DNA of 64,000 bases from Oscillospiraceae bacterium. GTDB lineage: Bacteria > Bacillota > Clostridia > Oscillospirales > Ruminococcaceae. The stretch is from positions 62,001-126,000 of the forward strand of contig JAUNSK010000002.1 of assembly GCA_030539275.1 (NCBI GenBank), written 5' to 3'. Positions 1 through 64,000 of the stretch are shown in pieces; within the stretch, counting starts at the first letter, position 1; each line of letters begins with the position of its first letter. The notes under the pieces are model-generated. The model was not told where the DNA came from. It saw only the letters and a list, made by a program, of their open reading frames with translations, and did no database searches. Both the position numbers and the translations under genes were made by a program.

Positions 1-2660
1 CTGAATACAGGAACCTTGACAGCAACATAATCACCTGAAGGATACAGACCGCTTTCATAGCCAAGCTCCTTAAGTGAAGAACCAAGCATGATCTTTGTTG
101 CTATATCAACCATAGGAATTCCTGTTACCTTGCTTATATAAGGAACTGTTCTTGAAGAACGCGGATTTACCTCGATTACATATACTTCGTTGTTGTATAC
201 AACGTACTGGATATTTACAAGTCCGATTACCTTGAGTTCAAGAGCAAGCTTTTTTGTGTAATCAATGATCGTCTCTTTGATTCTTGGAGAAAGTGTCTGA
301 GCAGGATATACTGAAATAGAGTCTCCTGAGTGAACACCAGCACGTTCAATATGCTCCATGATACCAGGGATAAGGTAGTCAGTACCGTCGCAGATAGCAT
401 CGACCTCAACCTCAGTACCCATCATGTACTTATCAATAAGAACAGGATTTTCGATCATTGTTCTTGTAATGATCTCCATGTACTCAACTATATCTTTTTC
501 AGAATGAGCAATGATCATGTTCTGACCACCGAGAACGTAAGAAGGTCTCATAAGGACAGGATATCCGAGTTCATTTGCAGCCTTGACAGCTTCGTCGCTT
601 GTCATTACTGTAAGTCCCTGAGGTCTCGGGATACCGCACTTTTCAAGAATCTCATCAAATCTCTCTCTGTCCTCTGCAGCATCTATGCTGTCAGCAGATG
701 TACCGAGAATATTTACGCCCATATCTGAAAGATGTTTTGTAAGCTTGATAGCTGTCTGACCGCCGAACTGTACTACTACACCATACGGCTGTTCAGTCTC
801 TATAATAGATTCAACGTCTTCCTTTGTCAGCGGATCAAAGTAAAGTCTGTCGCCGGTATCAAAGTCAGTTGAAACAGTTTCCGGATTGTTATTGCAGATC
901 ACGGCTTCGTAGCCCTGTTCCTTGAGAGTCCATACGCAGTGTACTGAACAGTAGTCAAACTCAATACCCTGTCCGATACGGATAGGACCGGAACCGAAAA
1001 CGATGACCTTTTTCTTGCCCTTGTCTGTTCTGTCTATAAACTGTCTGGCTTCATTCTCCTCATCAAATGTTGAGTAGAAGTAAGGTGTTTCAGCCTTGAA
1101 CTCACCTGCACATGTATCAACCATCTTGAATACTGCTCTGCGTCTGAGAGGGCATTTCTGTGATGACATTCTCTCGATAGTAGAATCAAGATATCCGTAA
1201 TTCTTTGCAGTTAAGTATTTTTCTTCTGTAAGTTCACCGTCTGCAAGCCATTTTTCAAGGCAGACCATATTGTTGAGCTTGTTTAAGAACCACTTGTCTA
1301 TCATAGTGATCTCATGTATCTCATCTACTGAAATGCCGCGTTTAAGTGCTTCATATACCTGGAATGAACGTTCATCATCAACAGTATCAAGCTTCTTTAT
1401 AAGTTCTTCAGTTGTAAGCTTCTCAAGCTTTTTGAGATTCATAGAATCAATACCAAGCTCAATTGATCTTACAGCCTTCATCATTGCCTGTTCAAAGCTT
1501 GTACCGATTGCCATTACCTCACCGGTAGCCTTCATCTGTGTTCCGAGTGTTCTCTTTGCATATACAAACTTATCAAACGCCCACTTAGGGAACTTAACTA
1601 CTACATAGTCAAGTGCAGGCTCAAAGCATGCATATGTTTTTCCGGTTACCTGGTTGATTATCTCATCGAGTGAGTATCCGATGGCGATCTTTGTTGCAAC
1701 CTTGGCAATAGGATAACCTGTAGCCTTTGAAGCAAGTGCTGATGAACGTGAAACTCTGGGATTAACTTCAATTACAGCATACTTGAATGATGTAGGATGA
1801 AGTGCGAACTGACAATTGCAGCCGCCCTCTACCTTAAGTTCTGAGATAATATTAAGTGCTGCTGTACGGAGCATCTGATATTCACGGTCAGTCAGTGTAA
1901 CTGCAGGAGCGATAACGATACTGTCACCTGTATGAACGCCGACAGGGTCGAAGTTCTCCATCGAACATACTGTAATAACATTTCCCTTGCTGTCACGGAT
2001 AACCTCAAACTCGATCTCCTTCCAGCCGCTTATACATTTTTCAACAAGTATCTGAGTGATAGGAGAAAGTCTCAGACCGTTCTTTGCAATATCCCTGAGC
2101 TGTTCTTCATCTTCAGCGATACCGCCGCCTGTTCCGCCGAGTGTAAATGCAGGTCTTACAATTACAGGATAATGAATAGTTTCTGCAAAAGCAACCGCAT
2201 CGTCAACATTTTCAACGACCTTTGAAGGAATACATGGTTCACCGATCTTCTCCATTGTATCCTTAAATGCCTGTCTGTCCTCAGCCTTGTGAATGGTCAG
2301 AGGGTCAGCACCGAGAAGCTTAACATTGTTCTCGTCGAGGAAGCCTTCTTCAGCAAGCTGCATAGACAGTGTAAGACCTGTCTGTCCGCCGAGTGTTGAA
2401 AGAATGCTGTCCGGTTTTTCTATTTTAATGATTCTCTTGAGTACATCAAGTGTCAGAGGCTCGATATATATCTTGTCTGCCATAGCCTTATCTGTCATGA
2501 TAGTAGCAGGGTTTGAGTTTACAAGAACGACCTCAAGTCCCTCCTGCTTGAGTGCACGGCAGGCCTGTGTGCCGGCATAGTCAAATTCGGCTGCCTGTCC
2601 GATTACTATTGGACCAGAACCGATAACCAATACTTTTTTAATGTCTTTTCTTAACGGCAT
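1..2660 (-). CDS. carB: Carbamoyl-phosphate synthase large subunit (partial, 3' end outside window)
   Basis: Makes carbamoyl phosphate from bicarbonate, ATP and the ammonia passed on by CarA; this feeds pyrimidine and arginine synthesis in the cytoplasm. The frame begins [20 protein letters not shown], the usual CarB start, and stays open for about 886 codons to the window edge. The family is about 1,070 residues, so roughly the last 180 (end of the second synthetase half and the MGS-like allosteric domain) are missing. The ATG lies one base after the carA stop, and its GGAGG site is inside the end of carA, so the two are translationally coupled. Last gene visible of the pyr operon. Identification is firm. 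Confidence 0.97.
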
Positions 2661-2661
2661 C

Positions 2662-3762
2662 TTACTTTTCCTCCATTAACTTTATAAATTCATCAAACAA
2701 GTAAGCTGTATCCAGCGGTCCTCCATGAGCTTCCGGATGAAACTGTACTGTAAATGCCCTGATATTTTTGTACCTTACACCCTCACATGTTTTATCGTTT
2801 GCATTGATATGTGAAACCTCTGCAATATCAGTATTGACACTGTCGTTTACAACGGCATATCCGTGATTCTGGCTTGTTACAAATGTTTTGTCGATCTTCA
2901 GGTCAATAACAGGCTGATTTGCTCCTCTGTGTCCGTACTTGAGTTTTTCAGTTCTTGCACCGTGTGCAAGAGCCATAAGCTGGTGACCCATGCATATACC
3001 GAAGATCGGTATGCCAAGCTTTGATATTTCGGAAATATTATTTATAACCTCAACATTTTCAGCCGGATCTCCAGGGCCGTTTGAAAGCATTATTCCGTCA
3101 GGATTTATTTCTTTTATTTCTTCAGCAGTAGTTCTGTCAGGTACAACTATAACATTACAGCCTCTTTTAAGAAGTTCCTGTCTTATATTTCTCTTATAAC
3201 CAAGATCGATAAGAACTACTGTGTATTTCGGATTTTCAGCCTTGTACTCCATTTTTGAAGGAATTGTAACTGTGTTTACTGCATTGATAATACTGTAAGA
3301 GTTGATCTTTTCAAGGAGTTCGTCCTTTTTAGCGTAAACATCCTCAGTAGTGATCGCACCGTTCATTACACCGTATTCTCTTATTTTTCTTGTAAGGCTT
3401 CTTGTATCAATAGAATGAATACCTATAATGTTCTGTTTTACAAGGAAGTCGTTTATATCGCCCTGTGAACGGAAGTTTGAAGGTGTATTGCACCATTCTC
3501 TGACAATATATCCGCTTACATATGATTTTGTTGATTCATGATCCTCATCATTTACGCCATAGTTGCCTATCAGCGGAAATGTCTGAGTAACGATCTGACC
3601 ATAGTAACTCGGGTCAGTCAGAGTTTCCTGATATGCTGTCATACCAGTTGTAAAGACTACCTCTCCAATAACCGTACCTTTTGCTCCGAAGGAACGTCCC
3701 TCTAAAACTGTTCCGTCAGCCAATAACAGATATGCTTTTTCACTTTTATTAAATAATGCCAT
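2662..3762 (-). CDS. carA: Carbamoyl-phosphate synthase small (glutaminase) subunit
   Basis: Hydrolyses glutamine and channels ammonia to CarB. 366 residues, normal length. The N-terminal CPSase small-chain domain (about 1-150) starts with [17 protein letters not shown]; the C-terminal class I glutamine amidotransferase domain shows the nucleophile elbow FGICMGHQ and the catalytic His/Glu in [10 protein letters not shown]. It lies 42 bases after pyrF and one base before carB on the same strand. Placed in a PyrR-controlled operon, it probably serves mainly pyrimidine synthesis rather than arginine synthesis; that is inferred from context. Confidence 0.97.
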
Positions 3763-3804
3763 TATATCAATCCCTTCACAGTATATACTGAAATAATTTA
3801 ATAA

Positions 3805-4728
3805 TTATTTTAATTTAATATATGATGTTATATCATCACGCATCCTGATAACCTCGCGTCTTGCAGCCTTTGCAAAATCCTTCTGGTCACAGCCTTCCTT
3901 CTGGTATGCACACATAACTGCTCTTGAAGAATTGACGATCGCACCGAGTCCGTTTTCATCAAACGCACCTGCAAGTCCCTTTGCTCCGCCGCCCTGTGCT
4001 CCGTATCCAGGAACAAGGAACAACGTATGAGGAAGTCTTTCACGAAGCTCTGCCAGCTGCTGCGGGTATGTAGCTCCCACAACGGCACCTACTGATGAAT
4101 AACCATATTCACCTATCTGTTCGCTGCCCCATTTCTCACACATATCACCCATAAGTGCATACACCGGAACTCCGTCAACAGTCTTGTCCTGAAGTTCACC
4201 GCTTGACTTGTTGGATGTCTTTGCGAGTACAAATATTCCCTTGTCATTCTGAGCGCAGACAGACAAAAGAGGCTCTATTCCGTCGGTTCCAAGGTAACCA
4301 TTTACTGTAAGTGCATCTGCAGCAAATGCCTCAAAACTGCTTCCACCTACCGCTGTGCATCCGAGATGTGCAGCCGCATAAGCCGTCATAGTAGCCCCGA
4401 TATCATTTCTTTTACCATCTGTAATAACAAACATACCCTTGCTCTTGGCATATCTGATTGTTTTTTCCAGTGTCTTGATGCCGTGATAGCCATACATTTC
4501 ATAGTATGCAGCCTGAGGTTTGATGGCAGGTACAAGATCATATATTTCATCGATAATAGCCTTGTTGAACTTGAAAACAGCCTTGGCAGCTGCCTTGAGA
4601 GTCTCTCCGTCCTTCATGAAACATTTCTGCTTGATGTAATCAGGAATGTATTCGAGGCGTGGATCAAGACCTACAACAGTAGGATTTTGTGTTTGGATAA
4701 TCTTTTTTATCAGTCTGTCAAATGACAT
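3805..4728 (-). CDS. pyrF: Orotidine 5'-phosphate decarboxylase (type 2, long form)
   Basis: Catalyses the last step to UMP, decarboxylating OMP. 307 residues, the length of the type 2 PyrF subfamily (about 270-310) rather than the short 230-residue form. It opens with the substrate-binding region VVGLDPRLEYIP and carries the lysine-aspartate active site ITDGKRNDIGATM (the D-K-x-x-D array). It sits between pyrC and carA on the same strand and is preceded by an AGGAG-type ribosome site. Identification is firm. Confidence 0.95.
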   Translation of the reverse strand: MSFDRLIKKIIQTQNPTVVGLDPRLEYIPDYIKQKCFMKDGETLKAAAKAVFKFNKAIIDEIYDLVPAIKPQAAYYEMYGYHGIKTLEKTIRYAKSKGMFVITDGKRNDIGATMTAYAAAHLGCTAVGGSSFEAFAADALTVNGYLGTDGIEPLLSVCAQNDKGIFVLAKTSNKSSGELQDKTVDGVPVYALMGDMCEKWGSEQIGEYGYSSVGAVVGATYPQQLAELRERLPHTLFLVPGYGAQGGGAKGLAGAFDENGLGAIVNSSRAVMCAYQKEGCDQKDFAKAARREVIRMRDDITSYIKLK

Positions 4729-4746
4729 AAGCTTTTCTCCTTTTGC

Positions 4747-6036
4747 TTAATATTTTATCTGGGGATCAGAATATATTATTGCACCATCTGATATGGTCAT
4801 TACAGGTTTTCCTTTAAATTTCATTCCTTTGAAAACCGTGTTGTGCGATTTTGAATGAAGCTCATCCGGCTTTACAGTCCATTCCATGTTCATATCTGCT
4901 ATGCACATGTCTGCCGGATATCCTTCTCTGACATAAACAGGATCTATTCCAAGAAGCTTTCTCGGATTTTCACTCATAAGCTGTGCAAGCCTTGCAAGTG
5001 ATATCTTACCTGTGTGGTAAAGATAAGTCGCAGCAGCGGCAAATGATGTTTCAAGTCCGACAACTCCGTTTGGTGCCTTCTCAAAGTCCGCCTTCTCTGA
5101 AGCTGCATGAGGTGCGTGGTCAGTTACTATGCAGTCTATAGTGCCATCCTTTACTGCCTCGGTCATGGCTTCAACATCTGAGCTTTCTCTCAGCGGCGGA
5201 TTCATTCTGTAATCTGCATCTCTTAAGCGCAGCTTTTCATCAGTCAGTATAAAGTAGTGAGGACAAGTCTCACATGTAACCTTTATCCCTCTTGCTTTAG
5301 CATCACGTATAAAACCGATACTGCCCTTTGTACTGACATGCGCTATATGGATCCTGCAGTCTGCAGCACCTGCAAGAGCAATTTCCCTTGCTGTAATGCT
5401 GTCCTCTGATGCTCTGTCCATACCGTTCACGCCGAGTTCCTCACTGACAGCGCCTTTATTCATAATGCCTTTGCCGATTATGCTCATATCCTCACAGTGT
5501 GAAGTAACAAGTATATTTTTTTCATCTGCTTTTTTTAAAGCTTCATACATCATCCCGGCACTTTCTACCGGTCTGCCGTCATCAGATACGGCCTTTACTC
5601 CAAGGCGGCTGTACATTTCGAAGTCTGAGAGCTGTTCGCCCTTCATTCCGTTCGTTATGCATGCACACGGATAAACCTTTACGCCTGTCCCTGCTGCCTT
5701 GTCTGTTATATACCTGATAGTTTCCTCATTGTCTGTACACGGTTTTGTGTTCGGCATACATAACAGTCCGGTAACCCCGCCTGCTGCGGCTGCACCAGTA
5801 CCTGTAATGATGTCTTCTTTATGAGTAAGTCCCGGATCACGAAGATGAACATGCATATCAAACAGTCCCGGGAACGCTGTCAGCCCTTCGCCGTTTACTG
5901 TTATGTCAGTACATTCATCGATTTCCCCGGCAATCCTGCTTATAATGCCGTCTTTTATAAGAATATCATATTTCTTATCGCAGGAATAATTTTTGTCAAT
6001 TACATAAATGTTTTTAATAAGAATACTCTGCAGCAT
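4747..6036 (-). CDS. pyrC: Dihydroorotase
   Basis: Zinc amidohydrolase that cyclises carbamoyl aspartate to dihydroorotate. 429 residues, class I (about 420-430). Metal ligands are visible in DMHVHLRDPGLTHKEDI, in the HCED and HIAHVS segments, and in the aspartate motif CIVTDHAPH. The end MTISDGAIIYS is typical of amidohydrolases. It lies 18 bases after pyrR. pyrB, often the neighbour of pyrC, is not between pyrR and pyrC here and must be elsewhere, possibly after carB. Confidence 0.96.
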   Translation of the reverse strand: MLQSILIKNIYVIDKNYSCDKKYDILIKDGIISRIAGEIDECTDITVNGEGLTAFPGLFDMHVHLRDPGLTHKEDIITGTGAAAAGGVTGLLCMPNTKPCTDNEETIRYITDKAAGTGVKVYPCACITNGMKGEQLSDFEMYSRLGVKAVSDDGRPVESAGMMYEALKKADEKNILVTSHCEDMSIIGKGIMNKGAVSEELGVNGMDRASEDSITAREIALAGAADCRIHIAHVSTKGSIGFIRDAKARGIKVTCETCPHYFILTDEKLRLRDADYRMNPPLRESSDVEAMTEAVKDGTIDCIVTDHAPHAASEKADFEKAPNGVVGLETSFAAAATYLYHTGKISLARLAQLMSENPRKLLGIDPVYVREGYPADMCIADMNMEWTVKPDELHSKSHNTVFKGMKFKGKPVMTISDGAIIYSDPQIKY

Positions 6037-6054
6037 GTTATTTTTCCTTTCTTA

Positions 6055-6585
6055 TCAATCGGGAATGAAGATAGAAACGCTGTCACAGGAATCCATTTCC
6101 TTTACCATAACCTTAACCTTTTCCTCATGAGAGGTAGGAAGGTTTTTACCGACATAATCAGGACGTATCGGGACTTCCCTGTGTCCTCTGTCAATAAGAA
6201 CTGCAAGCTGTATCCTTTTGGGTCTTCCCCTTGCAATAAGCGCATCAATAGCTGCCCTTATGCTTCTGCCTGTATAAATAACATCATCAACCAGAACAAC
6301 TACCTTGTCATTAATGTCAAAATCAATCTGTGTCCTGTCGAGTGTCGAAGCTTTCTTTATGTCATCACGGTGCGGCGTAATATCAAGCTCCCCGAATTCA
6401 GCACCCGTTCCCTCAAGCTCATAGATCTTTTCTGCTATTCGCTTCGCCAGGTACACACCTCTTGAAAGAACTCCTACTATACAAAGAGACTCCGCGCCTT
6501 TATTTTGCTCAAGTATTTCGTAAGCAATACGCGTTACTGCACGTTTCATTGCATTTTCATCCATAATAACTGTTTTCTGCTTCAA
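6055..6585 (-). CDS. pyrR: PyrR, pyrimidine operon attenuator / uracil phosphoribosyltransferase
   Basis: RNA-binding regulator that senses UMP/UTP and promotes termination in pyr leader RNAs; it also has uracil phosphoribosyltransferase activity. 176 residues, normal length. The PRPP-binding loop is VVLVDDVIYTGRSIRAAID (about 92-110). It is the first gene of the pyr operon. The leader upstream contains a match to the PyrR RNA site and an intrinsic terminator, so the gene very probably controls its own operon. Confidence 0.97.
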   Translation of the reverse strand: MKQKTVIMDENAMKRAVTRIAYEILEQNKGAESLCIVGVLSRGVYLAKRIAEKIYELEGTGAEFGELDITPHRDDIKKASTLDRTQIDFDINDKVVVLVDDVIYTGRSIRAAIDALIARGRPKRIQLAVLIDRGHREVPIRPDYVGKNLPTSHEEKVKVMVKEMDSCDSVSIFIPD

Positions 6586-6611
6586 ACAACCACCTCACAC
6601 AACGAGATAAT

Positions 6612-6642
6612 AAAAAAACCTATCCGTCAGCTGACAGATAGG
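6612..6642 (-). terminator. pyr leader intrinsic terminator (attenuator)
   Basis: Read on the minus strand, a perfect stem with arms CCTATCTGTC and its near-exact complement GACGGATAGG (one G-T pair) spans 6619-6642, followed by seven Ts at 6612-6618. It lies between the PyrR site and the pyrR start, where a PyrR-controlled attenuator is expected. Confidence 0.85.
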
Positions 6643-6725
6643 TACAATTACTCCTGTTTATTGCCTGAGTACTAGTATGCACACAAACAAATATTTTAAA
6701 CTTTTCGCAGTATTCGTTACCTTGT

Positions 6726-6740
6726 CAACCTCTCCGGATC
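6726..6740 (-). promoter_or_regulatory. PyrR-binding (anti-antiterminator) RNA site
   Basis: The minus strand reads GATCCGGAGAGGTTG. The known PyrR site is ARUCCNGNGAGGYU; this matches at 13 of 14 positions (G for the first A). Flanking bases CCTT and AAGG can extend the stem. It lies 84 bases upstream of the terminator and 26 bases downstream of the predicted -10 box. The assignment rests on the motif plus the downstream pyrR gene. Confidence 0.88.
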
Positions 6741-6765
6741 AACTTAAAGGACTTCATTGAAAATT

Positions 6766-6794
6766 ATTATATCATAAGTTAATCTGTTTGTCCA
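6766..6794 (-). promoter_or_regulatory. pyr operon promoter
   Basis: Minus strand: -35 TGGACA (6789-6794), 17-base spacer, -10 TATAAT (6766-6771). Transcription would start near 6759, just before the PyrR site, giving a leader of about 170 bases. Confidence 0.8.
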
Positions 6795-6943
6795 GTTCTT
6801 TTTTTTAAAAATAAATTTTTTAATAGATTTGTATATTAATATGTGTTGAAAGTAGATTTTTATAATATAACATGATATAATTAGATCGGTTTTACAGGCC
6901 GCGCGGTCTGTAATTTAATACAATGAAAGGTTCGTAAACAAAG

Positions 6944-7843
6944 TTGAAATATGATTGCTTATCATCGTGCACTCTTTGTCCCAGGGAGTGCCATGCTGAC
7001 AGATTCAATACAACAGGCTTCTGCTCATCTCCTGTTGAAGTTACAGCGGCACGTGCCGCACTCCATATGTGGGAGGAACCGTGCATATCAGGTGAAGAAG
7101 GATCAGGTACTGTATTTTTTTCAGGCTGTCCTCTTAAGTGTGTGTACTGTCAGAACAGTCCGATAGCCCATCAGAAAACAGGAAGAAAGATCACTGATGA
7201 CAGACTTGCTGAAATATTTCTAGAGCTGCAGGACAAGGGTGCAAATAATATTAATCTCGTAACGCCGACGCACTATACAATTTCAGTAATAAATGCACTT
7301 GATAAAGCAAGATCACACGGCCTGCATCTGCCGGTTGTCTATAACTGCTCGGGATACGAAAAGGCCGAAACCATTGAAATGCTCAGAGGATATATTGATA
7401 TATATCTTACTGATTTTAAGTACCTTGACCAGAATGCCGCAGCAAGATATTCAAATGCACCCGATTATCCGGAAAAGGCAAGATCCGCACTCAGTCAGAT
7501 GTTCAGCCAGCAGCCCTGTGCCGGATTTGATGAGCGCGGTATGATGAAAAAAGGCATCATTGTCAGACATCTGATGCTTCCCGGACAGATAAACGATACT
7601 AAGAACATAATCAGATATCTTTATGAAACTTACCATGATGATATTTTTATAAGCATCATGAATCAGTTCACACCTATGCCAGGACTTGACGCATACCCTG
7701 AGTTAAACAGAAAGATCACTGACAGGGAATATGATGAGGTTATAGATTTCGCTGTAGATCTCGGTATTGAAAATGCTTTTGTCCAGGATGGCGCAGCCGC
7801 TTCAGAAAGCTTTATCCCCTGCTTTGACTGTGAAGGTATCTGA
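6944..7843 (+). CDS. PflX-like radical SAM protein
   Basis: Member of the radical SAM group related to pyruvate formate-lyase activating enzyme (COG1313, PflX type); the substrate of the group is not established. 299 residues. The N-terminal cysteine cluster CTLCPRECHADR is the family mark, followed by GSGTVFFSGC and the 4Fe-4S motif CPLKCVYC (CxxxCxxC). The start is TTG at 6944, with an AAAGG 13 bases upstream, a little far; no better start is visible before the cysteine cluster. It is transcribed divergently from the pyr operon and converges on queF, ending only 7 bases from its stop. No pfl gene is nearby, so its partner is unknown. Confidence 0.85.
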   Translation: MKYDCLSSCTLCPRECHADRFNTTGFCSSPVEVTAARAALHMWEEPCISGEEGSGTVFFSGCPLKCVYCQNSPIAHQKTGRKITDDRLAEIFLELQDKGANNINLVTPTHYTISVINALDKARSHGLHLPVVYNCSGYEKAETIEMLRGYIDIYLTDFKYLDQNAAARYSNAPDYPEKARSALSQMFSQQPCAGFDERGMMKKGIIVRHLMLPGQINDTKNIIRYLYETYHDDIFISIMNQFTPMPGLDAYPELNRKITDREYDEVIDFAVDLGIENAFVQDGAAASESFIPCFDCEGI

Positions 7844-7850
7844 TAACATC

Positions 7851-8342
7851 TTACCTGTTGTCTACCTTTTCAGGATACATGTCGTGAGTACTCAGTCTGC
7901 TGAAGGCAAACGTTTCCCATTTTGTTCCCGGTTTTCCGTAATTGCAGTAAGGATCAATCGAGATTCCGCCTCTCGGAGTAAACTTGCCCCATACCTCGAT
8001 ATATTTTGGATCCATCACTTTGATAAGATCCTTCATGATTATATTGACACAGTCCTCATGAAAATCCCCGTGATTCCGGAAGCTGAAGAGATAAAGCTTT
8101 AGCGACTTGCTCTCAACCATTTTTACCTGAGGAATATATGAAATATATATGCAGGCAAAATCAGGCTGTCCTGTTATCGGACAAAGGCTTGTAAATTCAG
8201 GACAGTTGAACTTTACAAAGTAGTCATTGTCCTGGTGCTTGTTTATAAATGTCTCAAGAATATCCGGTGCATAGTCATCCGGGTATTCTATTTTTTTGTT
8301 TCCCAGAAGGGATACATCGTTCATCTCTGATTCGTTTCTCAT
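7851..8342 (-). CDS. queF: NADPH-dependent preQ0 reductase (7-cyano-7-deazaguanine reductase)
   Basis: Reduces the nitrile of preQ0 to the aminomethyl of preQ1, the precursor of queuosine in tRNA. 163 residues, the single-domain (YkvM-like) form. Visible: catalytic Cys54 in [12 protein letters not shown] with Asp61, and the QueF motif [20 protein letters not shown] (about 77-96). Last gene of the que operon, 19 bases after queC. Confidence 0.96.
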
Positions 8343-8361
8343 TGCTTTTCTCCATTACCTG

Positions 8362-9045
8362 TTAATTTAATGCCGGATCACTGACACCGTTTAGTGTAAA
8401 CGCCTTTTGTCTGTCTATACATGTTGCGCATTTTCCGCATGGTTTTTCTCCTCCGAGATAACAGCTCCATGTAAGCTCATAAGGAACGCCGAGACCCAGA
8501 CCTGTTTTTACAACTTCAGCTTTTGTATGTGCCACAAAAGGCGCTTGAATACGAAGCTGTTTTCCGCTTCCCTCATAGATCGCCTTATTCATGGCATCAT
8601 TGAATACTTCGCTGCAGTCAGGATATGCATTTCCGGCTGCATCATCGCTGTGTGCACCATAGTAGATAACACTGCAGTTTTTGGACAGAGCTATACTTGC
8701 GGCTGATGAAAGAAACAGTCCGTTTCGAAACGGAACATAAGTAGATACCGGAGATCCGTTTGTCTTTTCAAGCTGCTTTGAATAGCTTTCAAGAGGAACT
8801 TCCCTGTCTGAGCTGCTCAGAAGTGAACAGTCGCTGTACTGAAATATTTTTGTGAGATCAAGACTCAGGTGTTCAACCTTATAAAATGCCGCAACACGTT
8901 TTGCCGCCTCAATTTCCTTTGTATGCTTCTGACCGTAAAATATCGACAGTGCCGTCACATTTTCATGACCGTACTTGTCTGCAGCAAGGGCAAGACATGT
9001 TGAAGAATCTATACCGCCGCTGAATAAAACCAATGCTCTTTCCAT
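8362..9045 (-). CDS. queC: 7-cyano-7-deazaguanine synthase
   Basis: ATP-dependent enzyme that turns 7-carboxy-7-deazaguanine and ammonia into preQ0. 227 residues. The PP-loop ATP motif LFSGGIDSSTCLA is at the N terminus, and the zinc-binding cysteines lie near the C terminus in CYLGGEKPCGKCATC. It sits between folE and queF with short gaps (13 and 19 bases). Confidence 0.97.
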   Translation of the reverse strand: MERALVLFSGGIDSSTCLALAADKYGHENVTALSIFYGQKHTKEIEAAKRVAAFYKVEHLSLDLTKIFQYSDCSLLSSSDREVPLESYSKQLEKTNGSPVSTYVPFRNGLFLSSAASIALSKNCSVIYYGAHSDDAAGNAYPDCSEVFNDAMNKAIYEGSGKQLRIQAPFVAHTKAEVVKTGLGLGVPYELTWSCYLGGEKPCGKCATCIDRQKAFTLNGVSDPALN

Positions 9046-9058
9046 AAAAGTCCTCCGC

Positions 9059-9631
9059 TCATCTGAATAACTGATTCTGAATGCTCAGATCCGTCTTAAA
9101 TCTTCCTCTTAATGTTGTTGTTGATGTTTTTGCATTTGACTTCTTTATGCCGCGCGCCGTCATACAGCTGTGACTGCCTTCTATAAGAACAGCAACATCC
9201 TCTGTACCGCAGACCTTCGCAACGATCTGTGCTATATCAGTTCCTATTCTCTCCTGAAGCTGAAGTCTTTTTGAAACCATATCGGCAATTCTTGCTATTT
9301 TGCTTATGCCTATGACTTTATTTTTCGGGATATACGCAACAGTTACCTTCATATCATACATAAGTGCAAGATGATGTTCACAGTAGCTGAAAACATCTAT
9401 ATCTCTGATAACTACCATATCATTTTCTGCATTTTCAGTTGTCATATCAAATGTCTTGTCAAACATTTCAGCTATCTGATCATTTGTATAGTTCATACCC
9501 TCAAATACTTTCTCGTACATTTTTGCAACTCTCTTCGGGGTATCAACCAGTCCGGGTCTGTCCGGATCATCACCGAGAGCAATTATTATACCGCGTATAT
9601 GCTTTTTTATTTCTTCTGTATCTATAGGCAT
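9059..9631 (-). CDS. folE: GTP cyclohydrolase I
   Basis: Converts GTP to dihydroneopterin triphosphate, the entry to both folate and 7-deazaguanine synthesis. 190 residues, usual length. Zinc-site residues are seen in YCEHHLA and SHSCMTARG, and the substrate region in [14 protein letters not shown]. Only 2 bases separate it from queE, so it is translated with the que genes. Its place inside the operon suggests a supply role for queuosine precursors; whether another folE serves folate cannot be seen here. Confidence 0.96.
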
Positions 9632-9633
9632 TG

Positions 9634-10305
9634 TTACACTCCCTTTTTATTAGGATCCCATATTATCTTGTGCAGCTGCAGCTGCAGATTTACGTCAGTA
9701 AGATTATATTTTTCTATAAAATCAACTATCTGAACAGGTTCGATCTTTCCGAATACGGGACTCAGGAAAATACTGCATTTTCCTCTTAGTTTAAACTTAT
9801 CTATTACTATTTTCGCCTTTTCAAGGTCACGCTCATCACTTACAACAAACTTGATGCTGTCGTTACTTCCGGCACGGCTGAAATTCAGAAGAAACATTGC
9901 ATCCTCCATACCGCTTCCCGGCAGCTTATAGTCTATAGTAAACGAAGGCCTGTTTTCTTTTATATCATCAAATGCGGAAATATCCACACTGCCGTTTGTC
10001 TCGATCTCGACCCTGATATCCTCATCCTCGCTGAGTTTTTTCAGAAGTATGTCTATATCCTTCTGGATGAGAGGTTCGCCGCCGGTAAGTGTGACATTTC
10101 TGACACCGGTTCCTTTTATGTAGTAGTAGATCTCATCTTCACTCATACTCTCAAACGGTGCACCTGCTTCATTTGCCCACAATGTATCACAATATGAGCA
10201 GTTAAGATTACATCCGCAGAATCTGATAAAAACAGCAAGCTGACCTGCAAGCTTTCCTTCACCGTTTATACTGATAAATTTTTCTGCAACATTAAATTGT
10301 GCCAT
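9634..10305 (-). CDS. queE: 7-carboxy-7-deazaguanine synthase
   Basis: Radical SAM enzyme that contracts the pterin ring of 6-carboxytetrahydropterin. 223 residues. The 4Fe-4S cysteines are in [13 protein letters not shown] (CxxxCxxC), with the SAM-binding TLTGGEP downstream and the N-terminal [18 protein letters not shown] typical of QueE. Preceded by an AGGAT ribosome site and 17 bases after queD. Confidence 0.96.
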
Positions 10306-10322
10306 AATATCCTCCGCAAATA

Positions 10323-10742
10323 TTATTTACTGTATACTGCACAGTTTTCAGGTGTTTCATAAACCTCTGTCCTGTATATATCAAATCCCCTGTCTCTGAG
10401 TCTTTCAAAAATGTAGGCAGCAAGGTTTTCTGCAGTTGGTCTGAAATCAAGTTCAACTACCCTGAACTGATTGGCAGAAAACATCTTAAGCATTTCCTCT
10501 GACAGTGTTCCCTTTTCTATTATAAGGCAATGATCCAGCTCGTCAGCTTCACTTCTCACAGCTTTTTTAAAGCTTGAAAAATCAACCAGCATACCTCGCT
10601 CCTGACCTTCCTTTACAAGCGTCTCACCACAGATCTCAGCTGTTATCCTCCATCTGTGTCCATGTATGTTATGACATTTTCCCTCGTAGCCATATAAAAA
10701 ATGTGCACTGTCAAATGCAGCTTCGGTTTTGAGTATGTACAT
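10323..10742 (-). CDS. queD: 6-carboxy-5,6,7,8-tetrahydropterin synthase
   Basis: Converts dihydroneopterin triphosphate to 6-carboxytetrahydropterin. 139 residues from the start chosen here. Zinc-ligand histidines are in FDSAHFL and the pair HNIHGHRW; the catalytic Cys/His region is altered in the usual way for the family. An in-frame start at 10793 exists, but it lies inside the terminator stem of the leader; ATG 10742 has GGAGAA 8 bases upstream and is preferred. First gene of queD-queE-folE-queC-queF. Confidence 0.93.
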   Translation of the reverse strand: MYILKTEAAFDSAHFLYGYEGKCHNIHGHRWRITAEICGETLVKEGQERGMLVDFSSFKKAVRSEADELDHCLIIEKGTLSEEMLKMFSANQFRVVELDFRPTAENLAAYIFERLRDRGFDIYRTEVYETPENCAVYSK

Positions 10743-10774
10743 TTTTATTCTCCGATCATATTGTTTTGTAATTG

Positions 10775-10804
10775 CAAATAAAAAAGCAGGCATATTCTGC
10801 CCGC
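10775..10804 (-). terminator. que leader intrinsic terminator
   Basis: Minus strand: arms GCGGGCA and TGCCTGC (7 pairs, one G-T) around loop GAATA at 10786-10804, followed by TTTTTTATTT. It lies between the riboswitch candidate and queD, as expected for termination control. A stem with arms CCAGGACATTT and AAATGTTTTGG can form just upstream and touches its base. Confidence 0.82.
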
Positions 10805-10833
10805 CAAAACATTTTTATAAGTCTGATAAATGT

Positions 10834-10875
10834 CCTGGTTTTTTTTATAGACAGGATGGTACAAGCGAACTGTCT
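10834..10875 (-). promoter_or_regulatory. preQ1-I riboswitch aptamer (candidate)
   Basis: Minus strand: P1 arms AGACAG (10870-10875) and CTGTCT (10849-10854) enclose loop TTCGCTTGTACCATC; an A-rich tail follows and then CAGG (10834-10837), which can pair with loop CTTG to form the H-type pseudoknot. The loop resembles the preQ1-I core (UCGC...GUA.CC). It begins about 15 bases after the predicted transcription start of the preQ1 operon and is followed by a terminator. Not tested with a covariance model. Confidence 0.82.
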
Positions 10876-10895
10876 TTTTATTTGCTTTTATAATA

Positions 10896-10924
10896 AGTAT
10901 AGCACTCATGATTTCATGTGTCAA
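10896..10924 (-). promoter_or_regulatory. que operon promoter
   Basis: Minus strand: -35 TTGACA (10919-10924), 17-base spacer, -10 TATACT (10896-10901). Confidence 0.82.
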
Positions 10925-11007
10925 ATCAAATTTCTGACATAAAACATTATCTCTTAATATATCTGAGTTTTATCACTTGAATTGTTGCTGCTCACCGGGT
11001 CTGTATT

Positions 11008-11493
11008 TCATTTCATCTGATACTCCTGTTTTTCTTTAACCGGGATCCATATCTCACTTATATAATCGGACGATGACATATCTCCCATTGTATACATCTC
11101 GATATTAATAGCTGCTGCCATCTCATATTTTCCGTTATCCCTGAGCCAGGTGTTTTTGACATATGAATTAAGTTTTTGCAGAGAATCAGGAAGAGGACCT
11201 GTGCTTGTGAACTTAGCCCAGTAATAAGCCCCTACATCAAAAGTTGTAAACCCTCCGGGAAGCTTTCCACCGTCATACATATCAGCTATCATATAACGGA
11301 ATTTATTATCTTTACCGATGTCATCGATGCAGACGCCAAACACACCGTTAATGTTTATATCCGTGTCCTTTCTCTTCATTTCCATAAACTCATCCCAGAA
11401 TTCAGGAATATACTTATATGCGCTGTCGAAATCAAAATTTCTTTCATATCCGGCGAGTGTGAATCTGTCCATTTTTTCTATTATGTAATCCAT
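11008..11493 (-). CDS. GyrI-like / effector-binding domain protein
   Basis: 161-residue stand-alone protein resembling the effector-binding fold of AraC/GyrI-like small-molecule binders (integron-associated Cass2 type). Visible family features are the central FGVCIDD...YMIADMYDGGKLPGGFTT stretch, GAYYWAKFTSTGPLP, and the C-terminal EMYTMGDMSSSDYISEIWIPV, where the acidic residue usually contacts a cationic ligand. No DNA-binding domain is present. The ATG at 11502 is too close to the AAGGAG site; ATG 11493 has a 10-base spacing and is preferred. Function is not known. Confidence 0.75.
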   Translation of the reverse strand: MDYIIEKMDRFTLAGYERNFDFDSAYKYIPEFWDEFMEMKRKDTDININGVFGVCIDDIGKDNKFRYMIADMYDGGKLPGGFTTFDVGAYYWAKFTSTGPLPDSLQKLNSYVKNTWLRDNGKYEMAAAINIEMYTMGDMSSSDYISEIWIPVKEKQEYQMK

Positions 11494-11632
11494 TGATGTC
11501 ATTCTCCTTGTGTATTATATGTTTTATATTATATCATAGAAAATATAACATTTCACTTAAATTATTAAATATTTTTTTAAAAATTTATTAAGCAATTCCT
11601 GTATTTTGATGTTATTTTGTATAAATATGTCG

Positions 11633-11661
11633 TTGATTTTGCGTTTCAAATATGATATAAT
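11633..11661 (+). promoter_or_regulatory. Promoter of the GH1 beta-glucosidase gene
   Basis: -35 TTGATT (11633-11638), 17-base spacer, -10 TATAAT (11656-11661). The gene starts at 11725 after an AAGGAGG ribosome site. Confidence 0.75.
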
Positions 11662-11724
11662 GACAACAATAATGAATGAAAAATAATCAAATTTTATATT
11701 ATATTTTTTCAAGGAGGTTCATAT

Positions 11725-13065
11725 ATGGGTTTTCCGGAGAATTTTATCTGGGGTGCTGCTACTGCTTCATATCAGATTGAAGGAGCTTACAATGAAGATA
11801 ATAAGGGTCTGAATATATGGGACACATATACAAGACAGGAAGGAAAGGTAAAATACTTTGAAAACGGCGACATTGCATGTGATCACTATCACAGATACAA
11901 GGAAGACGTTGCCCTGATGAAAAAGATCGGAATAAAGTACTATCGTTTTTCTATTAGCTGGACCAGGATCTTTCCTGACGGAACAGGAGAAATAAATCAG
12001 AAAGGTCTTGATTTTTACTCAGATCTTGTAGATGAACTGATAAAAAACGGCATAGAACCTGTTGCAACACTGTTCCACTGGGACTATCCATATAAGCTGC
12101 ATCAGAAAGGCGGATGGATGAATCCTGAGTCCCCTGACTGGTTTGAGGCATATACAAAAGCTGTCGTTGACTGCCTTTCAGACAGAGTAAGCATGTGGAT
12201 GACAATTAATGAACCGCAGTGCATTGTCGGATGCGGTTTTGATGCCGGCATTCATGCACCATTCTACAAGCTGCCTGCCAGAGATCTTATCGGCATGAGC
12301 TTCAACATCATGCTTGCTCATGGCAAAGCAGTTAAATATTTAAGAGAAAATGCGATAAAAAAGCCTTCGATCGGTTTTGCTCCTATCGGACCGGTTTTCA
12401 TTCCTGAAAATAATTCACCGCAGGCAATTGAGGAGGCAAAAAAGAAATCCTTTGCGCTCGGCAGCAGATTTACATTTACCCTCAGCTGGTGGAGTGATCC
12501 GATCATTCTCGGAAAATTCCCGGATGAGGCATATGAGCTGTTCGGAGACCTTATGCCTGAGTATACAGACGAACAGATGGCACTTATTTCACAGCCGCTT
12601 GATTTCTATGCATGCAATATCTATTACAGCAACGGAGATATGACCGGACGCAGACCGGGCAATATGTGGCAGGGAAGCCCGAAAACCACTACAGACTGGC
12701 CTGTCAGTCCCGAAGTTCTCTACTGGTCAGCCAGATTTCTGTATGAAAGATACAAGCTACCTATTCTCATATCCGAAAACGGAATGGCCGGTCATGACTG
12801 GGTTCATCTTGACGGTGAGGTCCATGATGAATACCGTATAGACTATACAAGAAGATATCTCAGAGAGTTCAGAAAAGCAGGAGAAGAAGGTATACCGATA
12901 ATGGGATACTTCTACTGGTCACTTATGGACAACTTTGAATGGGGCGAAGGCTATGACAAGAGGTTCGGACTTATTTATGTTGATTATCAGACCCAGAAGA
13001 GAACTATCAAAAAATCAGGATACTGGTACAGTGAAGTTATAGAACAAAACGGCGAAAATATTTAA
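11725..13065 (+). CDS. GH1 family beta-glucosidase
   Basis: Retaining glycoside hydrolase family 1 enzyme, 446 residues, normal length. The acid/base Glu163 is in MTINEPQ and the nucleophile Glu351 in ISENGMA; the N-terminal signature FIWGAATASYQIEGAYNEDN and the C-terminal DNFEWGEGYDKRFGL are also clear. There is no signal peptide, so it acts in the cytoplasm, probably on cellobiose or short glucosides taken up after outside digestion. It could also be a 6-phospho-beta-glucosidase, but no PTS gene is near and the C-terminal FEWGEGY segment fits non-phosphorylated substrates. It has its own promoter and terminator and is probably monocistronic. Confidence 0.93.
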   Translation: MGFPENFIWGAATASYQIEGAYNEDNKGLNIWDTYTRQEGKVKYFENGDIACDHYHRYKEDVALMKKIGIKYYRFSISWTRIFPDGTGEINQKGLDFYSDLVDELIKNGIEPVATLFHWDYPYKLHQKGGWMNPESPDWFEAYTKAVVDCLSDRVSMWMTINEPQCIVGCGFDAGIHAPFYKLPARDLIGMSFNIMLAHGKAVKYLRENAIKKPSIGFAPIGPVFIPENNSPQAIEEAKKKSFALGSRFTFTLSWWSDPIILGKFPDEAYELFGDLMPEYTDEQMALISQPLDFYACNIYYSNGDMTGRRPGNMWQGSPKTTTDWPVSPEVLYWSARFLYERYKLPILISENGMAGHDWVHLDGEVHDEYRIDYTRRYLREFRKAGEEGIPIMGYFYWSLMDNFEWGEGYDKRFGLIYVDYQTQKRTIKKSGYWYSEVIEQNGENI

Positions 13066-13085
13066 CTGCAAAATTAAATACAATT

Positions 13086-13132
13086 AAAAAATCGTTTTAA
13101 ATGTGACCTGGTCACAGATAAAACGATTTTTT
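13086..13132 (+). terminator. Terminator after the beta-glucosidase gene
   Basis: Long hairpin: outer arms AAAAAATCGTTTTA and TAAAACGATTTTTT, inner arms TGTGACC and GGTCACA. The symmetric A and T tracts would let it work on either strand. Confidence 0.85.
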
Positions 13133-13204
13133 CAGGTTATTATATATACAGCAGAAAAAAACATAAGCTTTTAATATATACTAAATATAAGGTTGGTGAC
13201 AAAT

Positions 13205-13408
13205 ATGGGCATAAGACTAAATGAAGATGCCGGACTGGTAAAGGCAGTCAAGGAAGGCCTTATCAAAAAAAACGGATACTGTCCGTGCAGGCTTGAACAA
13301 AGTGAAGATAATAAATGCATGTGCAGGGAATTCAAGGAACAGATCGCTGATCCTGACTTTGAAGGATATTGTCATTGTATGCTTTATTATAAATCAAAAG
13401 ACAAATGA
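13205..13408 (+). CDS. Ferredoxin:thioredoxin reductase catalytic-subunit-like protein
   Basis: 67-residue protein with three paired cysteine motifs: CPC in NGYCPCRLEQ, CMC in KCMCREFKEQ and CHC in GYCHCMLYYK. These resemble the 4Fe-4S and redox-active cysteines of the catalytic chain of ferredoxin:thioredoxin reductase, which passes electrons from ferredoxin to thioredoxin. The spacing is 9 and 15 residues, against 16 and 8 in the plant enzyme, so the middle pair is displaced; clostridial short forms are like this. A TTG at 13193 is in frame, but ATG 13205 has GGTGA just upstream and is preferred. A thioredoxin gene starts 15 bases later, which supports the role. Confidence 0.8.
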   Translation: MGIRLNEDAGLVKAVKEGLIKKNGYCPCRLEQSEDNKCMCREFKEQIADPDFEGYCHCMLYYKSKDK

Positions 13409-13422
13409 AAGGATGAATTTTT

Positions 13423-13734
13423 ATGTCAGTAATAAATTTAACAGCTTCAGCTTTTGAACAGGAAGTTATGAAATCAGACAAACCGGTTCTTATAGACTTT
13501 TATGCACACTGGTGCGGTCCGTGCAGAATGGTATCCCCTTTTGTCAGTGAAATAGCTGAAGAATACGATCAGTATAAAGTCTGCAAGGTCAATGTTGATG
13601 AGGAACCGGAACTTGCAGGAGCATTTGGTGTTTCAAACATTCCGATGCTTGTTGTAGTAAAGGGTGGAAAAATAACAGCCTCACACACAGGAGCGATCCC
13701 GAAGGAATCAATCCTTCAGCTGATCGAAAGCTAA
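13423..13734 (+). CDS. trxA: Thioredoxin
   Basis: 103 residues with the active site HWCGPCRMV (Cys31, Cys34) and the cis-proline region NIPMLVVVKGG. Reduces protein disulfides in the cytoplasm. AAAGGATG lies 8 bases upstream of ATG. It follows the ferredoxin:thioredoxin-reductase-like gene by 15 bases, making a likely donor-acceptor pair. Its last 27 bases overlap the 3' end of the convergent Crp/Fnr gene; both stops are intact. Confidence 0.95.
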   Translation: MSVINLTASAFEQEVMKSDKPVLIDFYAHWCGPCRMVSPFVSEIAEEYDQYKVCKVNVDEEPELAGAFGVSNIPMLVVVKGGKITASHTGAIPKESILQLIES

Positions 13735-14391
13735 CTTTTCAAGTCTGGCCCTGTCAGTGATCCTGACACCGGCGCGTGATGATTCCACTATGTTTTCACG
13801 ACTCAGGTATTTAAGCATCCTTGAAACGGCCTCTCTGGCTGAACCCATGTATTTAGCGATCTGTTCATGTGTCAGCCTTACTGTATCACTCTGGTTTTTT
13901 TCTGATTCCGAGCAAAGAAATATTGCCAGACGTTTATCAAGACTCATGAACAGTATCTGCTGCATTACCCACATTACGTCTGAAAATCTGCTGACAGCAG
14001 TTTCAAGAGCAAAGTTTTTGACAAACATATTTCTCTGAGAAATGTCTGAAAGAGTTTTTCCGTTTATAACAAGACATTCACTTTTTTCTACAGCATCTAT
14101 AAATACATCAAATGTTATAGACTTAAGAACGCAGGATGCACTGAGCATACAGATATCACCGGGATATAATCGATAAAGTGTAATTTCCCTGCCTTCATCT
14201 GACATCATATATGCCCGTATACATCCTGTTTTCACAATGATCGCACCTGTGCATTCTGCTTTTGTACTATGGATCATTGTGCCTCTGTCATAACTGACGG
14301 CTGATGAATATCTCTCAAACATATTCTTGTCATTATCACTCAGCTTATCCCAGAAAGGAAAAATCTTTTTAAAGAACTCTTCATCGTACAT
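13708..14391 (-). CDS. Crp/Fnr family transcription regulator
   Basis: 227 residues. N-terminal cyclic-nucleotide-binding-like beta roll (about 20-130, with TGAIIVKTGCIRAYM and ITLYRLYPGDICMLSA) and C-terminal Crp-type helix-turn-helix (LTHEQIAKYMGSAREAVSRMLKYL). No N-terminal cysteine cluster like that of FNR is seen; single cysteines occur in the sensor domain. ATG 14400 abuts a GGGAG site directly, so ATG 14391 (9-base spacing) is preferred. It converges on trxA and is divergent from the rhodanese lipoprotein gene, only about 55 bases away, which is a likely target together with itself. Confidence 0.88.
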   Translation of the reverse strand: MYDEEFFKKIFPFWDKLSDNDKNMFERYSSAVSYDRGTMIHSTKAECTGAIIVKTGCIRAYMMSDEGREITLYRLYPGDICMLSASCVLKSITFDVFIDAVEKSECLVINGKTLSDISQRNMFVKNFALETAVSRFSDVMWVMQQILFMSLDKRLAIFLCSESEKNQSDTVRLTHEQIAKYMGSAREAVSRMLKYLSRENIVESSRAGVRITDRARLEKLAFDQLKD

Positions 14392-14446
14392 ATAAATCAT
14401 CTCCCGGATATTTATTTTAATTATTTGTGAAAGGATTATTTTCTGT

Positions 14447-14872
14447 ATGTCTGTAAAGAATATTATTAAAGCTGTTAAGTCTTATCTGACAGTTTCCGTT
14501 GTGATCCTCTCTCTTACAGGACTGTCGGGCTGCAGCAAAAACAGTGCAAACAGCGGAAAGGAAAACAATATGAACATCTCAGCACAGGATGCTAAAAAAA
14601 TTATGGACACACAGTCTGACTATATAATACTGGATGTACGCACCAAAGAAGAATATGACGAAGGTCATATCAAAGACGCTGTACTTATTCCGGACTTTGA
14701 ACTATCCGGCCGTGCCTCGACAGAACTGCCTGACAAGGATCAGCTGATCCTTGTATACTGCCGCAGCGGCCGCAGAAGCAAAAATTCCGCCGAAGAACTT
14801 AAAGCTCTCGGATATACAAATATCAGGGAGTTCGGCGGAATAATTGACTGGCCGTATGAAACGGTAAAATAA
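14447..14872 (+). CDS. Rhodanese-domain lipoprotein
   Basis: 141 residues. A signal peptide ends in a lipobox, LSGC (Cys29), so the protein is probably lipid-anchored on the outer face of the membrane. A single rhodanese domain follows (about 43-141) with DVRTKEEYDEGHI and the active-site loop YCRSGRRS carrying Cys105. It may carry out sulfur transfer or a persulfide reaction; the substrate is unknown. Divergent from the Crp/Fnr gene and followed by a hairpin. Confidence 0.88.
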   Translation: MSVKNIIKAVKSYLTVSVVILSLTGLSGCSKNSANSGKENNMNISAQDAKKIMDTQSDYIILDVRTKEEYDEGHIKDAVLIPDFELSGRASTELPDKDQLILVYCRSGRRSKNSAEELKALGYTNIREFGGIIDWPYETVK

Positions 14873-14887
14873 ATAAATTATATTAAC

Positions 14888-14926
14888 AAACACGCTGCTG
14901 CCGATAGATACCGGCAGCAGCGTGTT
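14888..14926. terminator. Hairpin between the rhodanese and pfkA genes
   Basis: Perfect 16-base arms AAACACGCTGCTGCCG and CGGCAGCAGCGTGTTT around an 8-base loop. The T tract is short on both sides. It lies between two converging genes and probably serves both. Confidence 0.75.
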
Positions 14927-14986
14927 TCGTATAATTACTTTACAGATATCAGGCAAACTGACAGCTGCTCAGATATGTTTGTGTTA

Positions 14987-15949
14987 TCAGAAAGAAATTT
15001 CTTTAGCAATGTTGTAGAGATTTTCTTCAAAAGGCTTTGTCATTGAAAGAGCTTCCTGAATATCAAAATCAACTATTGTATTTTTCTGCATGCCAACTAC
15101 TCTGTTTCCTATGCCCTGAGAAAGAAGTTCAACAGCATAGTGACCCATCTGGCTTGCAACAACTCTGTCACGAACTGTAGGAGCACCGCCGCGCTGTACA
15201 TGTCCGAGAATTGTAGCTCTTGCTTCGATTCCTGTCTTTTCCTGAAGAACCTTAGCAATTTCGTTTGAATGACCTACGCCTTCAGATACTACAATGATAA
15301 AATGCTGTTTTCCTGATTTTCTTCCTTCGAGCATCTTCTTTGCAATAGCGTCAAGATCATAAGGCATTTCATTTGTGATGATCTCTGTTGCACCACATGC
15401 AACACCTGTGTTTACTGCGATATGTCCTGCATTTCTTCCCATTACTTCAACAACACTGCAGCGGTCGTGTGACTGAGCTGTATCTCTGATCTTGTCAACC
15501 ATTTCAAGTGCTGTATTCATAGCAGTATCATAACCGATCGTATATTCTGTACAAGCTATATCATTGTCAATTGTTCCAGGAAGGCCGACACACAGAATAC
15601 CCTTTGAAGAAAGATCAGCTGCACCTCTGAATGAACCGTCACCACCGATTACAACTATACCTTCAAGACCGATTTCCTTACACTTCTCTACAGCCTTGTC
15701 AACACCTTCAGCTGTTCTGAATTCATGACATCTTGCTGTGTAAAGAACTGTACCGCCTCTCTGAAGAATATCAGATACAGAACGCTCATTAAGATCAATG
15801 ATATCACCATTGATGAGACCGTTATAGCCTCTCATAATTCCGCAAACGCTCATACCCTTGCTGATAGCTGTTCTTGTTACTGCACGAACTGCAGCGTTCA
15901 TTCCCGGCGCATCTCCGCCGCTTGTTAAAACACCAATCTTCTTGATCAT
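14987..15949 (-). CDS. pfkA: ATP-dependent 6-phosphofructokinase
   Basis: Commits fructose 6-phosphate to glycolysis. 320 residues, bacterial type. N-terminal LTSGGDAPGMNAAVRAV, ATP-binding GGDGSFRGA with the glycine and aspartate of ATP-using enzymes, catalytic PGTIDNDIACTEYTIGYDTA and sugar-phosphate site EVMGRNAGHIA are all present. It follows dnaE on the same strand, as in many Firmicutes, but a promoter-like sequence lies in the 190-base gap, so it can be expressed alone. Confidence 0.97.
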   Translation of the reverse strand: MIKKIGVLTSGGDAPGMNAAVRAVTRTAISKGMSVCGIMRGYNGLINGDIIDLNERSVSDILQRGGTVLYTARCHEFRTAEGVDKAVEKCKEIGLEGIVVIGGDGSFRGAADLSSKGILCVGLPGTIDNDIACTEYTIGYDTAMNTALEMVDKIRDTAQSHDRCSVVEVMGRNAGHIAVNTGVACGATEIITNEMPYDLDAIAKKMLEGRKSGKQHFIIVVSEGVGHSNEIAKVLQEKTGIEARATILGHVQRGGAPTVRDRVVASQMGHYAVELLSQGIGNRVVGMQKNTIVDFDIQEALSMTKPFEENLYNIAKEISF

Positions 15950-16090
15950 ATTTAATACTCCATTCTGCCAGTACGGCCTATTATTTATTTAATATGGTCT
16001 ATATAATCTGAATAAGTACAAGAAATACACAGATTACACATTTATCAACTATTTACAGGCTTAGTTTCCTTTAAAAAGCCGCCAATATAT

Positions 16091-16118
16091 ATTTTACTAC
16101 ATTTAAATAGTTTGTCAA
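16091..16118 (-). promoter_or_regulatory. pfkA promoter
   Basis: Minus strand: -35 TTGACA (16113-16118), 16-base spacer, -10 TAAAAT (16091-16096). It starts about 20 bases after the dnaE stop and leaves a leader of roughly 130 bases before pfkA. Confidence 0.65.
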
Positions 16119-16138
16119 GACCTAAACGTAAAACATTA

Positions 16139-19100
16139 TTAAATAAATGTCATATAATTATCAGGCATTATTTTTTTAAGCTTACTAAATGTTTCACTGG
16201 TAAGATCTACCGTGTTTCTACCTTTTGCTGAGACTGTTTTTTTCATGTCAGTCAGGTAATAGCAGACCCTTACTGCAGCGTTGTCACAAAGTACAGCATC
16301 AAGCTTCTCCATCAGTGATCTGATCTCTGAAGATGAGGTTTTAAAACACAGTTTCTTTCTTTCTGTAATCTCAAGAAATTCCTTCTCACTGAATATATTA
16401 TCTGCTAATATGCTGCAGTCATCATCCTTTATTGAAATTTTTCCGATTACATATATTATCTCATCATTTACAAGTTTACTTCTGGAAAGCTCGTATACCC
16501 CGGGGAAAACAACACAGTCAATGTCTCCTGTTGTATCCTCAAGAGATGCAAAGCACATATTTGCACCTTTTTTGGTAAAATGATTCTTCACAGCTGTTAC
16601 AAGTGAAAGTAAGCAGACAGGTGAATTGTCTTTTAACTCTCCGCTCTGGCAATTCTCTCTTATAACAGAAATATCAGAAATTTTCATAAGAGTTTTCACA
16701 ATACTATACTGTGAAAGAGGATGACCCGAAACATACATTCCGGTTGATTCCTTTTCCATCCTGAGAAGTTCCTTCATAGGATATTCTTCCATGAAAGGCA
16801 CCTTGATATCATGGATCTCCTCATCAGCCGTCCCGAAAAAGTCAAGCTGCCCTTCAATATAATCAGATTTTTCCTGCTGATAAGCAGCAATAATTATATG
16901 CATGTTTTCAAGCATCTGCCTTCTGTTGAGGCCAAGCCCGTCAAATGCACCTGCCCTTATAAGGCTTTCAAGAGACCTTCTGCTTATTCCCTCTCCTGTC
17001 ATACGCTTGCAGAAGTTCTGAAGGGATCTGAATCTTCCGTTCTTCTCACGTTCCCTCATGATCGATTCGATAACCGCTCTGCCGAGATTTTTTATGGCAA
17101 GCAGTCCGAAACGTATACCGTCTTCTGTTATAGTAAAGTCAAGGCAGCTTTCATTTACAGACGGGTTCAGAAGATGTACGGAGTTTGCCTCGCACTCTGA
17201 AATGTATTCCATAAGTTTAGGCGTATTTGACAGGACACTCGTCATAAGAGCCGCCATATATTCCTTGAAATAATGGCATCTGAGGTATGCTGTCTGATAT
17301 GAAAGGTATGCATAGGCTGCTGCATGTGATTTATTGAAAGCATATGACGCAAAGCTTATCATCTCGTCAAATATCTCATTTGCTGTTTCCTCAGACACAC
17401 CGTTTGCCAGTGCTCCCTTACAGCTTGATGTCTCATTATCATCCTTAAGTCCGTAAATAAAGTTCTGACGTTCCTTTTGCATGACATCATGCTTCTTTTT
17501 TGCCATTGCCCTTCTTACAAGATCAGCACGCCCATATGAATAACCAGCCAGCTTGCGGCAGATCTCCATAACCTGCTCCTGGTATACGATACACCCGTAT
17601 GTCACCTTAAGAATGCTTTCAAGCATCGGATGCTTGTACGTTACCTTATCCGGATTATGTCTGTTTTCAATATACTTTGGTATTGAGTCCATAGGACCCG
17701 GACGGTACAGTGATATAACCGCTATCAGATCTTCAAGATTTTCAGGCACAAGCCTCATAATAACTGAACGCATTCCGGCACTTTCAAACTGGAACACACC
17801 GCTTGTCTTTCCTGCTGCAAGCATTCTGAATACAGCCTTATCATCCACCGGAACTTTACTGATATCAAACTCCGGATCTTTTCTGTGTATCATATTTACA
17901 CAGTCCCTGATAACAGTCAGATTTCTGAGACCCAGAAAATCCATTTTGAGAAGGCCGAGACTTTCAAGAACTGTCATAGTATACTGGGTAACAACTGCGT
18001 CATCATTTTTTTTGAGCGGTACAAATTCACTTACAGGTGCGCTTGCAATAACTACTCCGGCAGCATGAGTTGACGTATTTCTTGGCATGCCCTCGATCCT
18101 CTGTGCCATGTCAATGAGTTTGTGAACAGCAGTATCGGAGTCATAGAGCTTTTTCAGATCATCACCGCGGTCAAGTGCTTTTTTTATTGTGATGTTCAGT
18201 TCGTTAGGTATAAGCTTTGCAGCCTTGTCACAAACCCCGTATGGTATTCCCATAGCACGTCCTGCATCACGGATAGAACCTCTGGCAGCCATTGTACCGA
18301 ACGTTATTATCTGAGCTACCCTGTCACTGCCGTATTTTTCAATAACATAATCTATAACACGCTGTCTGCCTTCAATACAGAAGTCGATATCAAAGTCAGG
18401 CATGCTTACTCTCTCAGGGTTCAGAAATCTTTCAAACAGAAGTCCGTATTTCATAGGATCTATTCCTGTTATGCCTATGCAGTATGCACATATACTTCCT
18501 GCACCTGAGCCTCTTCCGGGTCCGACAGGAATGTCATGCTCCTTTGCATACCGGATAAAATCCCATACAATAAGATAATAGTTTACATACCCCATTTTTA
18601 TAATGATATCCAGCTCATAATTCATTCTGTCTGTAATAACGCTGTCCGGATCATCACCGTATTTCTCACACATACCTTCTATGCAGAGATCCCTGAAATA
18701 TCTTTCATTATCATCACAGCCCTCTATGTTGAAGGCAGGAAGCTTTGTAACACCGAACTCAAACTCTACACAGCATTTGTCTGCTATCTCAGCTGTATTG
18801 TTTACTGCCTCCGGCACTGCACTGAAAAGCTCTCTCATCTGCTGCTCTGATTTCATATAGAATTCATTTGTCGGAAAGCTCATTGCATCAGGATCATCTA
18901 CAGTGACACCTGTCTGAATGCACAGAAGAACGTTCTGCATATCTGCATCTTCACGTCTGACATAATGAACATCATTTGTAGCTGCAAGCTTAATGCCTGT
19001 CTCCTCTGACAGTCTGTAGAGATTAGGAAGTATGCGTTTTTCCTCCGCGATCCCATGATTCTGTACCTCTAAATAAAAGTTTCCCTCACCGAAAATATCC

Positions 19101-19591
19101 AGGTAGCTCACAGCCGCTTTTCGTGCACCCTCATAATCATTATTTATGAGATTTCGTGATACTTCTCCGGCTATGCATGCAGACAGACATATAAGTCCGC
19201 TGCTGTATTTTTTCAGAAGCTCCTTATCAACACGGGGTTTATTGTAAAATCCTTCTGTAAAGCTCTGCGAAACCAGCTTTATAAGATTATGATAACCCTC
19301 TTTATTTTTGCACAGAAGGATCAGGTGGTAAGGTGAGCTGTCAAGCTTATGAACCTTGTCATGCATGGTCCTCTGAGCTACATACACCTCACAGCCGATA
19401 ATCGGCTTTATCCCCTGCTTTTTTGCTTCATTATAAAATTCGACTGCTGCATACATGACACCATGGTCAGTAACTGCAACAGCCTTCTGTCCTAATTCTT
19501 TTGCCATGCTGACAAGCTCTTTTATCCTGCATGCACCGTCGAGCAGACTATACTCACTGTGCAGATGCAGATGAACAAAATTATCAGTCAT
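16139..19591 (-). CDS. dnaE: DNA polymerase III alpha subunit (DnaE type)
   Basis: Replicative polymerase, 1,150 residues from the start chosen. PHP domain at the N terminus (NFVHLHLHSEYSLLDG), polymerase palm with GPGRGSGAGS and PDFDIDFC, then fingers and an OB-fold C-terminal part. An upstream in-frame start at 19642 would overlap whiA; ATG 19591 has GGAGAG 6 bases upstream and gives the normal MTDNFVHLHLH start. It lies between whiA and pfkA, a common Firmicutes order. Confidence 0.96.
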   Translation of the reverse strand: MTDNFVHLHLHSEYSLLDGACRIKELVSMAKELGQKAVAVTDHGVMYAAVEFYNEAKKQGIKPIIGCEVYVAQRTMHDKVHKLDSSPYHLILLCKNKEGYHNLIKLVSQSFTEGFYNKPRVDKELLKKYSSGLICLSACIAGEVSRNLINNDYEGARKAAVSYLDIFGEGNFYLEVQNHGIAEEKRILPNLYRLSEETGIKLAATNDVHYVRREDADMQNVLLCIQTGVTVDDPDAMSFPTNEFYMKSEQQMRELFSAVPEAVNNTAEIADKCCVEFEFGVTKLPAFNIEGCDDNERYFRDLCIEGMCEKYGDDPDSVITDRMNYELDIIIKMGYVNYYLIVWDFIRYAKEHDIPVGPGRGSGAGSICAYCIGITGIDPMKYGLLFERFLNPERVSMPDFDIDFCIEGRQRVIDYVIEKYGSDRVAQIITFGTMAARGSIRDAGRAMGIPYGVCDKAAKLIPNELNITIKKALDRGDDLKKLYDSDTAVHKLIDMAQRIEGMPRNTSTHAAGVVIASAPVSEFVPLKKNDDAVVTQYTMTVLESLGLLKMDFLGLRNLTVIRDCVNMIHRKDPEFDISKVPVDDKAVFRMLAAGKTSGVFQFESAGMRSVIMRLVPENLEDLIAVISLYRPGPMDSIPKYIENRHNPDKVTYKHPMLESILKVTYGCIVYQEQVMEICRKLAGYSYGRADLVRRAMAKKKHDVMQKERQNFIYGLKDDNETSSCKGALANGVSEETANEIFDEMISFASYAFNKSHAAAYAYLSYQTAYLRCHYFKEYMAALMTSVLSNTPKLMEYISECEANSVHLLNPSVNESCLDFTITEDGIRFGLLAIKNLGRAVIESIMREREKNGRFRSLQNFCKRMTGEGISRRSLESLIRAGAFDGLGLNRRQMLENMHIIIAAYQQEKSDYIEGQLDFFGTADEEIHDIKVPFMEEYPMKELLRMEKESTGMYVSGHPLSQYSIVKTLMKISDISVIRENCQSGELKDNSPVCLLSLVTAVKNHFTKKGANMCFASLEDTTGDIDCVVFPGVYELSRSKLVNDEIIYVIGKISIKDDDCSILADNIFSEKEFLEITERKKLCFKTSSSEIRSLMEKLDAVLCDNAAVRVCYYLTDMKKTVSAKGRNTVDLTSETFSKLKKIMPDNYMTFI

Positions 19592-19607
19592 ATTACTCTC
19601 CTGATTA

Positions 19608-20522
19608 TTATTTCTGGTTTTTCTGCCGGAGTTCATCAGCAATCTTTGTAATTCTTTTGAGCCTGTGATTTACCCCTGAACGACCGATAGGCGGATCCAG
19701 AATCTCACCAAGTTCCTTCAGACTCAGTTCAGGATGATTGATTCTTGCTGCTGCGATCTCCTGAAGCGTAACAGGCAGACTGTCAAGTCCGCATGATGAT
19801 GCTATAAGTTCTATATCCATCTTCTGTTTAAGTGCAGCTTCTATTGTTTTATTGCAGTTTGCAAGATCACAGTTTGAAATCCGGTTGACTCTGTTTCTGA
19901 CATCCTTAAGGATCTTGACATTAATAAGCTCCAGTGTTGACTGCTGGGCACCCATAAATGTAAGAATGTCTTCGATGTTTTCACTTTCTTTGAAGTATAG
20001 TATATGCGAATTTTTCCTTATGACCTTTTTTCCCTCAAGTCCTATGGAACCAAGCATTAAAGAAAGATCGCTGTAGAGCTGTCCTGTCGCCACAACAAAT
20101 TCAAGATGATACTCATTGTTAGGATTTGTGACACTTCCGCAGCTTAAAAACACACCTGCCAGAAAATTGGCAAGATTGTTGTTGTCAATATTTTTTATAT
20201 CTATTTCCCGTTTATCAGGATTTATCTTCATCATGGAACTTACCCTTGAGACAAGCTCCTGACCGTTTATCTGAAATGAATACAGTGCAGTTTTATTTTT
20301 TCTCTGCAGCATCTCTTTTTCAATATGTATTGCATCATGAAAGACCTCGCTCATAAGCTGCGGAAACAGCCGTGCGACAACATCACTTTCGGTCTGCAGG
20401 CATATTGTATCCCGTGTATACTGCTTGCAGAATATGATCATACCATAAAGACACGCAAACTTTTTGTCACTGTCAGTAACTGTACATGCAATCTCAGATT
20501 TTACATCATTGGAAAAAGACAA
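19608..20522 (-). CDS. whiA: DNA-binding protein WhiA
   Basis: 304 residues. Homing-endonuclease-like (LAGLIDADG-related) N-terminal part followed by a C-terminal helix-turn-helix (ELSLKELGEILDPPIGRSGVNHRLKRI). In Gram-positive bacteria WhiA affects cell division and chromosome segregation and, in actinobacteria, sporulation. The start is TTG at 20522 behind a strong GAGGAGGGG; the protein then opens MSFSNDVKSE, usual for the family. 25 bases after rapZ. Confidence 0.95.
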   Translation of the reverse strand: MSFSNDVKSEIACTVTDSDKKFACLYGMIIFCKQYTRDTICLQTESDVVARLFPQLMSEVFHDAIHIEKEMLQRKNKTALYSFQINGQELVSRVSSMMKINPDKREIDIKNIDNNNLANFLAGVFLSCGSVTNPNNEYHLEFVVATGQLYSDLSLMLGSIGLEGKKVIRKNSHILYFKESENIEDILTFMGAQQSTLELINVKILKDVRNRVNRISNCDLANCNKTIEAALKQKMDIELIASSCGLDSLPVTLQEIAAARINHPELSLKELGEILDPPIGRSGVNHRLKRITKIADELRQKNQK

Positions 20523-20547
20523 ATTTGCCCCTCCTCTTTGTTGTTCT

Positions 20548-21411
20548 TTAGTGTCTGTCTTTATTTATGTCTCTGTGAGTTTTGTGAACACGGTAGCCAT
20601 GTCTTACAAGATACTCTGCCATAAGCTCTGCAAAAGTAACCGATCTGTGCTTTCCGCCCGTACAGCCGAATCCTATGACCAGCTGGCTTTTTCCCTCATG
20701 AATATACTGAGGGATCAGAAATGAGATAAGATCCTCAAGTTTCGACATAAGGATCCTTGACTGTGAAAAACTCATGACATAGTCTCTTACCTTTGCATCA
20801 CGGCCTGTGAGACCGCGCAGCTCCGGAATATAAAAAGGATTCGGAAGACATCTGACATCAAATATAAGGTCTGCCTCTGCTGTTGAACCGTATTTGAAGC
20901 CAAAGGAAGTAACCTTGACTGACATTGAATCTGTAGCCTTGTCAAGAAACAGGTTTGATATCTCCTCCTTAAGCTGTGCACTCTTAAGATATGATGTATC
21001 TATGTAGAAATCAGCGATTTCCCTGAGTGGATTGAGCTTTTCCCTTTCATATGCAATTGCATTTGACAAAGATCCGTCAAATTCAGAATCAAGAGGATGT
21101 TTTCTTCTGGTCTCCTTGTAGCGCTTAATAAGAACATCATCATTTGACTCAAGATACAGCATCTTGAAATCAAAGTGTTCCTTTCTCATTTTTTCACATG
21201 CGGTCATTATTTCTTCTGTAAACATCTCACCTGAACGGATATCAACAGCTATAGCTATTCTTTCCATAGAACCGTCACGGCACAGATCTATAAACTTAGA
21301 AATAAGCTGAGGAGGCATATTGTCGATACAATAAAAACCGATATCCTCAAGTATGTTCATTGCACATGATTTTCCCGAACCTGAAAGCCCGGTTACTATA
21401 ATAAACTGCAT
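20548..21411 (-). CDS. rapZ: RapZ-family nucleotide-binding protein (YvcJ type)
   Basis: 287 residues. Walker A GLSGSGKSCA at the N terminus; C-terminal domain with GFKYGSTAEADLIFDVRCLPNP and IGFGCTGGKHRSV, the signatures of RapZ/YvcJ. In enterobacteria it is an RNase E adaptor controlling glucosamine 6-phosphate synthase; in Firmicutes the role is less clear. Kept in the conserved block murB-rapZ-whiA. Confidence 0.94.
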   Translation of the reverse strand: MQFIIVTGLSGSGKSCAMNILEDIGFYCIDNMPPQLISKFIDLCRDGSMERIAIAVDIRSGEMFTEEIMTACEKMRKEHFDFKMLYLESNDDVLIKRYKETRRKHPLDSEFDGSLSNAIAYEREKLNPLREIADFYIDTSYLKSAQLKEEISNLFLDKATDSMSVKVTSFGFKYGSTAEADLIFDVRCLPNPFYIPELRGLTGRDAKVRDYVMSFSQSRILMSKLEDLISFLIPQYIHEGKSQLVIGFGCTGGKHRSVTFAELMAEYLVRHGYRVHKTHRDINKDRH

Positions 21412-21473
21412 TACATTTCACTCCAACTAAGTTTCATCAAATAATAAAACAATAAATAGATGTCCATTTTCTT

Positions 21474-22382
21474 TTACTTTAATATTTCAGGTTCAAGTTC
21501 CAGTTGAAATCCTGTATCCTTTTTAACCTTTTCTTTTACTATCTCAACGAGTTTCAGAATATCTTCTGATGTTGCATTTCCCTTATTGATTACAAATCCG
21601 CTGTGTTTTTCACTTACCTGTGCATCGCCGACACTGAATCCCTTAAGCCCGCACTGTTCGATCAGTGCAGCTGCATACGCACCTTCCGGTCTTTTAAACG
21701 TACTTCCTGCACTCGGATAATTGATCGGCTGTTTTTCCCGTCTTCTTGTGATCAGTTCATTCATCCGTTTTTCTATCGCGTCTTTAATGCCATACTGAAG
21801 CTTTATGCGAACTTTTATAATTATGTCTCCTGACTGCATAAAGATACTGTGTCTGTATGACAGCTCCATATCACCGGCATTTATTGTTGCGATATTTCCC
21901 TTCGCATCAATATAATCAGCCGATACCACTACATCTGACATTTCGCCGCCGTACGCTCCTGCATTCATATATACCGCTCCGCCTACTGATCCCGGAATGC
22001 CATAAGCAAATTCAAGACCGGTAAGTCCTTCCCTGAGACTCTCTGTACACAGCCTGCTGAGAAGCAGTCCTGCCTGTGCCTCAACAATACCATCCTCAAG
22101 AAAACGTATATCAGCAAATTCACTGCCGATTATAAGAACTACTCCGTCAAATCCTCCGTCATCAGCTATAATATTGCTTCCGTTTCCTATAACGGTATAC
22201 CTGATATCATTTGATCTGCAGAATCCGATCACGTCAACTGCACACTGTTCACTGTTGATAAATACAGCAGCAGTACATTTTCCGCCTACTCTGAAAGTTG
22301 TATGCTCCCTGAGCGGCTCATCCGGTACCATTCTGCATCCATGAATACTACAGACAGACTTTAATCCATCAATGTATGACAT
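21474..22382 (-). CDS. murB: UDP-N-acetylenolpyruvoylglucosamine reductase
   Basis: FAD enzyme that makes UDP-N-acetylmuramate for peptidoglycan. 302 residues, the Gram-positive type IIa length. FAD-binding VIGNGSNIIADD and GLEFAYGIPGSVGGAVYMNAG, and the proton-donor serine in PSAGSTFKRPEG, are clear. In a row with the PHP gene upstream (24 bases) and rapZ downstream. Confidence 0.96.
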   Translation of the reverse strand: MSYIDGLKSVCSIHGCRMVPDEPLREHTTFRVGGKCTAAVFINSEQCAVDVIGFCRSNDIRYTVIGNGSNIIADDGGFDGVVLIIGSEFADIRFLEDGIVEAQAGLLLSRLCTESLREGLTGLEFAYGIPGSVGGAVYMNAGAYGGEMSDVVVSADYIDAKGNIATINAGDMELSYRHSIFMQSGDIIIKVRIKLQYGIKDAIEKRMNELITRRREKQPINYPSAGSTFKRPEGAYAAALIEQCGLKGFSVGDAQVSEKHSGFVINKGNATSEDILKLVEIVKEKVKKDTGFQLELEPEILK

Positions 22383-22406
22383 ATTCCCACCTCAAAAATA
22401 TTAGAA

Positions 22407-23129
22407 TTAAATAAAATCAGCATGTTTTGTTCTGATATGCTCAAATATTCTATCTGCGCAGCTGTTTGCAACAAGTTCCTTCGGAAAGCCTGTTTCTTCT
22501 ATCAGCTTTTCTGCACACGGCACACGTCCGACAAGATCACAGTAATGGCCGTCTGTATTTACTACAACCGGTACAGACAGCTTTTTGCAGATCCTGAGCA
22601 TCTCGGCATTCAGCTCCATACTGCCTTTTTTGTGAAGCAGAGCCGATTCATTAATTTCTACATATTTTTCATATTCCTTAAAGACTTTAAATGCTTTTTC
22701 CATGTCAAACGGATAATGCGGATCACCTGCATGACCTATAACGTCAACACATGGATTATTTTTTGCAAGTCTTATATAAGAATCAGTACAGTCTCTTTTT
22801 TCTGTATTGTCAACGACTACTGAATGATATGATGCAACTACCCAGTCAACAAACTCAAGGTCAAAGTCACTCATATCTATATTTCCTTCAAAATCCGTAA
22901 TATTAGCTTCCACGCCTCTGATTACTCTTACACCACATATATAATCCGGAATTACTTTCAGATTTCTGAAATGCCATACGTGCGGCGCATCCCAGATACT
23001 CGGGGCATGATCAGTCATTGCAAATCCCTTAAGTCCGGATTCTGCAGCTGATTGAGCGATCTCCTTAACCGTAGAATATGCATGTGTAGATGCAACAGTA
23101 TGAAAATGCGTGTCCAGTTCAATAAACAT
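22407..23129 (-). CDS. PHP-domain phosphatase/phosphoesterase (YcdX-like)
   Basis: 240 residues, a complete stand-alone PHP domain. Metal-binding motifs: ELDTHFHTVAS at the N terminus, FAMTDHAP, GVEANI, VIGHAGDPHYP and VNTDGHYCD. Family members such as YcdX act as phosphatases; the substrate here is unknown. It is in the hprK-murB row and may be co-transcribed with both. Confidence 0.88.
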   Translation of the reverse strand: MFIELDTHFHTVASTHAYSTVKEIAQSAAESGLKGFAMTDHAPSIWDAPHVWHFRNLKVIPDYICGVRVIRGVEANITDFEGNIDMSDFDLEFVDWVVASYHSVVVDNTEKRDCTDSYIRLAKNNPCVDVIGHAGDPHYPFDMEKAFKVFKEYEKYVEINESALLHKKGSMELNAEMLRICKKLSVPVVVNTDGHYCDLVGRVPCAEKLIEETGFPKELVANSCADRIFEHIRTKHADFI

Positions 23130-23209
23130 ATAAAAATCCTTTCGCTAAAAACAAATGCTTAAAACAGAAGATTATCTGCCCGTAATTAAATTGCGGACAG
23201 ATAAAAATA

Positions 23210-24163
23210 TTATAAATCTCTTATCGTTTCTTTTTTGTCCATCTCAAGTCCAAGCTTGCCAAGAAGTTCATGTGCTGCGTTATAGCCCATTTTCTTCTGT
23301 CTGTTATTCATAGCAGCAACCTCAAGAATAACAGCAAGATTTCTGCCCGGCTTTACAGGAATGGTAAGTGCAGGTACATTTACACCGAGTATGGATACGA
23401 ACTCACTGTCAACACCCATTCTGTCATACAGCTTTTCCGGATTCCATATTTCAAGCTCAATGACCATATCGATCTTCTCAGTAACCTTGACCGCTCCTAC
23501 ACCGAAAAGTCTGCGGGCATTTATTATACCTATGCCGCGAAGTTCAAGAAAATGTCTGATATTATCAGGGGAGGTACCTACAAGACTTATATTTGATACT
23601 TTTCGTATCTCAACAGCATCATCAGCAACAAGCCTGTGTCCACGCTTTACAAGTTCTATTGCAGTTTCACTCTTTCCGACTCCGCTTTCACCGAGTATAA
23701 GAACGCCTTCACCGTAAATTTCGATGAGAACGCCGTGACGTGTGATCCTCGGAGCAAGCTTCAGATTGAGGAAAGCAATGAGTGCAGCTACAAAGTTTGA
23801 AGTGGAGTCCTTTGATCTGAGTACCGGAATTCCGTGCTTCTCAGCCAGAACAGTTACTTCTTCAAAGCATTCAAGCTCTCTTGTGATAATAAGTGCAGGA
23901 ATTTTGTGTGAAAACAGCTTGTCAAAAATTTTTTCCCTCTCACTGGGTTCAATTGATGAAAGATATGCAAATTCCATTTTTCCGAGAACCTGTATTCTCT
24001 CAGGATTAAAGTACTCATAAAAATACATAAGCTGAAGACCGGGTCTGTTTATCTCATTTTCAGATATCATTATTTCGTTAGCATCTTTAGGAAGATATAA
24101 GACCTCAAGCTTAAACTCGTCAATTATCTTTTGAAGTGAAACCGTAAATTTGTTTGAAGACAT
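23210..24163 (-). CDS. hprK: HPr kinase/phosphorylase
   Basis: Phosphorylates and dephosphorylates the regulatory serine of HPr for catabolite control. 317 residues. Walker A GESGVGKSE (about 158-166), the preceding His of the RHGV motif, and the C-terminal signature with IPVKPGRNLAVILEVAAMNN are present. GTG 24169 overlaps the ribosome site; ATG 24163 has GGGGAG 7-8 bases upstream and is preferred. An HPr-like protein with the target serine but no catalytic histidine is encoded at 42654-42881. Confidence 0.95.
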   Translation of the reverse strand: MSSNKFTVSLQKIIDEFKLEVLYLPKDANEIMISENEINRPGLQLMYFYEYFNPERIQVLGKMEFAYLSSIEPSEREKIFDKLFSHKIPALIITRELECFEEVTVLAEKHGIPVLRSKDSTSNFVAALIAFLNLKLAPRITRHGVLIEIYGEGVLILGESGVGKSETAIELVKRGHRLVADDAVEIRKVSNISLVGTSPDNIRHFLELRGIGIINARRLFGVGAVKVTEKIDMVIELEIWNPEKLYDRMGVDSEFVSILGVNVPALTIPVKPGRNLAVILEVAAMNNRQKKMGYNAAHELLGKLGLEMDKKETIRDL

Positions 24164-24230
24164 GCGCACACTCCCCTTTTTTATAGTCCTTATTTTATTA
24201 AATAAGCAGTTTTCTTAATGTGTCATTTAT

Positions 24231-24259
24231 ATTATACAGTAATAGTCTAATTATTTCAA
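24231..24259 (-). promoter_or_regulatory. hprK promoter
   Basis: Minus strand: -35 TTGAAA (24254-24259), 17-base spacer, -10 TATAAT (24231-24236). The stretch 24260-24380 upstream is AT-rich and shows no other signal. Confidence 0.75.
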
Positions 24260-24380
24260 TAGAAAGTCTTATTTTGATATTTAAATAATGAAAATGAGAT
24301 ACCATAAGGAAGCTTTATATATAAAAAATAACAGAATCTGATTAATTTATGAAAATACTTTTCTTTTATTAAAATATCAT

Positions 24381-24413
24381 AAAAAATCCCGGCTCAGTCA
24401 GTACTGAGTCAGG
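24381..24413 (-). terminator. Possible second terminator after the tRNA genes
   Basis: Minus strand: arms CTCAG and CTGAG around a 6-base loop, with imperfect extension to CC...GG, then six Ts. Weaker than the hairpin just upstream. Confidence 0.4.
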
Positions 24414-24431
24414 AAGCACAAAACTATAAGA

Positions 24432-24464
24432 CAAAAAAATACGTACCCTGAATTCAGGATACGT
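24432..24464 (-). terminator. Terminator of the tRNA transcript
   Basis: Minus strand: arms ACGTATCCTG and CAGGGTACGT around AATT (24441-24464), followed by ATTTTTTT. It lies 15 bases after the 3' end of tRNA-Arg. Confidence 0.78.
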
Positions 24465-24478
24465 ACCTTGTGTAATAA

Positions 24479-24552
24479 TGTGCCTGGGGGGACTCGAACC
24501 CACGACCTACTGGTTCGTAGCCAGTCACTCTATCCAGCTGAGCTACAAGCAC
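24479..24552 (-). tRNA. tRNA-Arg (anticodon ACG)
   Basis: Minus strand, 74 bases. Acceptor arms GTGCTTG and CAGGCAC (one G-T), D arm with GCTCAGCTGGATAGAG, anticodon loop CTACGAA (ACG) on a 5-base stem, and T arm GTGGGTTCGAGTCCC. The CCA end is not encoded. ACG is normally edited to ICG by TadA. Confidence 0.96.
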
Positions 24553-24574
24553 ATATGCTTAATTAATAAGCAAA

Positions 24575-24647
24575 TGAGATATTGGGGATTCGAACCCCAG
24601 ACCCTTTGATTAAAAGTCAAATGCTCTGCCAACTGAGCTAATATCTC
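24575..24647 (-). tRNA. tRNA-Lys (anticodon TTT)
   Basis: Minus strand, 73 bases. Acceptor arms GAGATAT and ATATCTC, D arm GCTCAGTTGGCAGAGC, anticodon loop CTTTTAA (TTT), and T arm with GGTTCGAATCC. CCA is not encoded. It comes first in the transcript, 22 bases before tRNA-Arg. Confidence 0.97.
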
Positions 24648-24679
24648 ATGTCATCTTTATGTCTCAGACAACGTTATTA

Positions 24680-24708
24680 ATTATATCAGACATTAACCCC
24701 TTTGTCAA
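24680..24708 (-). promoter_or_regulatory. Promoter of the tRNA-Lys/tRNA-Arg unit
   Basis: Minus strand: consensus -35 TTGACA (24703-24708), 17-base spacer, consensus -10 TATAAT (24680-24685). Transcription would start about 26 bases before tRNA-Lys. Confidence 0.88.
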
Positions 24709-24727
24709 CACTTTTTTTAAATTTTTT

Positions 24728-25243
24728 TTATATTCCGAAAAAATATTTAGTTATAAGAAAACTGCCTGTTATTGCCACCAGATCTCCGAAAAGAGCGCAT
24801 ACCAGTGTATGCTTTGAATTTTTGACTTTTGTTACCCCGTAATAAACTGCTATAGTATAGAATGTAGTCTCTGTCGATCCTACCATAATGCTTGCAACAC
24901 GTCCCGCAAAGCTGTCCGGAGAATTCTGTGTCAGTATGCTTTCAAATACTGCTGTAGCCCCGCTTCCTGATATAGGCCGTATCAGCGCAAGCGGCAGACA
25001 CTCCTCCGGGAATCCTGTAAATTCAAGAAGAGGAGACGCAAGCTGTGAAAGAAGTTCTATCACTCCTGATGATCTGAGCATTCCTACACTCAGTACAAGA
25101 GCCACAAGAGTAGGAAGAATCTCAAATGAAGTTTTCAGATTTTCAGATGCCCCTTCAAGAAACTCGCCGAAGACATCAACCTTTTTTACAACAGCAGTCA
25201 CAAATATTATCAGCAAAAGAAAAGGAACTATATATGAAGTCAT
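24728..25243 (-). CDS. spmB: Spore maturation protein B
   Basis: 171-residue membrane protein of the nucleoside-recognition/Gate-domain family. Visible: several hydrophobic segments, LPTLVALVLSVGMLRSSG and the conserved RPISGSGATAVFESIL, then MVGSTETTFYTIAVYYG. In Bacillus SpmA and SpmB are needed for spore core dehydration. It overlaps spmA by 4 bases. Homologues also occur in some bacteria not known to sporulate, but a spoIIA operon lies nearby. Confidence 0.93.
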   Translation of the reverse strand: MTSYIVPFLLLIIFVTAVVKKVDVFGEFLEGASENLKTSFEILPTLVALVLSVGMLRSSGVIELLSQLASPLLEFTGFPEECLPLALIRPISGSGATAVFESILTQNSPDSFAGRVASIMVGSTETTFYTIAVYYGVTKVKNSKHTLVCALFGDLVAITGSFLITKYFFGI

Positions 25244-25845
25244 TTTTTTTCATTCCTCCTGCTTTTTCTGAATCTGAACTTATTGACAACAACAGTAAGA
25301 GTCATGGCAAGAACGAGAGTTATCAATGAGTTGAGCAGCGTAAACGGAAGTATATCCATCGGACTTACAGCATTATGCTTAGCACGCAGTGATGCTGCTG
25401 TAGCCGGGATAATTGTAATCGATGCAGTATTTAGTACTGTAAATGCAATCATATTCGATGATGCAGTATCATCTGTTTTTTCTTCTTTTTCAAGCTCCTT
25501 CATTGCCTCAAGTCCGAAAGGAGTAGCCGCATTTCCAAGTCCTAAAAGATTAGCTACTATATTCATTGTCATTGCCTTGAATGCTTTGCCTTTATAGTTT
25601 AAGTCCTTAAAAATAAGTTTTGCAGCAGGTTTGAAAAGCATTGACAGATAGTATGTAATCCCCGCCTTGTCAGCGACCCTCATTATACCTCCCCAGACGC
25701 ACATGCCGCCAAGAAGATAGAAAGAGAGTTCAACAGCATTAACTCCCTCATTGAGCAGCGAATTCGTAAGTTCCTCTGTTTTGCCAAGCAGTACAGCACA
25801 TACAGATGAGATAATAACAAACGCTGAAAATATCCACTTCATCAT
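25240..25845 (-). CDS. spmA: Spore maturation protein A
   Basis: 201-residue membrane protein, paralogous in fold to SpmB. N-terminal membrane segment, FYLLGGMCVWGGIMRVADKAG, and the conserved NLLGLGNAATPFGLEAM with FTVLNTASITIIPATA. The ATG at 25845 follows GAGGTGG at a short distance. Coupled to spmB by an ATGA overlap. Confidence 0.94.
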   Translation of the reverse strand: MMKWIFSAFVIISSVCAVLLGKTEELTNSLLNEGVNAVELSFYLLGGMCVWGGIMRVADKAGITYYLSMLFKPAAKLIFKDLNYKGKAFKAMTMNIVANLLGLGNAATPFGLEAMKELEKEEKTDDTASSNMIAFTVLNTASITIIPATAASLRAKHNAVSPMDILPFTLLNSLITLVLAMTLTVVVNKFRFRKSRRNEKK

Positions 25846-25936
25846 AATTTTTTATCCACCTCGTATTTATTTTTTTATCACTTTCGTTTGCAGACGCTTA
25901 TAAAAAAATATATGTACAAGGTATTTAAAAAAGACT

Positions 25937-25977
25937 GAAAAAACTCACTTACAGCATAACGTTACTGTAAGTGAGTT
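25937..25977 (-). terminator. Terminator after nfo
   Basis: Minus strand: perfect 13-base arms AACTCACTTACAG and CTGTAAGTGAGTT around a 10-base loop (25942-25977), with TTTTTT overlapping and following the 3' arm. Immediately after the nfo stop. Confidence 0.88.
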
Positions 25978-25981
25978 GATA

Positions 25982-26815
25982 TTAATCTATATATTTTTCA
26001 CGCAGAAGACTTATCTCCTGTGCATATCCGTCAAGTTCATTAGGTGTTTCAAGGAAAAACGGAAGGTCTCTGAGTGAAGGATGATTGATGATCCTTGTTA
26101 TCGCATCTATTCCGACATGACCTTTGCCTATCTTTTCATGTCTGTCCTTGTGGCTGCCGGAAGGATTCATGCTGTCATTGAGATGAATGGCTTTAAGTCT
26201 GTCAAGACCGATAATGCTGTCAAACTGTTCGAGCACTCCGTCAAGATCATTTACTATATCGTACCCTGCATCGTTGACATGGCATGTATCAAGACATACA
26301 CCAAGCTTATCTTTAAGCTCCACGCTGTCAATGATCATTCTGAGTTCCTCAAACTTACTGCCGACTTCTGAACCTTTTCCGGCCATTGTCTCAAGAAGTA
26401 CTATAACATCATACTCAGGCTTTATAGCATCATTAAGCGCCGCTGCAATAAACTCTATTCCCTTCTCTGTTCCCTGTCCTACATGACTTCCGGGGTGAAA
26501 GTTATAAAGTCTGCATGGAAGATCATGCATACGTGCCAGGTCTTCCCTGAGTGCATTCAGGGCAAACTCTCTTATTTTTTCATCCTTTGAGCAAAGATTC
26601 ATCGTATAGGACGCATGAGCAAGAATTGGTGCAAATGAATTGTCTTCCATGAGTTTTTTAAGTGCATTTACATCTTCAGGGACAATATCCTTAGCTTTGC
26701 CGCCTCTCGGATTACGTGAAAAAAACTGAAAGGTATTTGCTCCGATAGCCAGAGCCTGCCTGCCCATGGCTTCATATCCGTCTGATACTGATAAATGACA
26801 TCCGATATTCAGCAT
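25982..26815 (-). CDS. nfo: Endonuclease IV
   Basis: AP endonuclease of base-excision repair, three-zinc TIM barrel. 277 residues. Motifs: [55 protein letters not shown] and IHLNDS, with the final HVGIDAI and FLETP. Last in a row deaD, small membrane protein, nfo, ended by a strong hairpin. Confidence 0.97.
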
Positions 26816-26865
26816 AAAAATCTCTCCATCAATAGCTTTATATTATCTGCGATCTGTCACATAAG

Positions 26866-26988
26866 TGTTAAGAATGGGTATAATACAACACCAGCAAGCA
26901 TAAGTCCTGCAATAACCAGTATAAATATACGTAAAACAAGTCCTCTTTTTGGAGTTTTGCCGTCACTGCTGTTTTGTCTTCCTGCCAC
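26866..26988 (-). CDS. Small one-helix membrane protein (40 aa)
   Basis: A 40-codon frame beginning GTG with AGGATG 8 bases upstream, read as VAGRQNSSDGKTPKRG followed by a hydrophobic helix (LRIFILVIAGLMLAGVVLY) and THS. A basic N terminus before one membrane segment is a usual small-protein layout. It lies 21 bases after the helicase stop and 50 before nfo. I do not recognise a family; the support is the ribosome site, the hydrophobic helix and the gap otherwise left empty. Confidence 0.5.
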
Positions 26989-27009
26989 TTTTCATCATCC
27001 TTTCATTGT

Positions 27010-28740
27010 CTACCTGGATGTTTTTCTTTTCTTCTGATAGCTTCCGCTTCTCGAAGCACCGCCGCCTCTTCTCTGAGAATCGGAACCTCTGAAGCCGCCG
27101 TCTCTTGAACGTGAGAATTTCGGTTTGTCAGCGGGCTTTCTGTCACAGATCTTAACGCTTACTCTTCTGCCGTTGACCTTTTTGTTATCCATTGATGTTA
27201 CAACATATTCAGCATCCTGTTCAGGAACCTCAACTGTTGTATACTTGTCATAGATATCTATCTTGCCGAATGATTTTCCTGCCATATTTGTTGCTTCAAC
27301 AAGAGCACCGAGAATAAAGTTTGGTGCAAGCTTGTTTGATCTTCCGGCGGAAATTTCTATCTTGGTCATATTGCCCTTCTGGAACTTGCCGGAACCGCCG
27401 GTGAAAGCAGGTGCTTTCTTGACCTTAGGAAATTCAAATTCCGGAATGTTTCTCAGTTCCTTATTGAGTCTTAAGTTAATGAGGATCCCTGCGATCTGTC
27501 TTGCAGTAAGTCCTTCTGACTCGAGCTGTGCAAGAATATCTTCTGTTTCAGGCTTGAGCGGAATCTCTGTTACGCTTCTTATTCTGTCTGCAACCTTTTT
27601 CTTTTTATTTTCAATGATCTCACTTTTTTCAGGAAGATCCTTTTCAGTGATCTCAGCTTTTATATATCTTGAAAGTGCCTTCAGATCATATATCTGTTTT
27701 CTGTTGCTTACCATTGTGTAAGCTGTACCTGATTTTCCTGCACGTCCGGTACGGCCGATTCTGTGGATATAATATTCGTTGTCCTGCGGAAGATCATAAT
27801 TGAAAACAACATCTATTCCGCTGACATCTATTCCTCTTGCTGCAACATCTGTAGCTATCAGAACATTTATTTTGCCTGATTTAAAACGATCCATGACAAA
27901 TGTTCTCTGGGCCTGCTTCATATCTCCGTGAAGGCCTGCTGCCTTAAAGCCTTTATTTGTAAGTGATTCTGTAAGCTCATCTACCATTTTCTTTGTATTG
28001 CAGAAGATCATCGATGCCTTTGGTTCATAAGCAAGAAGTAAATACTGAATTGCTTCTGTCTTCATGCCGGAAGGAACGTCAAAATAATACTGCTCAATAG
28101 TATCAACAGTTCTGTGTTTGTCAGCTACCTTTACAAGTTCAGGGTTTTTCTGATACTGATTTGTTATAGCAAGGATCGCAGGAGGCATTGTTGCGGAGAA
28201 AAGAATTGTCTGTCTTTCCTCAGGTACATCCTGAAGGATACTCTCGATATCCTCACGGAATCCCATATTAAGCATCTCATCAGCCTCATCAAGGATCACC
28301 ATCTTAAGTTCTGAGAGCTTAAGTGTACGTCTGCGCATATGATCCATAACACGTCCCGGTGTTCCCACTACTATATTTGCTCCATGCTTAAGATCAAGTA
28401 TCTGTCTCTCCATACTTGCTCCGCCGTATACAGCACTTGGACGTACCCATGGCATATACTTTGAAAATTTCTTTATCTCTTCACAAGCCTGCATTGCAAG
28501 TTCTCTGGTCGGACACAGTATAAGAACTTCAACACCCTTTCTTTCTCTTGATATACTCTCTATAGCAGGTATACCAAATGCCGCTGTTTTTCCGGTACCG
28601 GTATTTGATTTACCTATTACATCAGATCCGCTCTGAATAAGTGGAATACTTCTGGCCTGTATCTCTGTCAGCTCCTCAAATCCCATTTCTTCTACAGATC
28701 TTAAAACCTCATCGGACAATTGCAATTCATTAAATTTCAT
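27010..28740 (-). CDS. DEAD-box RNA helicase (DeaD/CshA type)
   Basis: 576 residues. Helicase core about 1-365 with the Q motif region, ATPase motif SNTGTGKTAAFG, PTRELA, LDEADEMLNMG, SAT and the C-terminal HRIGRTGRAG. Residues about 460-535 fit the DbpA-type RNA-binding domain (LVEATNMAGKSFGKIDIYDK), and the tail is a basic Arg/Gly/Ser-rich segment ending KKRKTSR. It probably remodels rRNA and mRNA structure, often important in cold. Its leader contains a terminator-like hairpin after a clear promoter. Confidence 0.94.
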   Translation of the reverse strand: MKFNELQLSDEVLRSVEEMGFEELTEIQARSIPLIQSGSDVIGKSNTGTGKTAAFGIPAIESISRERKGVEVLILCPTRELAMQACEEIKKFSKYMPWVRPSAVYGGASMERQILDLKHGANIVVGTPGRVMDHMRRRTLKLSELKMVILDEADEMLNMGFREDIESILQDVPEERQTILFSATMPPAILAITNQYQKNPELVKVADKHRTVDTIEQYYFDVPSGMKTEAIQYLLLAYEPKASMIFCNTKKMVDELTESLTNKGFKAAGLHGDMKQAQRTFVMDRFKSGKINVLIATDVAARGIDVSGIDVVFNYDLPQDNEYYIHRIGRTGRAGKSGTAYTMVSNRKQIYDLKALSRYIKAEITEKDLPEKSEIIENKKKKVADRIRSVTEIPLKPETEDILAQLESEGLTARQIAGILINLRLNKELRNIPEFEFPKVKKAPAFTGGSGKFQKGNMTKIEISAGRSNKLAPNFILGALVEATNMAGKSFGKIDIYDKYTTVEVPEQDAEYVVTSMDNKKVNGRRVSVKICDRKPADKPKFSRSRDGGFRGSDSQRRGGGASRSGSYQKKRKTSR

Positions 28741-28754
28741 AAAATTTCCTTCCT

Positions 28755-28785
28755 AATAAAAACAAGAGCGAAACCTCGGTTTCGC
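28755..28785 (-). terminator. Terminator hairpin in the helicase leader
   Basis: Minus strand: perfect arms GCGAAACC and GGTTTCGC around GA (28768-28785), then TCTTGTTTTTATT. It lies after the sigF stop but also after the helicase promoter, so it can end the spoIIA transcript and attenuate the helicase transcript. Confidence 0.78.
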
Positions 28786-28800
28786 CCGCAATCATTAATT

Positions 28801-28829
28801 ATGATACCATATCTTAAGAAAAAAGTCAA
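28801..28829 (-). promoter_or_regulatory. Promoter of the DEAD-box helicase gene
   Basis: Minus strand: -35 TTGACT (28824-28829), 17-base spacer, -10 TATCAT (28801-28806). Start of transcription near 28794, about 54 bases before the ATG. Confidence 0.7.
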
Positions 28830-28843
28830 TATGATAAAATATT

Positions 28844-29500
28844 TTATTCTAGGAGCTGTTCCCGCATCGAAAGAAGCAGTTTCTTTTCTTTTCTTGATAC
28901 CTGTACCTGTGTCATACCAAGAACCTTTGCTGTCTGACTCTGTGTCAGATTTTTGTAGTATCTGAAATACAGCAGCATCCTGTCATTTTTCTCAAGAGTG
29001 TCCATTATCTGTCTGAGTGAAATAAGATCGCTTATCTCCTCGTCGGGTGCTTCTACTCTTATGTCAATCTGTCCGTCTGAGTCCTCTCCTGAATCTGTAA
29101 GTGAAAGAAGCGGCTGACTTACCGACAGAGCCTCAATTATCTGTGACTCATCTGCGTCAAGTGCCGAGGACAGCTCTGATATCAGCGGTTCCCTTCCCTT
29201 GAGTTTTATCACGCGTTCTCTTTCACGGGCTACCTTAAGTGAGAGTTCCTTAACACTTCTGCTGACCTTAATCGTTCCGCCGTCACGGAAAAGCCGTTTT
29301 ATCTCACCGAGAATTACCGGAACTGCATATGTTGAAAACTTTACCCCGCGGCTTTCATCAAACGCCTTTGCTGCCTTCAGCAGGCCGATACATCCTGCAG
29401 AGTACAGTTCTTCATATTCAATTCCCTTGCCCTTGAATCTGTTGGCACACAGATGTACAAGGCCAAGATTGTTTTCGACTTCCAAATCTGTATTGATCAT
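28844..29500 (-). CDS. sigF: Sporulation sigma factor F
   Basis: 218-residue sigma-70 family factor lacking region 1. Region 2 reads YEELYSAGCIGLLKAAKAFD and VKFSTYAVPVILGEIKR; region 4 is the helix-turn-helix in LTQSQTAKVLGMTQVQVSRKEKKLL. The order SpoIIAA-SpoIIAB-sigma gives the assignment to sigma F (SpoIIAC), the first forespore sigma factor. sigG is similar, but its gene is not coupled to spoIIAA/AB. 3 bases after spoIIAB. Confidence 0.94.
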   Translation of the reverse strand: MINTDLEVENNLGLVHLCANRFKGKGIEYEELYSAGCIGLLKAAKAFDESRGVKFSTYAVPVILGEIKRLFRDGGTIKVSRSVKELSLKVARERERVIKLKGREPLISELSSALDADESQIIEALSVSQPLLSLTDSGEDSDGQIDIRVEAPDEEISDLISLRQIMDTLEKNDRMLLYFRYYKNLTQSQTAKVLGMTQVQVSRKEKKLLLSMREQLLE

Positions 29501-29503
29501 GGA

Positions 29504-29950
29504 TCACTTGTCCTCTGTTTCGTTATCTGCAAGCTTTTTCATCATTGATACACTGGTTCCGTAGCCTACACGGCTCCTGACCGTCAGCTTGTCCATAAAA
29601 CTCTCCATAACAGCAAATCCCAGACCTGCGCGTTCTTCATTTGCAGCTGTAGTAAAAAGAGGTTCCTTCGCTTTTTCAACGTCCTCTATTCCGCAGCCCC
29701 GGTCATTTATCTGTATGTAAACACACCGCTTATCAGTTATCTTTACTGACACAGTCACTACACCTGGTTTGGTGCGGTATGCATGAACTATAGCATTTGT
29801 AACAGCTTCACTTACTGCAGTCCTTATATCGCCCAGTTCATCTATACGCGGGTCAAGCTGTGCTATGAAGGATGACACAGCTGCCCTTGAAAAGCTTTCA
29901 TTTTCTGACTTGCTCAGAAAACTGATCTTCATCTGATTTAATACTTCCAT
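29504..29950 (-). CDS. spoIIAB: Anti-sigma F factor
   Basis: Serine kinase of the GHKL ATPase fold that binds and silences sigma F and phosphorylates SpoIIAA. 148 residues. N box EAVTNAIVHAYRTKPG, ATP-lid glycines INDRGCGIEDVEKA and GLGFAVMESFMD are present. 9 bases after spoIIAA, 3 before sigF. Confidence 0.95.
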   Translation of the reverse strand: MEVLNQMKISFLSKSENESFSRAAVSSFIAQLDPRIDELGDIRTAVSEAVTNAIVHAYRTKPGVVTVSVKITDKRCVYIQINDRGCGIEDVEKAKEPLFTTAANEERAGLGFAVMESFMDKLTVRSRVGYGTSVSMMKKLADNETEDK

Positions 29951-29959
29951 ATAAACCTC

Positions 29960-30262
29960 CTATTGTATTGAGGCAAGACTTTCGATACCCGACATACGGA
30001 GAATCTTTTTTGTCTGCTCTGATGCATTTCTTATTATTACTTTTCCATTCAGATCATGAATGAGCTTATATCGTCCTATTACAAGACCTACACCAGAGCT
30101 GTCCATAAACGTTACATTTTCGAAATCAAGGATCAGCTGGGAAGGAGTATGTTCCCTGATTGACATATCGATCTTTTCGCGCATAAGCTTTGATGAATGA
30201 TGATCAATTTCTCCTGACAGTGCAGCCAGCAGCTTATCATCCTTTAACAGAAATCTGACCAT
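29960..30262 (-). CDS. spoIIAA: Anti-sigma F factor antagonist
   Basis: 100-residue STAS-domain protein. The phosphorylatable serine is in FMDSSGVGLVIGRYK. In its unphosphorylated state it frees sigma F from SpoIIAB. First gene of the spoIIA operon; AGGATG lies 6-7 bases before ATG. A promoter for the operon (sigma-H type in Bacillus) could not be placed with confidence in the upstream gap. Confidence 0.94.
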   Translation of the reverse strand: MVRFLLKDDKLLAALSGEIDHHSSKLMREKIDMSIREHTPSQLILDFENVTFMDSSGVGLVIGRYKLIHDLNGKVIIRNASEQTKKILRMSGIESLASIQ

Positions 30263-30624
30263 TTGTGCACATCCTATCTTTTAATGAATATTTTCTTAAA
30301 ATCAACAGCTAAACTTCTATAATATAAGCTAATATTAATATTCTAATACTTTGACACTGCAAAATATGTCATATTTATAAAAGCAGTCTATAGTTTTTAT
30401 GCATTTTAATCAAATAATTTTCCTCCTCTGACACTATTGCTTCATATAAATGTACTGTACAGTACTCATTTTCTCCGGATCTTACCTGATCACTACTTTA
30501 AACATTGTTGTCAGCTTTAATTCCTTTTCTGACCCGAACTGATCTGTTCCTAGTTTATTCTACAATTTTTCATACAAAATCATTACTTTTTTGTTAGATT
30601 AATCATTTTCACACATAAAATCAT
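30263..30624. other. Intergenic region between spoIIAA and the AraC gene
   Basis: About 360 bases, AT-rich, between divergent genes. No gene, no clear hairpin with T tract and no repeat were seen. It must hold the spoIIA promoter on the minus strand. Confidence 0.6.
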
Positions 30625-30653
30625 TTGCAATAGCAAAGATTCTATGATAAAAT
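30625..30653 (+). promoter_or_regulatory. Promoter of the AraC-family gene
   Basis: -35 TTGCAA (30625-30630), 17-base spacer, -10 TAAAAT (30648-30653). Moderate match; very close to the GTG start at 30672. Confidence 0.5.
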
Positions 30654-30671
30654 AAATAATGCCAGAAAGAA

Positions 30672-31475
30672 GTGATTATTCTGATTATCAACAGTATCGG
30701 GTTTAACAACAGGCAAAGTGAATTCTACAGTTTTTCCCAGACCAACGGAGCAGATTTTCTGACTCTTTATATATTCAAGACCAATGCATACATAACACTG
30801 GGCAATAAAGAGCAGACATATATACCGGCAAACTCATTTATTATTATTTCTCCGGACACGCCATACAAAATCAAAACAACTGCTGATATCTGTCTGCTTG
30901 ACTGGATACAGCTGGAGAACAGGGATAACTCTGAGTATCTTAGTTCGTACAGTATAGCTTCAGATAAAGTGTACAGGCTGCACGGATGCTCAAAAACCGA
31001 TCCTGTTTTTGAGATAATCATGTACGAATATTACAGACTTAATTCTCACAAGGATGAAATAATCAGCAAATCAGTAGACACTCTCCTTTCCATTTTAAGT
31101 GACGAGGCAAATACTGATATCCATACTGTCAGCAGTCCCTATTATACTCAGCTGTTTAAGATCAGAGAGAAGATCCACAGCAATCCGAGCCGGAAATGGA
31201 CCGTTGATGAGCTTTGCGGTGAGATAAACCTCAGCCGGTCATATTTTCAGCTGCTGTACCGTGAGACCTTCGGGATCACATGTATTAATGATGTAATAGA
31301 ATGCAAAATAAGTCTTGCAAAGAAATCACTGAGTGAAACCACATGCACTGTATCATCGGTTGCACAGATGTGCGGGTATGACAGTGATGTACATTTTATG
31401 AGACAGTTCAAGAAAATTACAGGTCTGACACCTTCCGAATACCGCAAACAGATCGTAAAAACACAAAAAAGATGA
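30672..31475 (+). CDS. AraC-family transcription regulator
   Basis: 267 residues. The N-terminal part (about 25-110) fits a cupin-type AraC sensor (AYITLGNKEQTYIPANSFIIISP); the C-terminal 100 residues have two helix-turn-helix motifs, WTVDELCGEINLSRSYFQLLYRE and SSVAQMCGYDSDVHFMRQFKK, then GLTPSEYRK. Such regulators often answer to sugars. The start GTG 30672 has only a weak AGAAAG site. No sugar gene is adjacent except the dockerin protein gene, which converges on it. Confidence 0.88.
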   Translation: MIILIINSIGFNNRQSEFYSFSQTNGADFLTLYIFKTNAYITLGNKEQTYIPANSFIIISPDTPYKIKTTADICLLDWIQLENRDNSEYLSSYSIASDKVYRLHGCSKTDPVFEIIMYEYYRLNSHKDEIISKSVDTLLSILSDEANTDIHTVSSPYYTQLFKIREKIHSNPSRKWTVDELCGEINLSRSYFQLLYRETFGITCINDVIECKISLAKKSLSETTCTVSSVAQMCGYDSDVHFMRQFKKITGLTPSEYRKQIVKTQKR

Positions 31476-31505
31476 GAATGTTTATATAAAAAACATTCTC
31501 ATCTT
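31471..31505. terminator. Hairpin between the AraC and dockerin-protein genes
   Basis: Perfect 13-base arms GATGAGAATGTTT and AAACATTCTCATC around a 7-base loop, overlapping the AraC stop. T-rich tails on both sides; probably bidirectional between converging genes. Confidence 0.72.
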
Positions 31506-31541
31506 CTGTTTATAATTATATGGTTTTAAGCTTATCGGTAT

Positions 31542-32819
31542 TTAATGTCCGTAGTCTTCCGACACATCGAATACTATCTTCTGATGATTATACTCACTGC
31601 GCGGGATCTCAAGTATTGCCACTGAATTGTGCATGTTGCCTAAATCTATATCTTTTACCAAACGTAAATATGAATGAACAGTAATTGTATTTTCGTCAAC
31701 ATCTACACCACTGTACTGAAATCCCAGAATATCAGGAAAACCGTTTGTCTGGACTGCAATAAGTACTTTATTTTCATAGAACTCATCTGAGTTATACTCC
31801 TGTATTTTGTCCGGATATTCAACAGATACAAACTGTTGTGAACTATATACTAAAGTTGAAAAACATTTCTTTAATTCCTCCACTGATTCAATGACAGCAT
31901 AACTTACATAATCTGTATCGGCCGTTTTGCCGCCCTGCATATATCCTGCCTGAGTCAGTTCACTTCCGAGCGTATCTTGTAATGTATCATCATAGCTTCT
32001 CAGTTTTATATCGCCGAACTTATATTCCTGATTTTTAATTATGCAATCATGTTTAATATTAAACGTGATACTCTGATCTTTATAATTCTCAGCTGTTACA
32101 GGAATAAGCAGTAAATATTTACTAAGCGATGTAACCGGATTTTTATATTCAGCATATGGCATACCGGTCACTGAGATACTGCTGTCGTTTATTTCAGCCT
32201 TAGCATCAACATAAAAGCTTCCTGCATTTACTGAAAACTGCAAAGCTATAAGAACGTTATTTTCAAAGAAATCAACATTATATGAAACAAATTTATCCGA
32301 GACTTCTGCCGGCACAGGTCCTTCATCAGATGAATCAATATACTCCTTGATATCCTCACTTGTTTTCATTACTCTATAATTTGCTGTTTCATTATTATTT
32401 TCGTCATAGATATAGTTAAGATTATTCTTTGCGTAATCAGACTGAGCATCAAACCCGAGACCATGACTTGCGAATAAATTCAGGTCTGTTAACTGGGCAG
32501 TCGGTGTTTCGTCAGATGCAGGCTGTTTTCCCAGTATCACATTCTCCTTGTTTATATACTGCCTGAGATGTGCAAGATCTGCAATGTCTGTATTCCCGTC
32601 TCCGGTTACATCTGATCTGTAAAGTCCTCGTGAATCAAGCAGCCTGTCTCCTAAAAGATGCTGACTCAGAATAGTCAGATCAGTAAGTTCAACCACTGAG
32701 TTTTCGTCAAGGTCCCCATTTCCGCATTTCACTTCCTGTGCACTTACACCAAAAGCCAGTGTATTAACCATCAGTATACTCAATGCTGCTGATATTATTT
32801 TATTTGTTCTATTACTCAT
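31542..32819 (-). CDS. Secreted protein with N-terminal type I dockerin and two similar C-terminal modules
   Basis: 425 residues. Signal peptide about 1-27 ending FGVSAQ. Residues about 33-95 form a type I dockerin with two calcium-loop repeats (GDLDENSVVELTDLTILSQHL and SDVTGDGNTDIADLAHLRQYI), so the protein should bind a cohesin on a scaffoldin or cell-surface anchor. The rest has two related modules: FFENNVLIALQFSVNAGSFY and FYENKVLIAVQTNGFPDILG begin matching beta-rich units (about 190 and 350). I do not recognise the module with certainty; it recalls PrcB-type C-terminal domains. A dockerin at the N terminus rather than the C terminus is less usual. Confidence 0.8.
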   Translation of the reverse strand: MSNRTNKIISAALSILMVNTLAFGVSAQEVKCGNGDLDENSVVELTDLTILSQHLLGDRLLDSRGLYRSDVTGDGNTDIADLAHLRQYINKENVILGKQPASDETPTAQLTDLNLFASHGLGFDAQSDYAKNNLNYIYDENNNETANYRVMKTSEDIKEYIDSSDEGPVPAEVSDKFVSYNVDFFENNVLIALQFSVNAGSFYVDAKAEINDSSISVTGMPYAEYKNPVTSLSKYLLLIPVTAENYKDQSITFNIKHDCIIKNQEYKFGDIKLRSYDDTLQDTLGSELTQAGYMQGGKTADTDYVSYAVIESVEELKKCFSTLVYSSQQFVSVEYPDKIQEYNSDEFYENKVLIAVQTNGFPDILGFQYSGVDVDENTITVHSYLRLVKDIDLGNMHNSVAILEIPRSEYNHQKIVFDVSEDYGH

Positions 32820-32872
32820 TAAAATATTCTCCTCTCGATAAAATGTAAGTTTTGAGTTTTTTATTTAATAAT

Positions 32873-32901
32873 ATTATACTTTTAATAATATCAAATTGCA
32901 A
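32873..32901 (-). promoter_or_regulatory. Promoter of the dockerin-protein gene
   Basis: Minus strand: -35 TTGCAA (32896-32901), 17-base spacer, -10 TATAAT (32873-32878), about 54 bases before the ATG. Confidence 0.65.
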
Positions 32902-32961
32902 CAAATTTTCGTAAATATAGTTAATATTTTATAATTCGGGTTTTATTTTTAATATAAAGAA

Positions 32962-33000
32962 TATAAAAAAAGCAGAGCAGACAAAATTTAGTCTGCTCTA
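32962..33000 (-). terminator. Terminator after the flavin-reductase-like gene
   Basis: Minus strand: arms AGAGCAGAC and GTCTGCTCT around an 8-base loop (32974-32999), overlapping the stop codon and followed by TTTTTTTAT after GC. Confidence 0.85.
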
Positions 33001-33564
33001 CTTCTTTTTCTTTTTTACTGAATATCCGAATTCTCCAAGCTTTCTGCCAAGTGCAAAATACTCTCCGTGAGAATATGCCATAACTCCTGCCTGCTGCAGA
33101 TTAAGTTTTCCCTTGCTGTCTATATATTTTTCTTCAATATCAACAGCCACAATCTCAGCTATAAACATATCGTGTGTTCCGAGCGGTTTTATCTCAGTAA
33201 CCCTGCATTCCAGACTCAGAGGACTTTCTGTAATAAGCGGTGCTGATACTATGCTTGCCTGTTCCTTATGAAGTGAACAGACTTGAAACTTATTAATTTT
33301 TGCACCGCTCTTTACTCCGCATAAGTCAACGTTTTTACACATTGCAGATGTAGTCAGATTGATCACAAACTCACCGCTGTTTCTGATAATATCATATGAA
33401 TAACGTGACGGACGAACCGAGATATATGTCATAGCAGGATGTGTATTGATAATACCTGTCCAGGCAACAGTAATAATATTTGCTTTTTCCATTGTTCCGC
33501 ATGAAACCATAACAGCCGGAAGCGGTGCCAGCAGTGTTCCTGGTTTCCATACCTTTTTAGCCAA
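32998..33564 (-). CDS. Flavin-reductase-like (flavoredoxin family) FMN-binding protein
   Basis: 188 residues with the split-barrel FMN-binding fold: KPGTLLAPLPAVMVSCG, NIITVAWTGIINTHPAMTYISVRPSRYSYDII and GEFVINL. Members reduce flavin or act as small electron carriers in anaerobes. The end is lysine-rich. It starts 16 bases after the GGDEF gene and probably shares its transcript; the link between the two is unknown. Confidence 0.88.
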   Translation of the reverse strand: MAKKVWKPGTLLAPLPAVMVSCGTMEKANIITVAWTGIINTHPAMTYISVRPSRYSYDIIRNSGEFVINLTTSAMCKNVDLCGVKSGAKINKFQVCSLHKEQASIVSAPLITESPLSLECRVTEIKPLGTHDMFIAEIVAVDIEEKYIDSKGKLNLQQAGVMAYSHGEYFALGRKLGEFGYSVKKKKK

Positions 33565-33580
33565 ACTAGATCACCTCAGT

Positions 33581-35380
33581 TCAGACATCAAAGCCGTCGT
33601 TCTCGACACCTCTGAGTATAGTCCTGCATAGAATTTTCATGTAATTTATATCAGTGGTAGACCACTTTTTATAATGACCGATAAGATCAAATGTTATAAG
33701 TCCCTTTATTTCATCATTTTCAGTTATTATGTACTGAACTGAGGCATTTATATTGCGGCTTGTAAGTGCCTTGTAGGCTGTTACATTTCTGCCTTCAAGT
33801 ATGTCACTGTTGTCTATAACAAAAACTCCGTCGCTGTCAAAGTTTTCGATATAGTTTTCAGTAAAGACATAATAAGCATCCTTGCTTTCAAAATCGTTTT
33901 TGCTGTACCCGAAAAGCCTGTCCATATTGCTTCCCCAGTAAATGCTTACAGCATCAAGTTCAAAAGCTGATGAGATAGCCTCAAGCATCTGTGTTATCGA
34001 CATTTTCTTGTTTACCCAGAAGTCCAGTATCAGATCACTGACAACAGATGATTTGCTTACTGTCTGCGGCTTAACAGTTTTCTTCACGGGCTTCTCTTCT
34101 TCAAGTCCGCCGTGCTTGTTTACGTCATATATTACATATCTGTCCTTGCCCTTTTCCTTGGCAATATACAATGCCTTGTCAGCAAGTCTGAAAAGCTTCT
34201 CATTACTGAGTGCATCCTTCGGATATGTAGATATGCCCATTGAACATGTTATATGAAGACCTTCCTTTTTTTCAGCACACATTATTTCAGCATTTGATCT
34301 TACTGCACGCAGTATGCTGCGAAGTTCAGTCTCATTGTTCACATCTTCGATAACAAGCATAAACTCGTCACCGCCGATCCTGCCCGCGACCCCTTTGGAA
34401 CCTATCTCCTTCTGAAGAACAGCCGAAACAGTCCTTAGTATCTCATCTCCGAACAGATGTCCGAAGCTGTCATTAATATACTTAAAGTAGTCAATATCAA
34501 TTATCGCTATTGATACTGATTTTCCTGTTTTCTGAGAAGATTCCACGCTTTTTATAAAGTAACTGGTTATTGCTTTTTTATTCAGCAGTTTGGTAAGAGG
34601 GTCGAGATTTGTCTCAAAAACCACATTTAGTCCGTTTGCTGAACCTACCTGATCATTCTGCGACACCGTTCCTGTAACTGTCATATCTCCGATTTCTGAT
34701 GAAACAGTAAGTCCGTTAAATATCAGTCTCTGCATCTGCTCACCATTTGTCAGAATATTTGTTTCAAGATCAAACCTGAATCTCGAAACACCTTTTTTAA
34801 GACTTTCACAGAAGCTTAAAAAAGTTTCACTCGATGACTCTGAAACCATATTCTGTGAGCTTACACGAAACATAAAATAGTCTATGTCTTCATTGATAAA
34901 TGTTGTAAAGCAGTTATAATTGAATGAATATATCAGCAATCTGTTTGTTTTTATGCTGTATTCAAATATGATAGCTTCTGAAACACTCAGCAGAAGCTTG
35001 AAATGATCTATAGTCTTCTCAAGCCTGAGAGTAGAGTTTTCCATCAGACCGCAGTCCTTGATAACAAGATCAATGTACTTTGAATCAGCTGATGACATTT
35101 GTTCATTTACTGCGAGCTTGACTATCATCCATCTGTATTCACCGCTGTGTCCCTTCATCCTGATTACAGTGGATTTAATTTCTCCTGAATTCAACGAGGA
35201 TACTATTTTCTTAAAACCTTCAATGTCATCGGTGTGAACAGTTCTGACCATAGAATAAAGAACGTCGTTGCCAAAGTATGTGAAGAATGATTCATCCGCA
35301 CTTTTAGTATGGAAGCTCATATCAATAGTAGCTTTTCCGATTCTGTATCCTGAATCTTCATTTGTACTGTTGAAAAACAT
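33581..35380 (-). CDS. Diguanylate cyclase (GGDEF) with PAS-like and GAF-like regions
   Basis: 599 residues, no membrane segment seen. N-terminal PAS-like sensing region (about 20-245), GGDEF domain about 255-415 with an intact GRIGGDEF (GGDEF at 336-340), then a GAF-like C-terminal region (about 445-599). It should make cyclic di-GMP from two GTP. The inhibitory RxxD site normally five residues before GGDEF is absent, so product inhibition at that site is unlikely. It lies between gpsA and the flavin-reductase-like gene on the same strand. Confidence 0.9.
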   Translation of the reverse strand: MFFNSTNEDSGYRIGKATIDMSFHTKSADESFFTYFGNDVLYSMVRTVHTDDIEGFKKIVSSLNSGEIKSTVIRMKGHSGEYRWMIVKLAVNEQMSSADSKYIDLVIKDCGLMENSTLRLEKTIDHFKLLLSVSEAIIFEYSIKTNRLLIYSFNYNCFTTFINEDIDYFMFRVSSQNMVSESSSETFLSFCESLKKGVSRFRFDLETNILTNGEQMQRLIFNGLTVSSEIGDMTVTGTVSQNDQVGSANGLNVVFETNLDPLTKLLNKKAITSYFIKSVESSQKTGKSVSIAIIDIDYFKYINDSFGHLFGDEILRTVSAVLQKEIGSKGVAGRIGGDEFMLVIEDVNNETELRSILRAVRSNAEIMCAEKKEGLHITCSMGISTYPKDALSNEKLFRLADKALYIAKEKGKDRYVIYDVNKHGGLEEEKPVKKTVKPQTVSKSSVVSDLILDFWVNKKMSITQMLEAISSAFELDAVSIYWGSNMDRLFGYSKNDFESKDAYYVFTENYIENFDSDGVFVIDNSDILEGRNVTAYKALTSRNINASVQYIITENDEIKGLITFDLIGHYKKWSTTDINYMKILCRTILRGVENDGFDV

Positions 35381-35422
35381 AACTGTTCTACTCCTTTGAA
35401 TTGCATTTTGTATATATGGCGG

Positions 35423-36424
35423 CTATATAAGCGGCTGCTCAGTCTCATGACGCTTAGGTCTGCTCATAAGATTTTTCATTGGTTCATTAACGTCTGCGTT
35501 TTCAAACAGAAGTCTGTACAGCTGCTCTGTGATCGGCATTTCTATATTCATTTTCTTTGCCAGTCCGTATGCAGCACGGCAGCAGTAGTATCCCTCGACA
35601 GTTCCGACTCTTCTGACAGCTTCATCAGGTGATACTCCCTCACCGATAAGCTTACCTGCACGTCTGTTTCTGCTGTGCAGACTTGTGCATGTTACTATCA
35701 GATCCCCTATGCCTGTGAGACCGAAAAATGTTTCAAGCTTGGCACCCATTGCTACTCCAAGACGTGATATCTCAGTTATTCCTCTTGTCATGAGAGCTGC
35801 TATGGTATTGTCGCCGTAACCTATTCCGTCACAGATGCCGGCACATACAGCTATGATATTTTTGAGTGATCCGCCGAGTTCACAGCCTATGATATCATCA
35901 TTTATATATATTCTGAAAAGCTCGTTGCTTAATGTATCCTGTACATAAAATGCTGCATCAGTATCCTCACTGGCAACTGCAACAGTTGTAGGAATATTGA
36001 GTGCTACCTCTTCAGCATGTGACGGACCTGATAACACTACTATCCTTGACTGAGGTATTTCTTCTGCTATTACCTGACTCATACGAAGATACGTTGTGTC
36101 TTCAAGACCTTTGCTTGTGTTTACGAGAATCATTTTGTCATTTACAAACGGAGCGATCACGCTGCATACATTTCTGACAAAAACAGTCGGAACACCTATT
36201 ATAACTATATCACTCTCAGATATTACAGAAACATCTGTCGTAAGTTTTATAGACTCCGGTATTTTAATGCCGGGAAGCTTTGCCTTCTGTTCCCTGTCAG
36301 CAGTGATCTGTGCGATCTCCTGTTCAAGTGCTGACCAGACGGTAACACTGTGTCCGTATTTGTCAGCCATTACAGCAAGACTTATTCCGAATCCGCCTGC
36401 CCCGAGTACTGTAATTTTAGCCAT
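35423..36424 (-). CDS. gpsA: NAD(P)-dependent glycerol-3-phosphate dehydrogenase
   Basis: Makes sn-glycerol 3-phosphate for phospholipids. 333 residues. Nucleotide-binding VLGAGGFGISLAVMAD, NTSKGLE, the catalytic lysine in GGSLKNIIAVCAGICDG, and GLGDL-like GLTGIGDLIVTCTS are present. Starts 2 bases after plsY, the next enzyme user of its product. Confidence 0.97.
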   Translation of the reverse strand: MAKITVLGAGGFGISLAVMADKYGHSVTVWSALEQEIAQITADREQKAKLPGIKIPESIKLTTDVSVISESDIVIIGVPTVFVRNVCSVIAPFVNDKMILVNTSKGLEDTTYLRMSQVIAEEIPQSRIVVLSGPSHAEEVALNIPTTVAVASEDTDAAFYVQDTLSNELFRIYINDDIIGCELGGSLKNIIAVCAGICDGIGYGDNTIAALMTRGITEISRLGVAMGAKLETFFGLTGIGDLIVTCTSLHSRNRRAGKLIGEGVSPDEAVRRVGTVEGYYCCRAAYGLAKKMNIEMPITEQLYRLLFENADVNEPMKNLMSRPKRHETEQPLI

Positions 36425-36426
36425 AG

Positions 36427-37092
36427 CTATTCTCCTTCCTTTTTGCTCTTGGAAAATGAAAACTTATTTTCTGTACCGTTTTTAAGCCTTGATATGTTGG
36501 TTTTATGCATATAGATGATAAGACATGAAGTTATTGCTACTAATACAGTATGTAAAATAACCTCATTCATTTCCAGTCCTCTTACAAAATACTGCATAAT
36601 AAATGTCACTACAGGATAAGAAACAGCAGCGGTAATGGAAGATAGAGAAACATAACGGGTAATGAAAAGCATAATAATAAATATTGGAATGACTATTGCG
36701 AAGGTCTGGATATCTACTGCTATAAGTACAGAAGCTGCAAGCAGAACTCCTTTTCCGCCTTTGAATCTGTAGTAAACCGGAAATATATGACCAAGCATTA
36801 TCATAAACCCTGAAATATATCCGGCTGCCATAACATCACTGCAGCCTGAACATATAAGCTTTACAAGAATTATTGTCAGTGATCCCTTAAGAAGGTCACT
36901 TATCAGGGTCGCAAGCGCCGGTCCTTTTCCAAAGCATCTCAGTGTGTTTGTAAGGCCTGCATTTTTACTGCCGTAATTTCTTATATCCTCATGTTTAAGC
37001 AGTCTTACAACTATTATTGACGAATTAAGGCTGCCTATGAAATATGAAGCAACAGCACACAAAATTATTAATAAAGCATTTGACGACATCAA
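36427..37092 (-). CDS. plsY: Acyl-phosphate:glycerol-3-phosphate acyltransferase
   Basis: Integral membrane enzyme adding the first acyl chain to glycerol 3-phosphate. 221 residues with about five to six membrane segments. Motifs YFIGSLNSSIIVV, YGSKNAGLTNTLR and GHIFPVYYRFKGGKGV are clear. The C terminus carries a charged tail (SFSKSKKEGE). Coupled to gpsA. Confidence 0.95.
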   Translation of the reverse strand: MMSSNALLIILCAVASYFIGSLNSSIIVVRLLKHEDIRNYGSKNAGLTNTLRCFGKGPALATLISDLLKGSLTIILVKLICSGCSDVMAAGYISGFMIMLGHIFPVYYRFKGGKGVLLAASVLIAVDIQTFAIVIPIFIIMLFITRYVSLSSITAAVSYPVVTFIMQYFVRGLEMNEVILHTVLVAITSCLIIYMHKTNISRLKNGTENKFSFSKSKKEGE

Positions 37093-37204
37093 AATCTCTC
37101 CAGTTATTTATTTATATCCACTCATGGATTTACAAACAACTGCACCGTCCTGTGCGGTCAGCACACAGGTACAGTACAGCTGAAGTTATATAATGTGTTA
37201 AAAT

Positions 37205-38533
37205 TTATTTGTCACCGCCGCCGCGTTCCCTGACAATAAATCTGACAGGAGTACCGTTAAGTCCGAATGTGGAACGTATCTGATTTTCAATATATCTCTG
37301 ATACGAGAAATGAAACAGATCCGATCTGTTTACAAACGTTACAAATGTCGGCGGTTTTGTTGAAGGCTGTGTCATATAGTAGATCTTCAGTCTGCGGCCC
37401 TTGTCTGAAGGCGGCTGTACTCTTGTTGTAGCATATGCAAGAATATCGTTGAGCATACCTGTTGAAATTCTCATTGAGTTCTGTGCATTAACATCTGATA
37501 TCATCTCGAAGAGCTTGTCTACTCTCTGACCTGTTTTCGCAGAAATAAATATGAAAGGTACATAAGACATGAACGAGAAATCATTCTGAAGCTTTGTCTT
37601 GTATTCATCCATTGTATTTGTAGTTTTCTCAACGCTGTCCCATTTGTTTACTGCTACAATAGAAGCCTTTCCCTGCTGATGAGCATATCCGGCAACCTTT
37701 GAGTCCTGTTCGGTAAAACCTTCATTTGCATCTATTACTATTATGCAGACATCTGCTCTGTCAACAGCCATATATGCACGAAGTACGCTGTATCGTTCGA
37801 TGTTTTCGGTTACCTTTGATTTTTTTCTGATACCTGCTGTATCTATAAATACAAACTTGCCTGACTCATTTTCTATAATAGTATCAGTTGCATCTCTTGT
37901 TGTTCCGGCTATATTTGAAACGATCACACGTTCCTCCCCGGCTATTCTGTTGATAAGAGATGATTTTCCGACATTTGGCTTGCCTATAACTGCTACCTTT
38001 ATATATTCATCAGTATAGTCTTCCTTGTTTTCTTCCGGGAAGAACCTGAATACTTCATCAAGAAGATCGCCTGTTCCATGACCGTGAGCTGATGAGATCG
38101 GGAACGGATCACCGAGTCCCAGATTATAGAACTCATACACCTCAACCGGAGTACCGCCTATTTCATCGCACTTGTTTACTGCAAGCACTACCGGCTTTCC
38201 TGATCTCTGAAGCATTGAAGCAACATCCTGATCGCTTGATGTTACACCGCATCTGACATCAGTTACCAGAATAATAACATCTGCCTTATCTATAGCTACC
38301 TGAGCCTGACGTCTCATCTGTGACAATATTACATCATCTGTATTTGGTTCGATACCACCTGTATCGACAACCATGAATTCACGGCCGCGCCATTCACATT
38401 TTGAGTATATTCTGTCTCTTGTTACACCAGGAGTATCCTCAACTATCGAAAGTCTCTGTCCTATAAGCTTATTGAAAAGCGTAGACTTACCGACATTTGG
38501 TCTTCCTACTACTGCTACTATTGGTAAAGACAC
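37205..38533 (-). CDS. der: GTPase Der (EngA)
   Basis: Ribosome assembly GTPase with two G domains. 442 residues. First P-loop GRPNVGKSTLFN, second GKPNVGKSSLINR; G3 motifs DTGG and DTAG, G4 NKCD and NKWD; C-terminal KH-like domain ending FVNRSDLFHFSYQRYIENQI. Often near plsY and gpsA in Firmicutes, as here. Confidence 0.97.
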   Translation of the reverse strand: MSLPIVAVVGRPNVGKSTLFNKLIGQRLSIVEDTPGVTRDRIYSKCEWRGREFMVVDTGGIEPNTDDVILSQMRRQAQVAIDKADVIILVTDVRCGVTSSDQDVASMLQRSGKPVVLAVNKCDEIGGTPVEVYEFYNLGLGDPFPISSAHGHGTGDLLDEVFRFFPEENKEDYTDEYIKVAVIGKPNVGKSSLINRIAGEERVIVSNIAGTTRDATDTIIENESGKFVFIDTAGIRKKSKVTENIERYSVLRAYMAVDRADVCIIVIDANEGFTEQDSKVAGYAHQQGKASIVAVNKWDSVEKTTNTMDEYKTKLQNDFSFMSYVPFIFISAKTGQRVDKLFEMISDVNAQNSMRISTGMLNDILAYATTRVQPPSDKGRRLKIYYMTQPSTKPPTFVTFVNRSDLFHFSYQRYIENQIRSTFGLNGTPVRFIVRERGGGDK

Positions 38534-38584
38534 TGATTTTCCTCCTCACTATATACAATCTGACTGTATATAAAAAAATACCTG

Positions 38585-38619
38585 TAAAAAAAACTAGAGG
38601 AAGATTTCTCCTCCTCTAG
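38585..38619 (-). terminator. Terminator after rpmF
   Basis: Minus strand: arms CTAGAGG and CCTCTAG with partial inner pairing (38594-38619), followed by TTTTTTTT. Confidence 0.82.
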
Positions 38620-38636
38620 CTCTGAGAAAGTCGTTA

Positions 38637-38819
38637 TTACGCTTCCTTCTTGATAACCTCTACACCCTTATAAAATCCACAGTTCTTGCATACTTTATGT
38701 GGTGAAGTAAGCTCTCCGCAGTTTGTGCATCTGCTGAATGCAGGAGCATCTAACTTCCAGACATTAGAACGTCTCTTATCACGTCTTGCCTTAGACGTTT
38801 TTCTCTTTGGTACTGCCAT
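38637..38819 (-). CDS. rpmF: Ribosomal protein bL32
   Basis: 60 residues, usual N terminus MAVPKRKTSKARRDKRRS. The zinc-binding form with two cysteine pairs, CTNCGE and CKNCGFY. 32 bases after the YceD gene, the usual pairing. Confidence 0.98.
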   Translation of the reverse strand: MAVPKRKTSKARRDKRRSNVWKLDAPAFSRCTNCGELTSPHKVCKNCGFYKGVEVIKKEA

Positions 38820-38851
38820 TATTATACCTCCTTACAAGCATATTATCATAA

Positions 38852-39301
38852 TTAAAATGAAGCGCAGTCACACTGTGATTCGTTCAGATTGCATCCGCAT
38901 ACCGGACAAAGTCCCCTGCAATTATCATCGCAAAGCATTTTGGTAGGCAGCGCAAGAAGCAAATCAGAAACTGCGATTTCCTTTAAATCAATGCTCTCAT
39001 TCTTCGCAACAATATACTCGTCGTCATCATGATTAAGTGAGGTAACAACTATATGCTCAAAATCATAAACATACGAACGTTCAAGTTCCTTCAAGCATCT
39101 GTCACATATAAGATTCAGGGTAAATTCCGTAGTAAATTTAATTTTAACTATCCCTGCACGATTAAAAGCTTCACCTTTAATATGAATAGGCGATGCAAAA
39201 TCATAGCAATGAATGTCAGTAATATCAGACTGCGGAACAGTCACATCAAATGATTGAGTCTCACCTGATATATTGAACACTTTTTTTAAATTAATAACCA
39301 T
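38852..39301 (-). CDS. YceD/DUF177 family protein
   Basis: 149 residues. YceD is linked with 23S rRNA accumulation and almost always precedes rpmF. Visible: the central CDRCLKEL pair, acidic VAKNESIDLKEIAVSDLLLALP, and a C-terminal cysteine cluster CPVCGCNLNESQCDC that may bind zinc. Confidence 0.92.
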   Translation of the reverse strand: MVINLKKVFNISGETQSFDVTVPQSDITDIHCYDFASPIHIKGEAFNRAGIVKIKFTTEFTLNLICDRCLKELERSYVYDFEHIVVTSLNHDDDEYIVAKNESIDLKEIAVSDLLLALPTKMLCDDNCRGLCPVCGCNLNESQCDCASF

Positions 39302-39408
39302 TATTTTTACACCTTTAGAGCATCACGAATTATATTATAGCAAACCTGCTGTTGGTTGTCAATACTTTTTTCAACAACATTTTTATACTGCCAAAGCAGA
39401 AAACCAGT

Positions 39409-39816
39409 TTAGCCTATAAATTTCTTTACAGCTGCAGGAAGCTCATCTGCATCAGCAGAAATAGTAAATACAAGGCTTGTCTCCTCGCCTGTAAGCTTGT
39501 CAAGCTTGTCAAGAAGAACGCCAAGCTCTTCAAAGTCAACACCGGCGATCTTCAGAATGCCGTCAACAAATATTTCCTTGATGTCATAGTTTCCGGCAAG
39601 CATACCTGCAATGAAACCATACATTACTTCGTAACCGTTTATTTTAAAGTAATCTGTATCACACCATCTGATTTTGTAGCTGATCTGTGTTCTGAGGTTA
39701 GATCCTTTTTCAATACAAACGAGATCTCCGTTTGTAGATTTTACGGCATTGTTCATCATATCGATGATTATTTTTGTTTTACCTGTGCCTTTTTTACCAG
39801 CAATTAATTTAATCAT
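39409..39816 (-). CDS. Small P-loop protein of unknown function
   Basis: 135 residues. Walker A at the very start, IAGKKGTGKTKIIIDMMN (about 5-22). A Walker B-like IKEIFVDGILKIAG is near 78-91. No sensor or transfer domain follows, and no recognised partner is adjacent (yceD downstream, pgi upstream). It may be a minimal NTPase; I do not know its role. Confidence 0.75.
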   Translation of the reverse strand: MIKLIAGKKGTGKTKIIIDMMNNAVKSTNGDLVCIEKGSNLRTQISYKIRWCDTDYFKINGYEVMYGFIAGMLAGNYDIKEIFVDGILKIAGVDFEELGVLLDKLDKLTGEETSLVFTISADADELPAAVKKFIG

Positions 39817-39876
39817 ACTCTTCTCCGTTCTGCCGTTTTGGACGGCTTTGTATTGTAATAGTAATTGTTATATAAA

Positions 39877-41226
39877 TCAGCCGAGCTTTGCTTCAAGCTC
39901 TGCCTTTTTATCCTCATATCCCGGCTTGCCGAGCAGTGCAAACATGTTTTTCTTATAGCTTTCAACGCCTGGCTGATTAAACGGATTTACACCAAGAACA
40001 TAACCTGAAACGGCACATGCTTTTTCAAAGAAGTAAATAAGATATCCGAGGCTGAACTCAGTTGTATCTTCAAGTTCAATAATTATATTAGGTACTCCGC
40101 CCTCTGAATGAGCAAGTATTGTACCTTCAAACGCCTTTCTGTTTACTACAGACATATTCTGATTTGTAAGGAAGTTGAGACCATCAAGATTCTCTGCGTC
40201 ATCCTCAAGGAAGAAATCCTGCTGTGGCTTCTTAATATCAACAACAGTTTCAAACATTACTCTTGAACCGTCCTGAATGAACTGTCCCATAGAGTGAAGA
40301 TCAGTAGAGAAAGTGCCTGCTGACGGGAAAATACCCTTGTTGTCCTTGCCTTCACTTTCGCCGAACAGCTGCTTGTACCATTCTGACATCATTGTGAAGC
40401 TTGGATCGTATGATACGAGCATCTCAACGCTCTTGCCTTTTCTGTTAAGAATGTTTCTGAGAGCTGCGTACTTGTAGCAGTCATTTGTATCAAAATCAGC
40501 ACAGTAATCATCCTGAGCTTTTCTTGCACCCTTCATAAGCTCATCAATGTCACAGCCTGCTGCTGCAATCGGAAGAAGACCTACTGCTGTAAGAACTGAA
40601 AAACGTCCACCGACATCATCAGGTACAACAAATGTTTCATAGCCTTCAGTATCTGCGAGTTCCTTAAGTGTTCCCTTAGCTTTATCAGTTGTGCAGAAAA
40701 TTCTTTCCTTTGCGCCTTCCTTGCCGTACTTCTTTTCTACCATAGCTCTGAATACTCTGAAAGCGAGTGCAGGCTCTGTAGTTGTTCCGGACTTGGAAAT
40801 AACATTTACAGAAAAGTCTTTTCCTTCACAAAGTGATATAACCTGGTTAAGATAAGACGGGCTGATATTGTTGCCTACAAAATATATATCAGGAGTATCC
40901 TTTTTCATATTGTTGTAAAAAGGTGATTTCAGAAATTCGATTGCCGCTCTTGCACCGAGGTAAGAACCGCCTATACCGATTACTATCAGAACATCAGAGT
41001 TTGCCTTTATTTTCTGTGCTGCTGATTTGATTCTCGCAAATTCTTCCTTATCATAGTTTTCAGGAAGGTCAAGCCAGCCTAAAAAATCATTTCCGAGACC
41101 ATTTTTGCTGTGAAGCATATTCACTGCAGTATTGACCTGTTCTTTGATTCCTGTAAGCTCATCCTGATTTACGAAGTTTCCAAGGTACTTTGTATTTAAT
41201 TTTAATGTCATCGTACAATCCTCCAA
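39877..41226 (-). CDS. pgi: Glucose-6-phosphate isomerase
   Basis: 449 residues, the shorter Gram-positive form. Substrate-binding [34 protein letters not shown], and [16 protein letters not shown] are clear; the C-terminal catalytic lysine region [16 protein letters not shown] is present. Works in glycolysis with pfkA of this window. Confidence 0.97.
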
Positions 41227-41323
41227 ATATTTTTTGCTTATCTTATTATAATTTTACTATATTATAAGCTGATTTGCAATACAATAACTCATTATTGTAT
41301 GATTTTCACAAAATAATTTTCAA

Positions 41324-42538
41324 TTACTTAAACATTTTTACAATTATTCTTTTTGCGCACGAAAATAAGTCTCTTTTTCTGACATCTGTACTTGCAATAA
41401 GCGGTGTATCATAGATCATAGTATCTCCGGCATAAAATGCAACATTGCCGATTACCTGACCTTTTTTTACAGGCGCACTTATATACTCAGGGACAAGCAT
41501 TACAGCCTCCATCTGCCCCTCAGCCCATTTCGGAACAACAAGCGGACACAGATCATATGCCTCGATATCAACAGCTGCATCATTGCCGCCCTTAACCTTA
41601 ACGGGTTTCATAAGCTCAGTCGAAAATCCGGGTATTATAGTTTTGTATGACCAGAAACCAAGATTAAGAAGGTCCCTTGCTACTGTAAACCTTTCATCCT
41701 TATCATGACAGCCCATAACTGCAGCCACAAACTTATCATTCCCCCTGTTTGCACTTGCAACAACTGAAAATCCTGATTTTTCAGAATTTCCTGCTTTTAT
41801 GCCTGAAATACCTTTATATGTACGTACAAGTCTGTTTTCATTTACGAGTTCTGTCTTATCTTCCCTTAAATATGTCATCCAGGTTGACATGCTCTCATTT
41901 AAAAATTCATATTTTGTAAGTCTGCATGCTGCGAGTGCAATATCACAGGCTGTTGTATGCTGGTTTTCATCATCAACGCCGCACGGTGATGTAAAAACCG
42001 TATTTTTCATCCCGATCTCCTGCGCCTTCATATTCATCATATCTACAAATCTCTCTGTAGTTCCGCCTATACTTTCTGCGAGAACGATGCAGGCATCATT
42101 TGCATTACCTATAATAACACCCTTGAGCAGATCATTAACTGACATTTTTTCACCCGGCATAAGCCAGATGCTTGCACCCTTCGCTTCATTTGCAGCGCTT
42201 GAGGCAGTAAGCATATCATCCATTTTCAGATTGCCCGAGCTTACAGCTTCCGCGGTCAGAAGCACTGTCATTATCTTATTCATCGTACCCATAGGTACAA
42301 CAGTATCACTGTTGTGCTCCTTAAGGATCCGGCCGGTCATAGTTTCCATGAGTACATACGGTGCGTCAGTAGTGATCTCATCAGCATGTACATTCATAAT
42401 GTTTTCACTTAAGCTGCTGTTTTGCGAAAAATTAATAAAAGACGAAAAAAATATTGATATTATTATGCCCGTATATATAAATAAAACCGTAAGCTTTCTG
42501 ACCCCTGATTTCACTGAGATCTCCCCTTTACTGTACAT
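41324..42538 (-). CDS. DacF-like D-Ala-D-Ala carboxypeptidase homologue with altered active site
   Basis: 404 residues, normal length for a low-molecular-weight penicillin-binding protein: membrane anchor or signal (about 15-35), peptidase S11 domain (about 55-280) and PBP5-type C-terminal domain with KVKGG and VKKGQVIG. All three catalytic motifs differ: SxxK reads TMNK (Thr85 for the serine, Lys88 kept), SxN reads NAN (145-147) and KTG reads KAG (248-250). The surrounding fold residues (KIMTVLLTAEAV, NDACIVLAESIGG) are well kept. It may be a non-catalytic scaffold or binding protein, or use threonine as the nucleophile. The sporulation protein role of DacF is not proven here. Confidence 0.88.
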   Translation of the reverse strand: MYSKGEISVKSGVRKLTVLFIYTGIIISIFFSSFINFSQNSSLSENIMNVHADEITTDAPYVLMETMTGRILKEHNSDTVVPMGTMNKIMTVLLTAEAVSSGNLKMDDMLTASSAANEAKGASIWLMPGEKMSVNDLLKGVIIGNANDACIVLAESIGGTTERFVDMMNMKAQEIGMKNTVFTSPCGVDDENQHTTACDIALAACRLTKYEFLNESMSTWMTYLREDKTELVNENRLVRTYKGISGIKAGNSEKSGFSVVASANRGNDKFVAAVMGCHDKDERFTVARDLLNLGFWSYKTIIPGFSTELMKPVKVKGGNDAAVDIEAYDLCPLVVPKWAEGQMEAVMLVPEYISAPVKKGQVIGNVAFYAGDTMIYDTPLIASTDVRKRDLFSCAKRIIVKMFK

Positions 42539-42653
42539 ATTTCATTTATATATGTATATATTTTTATAGGAAAAATTATGATAAAAAACGGCACAGAGGA
42601 AAAGTTTGTCCCCTGTGCCGGAAAATAAGATCATATTAAGTTGTCCGTACATT

Positions 42654-42881
42654 TTACTGAGTTATAAACTGCTTTACCTCATCTATAAATGAAGCATCAT
42701 CCGTATAAGCTGTCATTTTAATCGGTTTCATCAGATCAAGACTGAAAACGCCCATAATTGACTTTGCATCAACAGTATATCTGCCTGAAATCAACTCCAC
42801 CTTAAACTTATATCCAGAAACCAGATTAACGAACCTCTTGACATCATTTACACTGGATAAGGTGATATTCTCTGTAAACAT
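42654..42881 (-). CDS. HPr-like protein without catalytic histidine
   Basis: 75 residues with the HPr fold. The regulatory serine region VDAKSIMGVFSLDL (Ser41, equal to Ser46 of HPr) is well kept, but the N-terminal segment that normally reads GIHARPA is SVNDVKRFVNL with no histidine. It cannot take a phosphate from Enzyme I at that site, but could be a target of HPr kinase (23210-24163), like Crh of Bacillus. It stands alone between the DacF-like gene and mtaB. Confidence 0.85.
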   Translation of the reverse strand: MFTENITLSSVNDVKRFVNLVSGYKFKVELISGRYTVDAKSIMGVFSLDLMKPIKMTAYTDDASFIDEVKQFITQ

Positions 42882-42999
42882 CTAACAAGCCTCCAATAAT
42901 TCTGCAACTGTGTGCAAGTGATAAATAACTTCATTATAACCGATAACCAAAAAACCACTGTTTAAAACTATAGCACCAAAAATATTAATAGTCAAGTGA

Positions 43000-43028
43000 T
43001 TGAATTTTTTTTGTAAGTTTAGTATAAT
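43000..43028 (+). promoter_or_regulatory. Promoter of the mtaB-purL unit
   Basis: -35 TTGAAT (43000-43005), 17-base spacer, -10 TATAAT (43023-43028). Confidence 0.72.
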
Positions 43029-43102
43029 GATTTTGTGACGTTATATTAAACTAAATGCAGTATGCACAACTAACAAATTAATCTAATAAAGGAGATTTTT
43101 TT

Positions 43103-44410
43103 TTGACTGTTTTCTTTATAACTTTCGGCTGTAAAGTAAATTGCTATGAAACACAGTGTCTTAAAGAAGAGTTCATTAAAAGTGGATTTGACACAGCAGA
43201 CAGTGAGACAGAAGCTGACGTAATAATCATAAACTCATGTACAGTAACATCTGCAAGTGATAAAAAGGTACGCCAGTCGATCCATAAAATGCGTCAGGAA
43301 AACAAGGATGCTGTTATAGTACTTACCGGCTGCTATCCACAGGCATTCAGGGATGAAGCAATGAAGATCACTGAAGCTGATATAATTACCGGTACAAAAA
43401 ACAGGTCCAGGATAATTGAGCTTGTTAAAAAACACACAGGTTCAGATGATCAGTTTGTAGAAGTATCAGAATACAGCTCATGCGACAGGATAGATTCACT
43501 CAGATGCACTTCATACGATAACAAGACACGTGCATTTGTAAAAATCCAGGACGGCTGCAATCAGTTCTGCAGCTATTGTATTATTCCGTTTTCCCGCGGC
43601 AGAATACGCTCAAAGTCACTGGAAGATTTAACTCAGGAAGTAAGTACGCTTGCAGCCAACGGTCATCAGGAGATAGTTCTTGTAGGAATAAACCTTGCCT
43701 TTTATGGCAGCGGTACTTCCCTTGGGCTTGCTGACGCAGTTGAGGCGTGCTGCGCGATCGAAGGCGTTAAACGTGTCAGACTCGGCTCACTCGAACCTGA
43801 AAAGATCACCCACAGCGATCTGGTCCGCCTGTCCGGTCTTGAACAGTTCTGCCCTCAGTTTCATCTCTCACTTCAGAGCGGATGTGACAAAACACTGGCT
43901 GCCATGAACCGCAAATATACATGCAGTGAATATGAGCAGCTTGTAAATGATATAAGAGACGTTTTCCCTGACGCCTCGATAACAACAGATATCATGACAG
44001 GATTTCCCGGAGAAACAGAGGAGGACTTTGAAGAAAGCTGTCTGTTTGCCCAGAGGATCCGATTCAGTAAAATCAACGTTTTCCCTTACTCAGTACGTGT
44101 CGGAACACGTGCCGCTTCCATGCCAGGACAGATAACCAAAAAGGTAAAGTCACAGCGGGCTGCGCGCATGTCAGAAATCGGAACCAGGACTGAGAAGGAA
44201 TTCTTAAGATCTCAGATTGGCAAAATAGTTCCTGTATTATTCGAGAAAGAAAATTGCACAGAATATCACCATGGATATAGTACAAATTATACATTAGTTA
44301 AAATCAAACGGACTGACCAAACAAAAAGTTTGCGAAATAAGATTTTTTATGTTAAAATTGAAGAGTCTATGGATGACTACTGTATCGGCGAAATACAAAT
44401 AACAGAATAA
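43103..44410 (+). CDS. mtaB: tRNA threonylcarbamoyladenosine methylthiotransferase MtaB
   Basis: Radical SAM enzyme that adds a methylthio group to t6A37 of tRNAs. 435 residues. N-terminal UPF0004 domain with cysteines in TFGCKVNCYETQ, INSCTVTSASDKK and TGCYPQ; radical SAM motif CNQFCSYCIIPFSRG; C-terminal TRAM-like domain. The start is TTG 43103 with GGAG 8 bases upstream. MiaB is the alternative, but the TFGCKVN opening fits MtaB better. Followed by purL. Confidence 0.93.
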   Translation: MTVFFITFGCKVNCYETQCLKEEFIKSGFDTADSETEADVIIINSCTVTSASDKKVRQSIHKMRQENKDAVIVLTGCYPQAFRDEAMKITEADIITGTKNRSRIIELVKKHTGSDDQFVEVSEYSSCDRIDSLRCTSYDNKTRAFVKIQDGCNQFCSYCIIPFSRGRIRSKSLEDLTQEVSTLAANGHQEIVLVGINLAFYGSGTSLGLADAVEACCAIEGVKRVRLGSLEPEKITHSDLVRLSGLEQFCPQFHLSLQSGCDKTLAAMNRKYTCSEYEQLVNDIRDVFPDASITTDIMTGFPGETEEDFEESCLFAQRIRFSKINVFPYSVRVGTRAASMPGQITKKVKSQRAARMSEIGTRTEKEFLRSQIGKIVPVLFEKENCTEYHHGYSTNYTLVKIKRTDQTKSLRNKIFYVKIEESMDDYCIGEIQITE

Positions 44411-44487
44411 ATAAATATCCGCAGCTGTTGAACATGAAAATAATGTCGCCGCAAGCCCAGCATTACTGCGGAGAAATGGAGTTTGAA

Positions 44488-47400
44488 ATGTCTGTATTTA
44501 GAATTTATGTTGAAAAAAAACCTGAATTTGCTGTAGAGGCAAGATCTGTTCTTAATGACGTCAGAACTGCCCTAGGACTCAGTAACCTGAACAGCATCAG
44601 AATACTTAACCGTTATGATGCCGACAAGCTTACCAAAGAAAATTTTGAGATGTCGGTAAACACAGTATTTTCCGAACCTGCCGTTGATGTAACATATACT
44701 GAGATGCCAAGGATCGATAGCTCAGAACGTGTTTTTGCTGTAGAATATCTCCCGGGACAATTCGACCAGCGTGCAGACAGCTGTGAGCAGTGTATACAGA
44801 TACTTACCCAGGGAGAAAGATGCAGAGTCAGAAACGCCAGAATTTATATAGTAAGCGGCTCACTTAATGATGAACAGTTCGACAAACTGAAGGCTTACCT
44901 TATAAACCCTGTAGAAAGCCGTGAAGCAAAGCTTGAAACGGTTGATACACTTGATGTAAAATACGATATACCTACTACAGTAAAGCTTCTTGATACATTT
45001 ATAGACCTTAATGAAGATGAGCTTCGCCAGTTTATTTCCGACAACGGGCTTGCAATGGACTACGGCGATATCTGCTTCTGCCAGGATTATTTCAAAAACA
45101 CTGAAAAGAGAAATCCGACAATTACAGAAATAAAAATGATCGATACCTACTGGTCAGATCACTGCAGACATACAACATTCTCTACAAATATTAAAGATGT
45201 ATCAATAGAATCTCCATATATTAATGAAACATTTGAACTTTACAAGGACATTAAAAAAGAACTCGGACGTGAAAACAAGCCTCTCACACTTATGGATATG
45301 GCAACAGTTGCTGTAAGAAAGCTTAAAAAAGACGGTCTTCTTGACGATCTTGATGAAAGTGAAGAGATCAATGCATGTTCAGTTAAGATAACTGTTGATG
45401 TAGACGACAAGCCTGAAGACTGGATACTTATGTTCAAGAACGAAACACATAATCACCCGACTGAGATCGAACCTTTCGGCGGCGCTGCAACATGTCTCGG
45501 CGGTGCTATCCGTGATCCGCTTTCAGGACGTTCCTATGTATACCAGGCTATGCGTGTAACAGGTGCTGCAAATCCGCTCGTTCCTGTTGAGGACTGCATC
45601 AAGGGCAAGCTCCCTCAGAGAAAGATCGTAGTCGGCGCATCAAACGGATACAGTTCATACGGAAACCAGATCGGACTTGCTACAGGTCACGTAACTGAGA
45701 TATATCATCCGGGATATGTAGCTAAGAGACTTGAAATAGGTGCAGTTGTCGGTGCAGCTCCTGCTGAAAATATCAGACGTGAGCGTCCTGTTGCAGGAGA
45801 CGTTGTAATACTCCTCGGCGGAAAGACAGGCCGTGACGGCTGCGGCGGTGCAACAGGCTCATCAAAATCACATACCACTGAGTCACTTGAAAACTGCGGT
45901 GCTGAGGTTCAGAAGGGTAATCCGCCTGAAGAAAGAAAGCTCCAGAGACTGTTCAGAAACAAAGAAGTTACAGGCATGATCAAGAGATGCAATGACTTCG
46001 GTGCTGGCGGCGTTTCTGTTGCTATCGGCGAACTTACTGACGGTCTTATCATCAATCTTGATGCAGTTCCTAAAAAATACGAAGGTCTTGACGGAACAGA
46101 AATAGCTATCAGTGAATCACAGGAAAGAATGGCTGTAGTTGTATCAAAGGAAGATGCTGATACATTTATGAAGGCCGCTCAGACAGAGAACCTCGAAGCA
46201 ACACTTGTTGCTGTAGTAACTGATGAACCACGTCTTAAGATGGAATGGAACGGCAACACAATAGTTGACCTTTCACGTGAATTCCTTAATTCAAACGGAG
46301 CTGTAAAGTACACAGACGTTTCTGTTGCTGAACCTGCTCTTAATATATCAACTGATTATGAAGATGATGCTGAGAGCTGGACATCAATGATCTCAAATCT
46401 CAACATCTGCTCACAGAAGGGCCTTGTTGAGAAGTTCGACTCAACTATCGGTGCCGGCACTGTACTTATGCCTTTCGGCGGTGTTTATCAGCTTACTCCT
46501 GCACAGGCTATGGCTGCTAAAATACCTGTTCTCCACGGTCAGACAACAACATCCTCTATCATGGGCTGGGGCTACAATCCTGTTATCAGTGAAAAGAGTC
46601 CTTATCATGGTGCAGTTATGGCTGTTATCGAGTCAATAGCAAAGGTAGTTGCAGCAGGCGGAAGCTATAAGAAATGCTGGCTGACATTCCAGGAATACTT
46701 TGAAAGAACAAACGATGATCCGTCAAGATGGGGCAAGCCTTTTGCTGCTCTCCTCGGCGCACTCAAGGCTCAGCTTGAGTTCGGCTGTGCAGCTATCGGC
46801 GGCAAGGATTCAATGTCAGGTACATTTGAAAATATCGATGTTCCTCCGACACTCGTTTCATTTGCTGTATCAACTGCATCAAGCAAAAAGATCGTTTCAC
46901 CGGAGTTCAAGGTACCCGGCAACGCTGTTATCCTTGTTTCACCAAAATTTGATGAAAACGGACTTCCTGACTTTGAAAGCGTAAGAAAGTGCTTTGACAA
47001 GATCGAAAAGCTTATCGAATCAGACCGCGCAAAGGCTGTATGGACTGTTTCTACAGGCGGTGTCAGCGAAGGTATTGCAAAAATGTGCTTCGGCAACAAG
47101 CTTGGCTTCAGATTTACAAAGAAGCTTACAAAGCAGCAGCTGTTTGAACCTTGCTACGGTTCATTCATCGTTGAGATCAACGGCATAGTCAAGGGCGGCG
47201 AAAATGTTATAGGCCAGGTTGAGGACAAGTATGAAATAGATAATATCAACTATACAGTATCTCTTGACGAACTTCAGCATGACTGGGAAGCAAAACTTGA
47301 ACCGGTTTATCCATGCATCATTAAAACAGAAGATACAAAACCTGAGAAATACACATTTGAAAAGAGAGTTACACTTTCATCAGCTGCAAAGATCGCAAAG

Positions 47401-48198
47401 CCTCGTGTACTTATCCCTGTATTCCCGGGAACAAACTGTGAGTATGATACAGCAAGAGCTTTTGAAGCAGCCGGTGCAGTTGCAGAAGTAATTGTTGTAA
47501 AGAACCTCTCAGCTTCAGCTCTTGAGGATTCAGTTGCTCAGATCGAGAAAACAATAAAGAACTCACAGATCATAATGCTGCCGGGCGGATTCAGCGGCGG
47601 TGACGAGCCTGACGGAAGCGGAAAATTCATAACGGCATTCTTCAGAAATCCAAGGATCAAAGATGCTGTTCATGAACTTATCAAGAACCGTGACGGACTT
47701 ATGCTCGGTATATGCAACGGTTTCCAGGCACTTATCAAGCTTGGTCTTGTACCATTCGGTGAGATAACAGACATGACTGACGATTCACCAACTCTTACAT
47801 TCAATACAATAGCAAGACATCAGTCAATGATGGTCAGAACAAGAATAGCTTCAAACAAATCTCCATGGCTTGCTGCATGTGATGTAAACAAGATCCATAC
47901 AGTTGCTATTTCCCACGGAGAAGGAAGATTTGTTGCTTCTGATGAGCTTATAAAGAAACTTGCTGCTAACGGTCAGATCGCAACCCAGTATGTAGATATG
48001 AACGGTGATCCGACAATGAATATCAGATTTAATCCTAACACATCTGTTGCTGCTATCGAAGGAATTACTTCACCTGACGGAAGGATCCTGGGCAAAATGG
48101 GTCATAGTGAAAGAAAAGGCCTTGATATCTGCAAAAATGTCAAAGGATCAAAGGATCAGTTCATTTTTGAAAGCGGCGTTAAGTACTTCGCTGACTAA
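44488..48198 (+). CDS. purL: Phosphoribosylformylglycinamidine synthase (fused PurL)
   Basis: Purine synthesis step 4, with ammonia from an in-built glutaminase. 1,236 residues from the start chosen: synthetase domains about 1-930 (NETHNHPTEIEPFGGAATC, GGKTGRDGCGGATGSS) and a C-terminal class I glutaminase (FPGTNCEYDTA, nucleophile in LGICNGFQALIKLG). A TTG 20 codons upstream is in frame, but ATG 44488 has GGAG 6 bases before it and gives MSVFRIYVEKK. The single-chain form contrasts with the split purL/purQ/purS of bacilli; clostridia often have this form. Base use is slightly more GC-rich than its neighbours. Confidence 0.95.
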   Translation: MSVFRIYVEKKPEFAVEARSVLNDVRTALGLSNLNSIRILNRYDADKLTKENFEMSVNTVFSEPAVDVTYTEMPRIDSSERVFAVEYLPGQFDQRADSCEQCIQILTQGERCRVRNARIYIVSGSLNDEQFDKLKAYLINPVESREAKLETVDTLDVKYDIPTTVKLLDTFIDLNEDELRQFISDNGLAMDYGDICFCQDYFKNTEKRNPTITEIKMIDTYWSDHCRHTTFSTNIKDVSIESPYINETFELYKDIKKELGRENKPLTLMDMATVAVRKLKKDGLLDDLDESEEINACSVKITVDVDDKPEDWILMFKNETHNHPTEIEPFGGAATCLGGAIRDPLSGRSYVYQAMRVTGAANPLVPVEDCIKGKLPQRKIVVGASNGYSSYGNQIGLATGHVTEIYHPGYVAKRLEIGAVVGAAPAENIRRERPVAGDVVILLGGKTGRDGCGGATGSSKSHTTESLENCGAEVQKGNPPEERKLQRLFRNKEVTGMIKRCNDFGAGGVSVAIGELTDGLIINLDAVPKKYEGLDGTEIAISESQERMAVVVSKEDADTFMKAAQTENLEATLVAVVTDEPRLKMEWNGNTIVDLSREFLNSNGAVKYTDVSVAEPALNISTDYEDDAESWTSMISNLNICSQKGLVEKFDSTIGAGTVLMPFGGVYQLTPAQAMAAKIPVLHGQTTTSSIMGWGYNPVISEKSPYHGAVMAVIESIAKVVAAGGSYKKCWLTFQEYFERTNDDPSRWGKPFAALLGALKAQLEFGCAAIGGKDSMSGTFENIDVPPTLVSFAVSTASSKKIVSPEFKVPGNAVILVSPKFDENGLPDFESVRKCFDKIEKLIESDRAKAVWTVSTGGVSEGIAKMCFGNKLGFRFTKKLTKQQLFEPCYGSFIVEINGIVKGGENVIGQVEDKYEIDNINYTVSLDELQHDWEAKLEPVYPCIIKTEDTKPEKYTFEKRVTLSSAAKIAKPRVLIPVFPGTNCEYDTARAFEAAGAVAEVIVVKNLSASALEDSVAQIEKTIKNSQIIMLPGGFSGGDEPDGSGKFITAFFRNPRIKDAVHELIKNRDGLMLGICNGFQALIKLGLVPFGEITDMTDDSPTLTFNTIARHQSMMVRTRIASNKSPWLAACDVNKIHTVAISHGEGRFVASDELIKKLAANGQIATQYVDMNGDPTMNIRFNPNTSVAAIEGITSPDGRILGKMGHSERKGLDICKNVKGSKDQFIFESGVKYFAD

Positions 48199-48222
48199 TA
48201 AATATATCTTAATAATAAATTT

Positions 48223-48260
48223 AACCGGTATGCATTTTAAATAATGCATACCGGTTTTTT
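48223..48260. terminator. Terminator after purL
   Basis: Perfect arms ACCGGTATGCATT and AATGCATACCGGT around TTAAAT-like loop, followed by TTTTTT on the plus strand. Confidence 0.88.
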
Positions 48261-48261
48261 A

Positions 48262-48582
48262 TCAGCTTGTCAGATCTTCTATGAGACGTCTCAGCTCAGT
48301 TTCACTGTACACTGCAATTCCGCGTCTGACCTGTTCCCTGTCATATTCATTGAGATATTCAGTTTTTGTATCAAGAACATAGTATGGTTTTTCGGCATCT
48401 CCCCTGTATACTGCAAGACATCCGTCATATTCTCTGAGTATAAATGCAAGATTAATGCTTGCCTTATCTGTTATATCAATGCATTCACTGTTTCCTGAAC
48501 ATATAAGTAAAGTTATAATCAATACAGCTGCTGACAGTGCCGCAGCAGATATGAGCAAGGGAAACTTTCTTAATTTCATCAT
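48262..48582 (-). CDS. Small membrane-anchored protein with BofC-like C-terminal domain
   Basis: 106 residues: short basic N terminus, one membrane segment (LLISAAALSAAVLIITLLICS), then an outside domain with INLAFILREYDGCLAVYRG, YVLDTKTEYLNEYDREQVRRG and a final TELRRLIEDLTS. This C-terminal pattern is seen in clostridial proteins annotated with the BofC C-terminal domain; BofC restrains sigma-K activation in Bacillus. The family call is from memory of the pattern. The start ATG 48582 has GGAGG 9 bases upstream; longer in-frame starts lack this. Confidence 0.65.
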   Translation of the reverse strand: MMKLRKFPLLISAAALSAAVLIITLLICSGNSECIDITDKASINLAFILREYDGCLAVYRGDAEKPYYVLDTKTEYLNEYDREQVRRGIAVYSETELRRLIEDLTS

Positions 48583-48722
48583 TTTCTGCTTCCTCCGCAT
48601 AAGAATATTATATTTTACTGCCTGTATATTGATTATTTGCAAAATATATTAATGTTATTCATATATTTGAAAAAAAACAGGATATACTATGTATAATTGT
48701 TTTTCAGGAAAGGAAACAGAAA

Positions 48723-50870
48723 ATGAGAGCTAAAAAAATATTAAAATCAACACTGAGTATATCTCTGTCAGTTTTTCTTACTTTCATAATATTTGCAGCG
48801 GTCGCATCAATTGCTGTCGCAATGTACTTTATGCGGCTGATGAAAAATACTCCTCCTGTCTATCTGCAGGATACAGACACTCTGCCGTCTTCATATATCT
48901 ATGAAATGAACAGCGAAACCGGAAAGTATGATATGGTTTACTCAACCTCTGACACATCAAAGGGAATGAAAATAGCGATCTCTCTTTCTGAACTTCCTGA
49001 GTATACTAAAAATGCGTTTATATGTACAGAGGATGAAAGATTTTATAACCACGAAGGAGTGGACTACAGACGAACATTCACTGCCTTCATTAATGAATTT
49101 ATAAACATATACGATACACAGCACGGAGGCTCCACGATCACTCAGCAGCTTATAAAGAACATTACAAGTGATGATGAACAATCATGGCAAAGAAAGCTTC
49201 GAGAAATATGCCGTGCAATTAATTTTGAAAAAAACTATACAAAGGATCAGATTCTTGAAGCATATCTCAATACGATCTACTTTGGTCAGGATGAAAACGG
49301 CACAAATATCTATGGAATAGAAGCAGCATCAATAGGTTACTTCGGCAAAAAAGCATCACAGCTTACGATTGCCGAGTCAGCATCGCTGGCTGCCATCCCT
49401 CAAAACCCTTACTGGAAAAACCCTATAACAGACTATGCCGAAAATCAGGGCAGAAAAGAATATTCTCTTAGAAAAATGTTTGAACTCGGATATCTTAGCA
49501 GTGAGGAATACGAAAATGCTTTAAATGAAAAAGTCCTTACTGCAAATATGCAGGAATTTAAGGACAGGTATCCGGATCATCTCACACTTGAAACCAAAGA
49601 AGAAAATCTGTCACTGATTAACTCCTGGACTGTAGACACAGCCATATTTGAGTTTGCTCAGTATCTTGAAAACGAGTATAATTTATCTGAATCAAAGGCT
49701 ATAGAGATGTTCAACAACGGAGGATATGCTCTGTACCTTAATATCGACAGCGGTATACAGGCAGAACTTGAGAAGAACTATTCTGATTACACTTACTTCC
49801 CGAAGGTGGCTGATGACAAAGGAGAAAACATCCAGTCTGCTTTTGTAGTAATGAATTACAGTGGTCAGATTCTCGGAATCTGCGGCTCTATCGGCGAAAA
49901 GACAACATCACTGTGCTGGAATAATGCAACTATGAGTCACCGTCAGCCAGGTTCTACTATAAAACCGCTGAGCGTATACGGGTATGGTCTTGAAAATGAC
50001 AGGATAACGTGGTCAACGATATACAACGACTCACCTCTTGAAGCAAATACCATAACAAAAGAACCCTGGCCTGAAAACTACAATAACTACTGGAGTTTTA
50101 AAAACAACAGCATCAGCTATTTTCTCAAGCACTCTACAAATACTGTTGCAGCAAGACTATGTGTTGATTTCGGACCGAAACCTGTTTTTGAATATGCCAC
50201 GCAAAATATGCATCTTGATCTTAATCCGGCATATGACTGCGATTATGCACCTCTTAGTGTAGGTGCTACCGGAGAAGGCCCGACACTTCTCAATCTGACA
50301 AATTCATATCTTCCCTACGGAAACGGGGGCAGATACTGTAAGGCACATATTATAACCGAAGCCACTGATACAAGGACTAAGGAAGTACTCATCGAACACA
50401 CGGCCCTTGAGTTTGAACAGGTTGTCAGCTCTGAAACTGCATATATAATGAATAAACTGCTTCAGAACAACTGCAACCCTAATCCTCCTGATTCAGACCC
50501 GGGAACAGGTGCTCCTGCTGCACTCCCCCACAAAACTGTAGCCGGCAAAACCGGTACGACACAGAACTGGCGCGATATAGAATTCATCGGACTTACAGAA
50601 GACTTTGTCAGCGGTATCTGGGTAGGAGATCAGAGCGGAGAAAATGAAGACGCAATGCAGAGCATGAAATCAGCTGCCATCTGGAAAAATGTATTCGGAA
50701 ACTATGCTGACGGATATTCATCAGATGCCGCCTACCCTGAATCATCAAATGTAAAAATGTGCTACTACTGCAAGGAAACAGGTCTTCTTGCAAATGACAG
50801 CTGCCCTAAATCTGCTGAACCGGGGTACTATAAGTCTGACTACAGTGTTTACTGCCCGAAACAGCATTAA
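48723..50870 (+). CDS. Class A penicillin-binding protein (glycosyltransferase and transpeptidase)
   Basis: 715 residues. One N-terminal membrane helix (about 12-35), GT51 glycosyltransferase domain with FICTEDERFYNHEGVDYRRT and GGSTITQQLIKN, then the transpeptidase with SxxK in QPGSTIKPLSVY, SxN in HSTNTVAARL and KTG in VAGKTGTTQNWRD. It polymerises and cross-links peptidoglycan at the outer face. AGGAAA precedes ATG. The C-terminal tail is cysteine-containing (CYYCKETG..NDSC). Has its own gap upstream and is probably monocistronic. Confidence 0.94.
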   Translation: MRAKKILKSTLSISLSVFLTFIIFAAVASIAVAMYFMRLMKNTPPVYLQDTDTLPSSYIYEMNSETGKYDMVYSTSDTSKGMKIAISLSELPEYTKNAFICTEDERFYNHEGVDYRRTFTAFINEFINIYDTQHGGSTITQQLIKNITSDDEQSWQRKLREICRAINFEKNYTKDQILEAYLNTIYFGQDENGTNIYGIEAASIGYFGKKASQLTIAESASLAAIPQNPYWKNPITDYAENQGRKEYSLRKMFELGYLSSEEYENALNEKVLTANMQEFKDRYPDHLTLETKEENLSLINSWTVDTAIFEFAQYLENEYNLSESKAIEMFNNGGYALYLNIDSGIQAELEKNYSDYTYFPKVADDKGENIQSAFVVMNYSGQILGICGSIGEKTTSLCWNNATMSHRQPGSTIKPLSVYGYGLENDRITWSTIYNDSPLEANTITKEPWPENYNNYWSFKNNSISYFLKHSTNTVAARLCVDFGPKPVFEYATQNMHLDLNPAYDCDYAPLSVGATGEGPTLLNLTNSYLPYGNGGRYCKAHIITEATDTRTKEVLIEHTALEFEQVVSSETAYIMNKLLQNNCNPNPPDSDPGTGAPAALPHKTVAGKTGTTQNWRDIEFIGLTEDFVSGIWVGDQSGENEDAMQSMKSAAIWKNVFGNYADGYSSDAAYPESSNVKMCYYCKETGLLANDSCPKSAEPGYYKSDYSVYCPKQH

Positions 50871-50884
50871 TAAGATTTCAGATA

Positions 50885-50990
50885 CTGATATAGTGGAAAG
50901 CTATGTAATTATCACGCTGATGATGGTTGTCACGATGAGTGCTTCTGCCATGAGCATTATTTCTATGCACACTTCAGTTATTATTGTTAA
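50885..50990 (+). pseudogene. Remnant of an MFS transporter gene
   Basis: In one frame this stretch reads DIVESYVIITLMMVVTMSAS and continues AMSIISMHTS; the intact MFS gene at 54539-55798 has SIVSYVVITLMVLITMSAST and MFSISMLTL at about residues 315-340. The DNA is also recognisably similar (for example ATGAGTGCTTC and AAGCTATG are shared). There is no start, no ribosome site and only about 35 codons of similarity, directly after the penicillin-binding protein stop. Best read as a decayed 3' fragment of a second copy. Confidence 0.72.
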
Positions 50991-51003
50991 TGTACACGGT
51001 TCT

Positions 51004-51492
51004 CTATTCATACTCATACTCTGTGATTATGGCCATGAAATCATCATATGATATACATTTAACTCCAATCATTTCGCAAATATTTGGAAGCTGAGCGGAA
51101 TTAGGTTTATATTCTTCTGAAGTAACTACTGTTGCTTCAAGCGTTTTTGCCTTTGCTGCAATATATACGTCAGCTGATGGACGATTAAGTAATATATTTT
51201 TTTGATGTATACTCTCCTGCATTTTTTTGTTTTTAAATATTTTACTAATTGTTATTGATTCGTCATTAGTAGGATATAAAAACATATATTTATGATCATC
51301 AATCCACTTGCTGTTATCTGAATCTTTTGAAAAATGTTTTTTCATCTCATTCATACACTCATCTACTGATACAACCGTTTCATTTAAAATATTTCTTTCT
51401 ATGTTATCCCATACTGTCTTAAACACTAGCCCTTTATGCGGGAGATGATCTAACATTTTTCTTAAAACATTAGTATCTATGACGTATTTCAT
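51004..51492 (-). CDS. PIN-domain protein (DUF4411-like), probable RNase
   Basis: 162 residues. PIN fold signs: VIDTNVLRKML with Asp6, an acidic cluster at SVDECMNEM (Glu45), and Asp108 in RPSADVYIAAKAKTLEATVVT. The layout fits the DUF4411 family, which is usually found beside an XRE-ImmA/IrrE gene, as here. A toxin-like or defence RNase role is inferred. It overlaps the upstream gene by 4 bases. Very AT-rich codon use compared with the surrounding genes. Confidence 0.85.
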   Translation of the reverse strand: MKYVIDTNVLRKMLDHLPHKGLVFKTVWDNIERNILNETVVSVDECMNEMKKHFSKDSDNSKWIDDHKYMFLYPTNDESITISKIFKNKKMQESIHQKNILLNRPSADVYIAAKAKTLEATVVTSEEYKPNSAQLPNICEMIGVKCISYDDFMAIITEYEYE

Positions 51493-52649
51493 TTTTTCGT
51501 CCCCCTATAGAAAACATTCTCTAATTGATGGAGATGATCTACTTTGCTATTTAACATTTCACTGGCTCGAATATTATCTATTCTACCAGAACGAAAACTG
51601 TTAAAAACATCTTTTGTATAATTGTTTCCCAGGTAAGACAGCATTTTATAATAATGATTACCACCACTTTTATGTGTGCCTTTGGACTGTATTCGCAATG
51701 CATCACCATAAAAAGTTTCTTTGAGTGAGTCGTATTCCATATGAGATATGATATTCATCTTTAGAAGTTTAAACATTATAGCTTCTTTACTAACAGAGTA
51801 AAGTGTTGATAAATCACAAATTCTTTGATCATTGAGTTTACATTTTTTTATTTCATTTTCAAAATCAAATGAAGGTATAAGAAATTCATTTGCAAATATG
51901 TCACAAGATCTTTCACTTGAAGTTTGAGCTTTATTAAGATAAGTATAGTAATCATCTCGTATAATATCCGCGCCACTTGTATTAGAAATAAGATGATATA
52001 ACTCATGAAATAATGTAAAATTTTGTCTTGAAAATGACATTGAATTATTAATGATAATAATGGGATAGTGATAATCATTTACACATAAGCCAGACACGCT
52101 ATCGTCTTTAAATGAATCTTTAAATACATATATTCCAACCATATAAAACTTATCTCTATACATTTCAAACACTTCTTTATCGCTAGAAATATTTTTTTGT
52201 GAAGCTATTGAAATGGATAGTAAAGCTCTAAAATATGAACTTAAATGAGTTATATTTTTAGGAAATTCTTCACGTTTTTGTAGAATACTATAACGATCAT
52301 TGCCATACAATTCTTGAAGATTTATTTGATATGCCTTAGCCTTTTCAATTTGTTTAATTACATTTTTACTTAGCATTGATACTACTTCATTTGGTAATGT
52401 ACGCAAATCTGCCTTTACTTGAGGCAAAGCTGGAGGATTTGGGAAAAAAAATATTGCTGACGGCCTCTTAAAAACATCACTTATTTTTTTTAACTTTGCA
52501 TATGTAGGAAAATCCAAACCATTCTCCCAATTACAATATTTAGAAACATCTACTCCAATAGATGACGCTGCTTCTTCACACGACATATTATATCGTTCTC
52601 GTGCCCACTTAATTATTTTACCATTTACACCAGTCAAGACTTCTGACAT
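51489..52649 (-). CDS. XRE-family regulator fused to ImmA/IrrE metallopeptidase
   Basis: 386 residues. N-terminal helix-turn-helix (about 10-60: MSCEEAASSIGVDVSKYCNW) and an ImmA/IrrE-type zinc peptidase domain with FTLFHELYHLIS (His215, Glu216, His219) and the following CDIFANEFLIPSF, which supplies the third ligand. ImmA-type proteins cleave a repressor or antitoxin under stress. With the PIN protein it forms a two-gene module; which part neutralises the other is not known. GGAGGTG lies 9 bases before ATG. A large inverted repeat lies upstream. AT-rich, likely acquired. Confidence 0.88.
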   Translation of the reverse strand: MSEVLTGVNGKIIKWARERYNMSCEEAASSIGVDVSKYCNWENGLDFPTYAKLKKISDVFKRPSAIFFFPNPPALPQVKADLRTLPNEVVSMLSKNVIKQIEKAKAYQINLQELYGNDRYSILQKREEFPKNITHLSSYFRALLSISIASQKNISSDKEVFEMYRDKFYMVGIYVFKDSFKDDSVSGLCVNDYHYPIIIINNSMSFSRQNFTLFHELYHLISNTSGADIIRDDYYTYLNKAQTSSERSCDIFANEFLIPSFDFENEIKKCKLNDQRICDLSTLYSVSKEAIMFKLLKMNIISHMEYDSLKETFYGDALRIQSKGTHKSGGNHYYKMLSYLGNNYTKDVFNSFRSGRIDNIRASEMLNSKVDHLHQLENVFYRGTKK

Positions 52650-52734
52650 ATTAATTCACCTCCAGATTTATTTTTGTATTTTTTTATTATAAAATTCTGT
52701 AGAAGAAATGCGCAATACCATTCGACTATTACAA

Positions 52735-52778
52735 ATATGTAAGGTATTGTTACATATAATTTACAATATCTTACATAT
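52735..52778. promoter_or_regulatory. Inverted repeat upstream of the XRE-ImmA gene (candidate operator)
   Basis: Arms of 16 bases: AATATGTAAGGTATTGT-like left arm (52735-52750) and ACAATATCTTACATAT right arm (52763-52778), one mismatch, 12-base spacer. It lies about 90 bases before the ATG, beyond a TATAAT box near 52690. Likely bound by the XRE domain; inferred. Confidence 0.55.
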
Positions 52779-53262
52779 ATATTTTTTACATAAGGTCAAT
52801 TTTATTATCATTCTTTGCTTGCATACAGTAGCTACTACCCTACTTGCAAACGCATGCTGATTTCTTATATCATCACAGCTTACCTGTCTGAGCCTATTCA
52901 TAAAAACCAGTTATTTGAATTTTAATAGAATCAAAGTCGCTTCATCTCAGTTTATATCTGAAATGGCTGTCATGTATTACTTATCCTCATCTATTTACTT
53001 TTTTAACGCTTATGTGATAACCGGTTCATAAAGTCAAGACGTTTACATCTCATCATTTCCAATTCTGTTATATGTAATATATGACGATTTACACAAAATA
53101 AGTAAGAATTATCTTATTAAAGTATAATTTACTATAATTATATCACGCTTATCTACAAAATACAACAGTTATTAGTATTTCTTTAGAAAGAAAAGGCAAA
53201 TATCATTTACAACAAATTTTCTATAAGCCAACTGTAGTTTGCCATCTATATCACTAAACAAA
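52779..53262. other. Non-coding AT-rich region
   Basis: Nearly 500 bases without a frame of note on either strand. Short AT repeats and a TATAAT-like box near 53123 are visible, but no ribosome site or gene follows. Probably decayed DNA at the edge of the acquired PIN/ImmA module. Confidence 0.55.
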
Positions 53263-53312
53263 AAACAGACAAACACCCACCGATCAACTATCAGTGTTCA
53301 TTTGCCTGTTTC
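53255..53312 (-). terminator. Large hairpin terminator, minus strand
   Basis: Minus strand: outer arms AAACAGGCAAA and TTTGTCTGTTT, inner arms CACTGAT and ATCGGTG, pairs joined by G-T on the minus strand only, then TTTTTTG. It points to a former minus-strand gene just upstream (53380-53670). Confidence 0.6.
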
Positions 53313-53379
53313 GTATAAATATCTGATTTATTTATCTACAGCATTTTTTAAGATCTGTATTCATTTAACCTGTCAGTTA

Positions 53380-53670
53380 TCAATATTTTCCTTTTAAGTA
53401 GAATACTTCACCTATTATTCCTCCATCCCTGCATTTTATAAATTCATCTGCAACTTTATCACTCATCCGATATACTCCACCATCAGAACTCTTACAGCTC
53501 CCCTGCATTTAACCTTCAGAATCTATAATTCTGATACTTACACAGATCATACCGTCTCTCTCTTCCATCCATTTAACTACTCCTTTATTGAAAATTACAT
53601 CCGTCTCTGACCTTTTACCGTCACGGTAACCTCTTAACCCGACATAATTAACCCCCCCGAAGAAAAAAAA
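53380..53670 (-). pseudogene. Probable decayed small gene
   Basis: One minus-strand frame runs from 53670 to a TGA at 53380 with a single internal TAA (53509-53511). Before it the frame reads GVNYVGLRGYRDGKRSETDV and then KGVVKWMEERDGMICVSIRI; after it, MQGSCKSSDGGVYRMSDKV and on to FYLKGKY. There is no good start: a C7 and an A8 run lie at the 5' edge, with a stop in frame. A terminator-like hairpin follows at the right distance. No family recognised; it could also be chance. Confidence 0.35.
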
Positions 53671-53733
53671 TTACATCTCTGACTATCATCTTTACTACCC
53701 CAGACAGCATCAGAAAAAATTTCTCTCCCCGGG

Positions 53734-53787
53734 TTGACAAACATACCCTGCTGTAATATAATATATACAGACCGTTAGTCTGTATAT
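53734..53787 (+). promoter_or_regulatory. Promoter and operator of the TetR gene
   Basis: Consensus -35 TTGACA (53734-53739), 17-base spacer, consensus -10 TATAAT (53757-53762). A perfect 10-base inverted repeat, ATATACAGAC and GTCTGTATAT with spacer CGTTA (53763-53787), covers the expected start of transcription. This is the layout of autorepression by TetR. Confidence 0.85.
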
Positions 53788-53803
53788 GAGAGGAGAAAGT
53801 TTG

Positions 53804-54460
53804 TTGGCCAGAAACAAGTACCCGGAAGAGACTGTAAAAAAAATATTGGATACTGCTGCAAAGTTGTTTATGGAAAAAGGCTATGACAACACGTCACTGC
53901 AGGATATTATCGATGATACAAAGCTCTCAAAGGGCGCGATCTATCATCATTTCAGATCCAAGGAAGATATTTTTCTGAACATATGCCAGCGTATAGGAAA
54001 TGATAACGTTATTAAGCTCTCAAAGATCAGGGATGATAATGATCTCACCGGACTTGAGAAGCTGCGTGCTATATTCCGTACGTCTGTACTGTGCATTCCG
54101 AACCAGGATCATGTGCTGAGTATAATGCCTTATCTGGTAGAAAGCCCGAAATTTCTTGCGATCCAGGTAAAGAGTATACTTGACTGTGTTGTTCCTGACT
54201 TTATCCAGCCTGTGCTTGATGAAGGTGTAGCAGACGGCTCAATAAAAGCTGAGGATACAAAGGCGCTTGCTGAAGTCATTATGATCATGTCTGATATCTG
54301 GCTTCATCCCCTTCTAGCGCCGACTACAACGCAGGATACTATTGCCCGTTGCAGAGTTTTCAGACGAATAACAGATGCCATCGGAATTGACATCATTGAT
54401 GATGAAATAACTGATGCGTATGTAAGATACTGCGACAAATTCAACAAATCTTCCAGATAA
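53804..54460 (+). CDS. TetR-family transcription regulator
   Basis: 218 residues. N-terminal helix-turn-helix ILDTAAKLFMEKGYDNTSLQDIIDDTKLSKGAIYHHF (read in two overlapping parts; about 12-50), then an all-helical ligand domain. An ATG at 53786 lies before the AGGAG at 53791, so TTG 53804 (8-base spacing) is the likely start, giving MARNKYPEE. It is followed by a terminator and an MFS transporter gene with its own small dyad; it probably represses both. Confidence 0.9.
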   Translation: MARNKYPEETVKKILDTAAKLFMEKGYDNTSLQDIIDDTKLSKGAIYHHFRSKEDIFLNICQRIGNDNVIKLSKIRDDNDLTGLEKLRAIFRTSVLCIPNQDHVLSIMPYLVESPKFLAIQVKSILDCVVPDFIQPVLDEGVADGSIKAEDTKALAEVIMIMSDIWLHPLLAPTTTQDTIARCRVFRRITDAIGIDIIDDEITDAYVRYCDKFNKSSR

Positions 54461-54488
54461 ACTGCTCGTCAATGTGTGAGCAGTTTTT
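54459..54488 (+). terminator. Terminator after the TetR gene
   Basis: Arms AAACTGCTC and GAGCAGTTT around a 10-base loop, followed by TT; overlaps the stop codon. Confidence 0.7.
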
Positions 54489-54504
54489 AAAGAACTTTAA
54501 ACAA

Positions 54505-54517
54505 ACCGACGGTCGGT
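54505..54517 (+). promoter_or_regulatory. TetR-type operator before the MFS gene
   Basis: Perfect dyad ACCGAC-G-GTCGGT, 13 bases, 9 bases before the AAGGAGG ribosome site of the MFS gene. A weak -35 TTTAAA and -10 TATTAA could flank it, so a bound repressor would block initiation. It differs from the dyad before tetR. Confidence 0.6.
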
Positions 54518-54538
54518 ATTAATAAGGAGGACAATTTA

Positions 54539-55798
54539 ATGGAAACAAACAAAATGTTCAGAAGAGATTTTATCATGGTACTTGCAGGACAGATCATTTC
54601 TCTGTTCGGAAATGCAATTCTCAGGTTTGCACTTCCGCTGTATCTGCTGCGTGAAACAAATTCTGCTTCACTTTTCGGAGCTGTTACTGCCTGCTCATTT
54701 ATTCCTATGATAGTATTTTCACTGTTTGGCGGAGTAATAGCTGACAGGGTCAATAAAAGAAATATAATGGTTGGCCTTGACTTCTGTACAGCAGCGGTAA
54801 TATGTATTTTCTATCTGTGTCTTGGAAAGCTGCCGCTTGTACCGCTTATGATCGCAGTACTCATGATACTTTACGGCATATCAGGTGCATATCAGCCTTC
54901 TGTTCAGGCAAGTATCCCACTGCTCACAGATAATGAAGTTCTGATGAAGGCAAATGCACTCGTAAACCTTGTAAGCACTCTGTCAGGTCTGCTTGGTCCT
55001 GTTATCGGAGGTGTTTTATTCGCTTCCTTCGGAATAAATCCTATCCTTTATATCAGTACAGCCTGTTTTATATGTTCAGCTGTAATGGAGATCTTTATAC
55101 ATATTCCATATACAGCACACAAAGAAGATATTTCAGCTTTTAAAATAGTCAGATCTGATATCAGGGAGTGTACTGATTTTCTGAAAAATGACAAGCCTGT
55201 TTTCATATCTGTAATAAGCATTCTCGTATTGTTCAATCTCCTGCTCTCTGCTGCTATGGTTGTAGGAATTCCGATAATTATAGTACAGGTACTTGATCTG
55301 TCTGACGAATATCTTGGATTTACACAGGGTGCTATGGGACTTGGAGGAATAGCCGGCGGTCTGCTGACCGGCATTGTCTCATCAAAACTCAGGATTTCCG
55401 GAAACTATCTGCTGCTTGCAGTCTGTTCTGCAGCTGCACTTATCATGGGACTGTCACTGTTCCCGATTGTCCCTTCTATAGTAAGCTATGTTGTAATTAC
55501 ATTAATGGTACTGATCACTATGAGTGCTTCAACCATGTTCAGCATTTCGATGCTTACACTTGTCCAGCAGCAGACGCCGTCACACCTTCTCGGTAAGATC
55601 ATGGCAGTTATTATGGCAGTCACAAGCTGTTCACAGCCATTAGGCAATGTTTTATACGGACTGCTGTTTGATGCTTTCATAGATATTCCATGGATAATCA
55701 TGATTTTTTCTGCTGTGTCAGCATTTATAGTATCGCTATGCTCAAGAAGAATATTTGCAAGACTTGAAAAAGAGACAGCATCTCAGGAGATTGCCTGA
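54539..55798 (+). CDS. MFS transporter, probable drug or metabolite efflux
   Basis: 419 residues, about 12 membrane segments. N-terminal DFIMVLAGQIISLFGNAILRFALPLYLL and the loop 2-3 motif GGVIADRVNKRNIMV are typical of the macrolide-efflux-like MFS group. The TetR gene before it suggests substrate-induced export. A short decayed copy of its residues 315-340 lies at 50885-50990. Confidence 0.9.
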   Translation: METNKMFRRDFIMVLAGQIISLFGNAILRFALPLYLLRETNSASLFGAVTACSFIPMIVFSLFGGVIADRVNKRNIMVGLDFCTAAVICIFYLCLGKLPLVPLMIAVLMILYGISGAYQPSVQASIPLLTDNEVLMKANALVNLVSTLSGLLGPVIGGVLFASFGINPILYISTACFICSAVMEIFIHIPYTAHKEDISAFKIVRSDIRECTDFLKNDKPVFISVISILVLFNLLLSAAMVVGIPIIIVQVLDLSDEYLGFTQGAMGLGGIAGGLLTGIVSSKLRISGNYLLLAVCSAAALIMGLSLFPIVPSIVSYVVITLMVLITMSASTMFSISMLTLVQQQTPSHLLGKIMAVIMAVTSCSQPLGNVLYGLLFDAFIDIPWIIMIFSAVSAFIVSLCSRRIFARLEKETASQEIA

Positions 55799-55818
55799 GA
55801 TAAGAACCAGGAATGATA

Positions 55819-55857
55819 AAAACATCTCACAGAATGTATTTCTATGAGATGTTTTTT
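55819..55857 (+). terminator. Terminator after the MFS gene
   Basis: Arms AACATCTCA and TGAGATGTT around a 15-base loop (55821-55853), followed by TTTTT; the left arm is preceded by AAA, so it may also serve the converging gene. Confidence 0.78.
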
Positions 55858-55906
55858 AATTTATATATATTTGCAGACTGATGATCAAAGATAACATCAG
55901 ATATTA

Positions 55907-56410
55907 TTATTTTTGATCAGACAGCTGTTTTAAGGCATGATATCTGATAAGAGGATCACTGCATACAGACAGCATTTTAAGTTTTTCAAGTGACTTGTCA
56001 CATGCCATGCTGCCAAGTATCATTACACATTCCACAGCTATAGAATGACTCTGTGCATAATCCATATAGCTAAAAGAGCTTAAAGCTGTTTCATATATAC
56101 AGTCTATGCTCATAGAATATCTGCATGTGCCGAGTATATGCAGAATATCTGAATGCTTCCTGTGCCATTTCTGCTTCATTATCTGACACAGCTGTGCTGC
56201 ACATTCTTCACTATACAGCCTGTACTTTGAACATACATATACAAGCAGATTAATATCTGAAGCATTGTGTGCTGAACTCGCCTCTTTTAACTGTTCTTCA
56301 AGAAACTCATCCGCGCATGAGTATCTGGCGCTGATCTTTCTTATAAACAAATCATCAGAAATACTTCCCTTTATAAGCTTTCTGATGAGATTTCTTTCGT
56401 TGTCCGTCAT
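55907..56410 (-). CDS. Hypothetical helical-repeat (HEAT-like) protein
   Basis: 167 residues, almost all helical, with no membrane segment or signal. The segments INLLVYVCSKYRLYSEECAA, HSIAVECVMILGSMACDKSL and DPLIRYHALKQLSD look like HEAT-type helix pairs. AAAGGAACG is 8 bases before ATG. No partner is known; the next gene upstream on the same strand is a membrane protein, 40 bases away. Confidence 0.7.
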   Translation of the reverse strand: MTDNERNLIRKLIKGSISDDLFIRKISARYSCADEFLEEQLKEASSAHNASDINLLVYVCSKYRLYSEECAAQLCQIMKQKWHRKHSDILHILGTCRYSMSIDCIYETALSSFSYMDYAQSHSIAVECVMILGSMACDKSLEKLKMLSVCSDPLIRYHALKQLSDQK

Positions 56411-56450
56411 TTTTTTCGTTCCTTTTATTTTTTTGTTTACATTTTTTTAT

Positions 56451-57023
56451 TTATATCTGTTTCGTGTTTTCATCATTGTTGGTGAAAATTATTTCGTCCA
56501 TTCCGACTGAGCTGTCACTCTCTGCTGTCTTTGGCATGTTGCTGTTATCACTGTCTTTTTCAGTATCCAGATCCGGGATCATCACGTTATCGGCAGCCTT
56601 TGAAGTAAGTGATTGCGATCTCCGTACACTCTCCCCCATTTTTATGTATGACAGATCTGTATACTCATCTGTCGGCTCAGTGAAATACGGATATCCTTCG
56701 AGTGTCTTAAGAAAGTCAAGTTTTCGTCCGGCTGCGTATGATAAAATGCTGAATCCTGCAAACAAAGAATATACACCAAGATACAGATCATAAAACCCGC
56801 TGTAAAAGTATCTTTCTCTTAAAAAAAATAATAACCCTACGTGCACTATGACACTGATCAGAAGAGCAGTCTTTGATTTCCTTATCAGTGAAAATGGCAG
56901 AAATACCAGATAGATCATACTGATAATAACCGTCACAATATGAAGCGATGCTATTCCTGCTATAATAGCAAAAGCCTCCAGTACAATAGCTATATCAAAC
57001 CACTTGTTTATCATATCAAGCAT
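56451..57023 (-). CDS. Hypothetical membrane protein
   Basis: 190 residues. About four hydrophobic segments in the first 100 residues (IAIVLEAFAIIAGIASLHIV, VIISMIYLVFLPFSLI, ALLISVIVHVGLLFF, LYLGVYSLFAGFSILSYAAG), then a hydrophilic, acidic C-terminal tail rich in Asp, Ser and Asn. No family recognised. The ribosome site is poor. It is probably co-transcribed with the HEAT-like gene. Confidence 0.65.
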   Translation of the reverse strand: MLDMINKWFDIAIVLEAFAIIAGIASLHIVTVIISMIYLVFLPFSLIRKSKTALLISVIVHVGLLFFLRERYFYSGFYDLYLGVYSLFAGFSILSYAAGRKLDFLKTLEGYPYFTEPTDEYTDLSYIKMGESVRRSQSLTSKAADNVMIPDLDTEKDSDNSNMPKTAESDSSVGMDEIIFTNNDENTKQI

Positions 57024-57194
57024 TTTTTTGTTATCCAGTCAGGACCACCGCCTTTCTTATCAAAACATGTAATAAAAAAATAATTAAATATCTGCATCCG
57101 TTTATTGTCTTATCGCCCATATTTTATCTTTAATTATATCACTTACATAATTTGTTTTCAACTTATATTTTGTTAAGAAATATACATATATCTG

Positions 57195-57974
57195 TTATGC
57201 AAGCTTTGCCAGAAATTTTTTGATAATCTCTGCACGTCTGCCCTCAGAATTTGCAGCAAATGAATATCCGGAATGAAGGGTAAGTGCATCCGACATCTCC
57301 TGCTGCTTTTGAGAGTATATCTCCGGTAATGGCAGGTATATTTTTCTGTAAAAAGGCCTCAGCAGACCGGCTTTACATGCGGCTGCCTCAGCATATCCCA
57401 AAACTCCGGTGTCAAGAGTACCCTCAAAGCCTTTTTCGCTAAGCACTGAACCGTCCAGAAATGCAATTCCCTCTATTTCGCTGGGATAATTGCTCTGCCA
57501 GTATGTAGCATACACCCCTCCGATCGAATGTGGGAGCAGAACATAAGGACCTTTGATCCCTGCAATTCTTAAAGCGGTACGATAGTCATTTACTATACGC
57601 TCTACTGTCTGCGGTTCGGTCGTATCATCACTCAGACCGTATCCTGCGCGGTCTATCATAACTATCAGATTTTCCTCTGCAAGCTGATCTGTCAGCGGTC
57701 TGAACGTGACACTGATATCGCTGCATGAAAAGCCAGCTATACCGACAATTGTATGTTCACCTTCCTGGTTTCCGTATCTGAAGACGTTCAGATTGTAGTC
57801 TCCGACAGACACAGGAACTGAAAGATCGTCCTGCGACAATTTGTCAAATTCCCTGCTGCAGAGAATTTTATTGACTATAAATAAAACAAGTATCAGGACA
57901 AGACATATTATAAGTAAAATAAGAAGGATTTTCCCGATAACACGAAATATTTTACGTATTACAGACATGATCAA
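57195..57974 (-). CDS. Alpha/beta hydrolase, C-terminally truncated paralogue
   Basis: 259 residues. N-terminal membrane anchor (about 8-35), then an alpha/beta hydrolase fold up to the nucleophile elbow LLPHSIGGVYATYW. It matches the 376-residue upstream gene throughout (same YDLNV/YNLNV, IDRAGYGLSDDT and PQTVE segments) but stops about 115 residues short, after SALTL/DALTL. The region that carries the catalytic histidine (GDHNIY in the paralogue) is missing. It probably lacks hydrolase activity. TTG 57974 has AAAGGG 6 bases upstream; ATG 57968 is possible. Confidence 0.8.
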   Translation of the reverse strand: MIMSVIRKIFRVIGKILLILLIICLVLILVLFIVNKILCSREFDKLSQDDLSVPVSVGDYNLNVFRYGNQEGEHTIVGIAGFSCSDISVTFRPLTDQLAEENLIVMIDRAGYGLSDDTTEPQTVERIVNDYRTALRIAGIKGPYVLLPHSIGGVYATYWQSNYPSEIEGIAFLDGSVLSEKGFEGTLDTGVLGYAEAAACKAGLLRPFYRKIYLPLPEIYSQKQQEMSDALTLHSGYSFAANSEGRRAEIIKKFLAKLA

Positions 57975-58008
57975 AACACGCCCTTTCTCATATTTAATGA
58001 TCCTAAAT

Positions 58009-59139
58009 TTACGGTTTTATTACCTGACAACAGGATTGCTTTTGCTGTTTACTAAGTGTATCAAGAAAGCCTGTGATAAGCTGCGCACATTCATCAGGTT
58101 TTTGCTTATAGATATTATGATCACCGGGGACAAGTACAAGTTCACAGTTTCCTAATCTGTCAAGATACGGCTGCAGTACTGTCTGACGTACATCATTATA
58201 TCGGGCGATTTTTTCATCTGCATTTTCGTCACTATACCGGAGCAGTGACTCTCCTGATTTTTTTCTCAGACTATTAACAAATTCACAGTGTTCTCTGACA
58301 TCGTCTCTTGAAGTCATCCCCCAGCTGGAACATATGTATACCTTCGGCACATCTGTTGCAGATATATTCTCCCAGACAATCTGACAATTGCGCGCATCCA
58401 GATCATCTTCTGATAACTGTGCAAATGTCTTCAAGCGGTATCTGTTGAGAGCAGATGACAGTTTCTGCTGCTTTGCAGTATAAATATCAGGAAGAGTATC
58501 TGGGTGACGGGATCCTGACCACCTGTATAATCCTGCTTTGCACTTTAATATATTTACACGCTCAGACAGACCGGACTGACCTTCGTCAGAAAATGTACCA
58601 TCACTCAGCTGCGTTGAGTCAAGGAAAACAATACCCTCTATCTCATCAGGATATCTGCTTACCCAGTATGTCGCATACACACCAGCAATAGAGTGTGCGA
58701 TCAGGACGTAAGGTGCTTTTTCACCGGCATTTCTGAGGACCTGACGGTAGTCACCCACAATCTGCTCTACTGTCTGCGGTTCTCTCGTATCATCACTCAG
58801 TCCATAGCCTGCACGATCGATCATAATTATCTTATTATCATCAGAAAGATGTTTTGTTAAAGGCTGCATTGTAACACTGAAATCATCACTGCCAAATCCC
58901 GCCATTCCTACAAGTGTGTATCTGCCGTCCCTGTTGCCTGTAATGCTCACATTAAGATCATAGTCTCCTGCAGACACACTATTTGCAAGTCCTTCTTTAT
59001 CGAGTTTATATTTATCACTGACACATATGATTTTATGTACTATAAACGTCCCAAAGAGTACAGCAATGCATAAAAATATCAAAAGAAGAATTATTCTGCT
59101 TACAACTATAGATACTTTTTTCCTGATCGACCTGCTCAT
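58009..59139 (-). CDS. Membrane-anchored alpha/beta hydrolase
   Basis: 376 residues. Membrane segment about 10-32 (VVSRIILLLIFLCIAVLFGT), so the enzyme is likely outside and anchored. Fold marks: GMAGFGSDDFSV (oxyanion region), MIDRAGYGLSDDT, nucleophile serine in LIAHSIAGVYATYW, and the C-terminal histidine in LVPGDHNIYKQK. The substrate is unknown; an esterase or lipase-like role is inferred. AAGGAGGTG is 5 bases before ATG. A truncated paralogue follows 35 bases downstream. Confidence 0.87.
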   Translation of the reverse strand: MSRSIRKKVSIVVSRIILLLIFLCIAVLFGTFIVHKIICVSDKYKLDKEGLANSVSAGDYDLNVSITGNRDGRYTLVGMAGFGSDDFSVTMQPLTKHLSDDNKIIMIDRAGYGLSDDTREPQTVEQIVGDYRQVLRNAGEKAPYVLIAHSIAGVYATYWVSRYPDEIEGIVFLDSTQLSDGTFSDEGQSGLSERVNILKCKAGLYRWSGSRHPDTLPDIYTAKQQKLSSALNRYRLKTFAQLSEDDLDARNCQIVWENISATDVPKVYICSSWGMTSRDDVREHCEFVNSLRKKSGESLLRYSDENADEKIARYNDVRQTVLQPYLDRLGNCELVLVPGDHNIYKQKPDECAQLITGFLDTLSKQQKQSCCQVIKP

Positions 59140-59351
59140 TTTTCACCTCCTTATTTTGATAAAAAAAAATATAATCTAAAAATGTTATAATATTACTTTT
59201 AAATTTTACCATATTAGATAAATTAATTCAATACATTTTATATACATTTATGTTTATTGAAAAAATGTCATTTAAGTATAAATCCTGGCAATAAAAATAT
59301 ACACAAACGTTTTAAATTGTATGTAAATCTGTTTTTTCAGAACCATTTATA

Positions 59352-59380
59352 TTGACCTTTTATGTTGTATGTGCTAGTAT
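59352..59380 (+). promoter_or_regulatory. Promoter of the LRR-dockerin gene
   Basis: -35 TTGACC (59352-59357), 17-base spacer, -10 TAGTAT (59375-59380). The gap 59140-59351 before it is AT-rich and shows nothing else. Confidence 0.6.
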
Positions 59381-59412
59381 ATAATAAAAATCAAGTTAAA
59401 AAGGATGATTTT

Positions 59413-61203
59413 ATGCTTACACACAGACTTATCACTATCCTCACTACAGTTGCTTTATTACTTACACTTTCAGCTTCAGGTTCAGCATACACCCCGAATC
59501 TGACAGCAGTTGCTGAGGTCGTAACGACTGATTATGGACTCAGCTATGAAGTACGTGAAAATGAGATCAGAATAATCAGATATACCGGCAGTGATACTAT
59601 TCTTGATATTCCGGATGAGATAGACGGTATTCCCGTTACTTCAATCGGACAATCTGCTTTTCTTTTCAATAATACAATAGAGAAGCTGTATATTCCTGAC
59701 AGTGTTGTCATGATCGAAAAAAATGCTTTTGATTCATGTACAGCCCTGACATCAGTAAGGCTCCCGTCAAATATAGGGGAAATATCTCCGCACATGTTTG
59801 AAACCTGTGTAAAGCTTCAGTCCGTCGACATTCCTGAAGGCGTCACAACCATTGGTGAACGTGCCTTTTACAACTGCTATAAGCTTGAAACCATTAACTT
59901 TCCTGACAGTCTTACAACTATTAACGATAAGAAATATGAAGAATCAGCTTTTCAGTTTACTCCATGGCTGCAGAATCACCCGGCTGGTCTTATCTATGCC
60001 GGAAACGTGGCATACCGTTATGTCGGAATAGCTCCTGCAAATACAGATGTTGTTATTGCAGACGGTACTGTATCCATTTCATACGGTGCCTTTCTGTCGT
60101 GCAAAGGTATCCGCTCTATACAGATTCCGGGAAGCGTCAGAAAAATTGATGGTTATGCTTTTCAGAAGTGTTCTGATCTTAAAAATGTCACACTTGAAGA
60201 AGGAACCGAATCTATCGGAGACTATGCTTTTTCCTATTGTACAAAGCTTGAATCCATAACAATACCTGACAGTGTAACCACACTTGGCACTGCCGCATTT
60301 TACTACTGTACTTCACTTTCGCGGGCAGGACTTTCATCCTCAATGAAACAAATAGAGGACAACACGTTTTTTAACTGTTCAGAACTAGGCAGCATTATAA
60401 TTCCTGAAGGAATCAGCAGTATTGGCAGCCGTGCCTTTACTTACTGTATGTCACTTCAAAGCATTGAACTGCCGGCATCTGTTGAATCGATCGGCAGCGA
60501 AGTATTTGCCTTTTGTATCTCTATGTCAGATATCACAGTTGATGACAGCAACGCTCAGTATGCTTCCTGCGACGGGGTTCTGTTTACTGAAGACATGACA
60601 AGACTCATAACTTATCCTCCATATAAGGATAAAACAAATTACATAATTCCTGAAGGAACGAGTATCATTGAGCCGACTGCATTTTTCTCATGTACGAGGC
60701 TTATCTCTGTGAAGATCCCGGACGGTGTTGTGAGCATAGGAAAACAGGCATTTGCCTACTGCTCTGAACTTAATGACGTTAATATTCCGGACAGTGTAAC
60801 ATCGATCGGTATATATGCCTTTTCAGACTGCGATGCTATGACAAGTGTAACAATTCCCGGATCAGTAACACAAATAGGAACCAACGCATTCGGATATATA
60901 TATGATCCTGACAGTAATAAAGATATCGTCTCTGAGGGATATGTGATATACGGCTGTCCGGACAGTGAAGCTCAGAGATATGCTGAGAAAAATTCTATTA
61001 CATTTGTACCGCTGTCAGTTCTGAAAGGTGATGTTAATGCTGACGGAGTACTTGACTTTAACGATGTTATCCTTCTTAAACGCTGGCTGCTGTGCGATAC
61101 GGCTGACCTTCCGCTTATGGAAGCTGCAGACTTTGACTCAAACGGCGTTATTGATGCAATGGATCTGACAGGCATGAAGGTACATCTTCTGGAGACAAAG
61201 TAA
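59413..61203 (+). CDS. Secreted BspA-type leucine-rich repeat protein with C-terminal dockerin
   Basis: 596 residues. Signal peptide about 1-28 (MLTHRLITILTTVALLLTLS). About 12 BspA-type (LRR_5) repeats of some 23 residues between 40 and 525, each like LESITIPDSVTTLGTAAFYY. A type I dockerin is at the end: GDVNADGVLDFNDVILLKRW and DFDSNGVIDAMDLTGMKVHL, two calcium loops. It should attach by cohesin to a cellulosome-like or surface scaffold, with the repeats binding a partner. ATG 59413 with GGATG upstream is preferred to an in-frame ATG 17 codons earlier that would spoil the signal peptide. Confidence 0.92.
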   Translation: MLTHRLITILTTVALLLTLSASGSAYTPNLTAVAEVVTTDYGLSYEVRENEIRIIRYTGSDTILDIPDEIDGIPVTSIGQSAFLFNNTIEKLYIPDSVVMIEKNAFDSCTALTSVRLPSNIGEISPHMFETCVKLQSVDIPEGVTTIGERAFYNCYKLETINFPDSLTTINDKKYEESAFQFTPWLQNHPAGLIYAGNVAYRYVGIAPANTDVVIADGTVSISYGAFLSCKGIRSIQIPGSVRKIDGYAFQKCSDLKNVTLEEGTESIGDYAFSYCTKLESITIPDSVTTLGTAAFYYCTSLSRAGLSSSMKQIEDNTFFNCSELGSIIIPEGISSIGSRAFTYCMSLQSIELPASVESIGSEVFAFCISMSDITVDDSNAQYASCDGVLFTEDMTRLITYPPYKDKTNYIIPEGTSIIEPTAFFSCTRLISVKIPDGVVSIGKQAFAYCSELNDVNIPDSVTSIGIYAFSDCDAMTSVTIPGSVTQIGTNAFGYIYDPDSNKDIVSEGYVIYGCPDSEAQRYAEKNSITFVPLSVLKGDVNADGVLDFNDVILLKRWLLCDTADLPLMEAADFDSNGVIDAMDLTGMKVHLLETK

Positions 61204-61250
61204 TGAGGAATCATTGATAAATGTATTTAATATCAAACCACAAAAATATA

Positions 61251-61282
61251 AACCGTGTAAAACTAAATTACACGGTTTTTTT
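61251..61282 (+). terminator. Terminator after the LRR-dockerin gene
   Basis: Perfect arms AACCGTGTAA and TTACACGGTT around a 7-base loop, followed by TTTTT. The stretch 61283-61427 holds nothing else visible. Confidence 0.88.
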
Positions 61283-61427
61283 ATCTTTATCTATAAACTT
61301 ATTCAATCACTTACTTATATTTAAGCAGAGGTGATAATTATCTTACGATCTAAGCAATGTAATGCTCTATTTCCCATATTAATATGACTGCTCTGTCTAT
61401 AAGAGATATGAAGCTTTCTGTCAGATA

Positions 61428-62174
61428 TCATTTGTGTCGGCTCTGTTGTCTTCTGAATATATAAAATAAGAAAGCAAGCTGAATGAAAAGGACAATTCCC
61501 ATCACTGCTGTCATATCCCATCCGAATTCCTCAGATCCGTAAGCACGTATTACCGACGCGCTGCATCCGACTACCCAGTAAACAGGCCAGAGTGTAAAAA
61601 TATTTTCAGTTACTGCAAAGCAAAGTGCACATAAAAATACATAAGCCATCAGAGTCAGAAGCTGTCTCAGCGGCAGACTTCCGATATGGTAAATGCAGAC
61701 ACTTACAACAGTAAGAAGAGCCGCTGCCCATTTTCCGAATGCATTCTTGTAGCGTGTAAACAGCCAGCTGAACAGAAAACATACTTCCCAGATACTCAGC
61801 AGATTAAAAATCAGTACAGGCAGGATATTTTTAAACTCTATTCCCTTTGACGCGGTATACAGATCATTAAAACGTATTGCACCAAGTGCTGCCGAAAAGA
61901 TCAGAGCAGGCCCGATATTTTTTAAGGTTATTCCCATTCCGGCAAAACCCTCACCTTTTTTTATAACTATCCACCATGCCGGAAAGCAGACATTAAGCCC
62001 TGCGACTACACCAATTCCCCATATAAATGTAAAAATCATACTGTCACCAAAAATATGTCTGTTGTCAGCATAATATCCTCCCCACATAACAAACACACTT
62101 ATAAATGCAAGTATTGTTTCAGGTGTAATGCATTTCTTGTTTTGTATGTATTTTTTCTTTTGTTCTTCACACAT
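61428..62174 (-). CDS. CPBP-like (Abi) membrane protein with altered catalytic motif
   Basis: 248 residues with about seven to eight membrane segments. The central stretch IWEVCFLFSWLFTRYKNAFG, then WAAALLTVVSVCIYHIGSL, follows the spacing of CPBP intramembrane proteases (EExxxR, then xxxxH), but the EE pair is EV and the arginine is not in place. It may be a family member without protease activity, or only similar in fold. A TetR gene on the same strand lies upstream with its terminator between them. Confidence 0.55.
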   Translation of the reverse strand: MCEEQKKKYIQNKKCITPETILAFISVFVMWGGYYADNRHIFGDSMIFTFIWGIGVVAGLNVCFPAWWIVIKKGEGFAGMGITLKNIGPALIFSAALGAIRFNDLYTASKGIEFKNILPVLIFNLLSIWEVCFLFSWLFTRYKNAFGKWAAALLTVVSVCIYHIGSLPLRQLLTLMAYVFLCALCFAVTENIFTLWPVYWVVGCSASVIRAYGSEEFGWDMTAVMGIVLFIQLAFLFYIFRRQQSRHK

Positions 62175-62319
62175 AATATAACTCTTCTTTCTGTATGTAT
62201 TTTCTGATATCTCATAACATTATCTGCTCAACTCTTCCCTGTAAAAATGAAGTTCACTCAGGTACTCCGGATGATCAGGCGCACTTCGCATCCTTCATTG
62301 AACATTGTTCACTCACTAG

Positions 62320-62349
62320 TCATAATAAAAAGCCCTTCAAAGGACTTTT
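62320..62349 (-). terminator. Terminator after the second TetR gene
   Basis: Minus strand: arms AAAGTCCT and AGGGCTTT-like with one G-T (62329-62348), then TTTTATTATG. Confidence 0.55.
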
Positions 62350-62934
62350 TTATTTTAAAAGCTTAAGCAGGTATCTCATGATGTTTTCGGATTTGCAGGT
62401 TTCGGACATGTTTTTGTCGTTGAGTACAGCACTGATGCCATGGAGTACAAAGAGTGCAAGAGACTCTGTATCGTCACATGATATTACTGACTTCTCTTTC
62501 AGAGCATCAAACAGTTCTTTTACATACGGCAGCATGTAATCACATATACCGCAGCTGAGCACAGTATGAAAATTTTTGTTTTCACTCTTATGGAAAAATG
62601 AATGGTATTGTCCTTTTTCATCATCACCGTGCAGCGCAGCGGCATTTTTACTGAAAAAGCTTTTTAGTTCATCCGGTTCCTTTATCTTCACCGTATCCAC
62701 AGACTTTAATATACGGATAAAGGGTGCACAGTAATCAGCAATATACTGAGCCGCTGCTGCATCAAACAGCTCCTGTTTCGATTCAAAGTACCTGTAGCAC
62801 AATCCCGGAACTATCCCGACCTCCGCTGCAATGTCACGCATTGTTGTCTGTTCATAGCCCTTGAGTGCGAAAACTTTCATCGCCGTATCCATGATCTCCT
62901 GACGTCTGACCTCCGGTGGTTTTGATATACGCAT
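62350..62934 (-). CDS. TetR-family transcription regulator
   Basis: 194 residues. Helix-turn-helix with IMDTAMKVFALKGYEQTTMRD and VGIVPGLCYRYFESKQELFD (about 13-55), then a helical ligand domain. GTG 62943 overlaps the ribosome site, so ATG 62934 (AGGAGG 8 bases upstream) is preferred. The promoter carries a long inverted repeat, which argues for autoregulation. A membrane protein gene follows downstream; the BspA-like gene is divergent and could be a target too. Confidence 0.9.
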   Translation of the reverse strand: MRISKPPEVRRQEIMDTAMKVFALKGYEQTTMRDIAAEVGIVPGLCYRYFESKQELFDAAAAQYIADYCAPFIRILKSVDTVKIKEPDELKSFFSKNAAALHGDDEKGQYHSFFHKSENKNFHTVLSCGICDYMLPYVKELFDALKEKSVISCDDTESLALFVLHGISAVLNDKNMSETCKSENIMRYLLKLLK

Positions 62935-62956
62935 TATTTTCACCTCCTGTACTTAT

Positions 62957-63004
62957 ATTATAGCATTTCAGTGAACATATGTCAATGACTTCTGTTCGCT
63001 GAAA
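62957..63004 (-). promoter_or_regulatory. Promoter and inverted-repeat operator of the second TetR gene
   Basis: Minus strand: consensus -35 TTGACA (62980-62985), 17-base spacer, consensus -10 TATAAT (62957-62962). A 12-base inverted repeat, TTTCAGTGAACA (62966-62977) and TGTTCGCTGAAA (62993-63004), one mismatch, surrounds the -35 box. Confidence 0.82.
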
Positions 63005-63155
63005 TTAAGTGCCATATATTACTATTTATAGAATATTAATAAATAATTATATTTATATTTACTTTTATATAGTATAATATTACATATTATTTCTTCTTTT
63101 ATGAATATATCCCCGGTGCTGCCATAAATTCATAAAAATATGAGGAGTAGTAAAT

Positions 63156-64000
63156 ATGAAAAAATCAATTATTTCAATTCTGGCAGTCGCAGCCGCAGTC
63201 AGTATATCACTGAGTGATTTTACCGGCGCAGGCCAGATAAACAACAGCTCACAAAGTGCTTATACTGTAAGTGCTGCCAGTGGTGAAAGAACAAGCTATG
63301 ATTTTGTTGTGACGGCAAAATCTTTTTGTAATTCCAGTCAGAAAGATTTTGAAACAAGCCCTGTCCAGGACATTTCTGACTGTAGACTATATCTTAAGAA
63401 GTTAAACAGCACCCAAGTAAGTATTGTCGGAAGTGATCTGAAATGTTCTTCACTGACTGACCATGAGCTTGTTATCCCTGATACATACAACGGATATAAA
63501 GTCACGGAGATCGGAGAAAAAGCTTTTTCTAATTATTACGCGCACCAGAATACAGGAGGATACCTGAGGCGTGTCTATCTGCCGGATACAATAAAAAAAA
63601 TAGGTGATTATGCCTTTTCGCACTGTCATGATCTGATAAGCATCAATATGCCGGAATCTCTTGAAACAATAGGTGATCATGCATTTGACACATGTACATC
63701 TCTTAATACGATACATTTCGGCAATCAATTATCAGTAATCGGAGAGTCTGCTTTCAGTCAATGCAGCATGCTTGAAACAATTATTCTTCCACAAAGTGTC
63801 ACCGAGATAAAAAGCGAAGCTTTTAATGCATGCTGCTCGATGAAGTATTTCGTATGTAAAAATCCAGATACAAAGATCATCGGAGACTACACGATCGGTT
63901 TTAATAAAAACAGCCGGGTATCTGATTTTATAATATGGGGAAACGGCGGTAATATTCAAGACTATGCTCAACGCAGCAATATAACATACAAATCATTTCA
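63156..64000 (+). CDS. Secreted BspA-type leucine-rich repeat protein (partial, 3' end outside window)
   Basis: At least 281 codons, open to the window edge. Signal peptide MKKSIISILAVAAAVSISLS at 1-20, a linker, then BspA-type repeats from about 105: VYLPDTIKKIGDYAFSHC, INMPESLETIGDHAFDTC and LPQSVTEIKSEAFNACC. GAGGAG lies 8-9 bases before ATG 63156. Similar to the 59413-61203 protein in its repeats, so a C-terminal dockerin is possible but lies beyond the window. Confidence 0.9.
   Translation, partial: MKKSIISILAVAAAVSISLSDFTGAGQINNSSQSAYTVSAASGERTSYDFVVTAKSFCNSSQKDFETSPVQDISDCRLYLKKLNSTQVSIVGSDLKCSSLTDHELVIPDTYNGYKVTEIGEKAFSNYYAHQNTGGYLRRVYLPDTIKKIGDYAFSHCHDLISINMPESLETIGDHAFDTCTSLNTIHFGNQLSVIGESAFSQCSMLETIILPQSVTEIKSEAFNACCSMKYFVCKNPDTKIIGDYTIGFNKNSRVSDFIIWGNGGNIQDYAQRSNITYKSF

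Follow-up and report, generated by a model that had tools for sequence, protein, structure and literature searches.

A probable VapBC52-type toxin-antitoxin pair with aspartate at the zinc-switch position in an Oscillospiraceae bacterium, and restriction operons around some of its relatives

The gene pair described here lies in a window of 64,000 nucleotides (the whole stretch of DNA analysed) from an Oscillospiraceae bacterium, and consists of an antitoxin/sensor gene followed by a toxin gene (Table 1). Judged from its sequence it is a homologue of VapBC52 (Rv2514c-Rv2515c), though a remote one, and we consider it highly likely that it forms a toxin-antitoxin module of that type, in which release of the toxin would be driven by the peptidase of the antitoxin. 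It is a genuine member of this kind, probably a working one and probably transferred. The type of module is known already and the pair is not new as a toxin-antitoxin pair; it departs from the known VapBC52 in the zinc switch, as do most of its relatives, and, at the level of the family, in a link with Type III restriction.

Table 1. Features of the gene pair and its borders (positions in the window).
Feature	Position	Strand	Basis or detail
Flanking relic, fragment like a portion of the MFS transporter gene (54539-55798); marks the edge of the module and is not part of it	50889..50979	+	tblastn, blastn
Toxin gene, putative DUF4411-family PIN-domain ribonuclease	51004..51492	-	162 aa; Pfam, PDB match, conserved acids
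Overlap of 4 bases, antitoxin stop and toxin start	51489..51492	-	sequence
Antitoxin/sensor gene: N-terminal XRE HTH, M78 (ImmA/IrrE) zinc peptidase, C-terminal domain	51489..52649	-	386 aa
Shine-Dalgarno-like GGGGGA ahead of the toxin start	51500..51505	-	sequence
Asp228 codon, at the position of the VapB52 'cysteine switch' Cys229	51966..51968	-	gapless alignment to 9vzy_A from HExxH
Arg83 codon, DLR motif aligned with FR of VapB52, where VapB52 probably cuts itself	52401..52403	-	alignment, residue tally
Shine-Dalgarno-like GGAGGTG ahead of the antitoxin start	52657..52663	-	sequence
Six TTACA/TGTAA boxes that cover and flank the inverted repeat	52729..52790		sequence scan
16-base inverted repeat with 12-nt loop (52735-52750 / 52763-52778), candidate operator	52735..52778		15/16 pairs

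The toxin matches the Pfam model DUF4411 at 1.5e-21, above its cut-off (the plain PIN model stays under its own), and the DUF4411 chains of PDB entries 9vzy and 9vzz at 5.2e-7 and 1.1e-6. All four putative active-site acids are present, and among 119 distinct PIN proteins with ORFs of at least 140 aa Asp6 is found in 116, Glu49 and Asp108 in 114 each and Glu126 in 112. The toxin has no PADLOC family at E up to 1 and no match in phage records. The antitoxin matches Peptidase_M78 (3.2e-16) and HTH_3 (4.4e-6), both above cut-off, and contains the zinc-peptidase motif HELYH at residues 215-219 together with Glu246. A profile of 55 antitoxin rows aligns its positions 7-378 with 2-385 of VapB52 (9vzy_A) at E 2.2e-64; the single sequence matches the same chain in two pieces at 3.7e-20. 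The domain identities proposed for both proteins in the earlier note therefore stand, and Asp6 and His215 were correctly named there. The same note had described a 4-base overlap of the genes and a base composition richer in AT than that of their neighbours. Both were found: the genes share 51489-51492, and the four 1-kb intervals over 51001-53500, with a GC fraction of 0.287-0.298, are the lowest of 127 (next lowest 0.333), making this the most AT-rich stretch of the window.

Residues of the catalytic site are nearly constant in the family. For the tree and the residue tallies, short ORFs and rows lacking the motif were dropped, so that 127 and 129 rows were kept, respectively; in the 129 distinct antitoxins His215 occurs in 128, Glu216 in 127, and His219, Glu246 and Arg83 in all 129. 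Position 82, ahead of this arginine, is Phe in 95 and Leu in 24, the window antitoxin having Leu. Two relatives have antitoxins without HExxH (HQYLH in L022, YQFAH in L023), a sequence feature that suggests toxin binding without peptidase control in these two; the peptidase would thus not always be needed.

Pairs of this kind have been noted before. Makarova et al. (2009) assigned fusions of COG2856 and Xre that adjoin PIN toxins to predicted toxin-antitoxin systems (passages of PMC2701414). Their gene pair is of the same sort as ours, but in their three-component scheme the protease was proposed to cut a Xre repressor, whereas VapB52 cuts itself. Toxicity of Rv2514c and its rescue by Rv2515c were reported in 2019 (passages of PMC6504116), and VapBC52 was published with structures (PDB 9vzy and 9vzz) in June 2026 (passages of PMC13273310), so that the view of the pair as a little-studied system, taken in the earlier note, is not supported. 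In the passages of the latter paper, VapB52 holds VapC52, which cleaves tRNA, through its N-terminal and C-terminal domains; with ssDNA it removes its own N-terminal domain, which is required for toxin binding, and its HEXXH mutant undergoes no ssDNA-induced self-cleavage (PMC13273310). The trigger-responsive peptidase suggested in the earlier note is supported by this homology, as VapBC52 acts in such a way in vitro. VapC52 overexpression protects Mycobacterium smegmatis from phage D29 and co-expression of the antitoxin removes the protection (passages of PMC13273310), which leaves a defensive role of the native pair uncertain even for VapBC52.

The window pair shares with VapBC52 the DUF4411 PIN toxin and an antitoxin of XRE, M78 and C-terminal domains that can be aligned over nearly its full length; it differs in having Asp228 for the Cys229 zinc switch, LR for FR, and another host. 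Canonical VapBC modules have a small VapB antitoxin with a head of the AbrB, RHH or Phd type, and this assignment was rejected since the antitoxin here is a 386-aa XRE-M78 protein. CapP/CapH of CBASS resembles the pair in its M78 peptidase opened by ssDNA (as given in passages of PMC13273310), but that peptidase has a separate repressor as its target and turns CBASS on, whereas VapB52 unites peptidase and substrate in one polypeptide; identity with CapP/CapH was rejected, the window peptidase and HTH being in a single chain with a PIN partner. The antitoxin of RipAB from pneumococcus (spr1630/spr1629) is likewise an HTH-ImmA protease, but RipA has been proposed to act on the sliding clamp (passages of PMC12795458).

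The comparison with RosmerTA is closer. Its antitoxins are ImmA proteases, often with an HTH, and have varied toxin partners (passages of PMC10440598), and 14 RmrA models of PADLOC match the window antitoxin (5e-19 to 4.1e-5). The pair could accordingly be filed as a RosmerTA system with an RmrA antitoxin and a PIN toxin replacing RmrT, a choice that differs from ours in filing more than in mechanism. The toxin of the RosmerTA system (RmrA/RmrT) in Gordonia phage Kita is of another sort, depolarising and pore-forming (passages of PMC10440598). Against the assignment, the window toxin is without a PADLOC match, the CapP model fits the antitoxin nearly as well (1.3e-18), and the solved homologue over the whole antitoxin length is VapB52. 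We find this assignment possible, if doubtful, and retain the VapBC52 type.

Pairing of the two genes is almost constant among the relatives. Scanning genome contigs with the antitoxin gave 317 relatives, of which the best 80 were kept (the closest 60-64% identical, in Clostridia), and scanning viral contigs gave 29; relatives were also found on plasmids. In 79 of these best 80 of 317 the antitoxin gene is followed by a PIN gene, the one miss (L049) lying at a contig end; in the viral contigs the two genes adjoin in 27 of 29 loci (the misses are L136 and, at a contig end, L138). Some of the loci are near-identical. The toxin start was placed by Asp6, which left out 13 of the 79 loci as not measurable; the distance between the genes is within 20 bases in all 66 measurable loci, and the 4-base overlap recurs in 42 of these 66. 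From this overlap we infer translational coupling of antitoxin and toxin. Searched from the toxin side, DUF4411 occurs in 38 of 398 genomes of the window's phylum (36 above cut-off), and at 34 loci so found (33 distinct places) the partner is present at 29; the misses L028, L029, L030 and L033 have partial domain matches, two of them at contig ends.

This pairing bears on the possibility that the XRE-peptidase is an ImmA/ImmR-like or IrrE-like switch of other genes, with the PIN protein as an accessory RNase and not a growth-stopping toxin. The HTH and M78 domains are indeed those of ImmA/IrrE regulators, the best PHROGs family of the antitoxin is a transcriptional regulator (7.9e-46), and an AlphaFold2 model (mean pLDDT 92.5) has weak Foldseek matches to IrrE/PprI and to a mycobacterial regulator. 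The best Foldseek match is the DNA-sensing peptidase CapP (E 7.9e-4), and 9vzy is absent among the 50 chains listed; phage records hold five antitoxin matches of 22-27% identity. A regulatory operon is nevertheless hard to reconcile with the near-constant PIN partner, the tight spacing and the toxicity of the homologous PIN protein, rescued by its partner (passages of PMC6504116), and we consider it improbable.

The window copy has a penicillin-binding protein (PBP) gene on one side and TetR-MFS genes on the other. It is not nested in a restriction operon, and no known defence gene is among its identified neighbours, so that a defence-island setting is not borne out for this copy. The fragment bordering the toxin gene matches the MFS gene over 27 aa at 67% in tblastn and over 88 nt at 72% in blastn, and is what is left of a transporter that was duplicated or has decayed. 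The TetR gene has at its start a perfect TTGACA-17-TATAAT promoter, followed by an 11-pair palindromic hairpin (53734-53787), possibly the TetR operator; Rfam identified two tRNAs only in the window. The genome contains no second copy at E up to 0.001, this being the only DUF4411 gene found there, and a search of 10 other genomes of the genus did not find the pair. The nearest PBP homologues (five genomes of the genus, 59-63% identical) gave no readable empty site: the other neighbours of the window pair do not lie beside them, bar one weak match (E 0.005), two of the five contigs end just behind the gene, and TetR matches in other genomes are weak, short and no more than 45% identical.

Such surroundings could suit a decayed, non-functional relic, which adjoins an MFS gene fragment and is rare in the genus; but both frames are open and the conserved residues and ribosome-binding sites are intact, and we rejected this very improbable explanation on account of the intact frames. 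They could also suit a plain selfish addiction module, in which the PIN toxin does no more than stabilise its own DNA and the peptidase turns over the antitoxin, with no role in defence. The AT-rich composition, the adjoining fragment, the absence from the 10 other genomes and the occurrence of relatives on plasmids and viral contigs all agree with it, and it is compatible with the toxin-antitoxin part of our preferred explanation. It accounts less well for the relatives that lie beside or inside restriction systems, more commonly than control genes do (see below), and for the fact that the peptidase of the homologue VapB52 is switched on by ssDNA (passages of PMC13273310); on balance, we regard it as rather unlikely.

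Upstream of the pair, the 16-base inverted repeat reported in the earlier note was recovered, with 15 of 16 pairs around the loop, 85 nt from the antitoxin start codon. It is more than chance: when the 351 bp upstream were shuffled 400 times with dinucleotides preserved, no shuffle contained a repeat as good, nor did any reach six TTACA/TGTAA boxes within 72 bp. The same scan over the whole window gave equally good inverted repeats at five other places. The repeat is plausible as a candidate operator. Among the promoter-like matches listed, none lies on the minus strand at 52650-53000. No counterpart was found upstream of the 12 closest relatives at a threshold of net 9 paired bases, a search that covered 158 nt only for L046, included several that start right behind another gene, and would let shorter repeats escape.

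The clearest departure from VapB52 concerns the residue 13 positions past the first His of HExxH. The window antitoxin has no cysteine between HExxH and Glu246, so that the cysteine switch found in VapB52 and CapP is missing and latency may work otherwise. In 129 distinct sequences, a sample mostly chosen by likeness to the window and from which L022 and L023 were left out, the switch position is D in 64, S in 18, F in 13, E in 12, C in 7, I in 6, T in 4 and N in 2, with three single residues. A sample by locus of 83 related antitoxins has Asp or Glu at 228 in 74, cysteine somewhere between HExxH and Glu246 in five and at 228 in none; the published cysteine switch can therefore not be general for the family. 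In the same sample one of Asp232/Asp233 is acidic in 74, and H215, E216, H219, E246 and C249 are invariant, the cysteine lying three residues past the zinc ligand Glu246 in all 83. In a quick, midpoint-rooted tree of 127 rows, the window sequence and 82 others fall on one side of a branch with an SH-aLRT of 99; this side has D in 62, E in 12 and other residues in nine at the switch position, and all seven Cys sequences fall outside it. The 12 rows nearest the window all have Glu.

We suggest tentatively, from these alignments, that the latent zinc is capped by the carboxylate of Asp228; aspartate would be the simplest substitute for the cysteine switch, and activation would then not depend on a thiol. 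In CapP the first cysteine after HExxH lies at +17 (counted by hand), compared with +13 in VapB52. If, as we take it, this +17 cysteine is the switch of CapP, the capping residue may vary in position, and Asp232 or Asp233 could cap the zinc instead of Asp228. A parallel exists in astacins, whose bacterial member myroilysin has a Cys switch where the animal zymogens have Asp (passages of PMC9629494). We found no description of a carboxylate switch in these antitoxins in the open-access literature searched, in a search partly swamped by unrelated matches, and aspartate at the cysteine-switch position is absent from the VapBC52 paper passages (PMC13273310).

The occurrence of the pair with defence genes in other genomes, raised in the earlier note, was confirmed for part of the relatives. 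For the best 80 of 317 genome loci, a longest-ORF rule yielded 71 upstream and 69 downstream neighbours, and 93 genes at least 6.5 kb away served as controls. Among the upstream neighbours 57 of 71 share the strand of the pair, and 36 of these end no more than 100 bp from the open frame of the antitoxin. Of the downstream neighbours, 10 of 69 match Pfam ResIII, vs at most one of 93 controls (25 families listed; Fisher 0.0009, which is not a strict probability since the loci are related and were kept as the best 80 of 317); an N6/N4 methylase is matched by five of 71 upstream neighbours. PADLOC assigned all 10 flanking proteins tested, from seven loci (L060, L063, L094, L102, L108, L109 and L112), to a Type III methylase or restriction enzyme. 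Defence families (HerA, Type I methylase, mad2) occur among the control genes too, so that part of the restriction signal reflects a general defence-island setting.

In nine of these best 80 of 317 loci, from several phyla, the order is that of a Type III restriction operon with the pair inside it: mod, antitoxin, PIN, res. They come from Bacillota (L060), the archaeon Methanothrix (L063), Bipolaricaulota (L094), Ignavibacteria (L102, L109 and L114), Nitrospinota (L108), Gammaproteobacteria (L112) and Deltaproteobacteria (L115). No further gene was called between mod, pair and res in the seven loci of the PADLOC test, and L114 and L115 each have one extra ORF inside the block. The mod gene is in two ORFs in L102 and L108 and a fragment at a contig end in L063, the res gene of L115 is cut by a contig end, and the PIN ORF of L108 has only 70 aa. 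As the mod and res models were built from the nested loci themselves, independent support comes from Pfam, PADLOC and 20 other loci of the window's phylum, hand-picked for room around the pair. One of these 20 (L194, of the Cys group) has the nested order, a restriction or methylase gene immediately precedes the pair in three (L179, L181 and L187), mod and res lie 1.2 kb upstream of it in L193, and 15 have no restriction or methylase gene by the three models used. The nested order is thus absent from 71 of the best 80 of 317 genome loci and from 19 of the 20 further loci. L060 stands apart in the tree, with a res that best fits a different PADLOC family, and L194 belongs to the Cys group; nesting in Type III operons therefore probably arose more than once.

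Other settings were seen as well. The pairs of L045 and L179 lie directly behind a Type I R-like gene, and that of L048 behind an MmeI-like methylase gene. On a conjugative plasmid of Pseudosulfitobacter (L036, 8001-12256) a Swt1-type HEPN gene and a cytosine methylase come after the pair, possibly forming a small defence cluster with it, and another plasmid copy (L038) has a site-specific methylase nearby.

By analogy with VapBC52, the head and C-terminal domain of the window antitoxin would hold the PIN toxin. The peptidase would be opened by single-stranded DNA that arises through damage, restriction or phage replication, and would then cut its own linker, probably close to the conserved Arg83. 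Once released, the toxin would cleave tRNA and stop growth, and the halt may limit a phage. Beyond this analogy we propose that the antitoxin may repress its own promoter at the inverted repeat, and that Asp228, not cysteine, may cap the latent zinc. We judge a role of the pair against phages to be evenly balanced.

The nesting in Type III operons suggests, again by analogy, a restriction guard like PrrC. To our knowledge, the PrrC system has no protease antitoxin. PrrC resembles the relatives of the window pair in that a gene for a tRNA-cutting toxin is embedded in a restriction locus, but its loci are Type IC, a Type I system (passages of PMC12707154), and the window copy is not nested. Type III nesting of this family was not described in the open-access literature searched and is absent from the VapBC52 paper passages (PMC13273310). 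That the wider family, whose large acid-switch clade would include the window pair, has repeatedly been built into restriction operons, mainly Type III mod/res, as a self-contained, ssDNA-triggered guard is a reading we offer with reserve and think somewhat unlikely; it would extend to the window copy only by analogy, as no identified neighbour there is a known defence gene. On this reading, restriction that yields DNA fragments or is overwhelmed would supply the ssDNA on which the antitoxin cleaves itself, and the tRNase would then arrest the cell.

Should the family serve as such a guard, two layers of defence would be joined through one measurable signal, ssDNA, and Type III restriction would gain a counterpart of PrrC. 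Makarova et al. (2012) described immunity loci as carrying suicide genes, apparently without the antitoxins of typical toxin-antitoxin systems (passages of PMC3506569); in contrast, some immunity loci with members of the present family contain a complete toxin-antitoxin pair.
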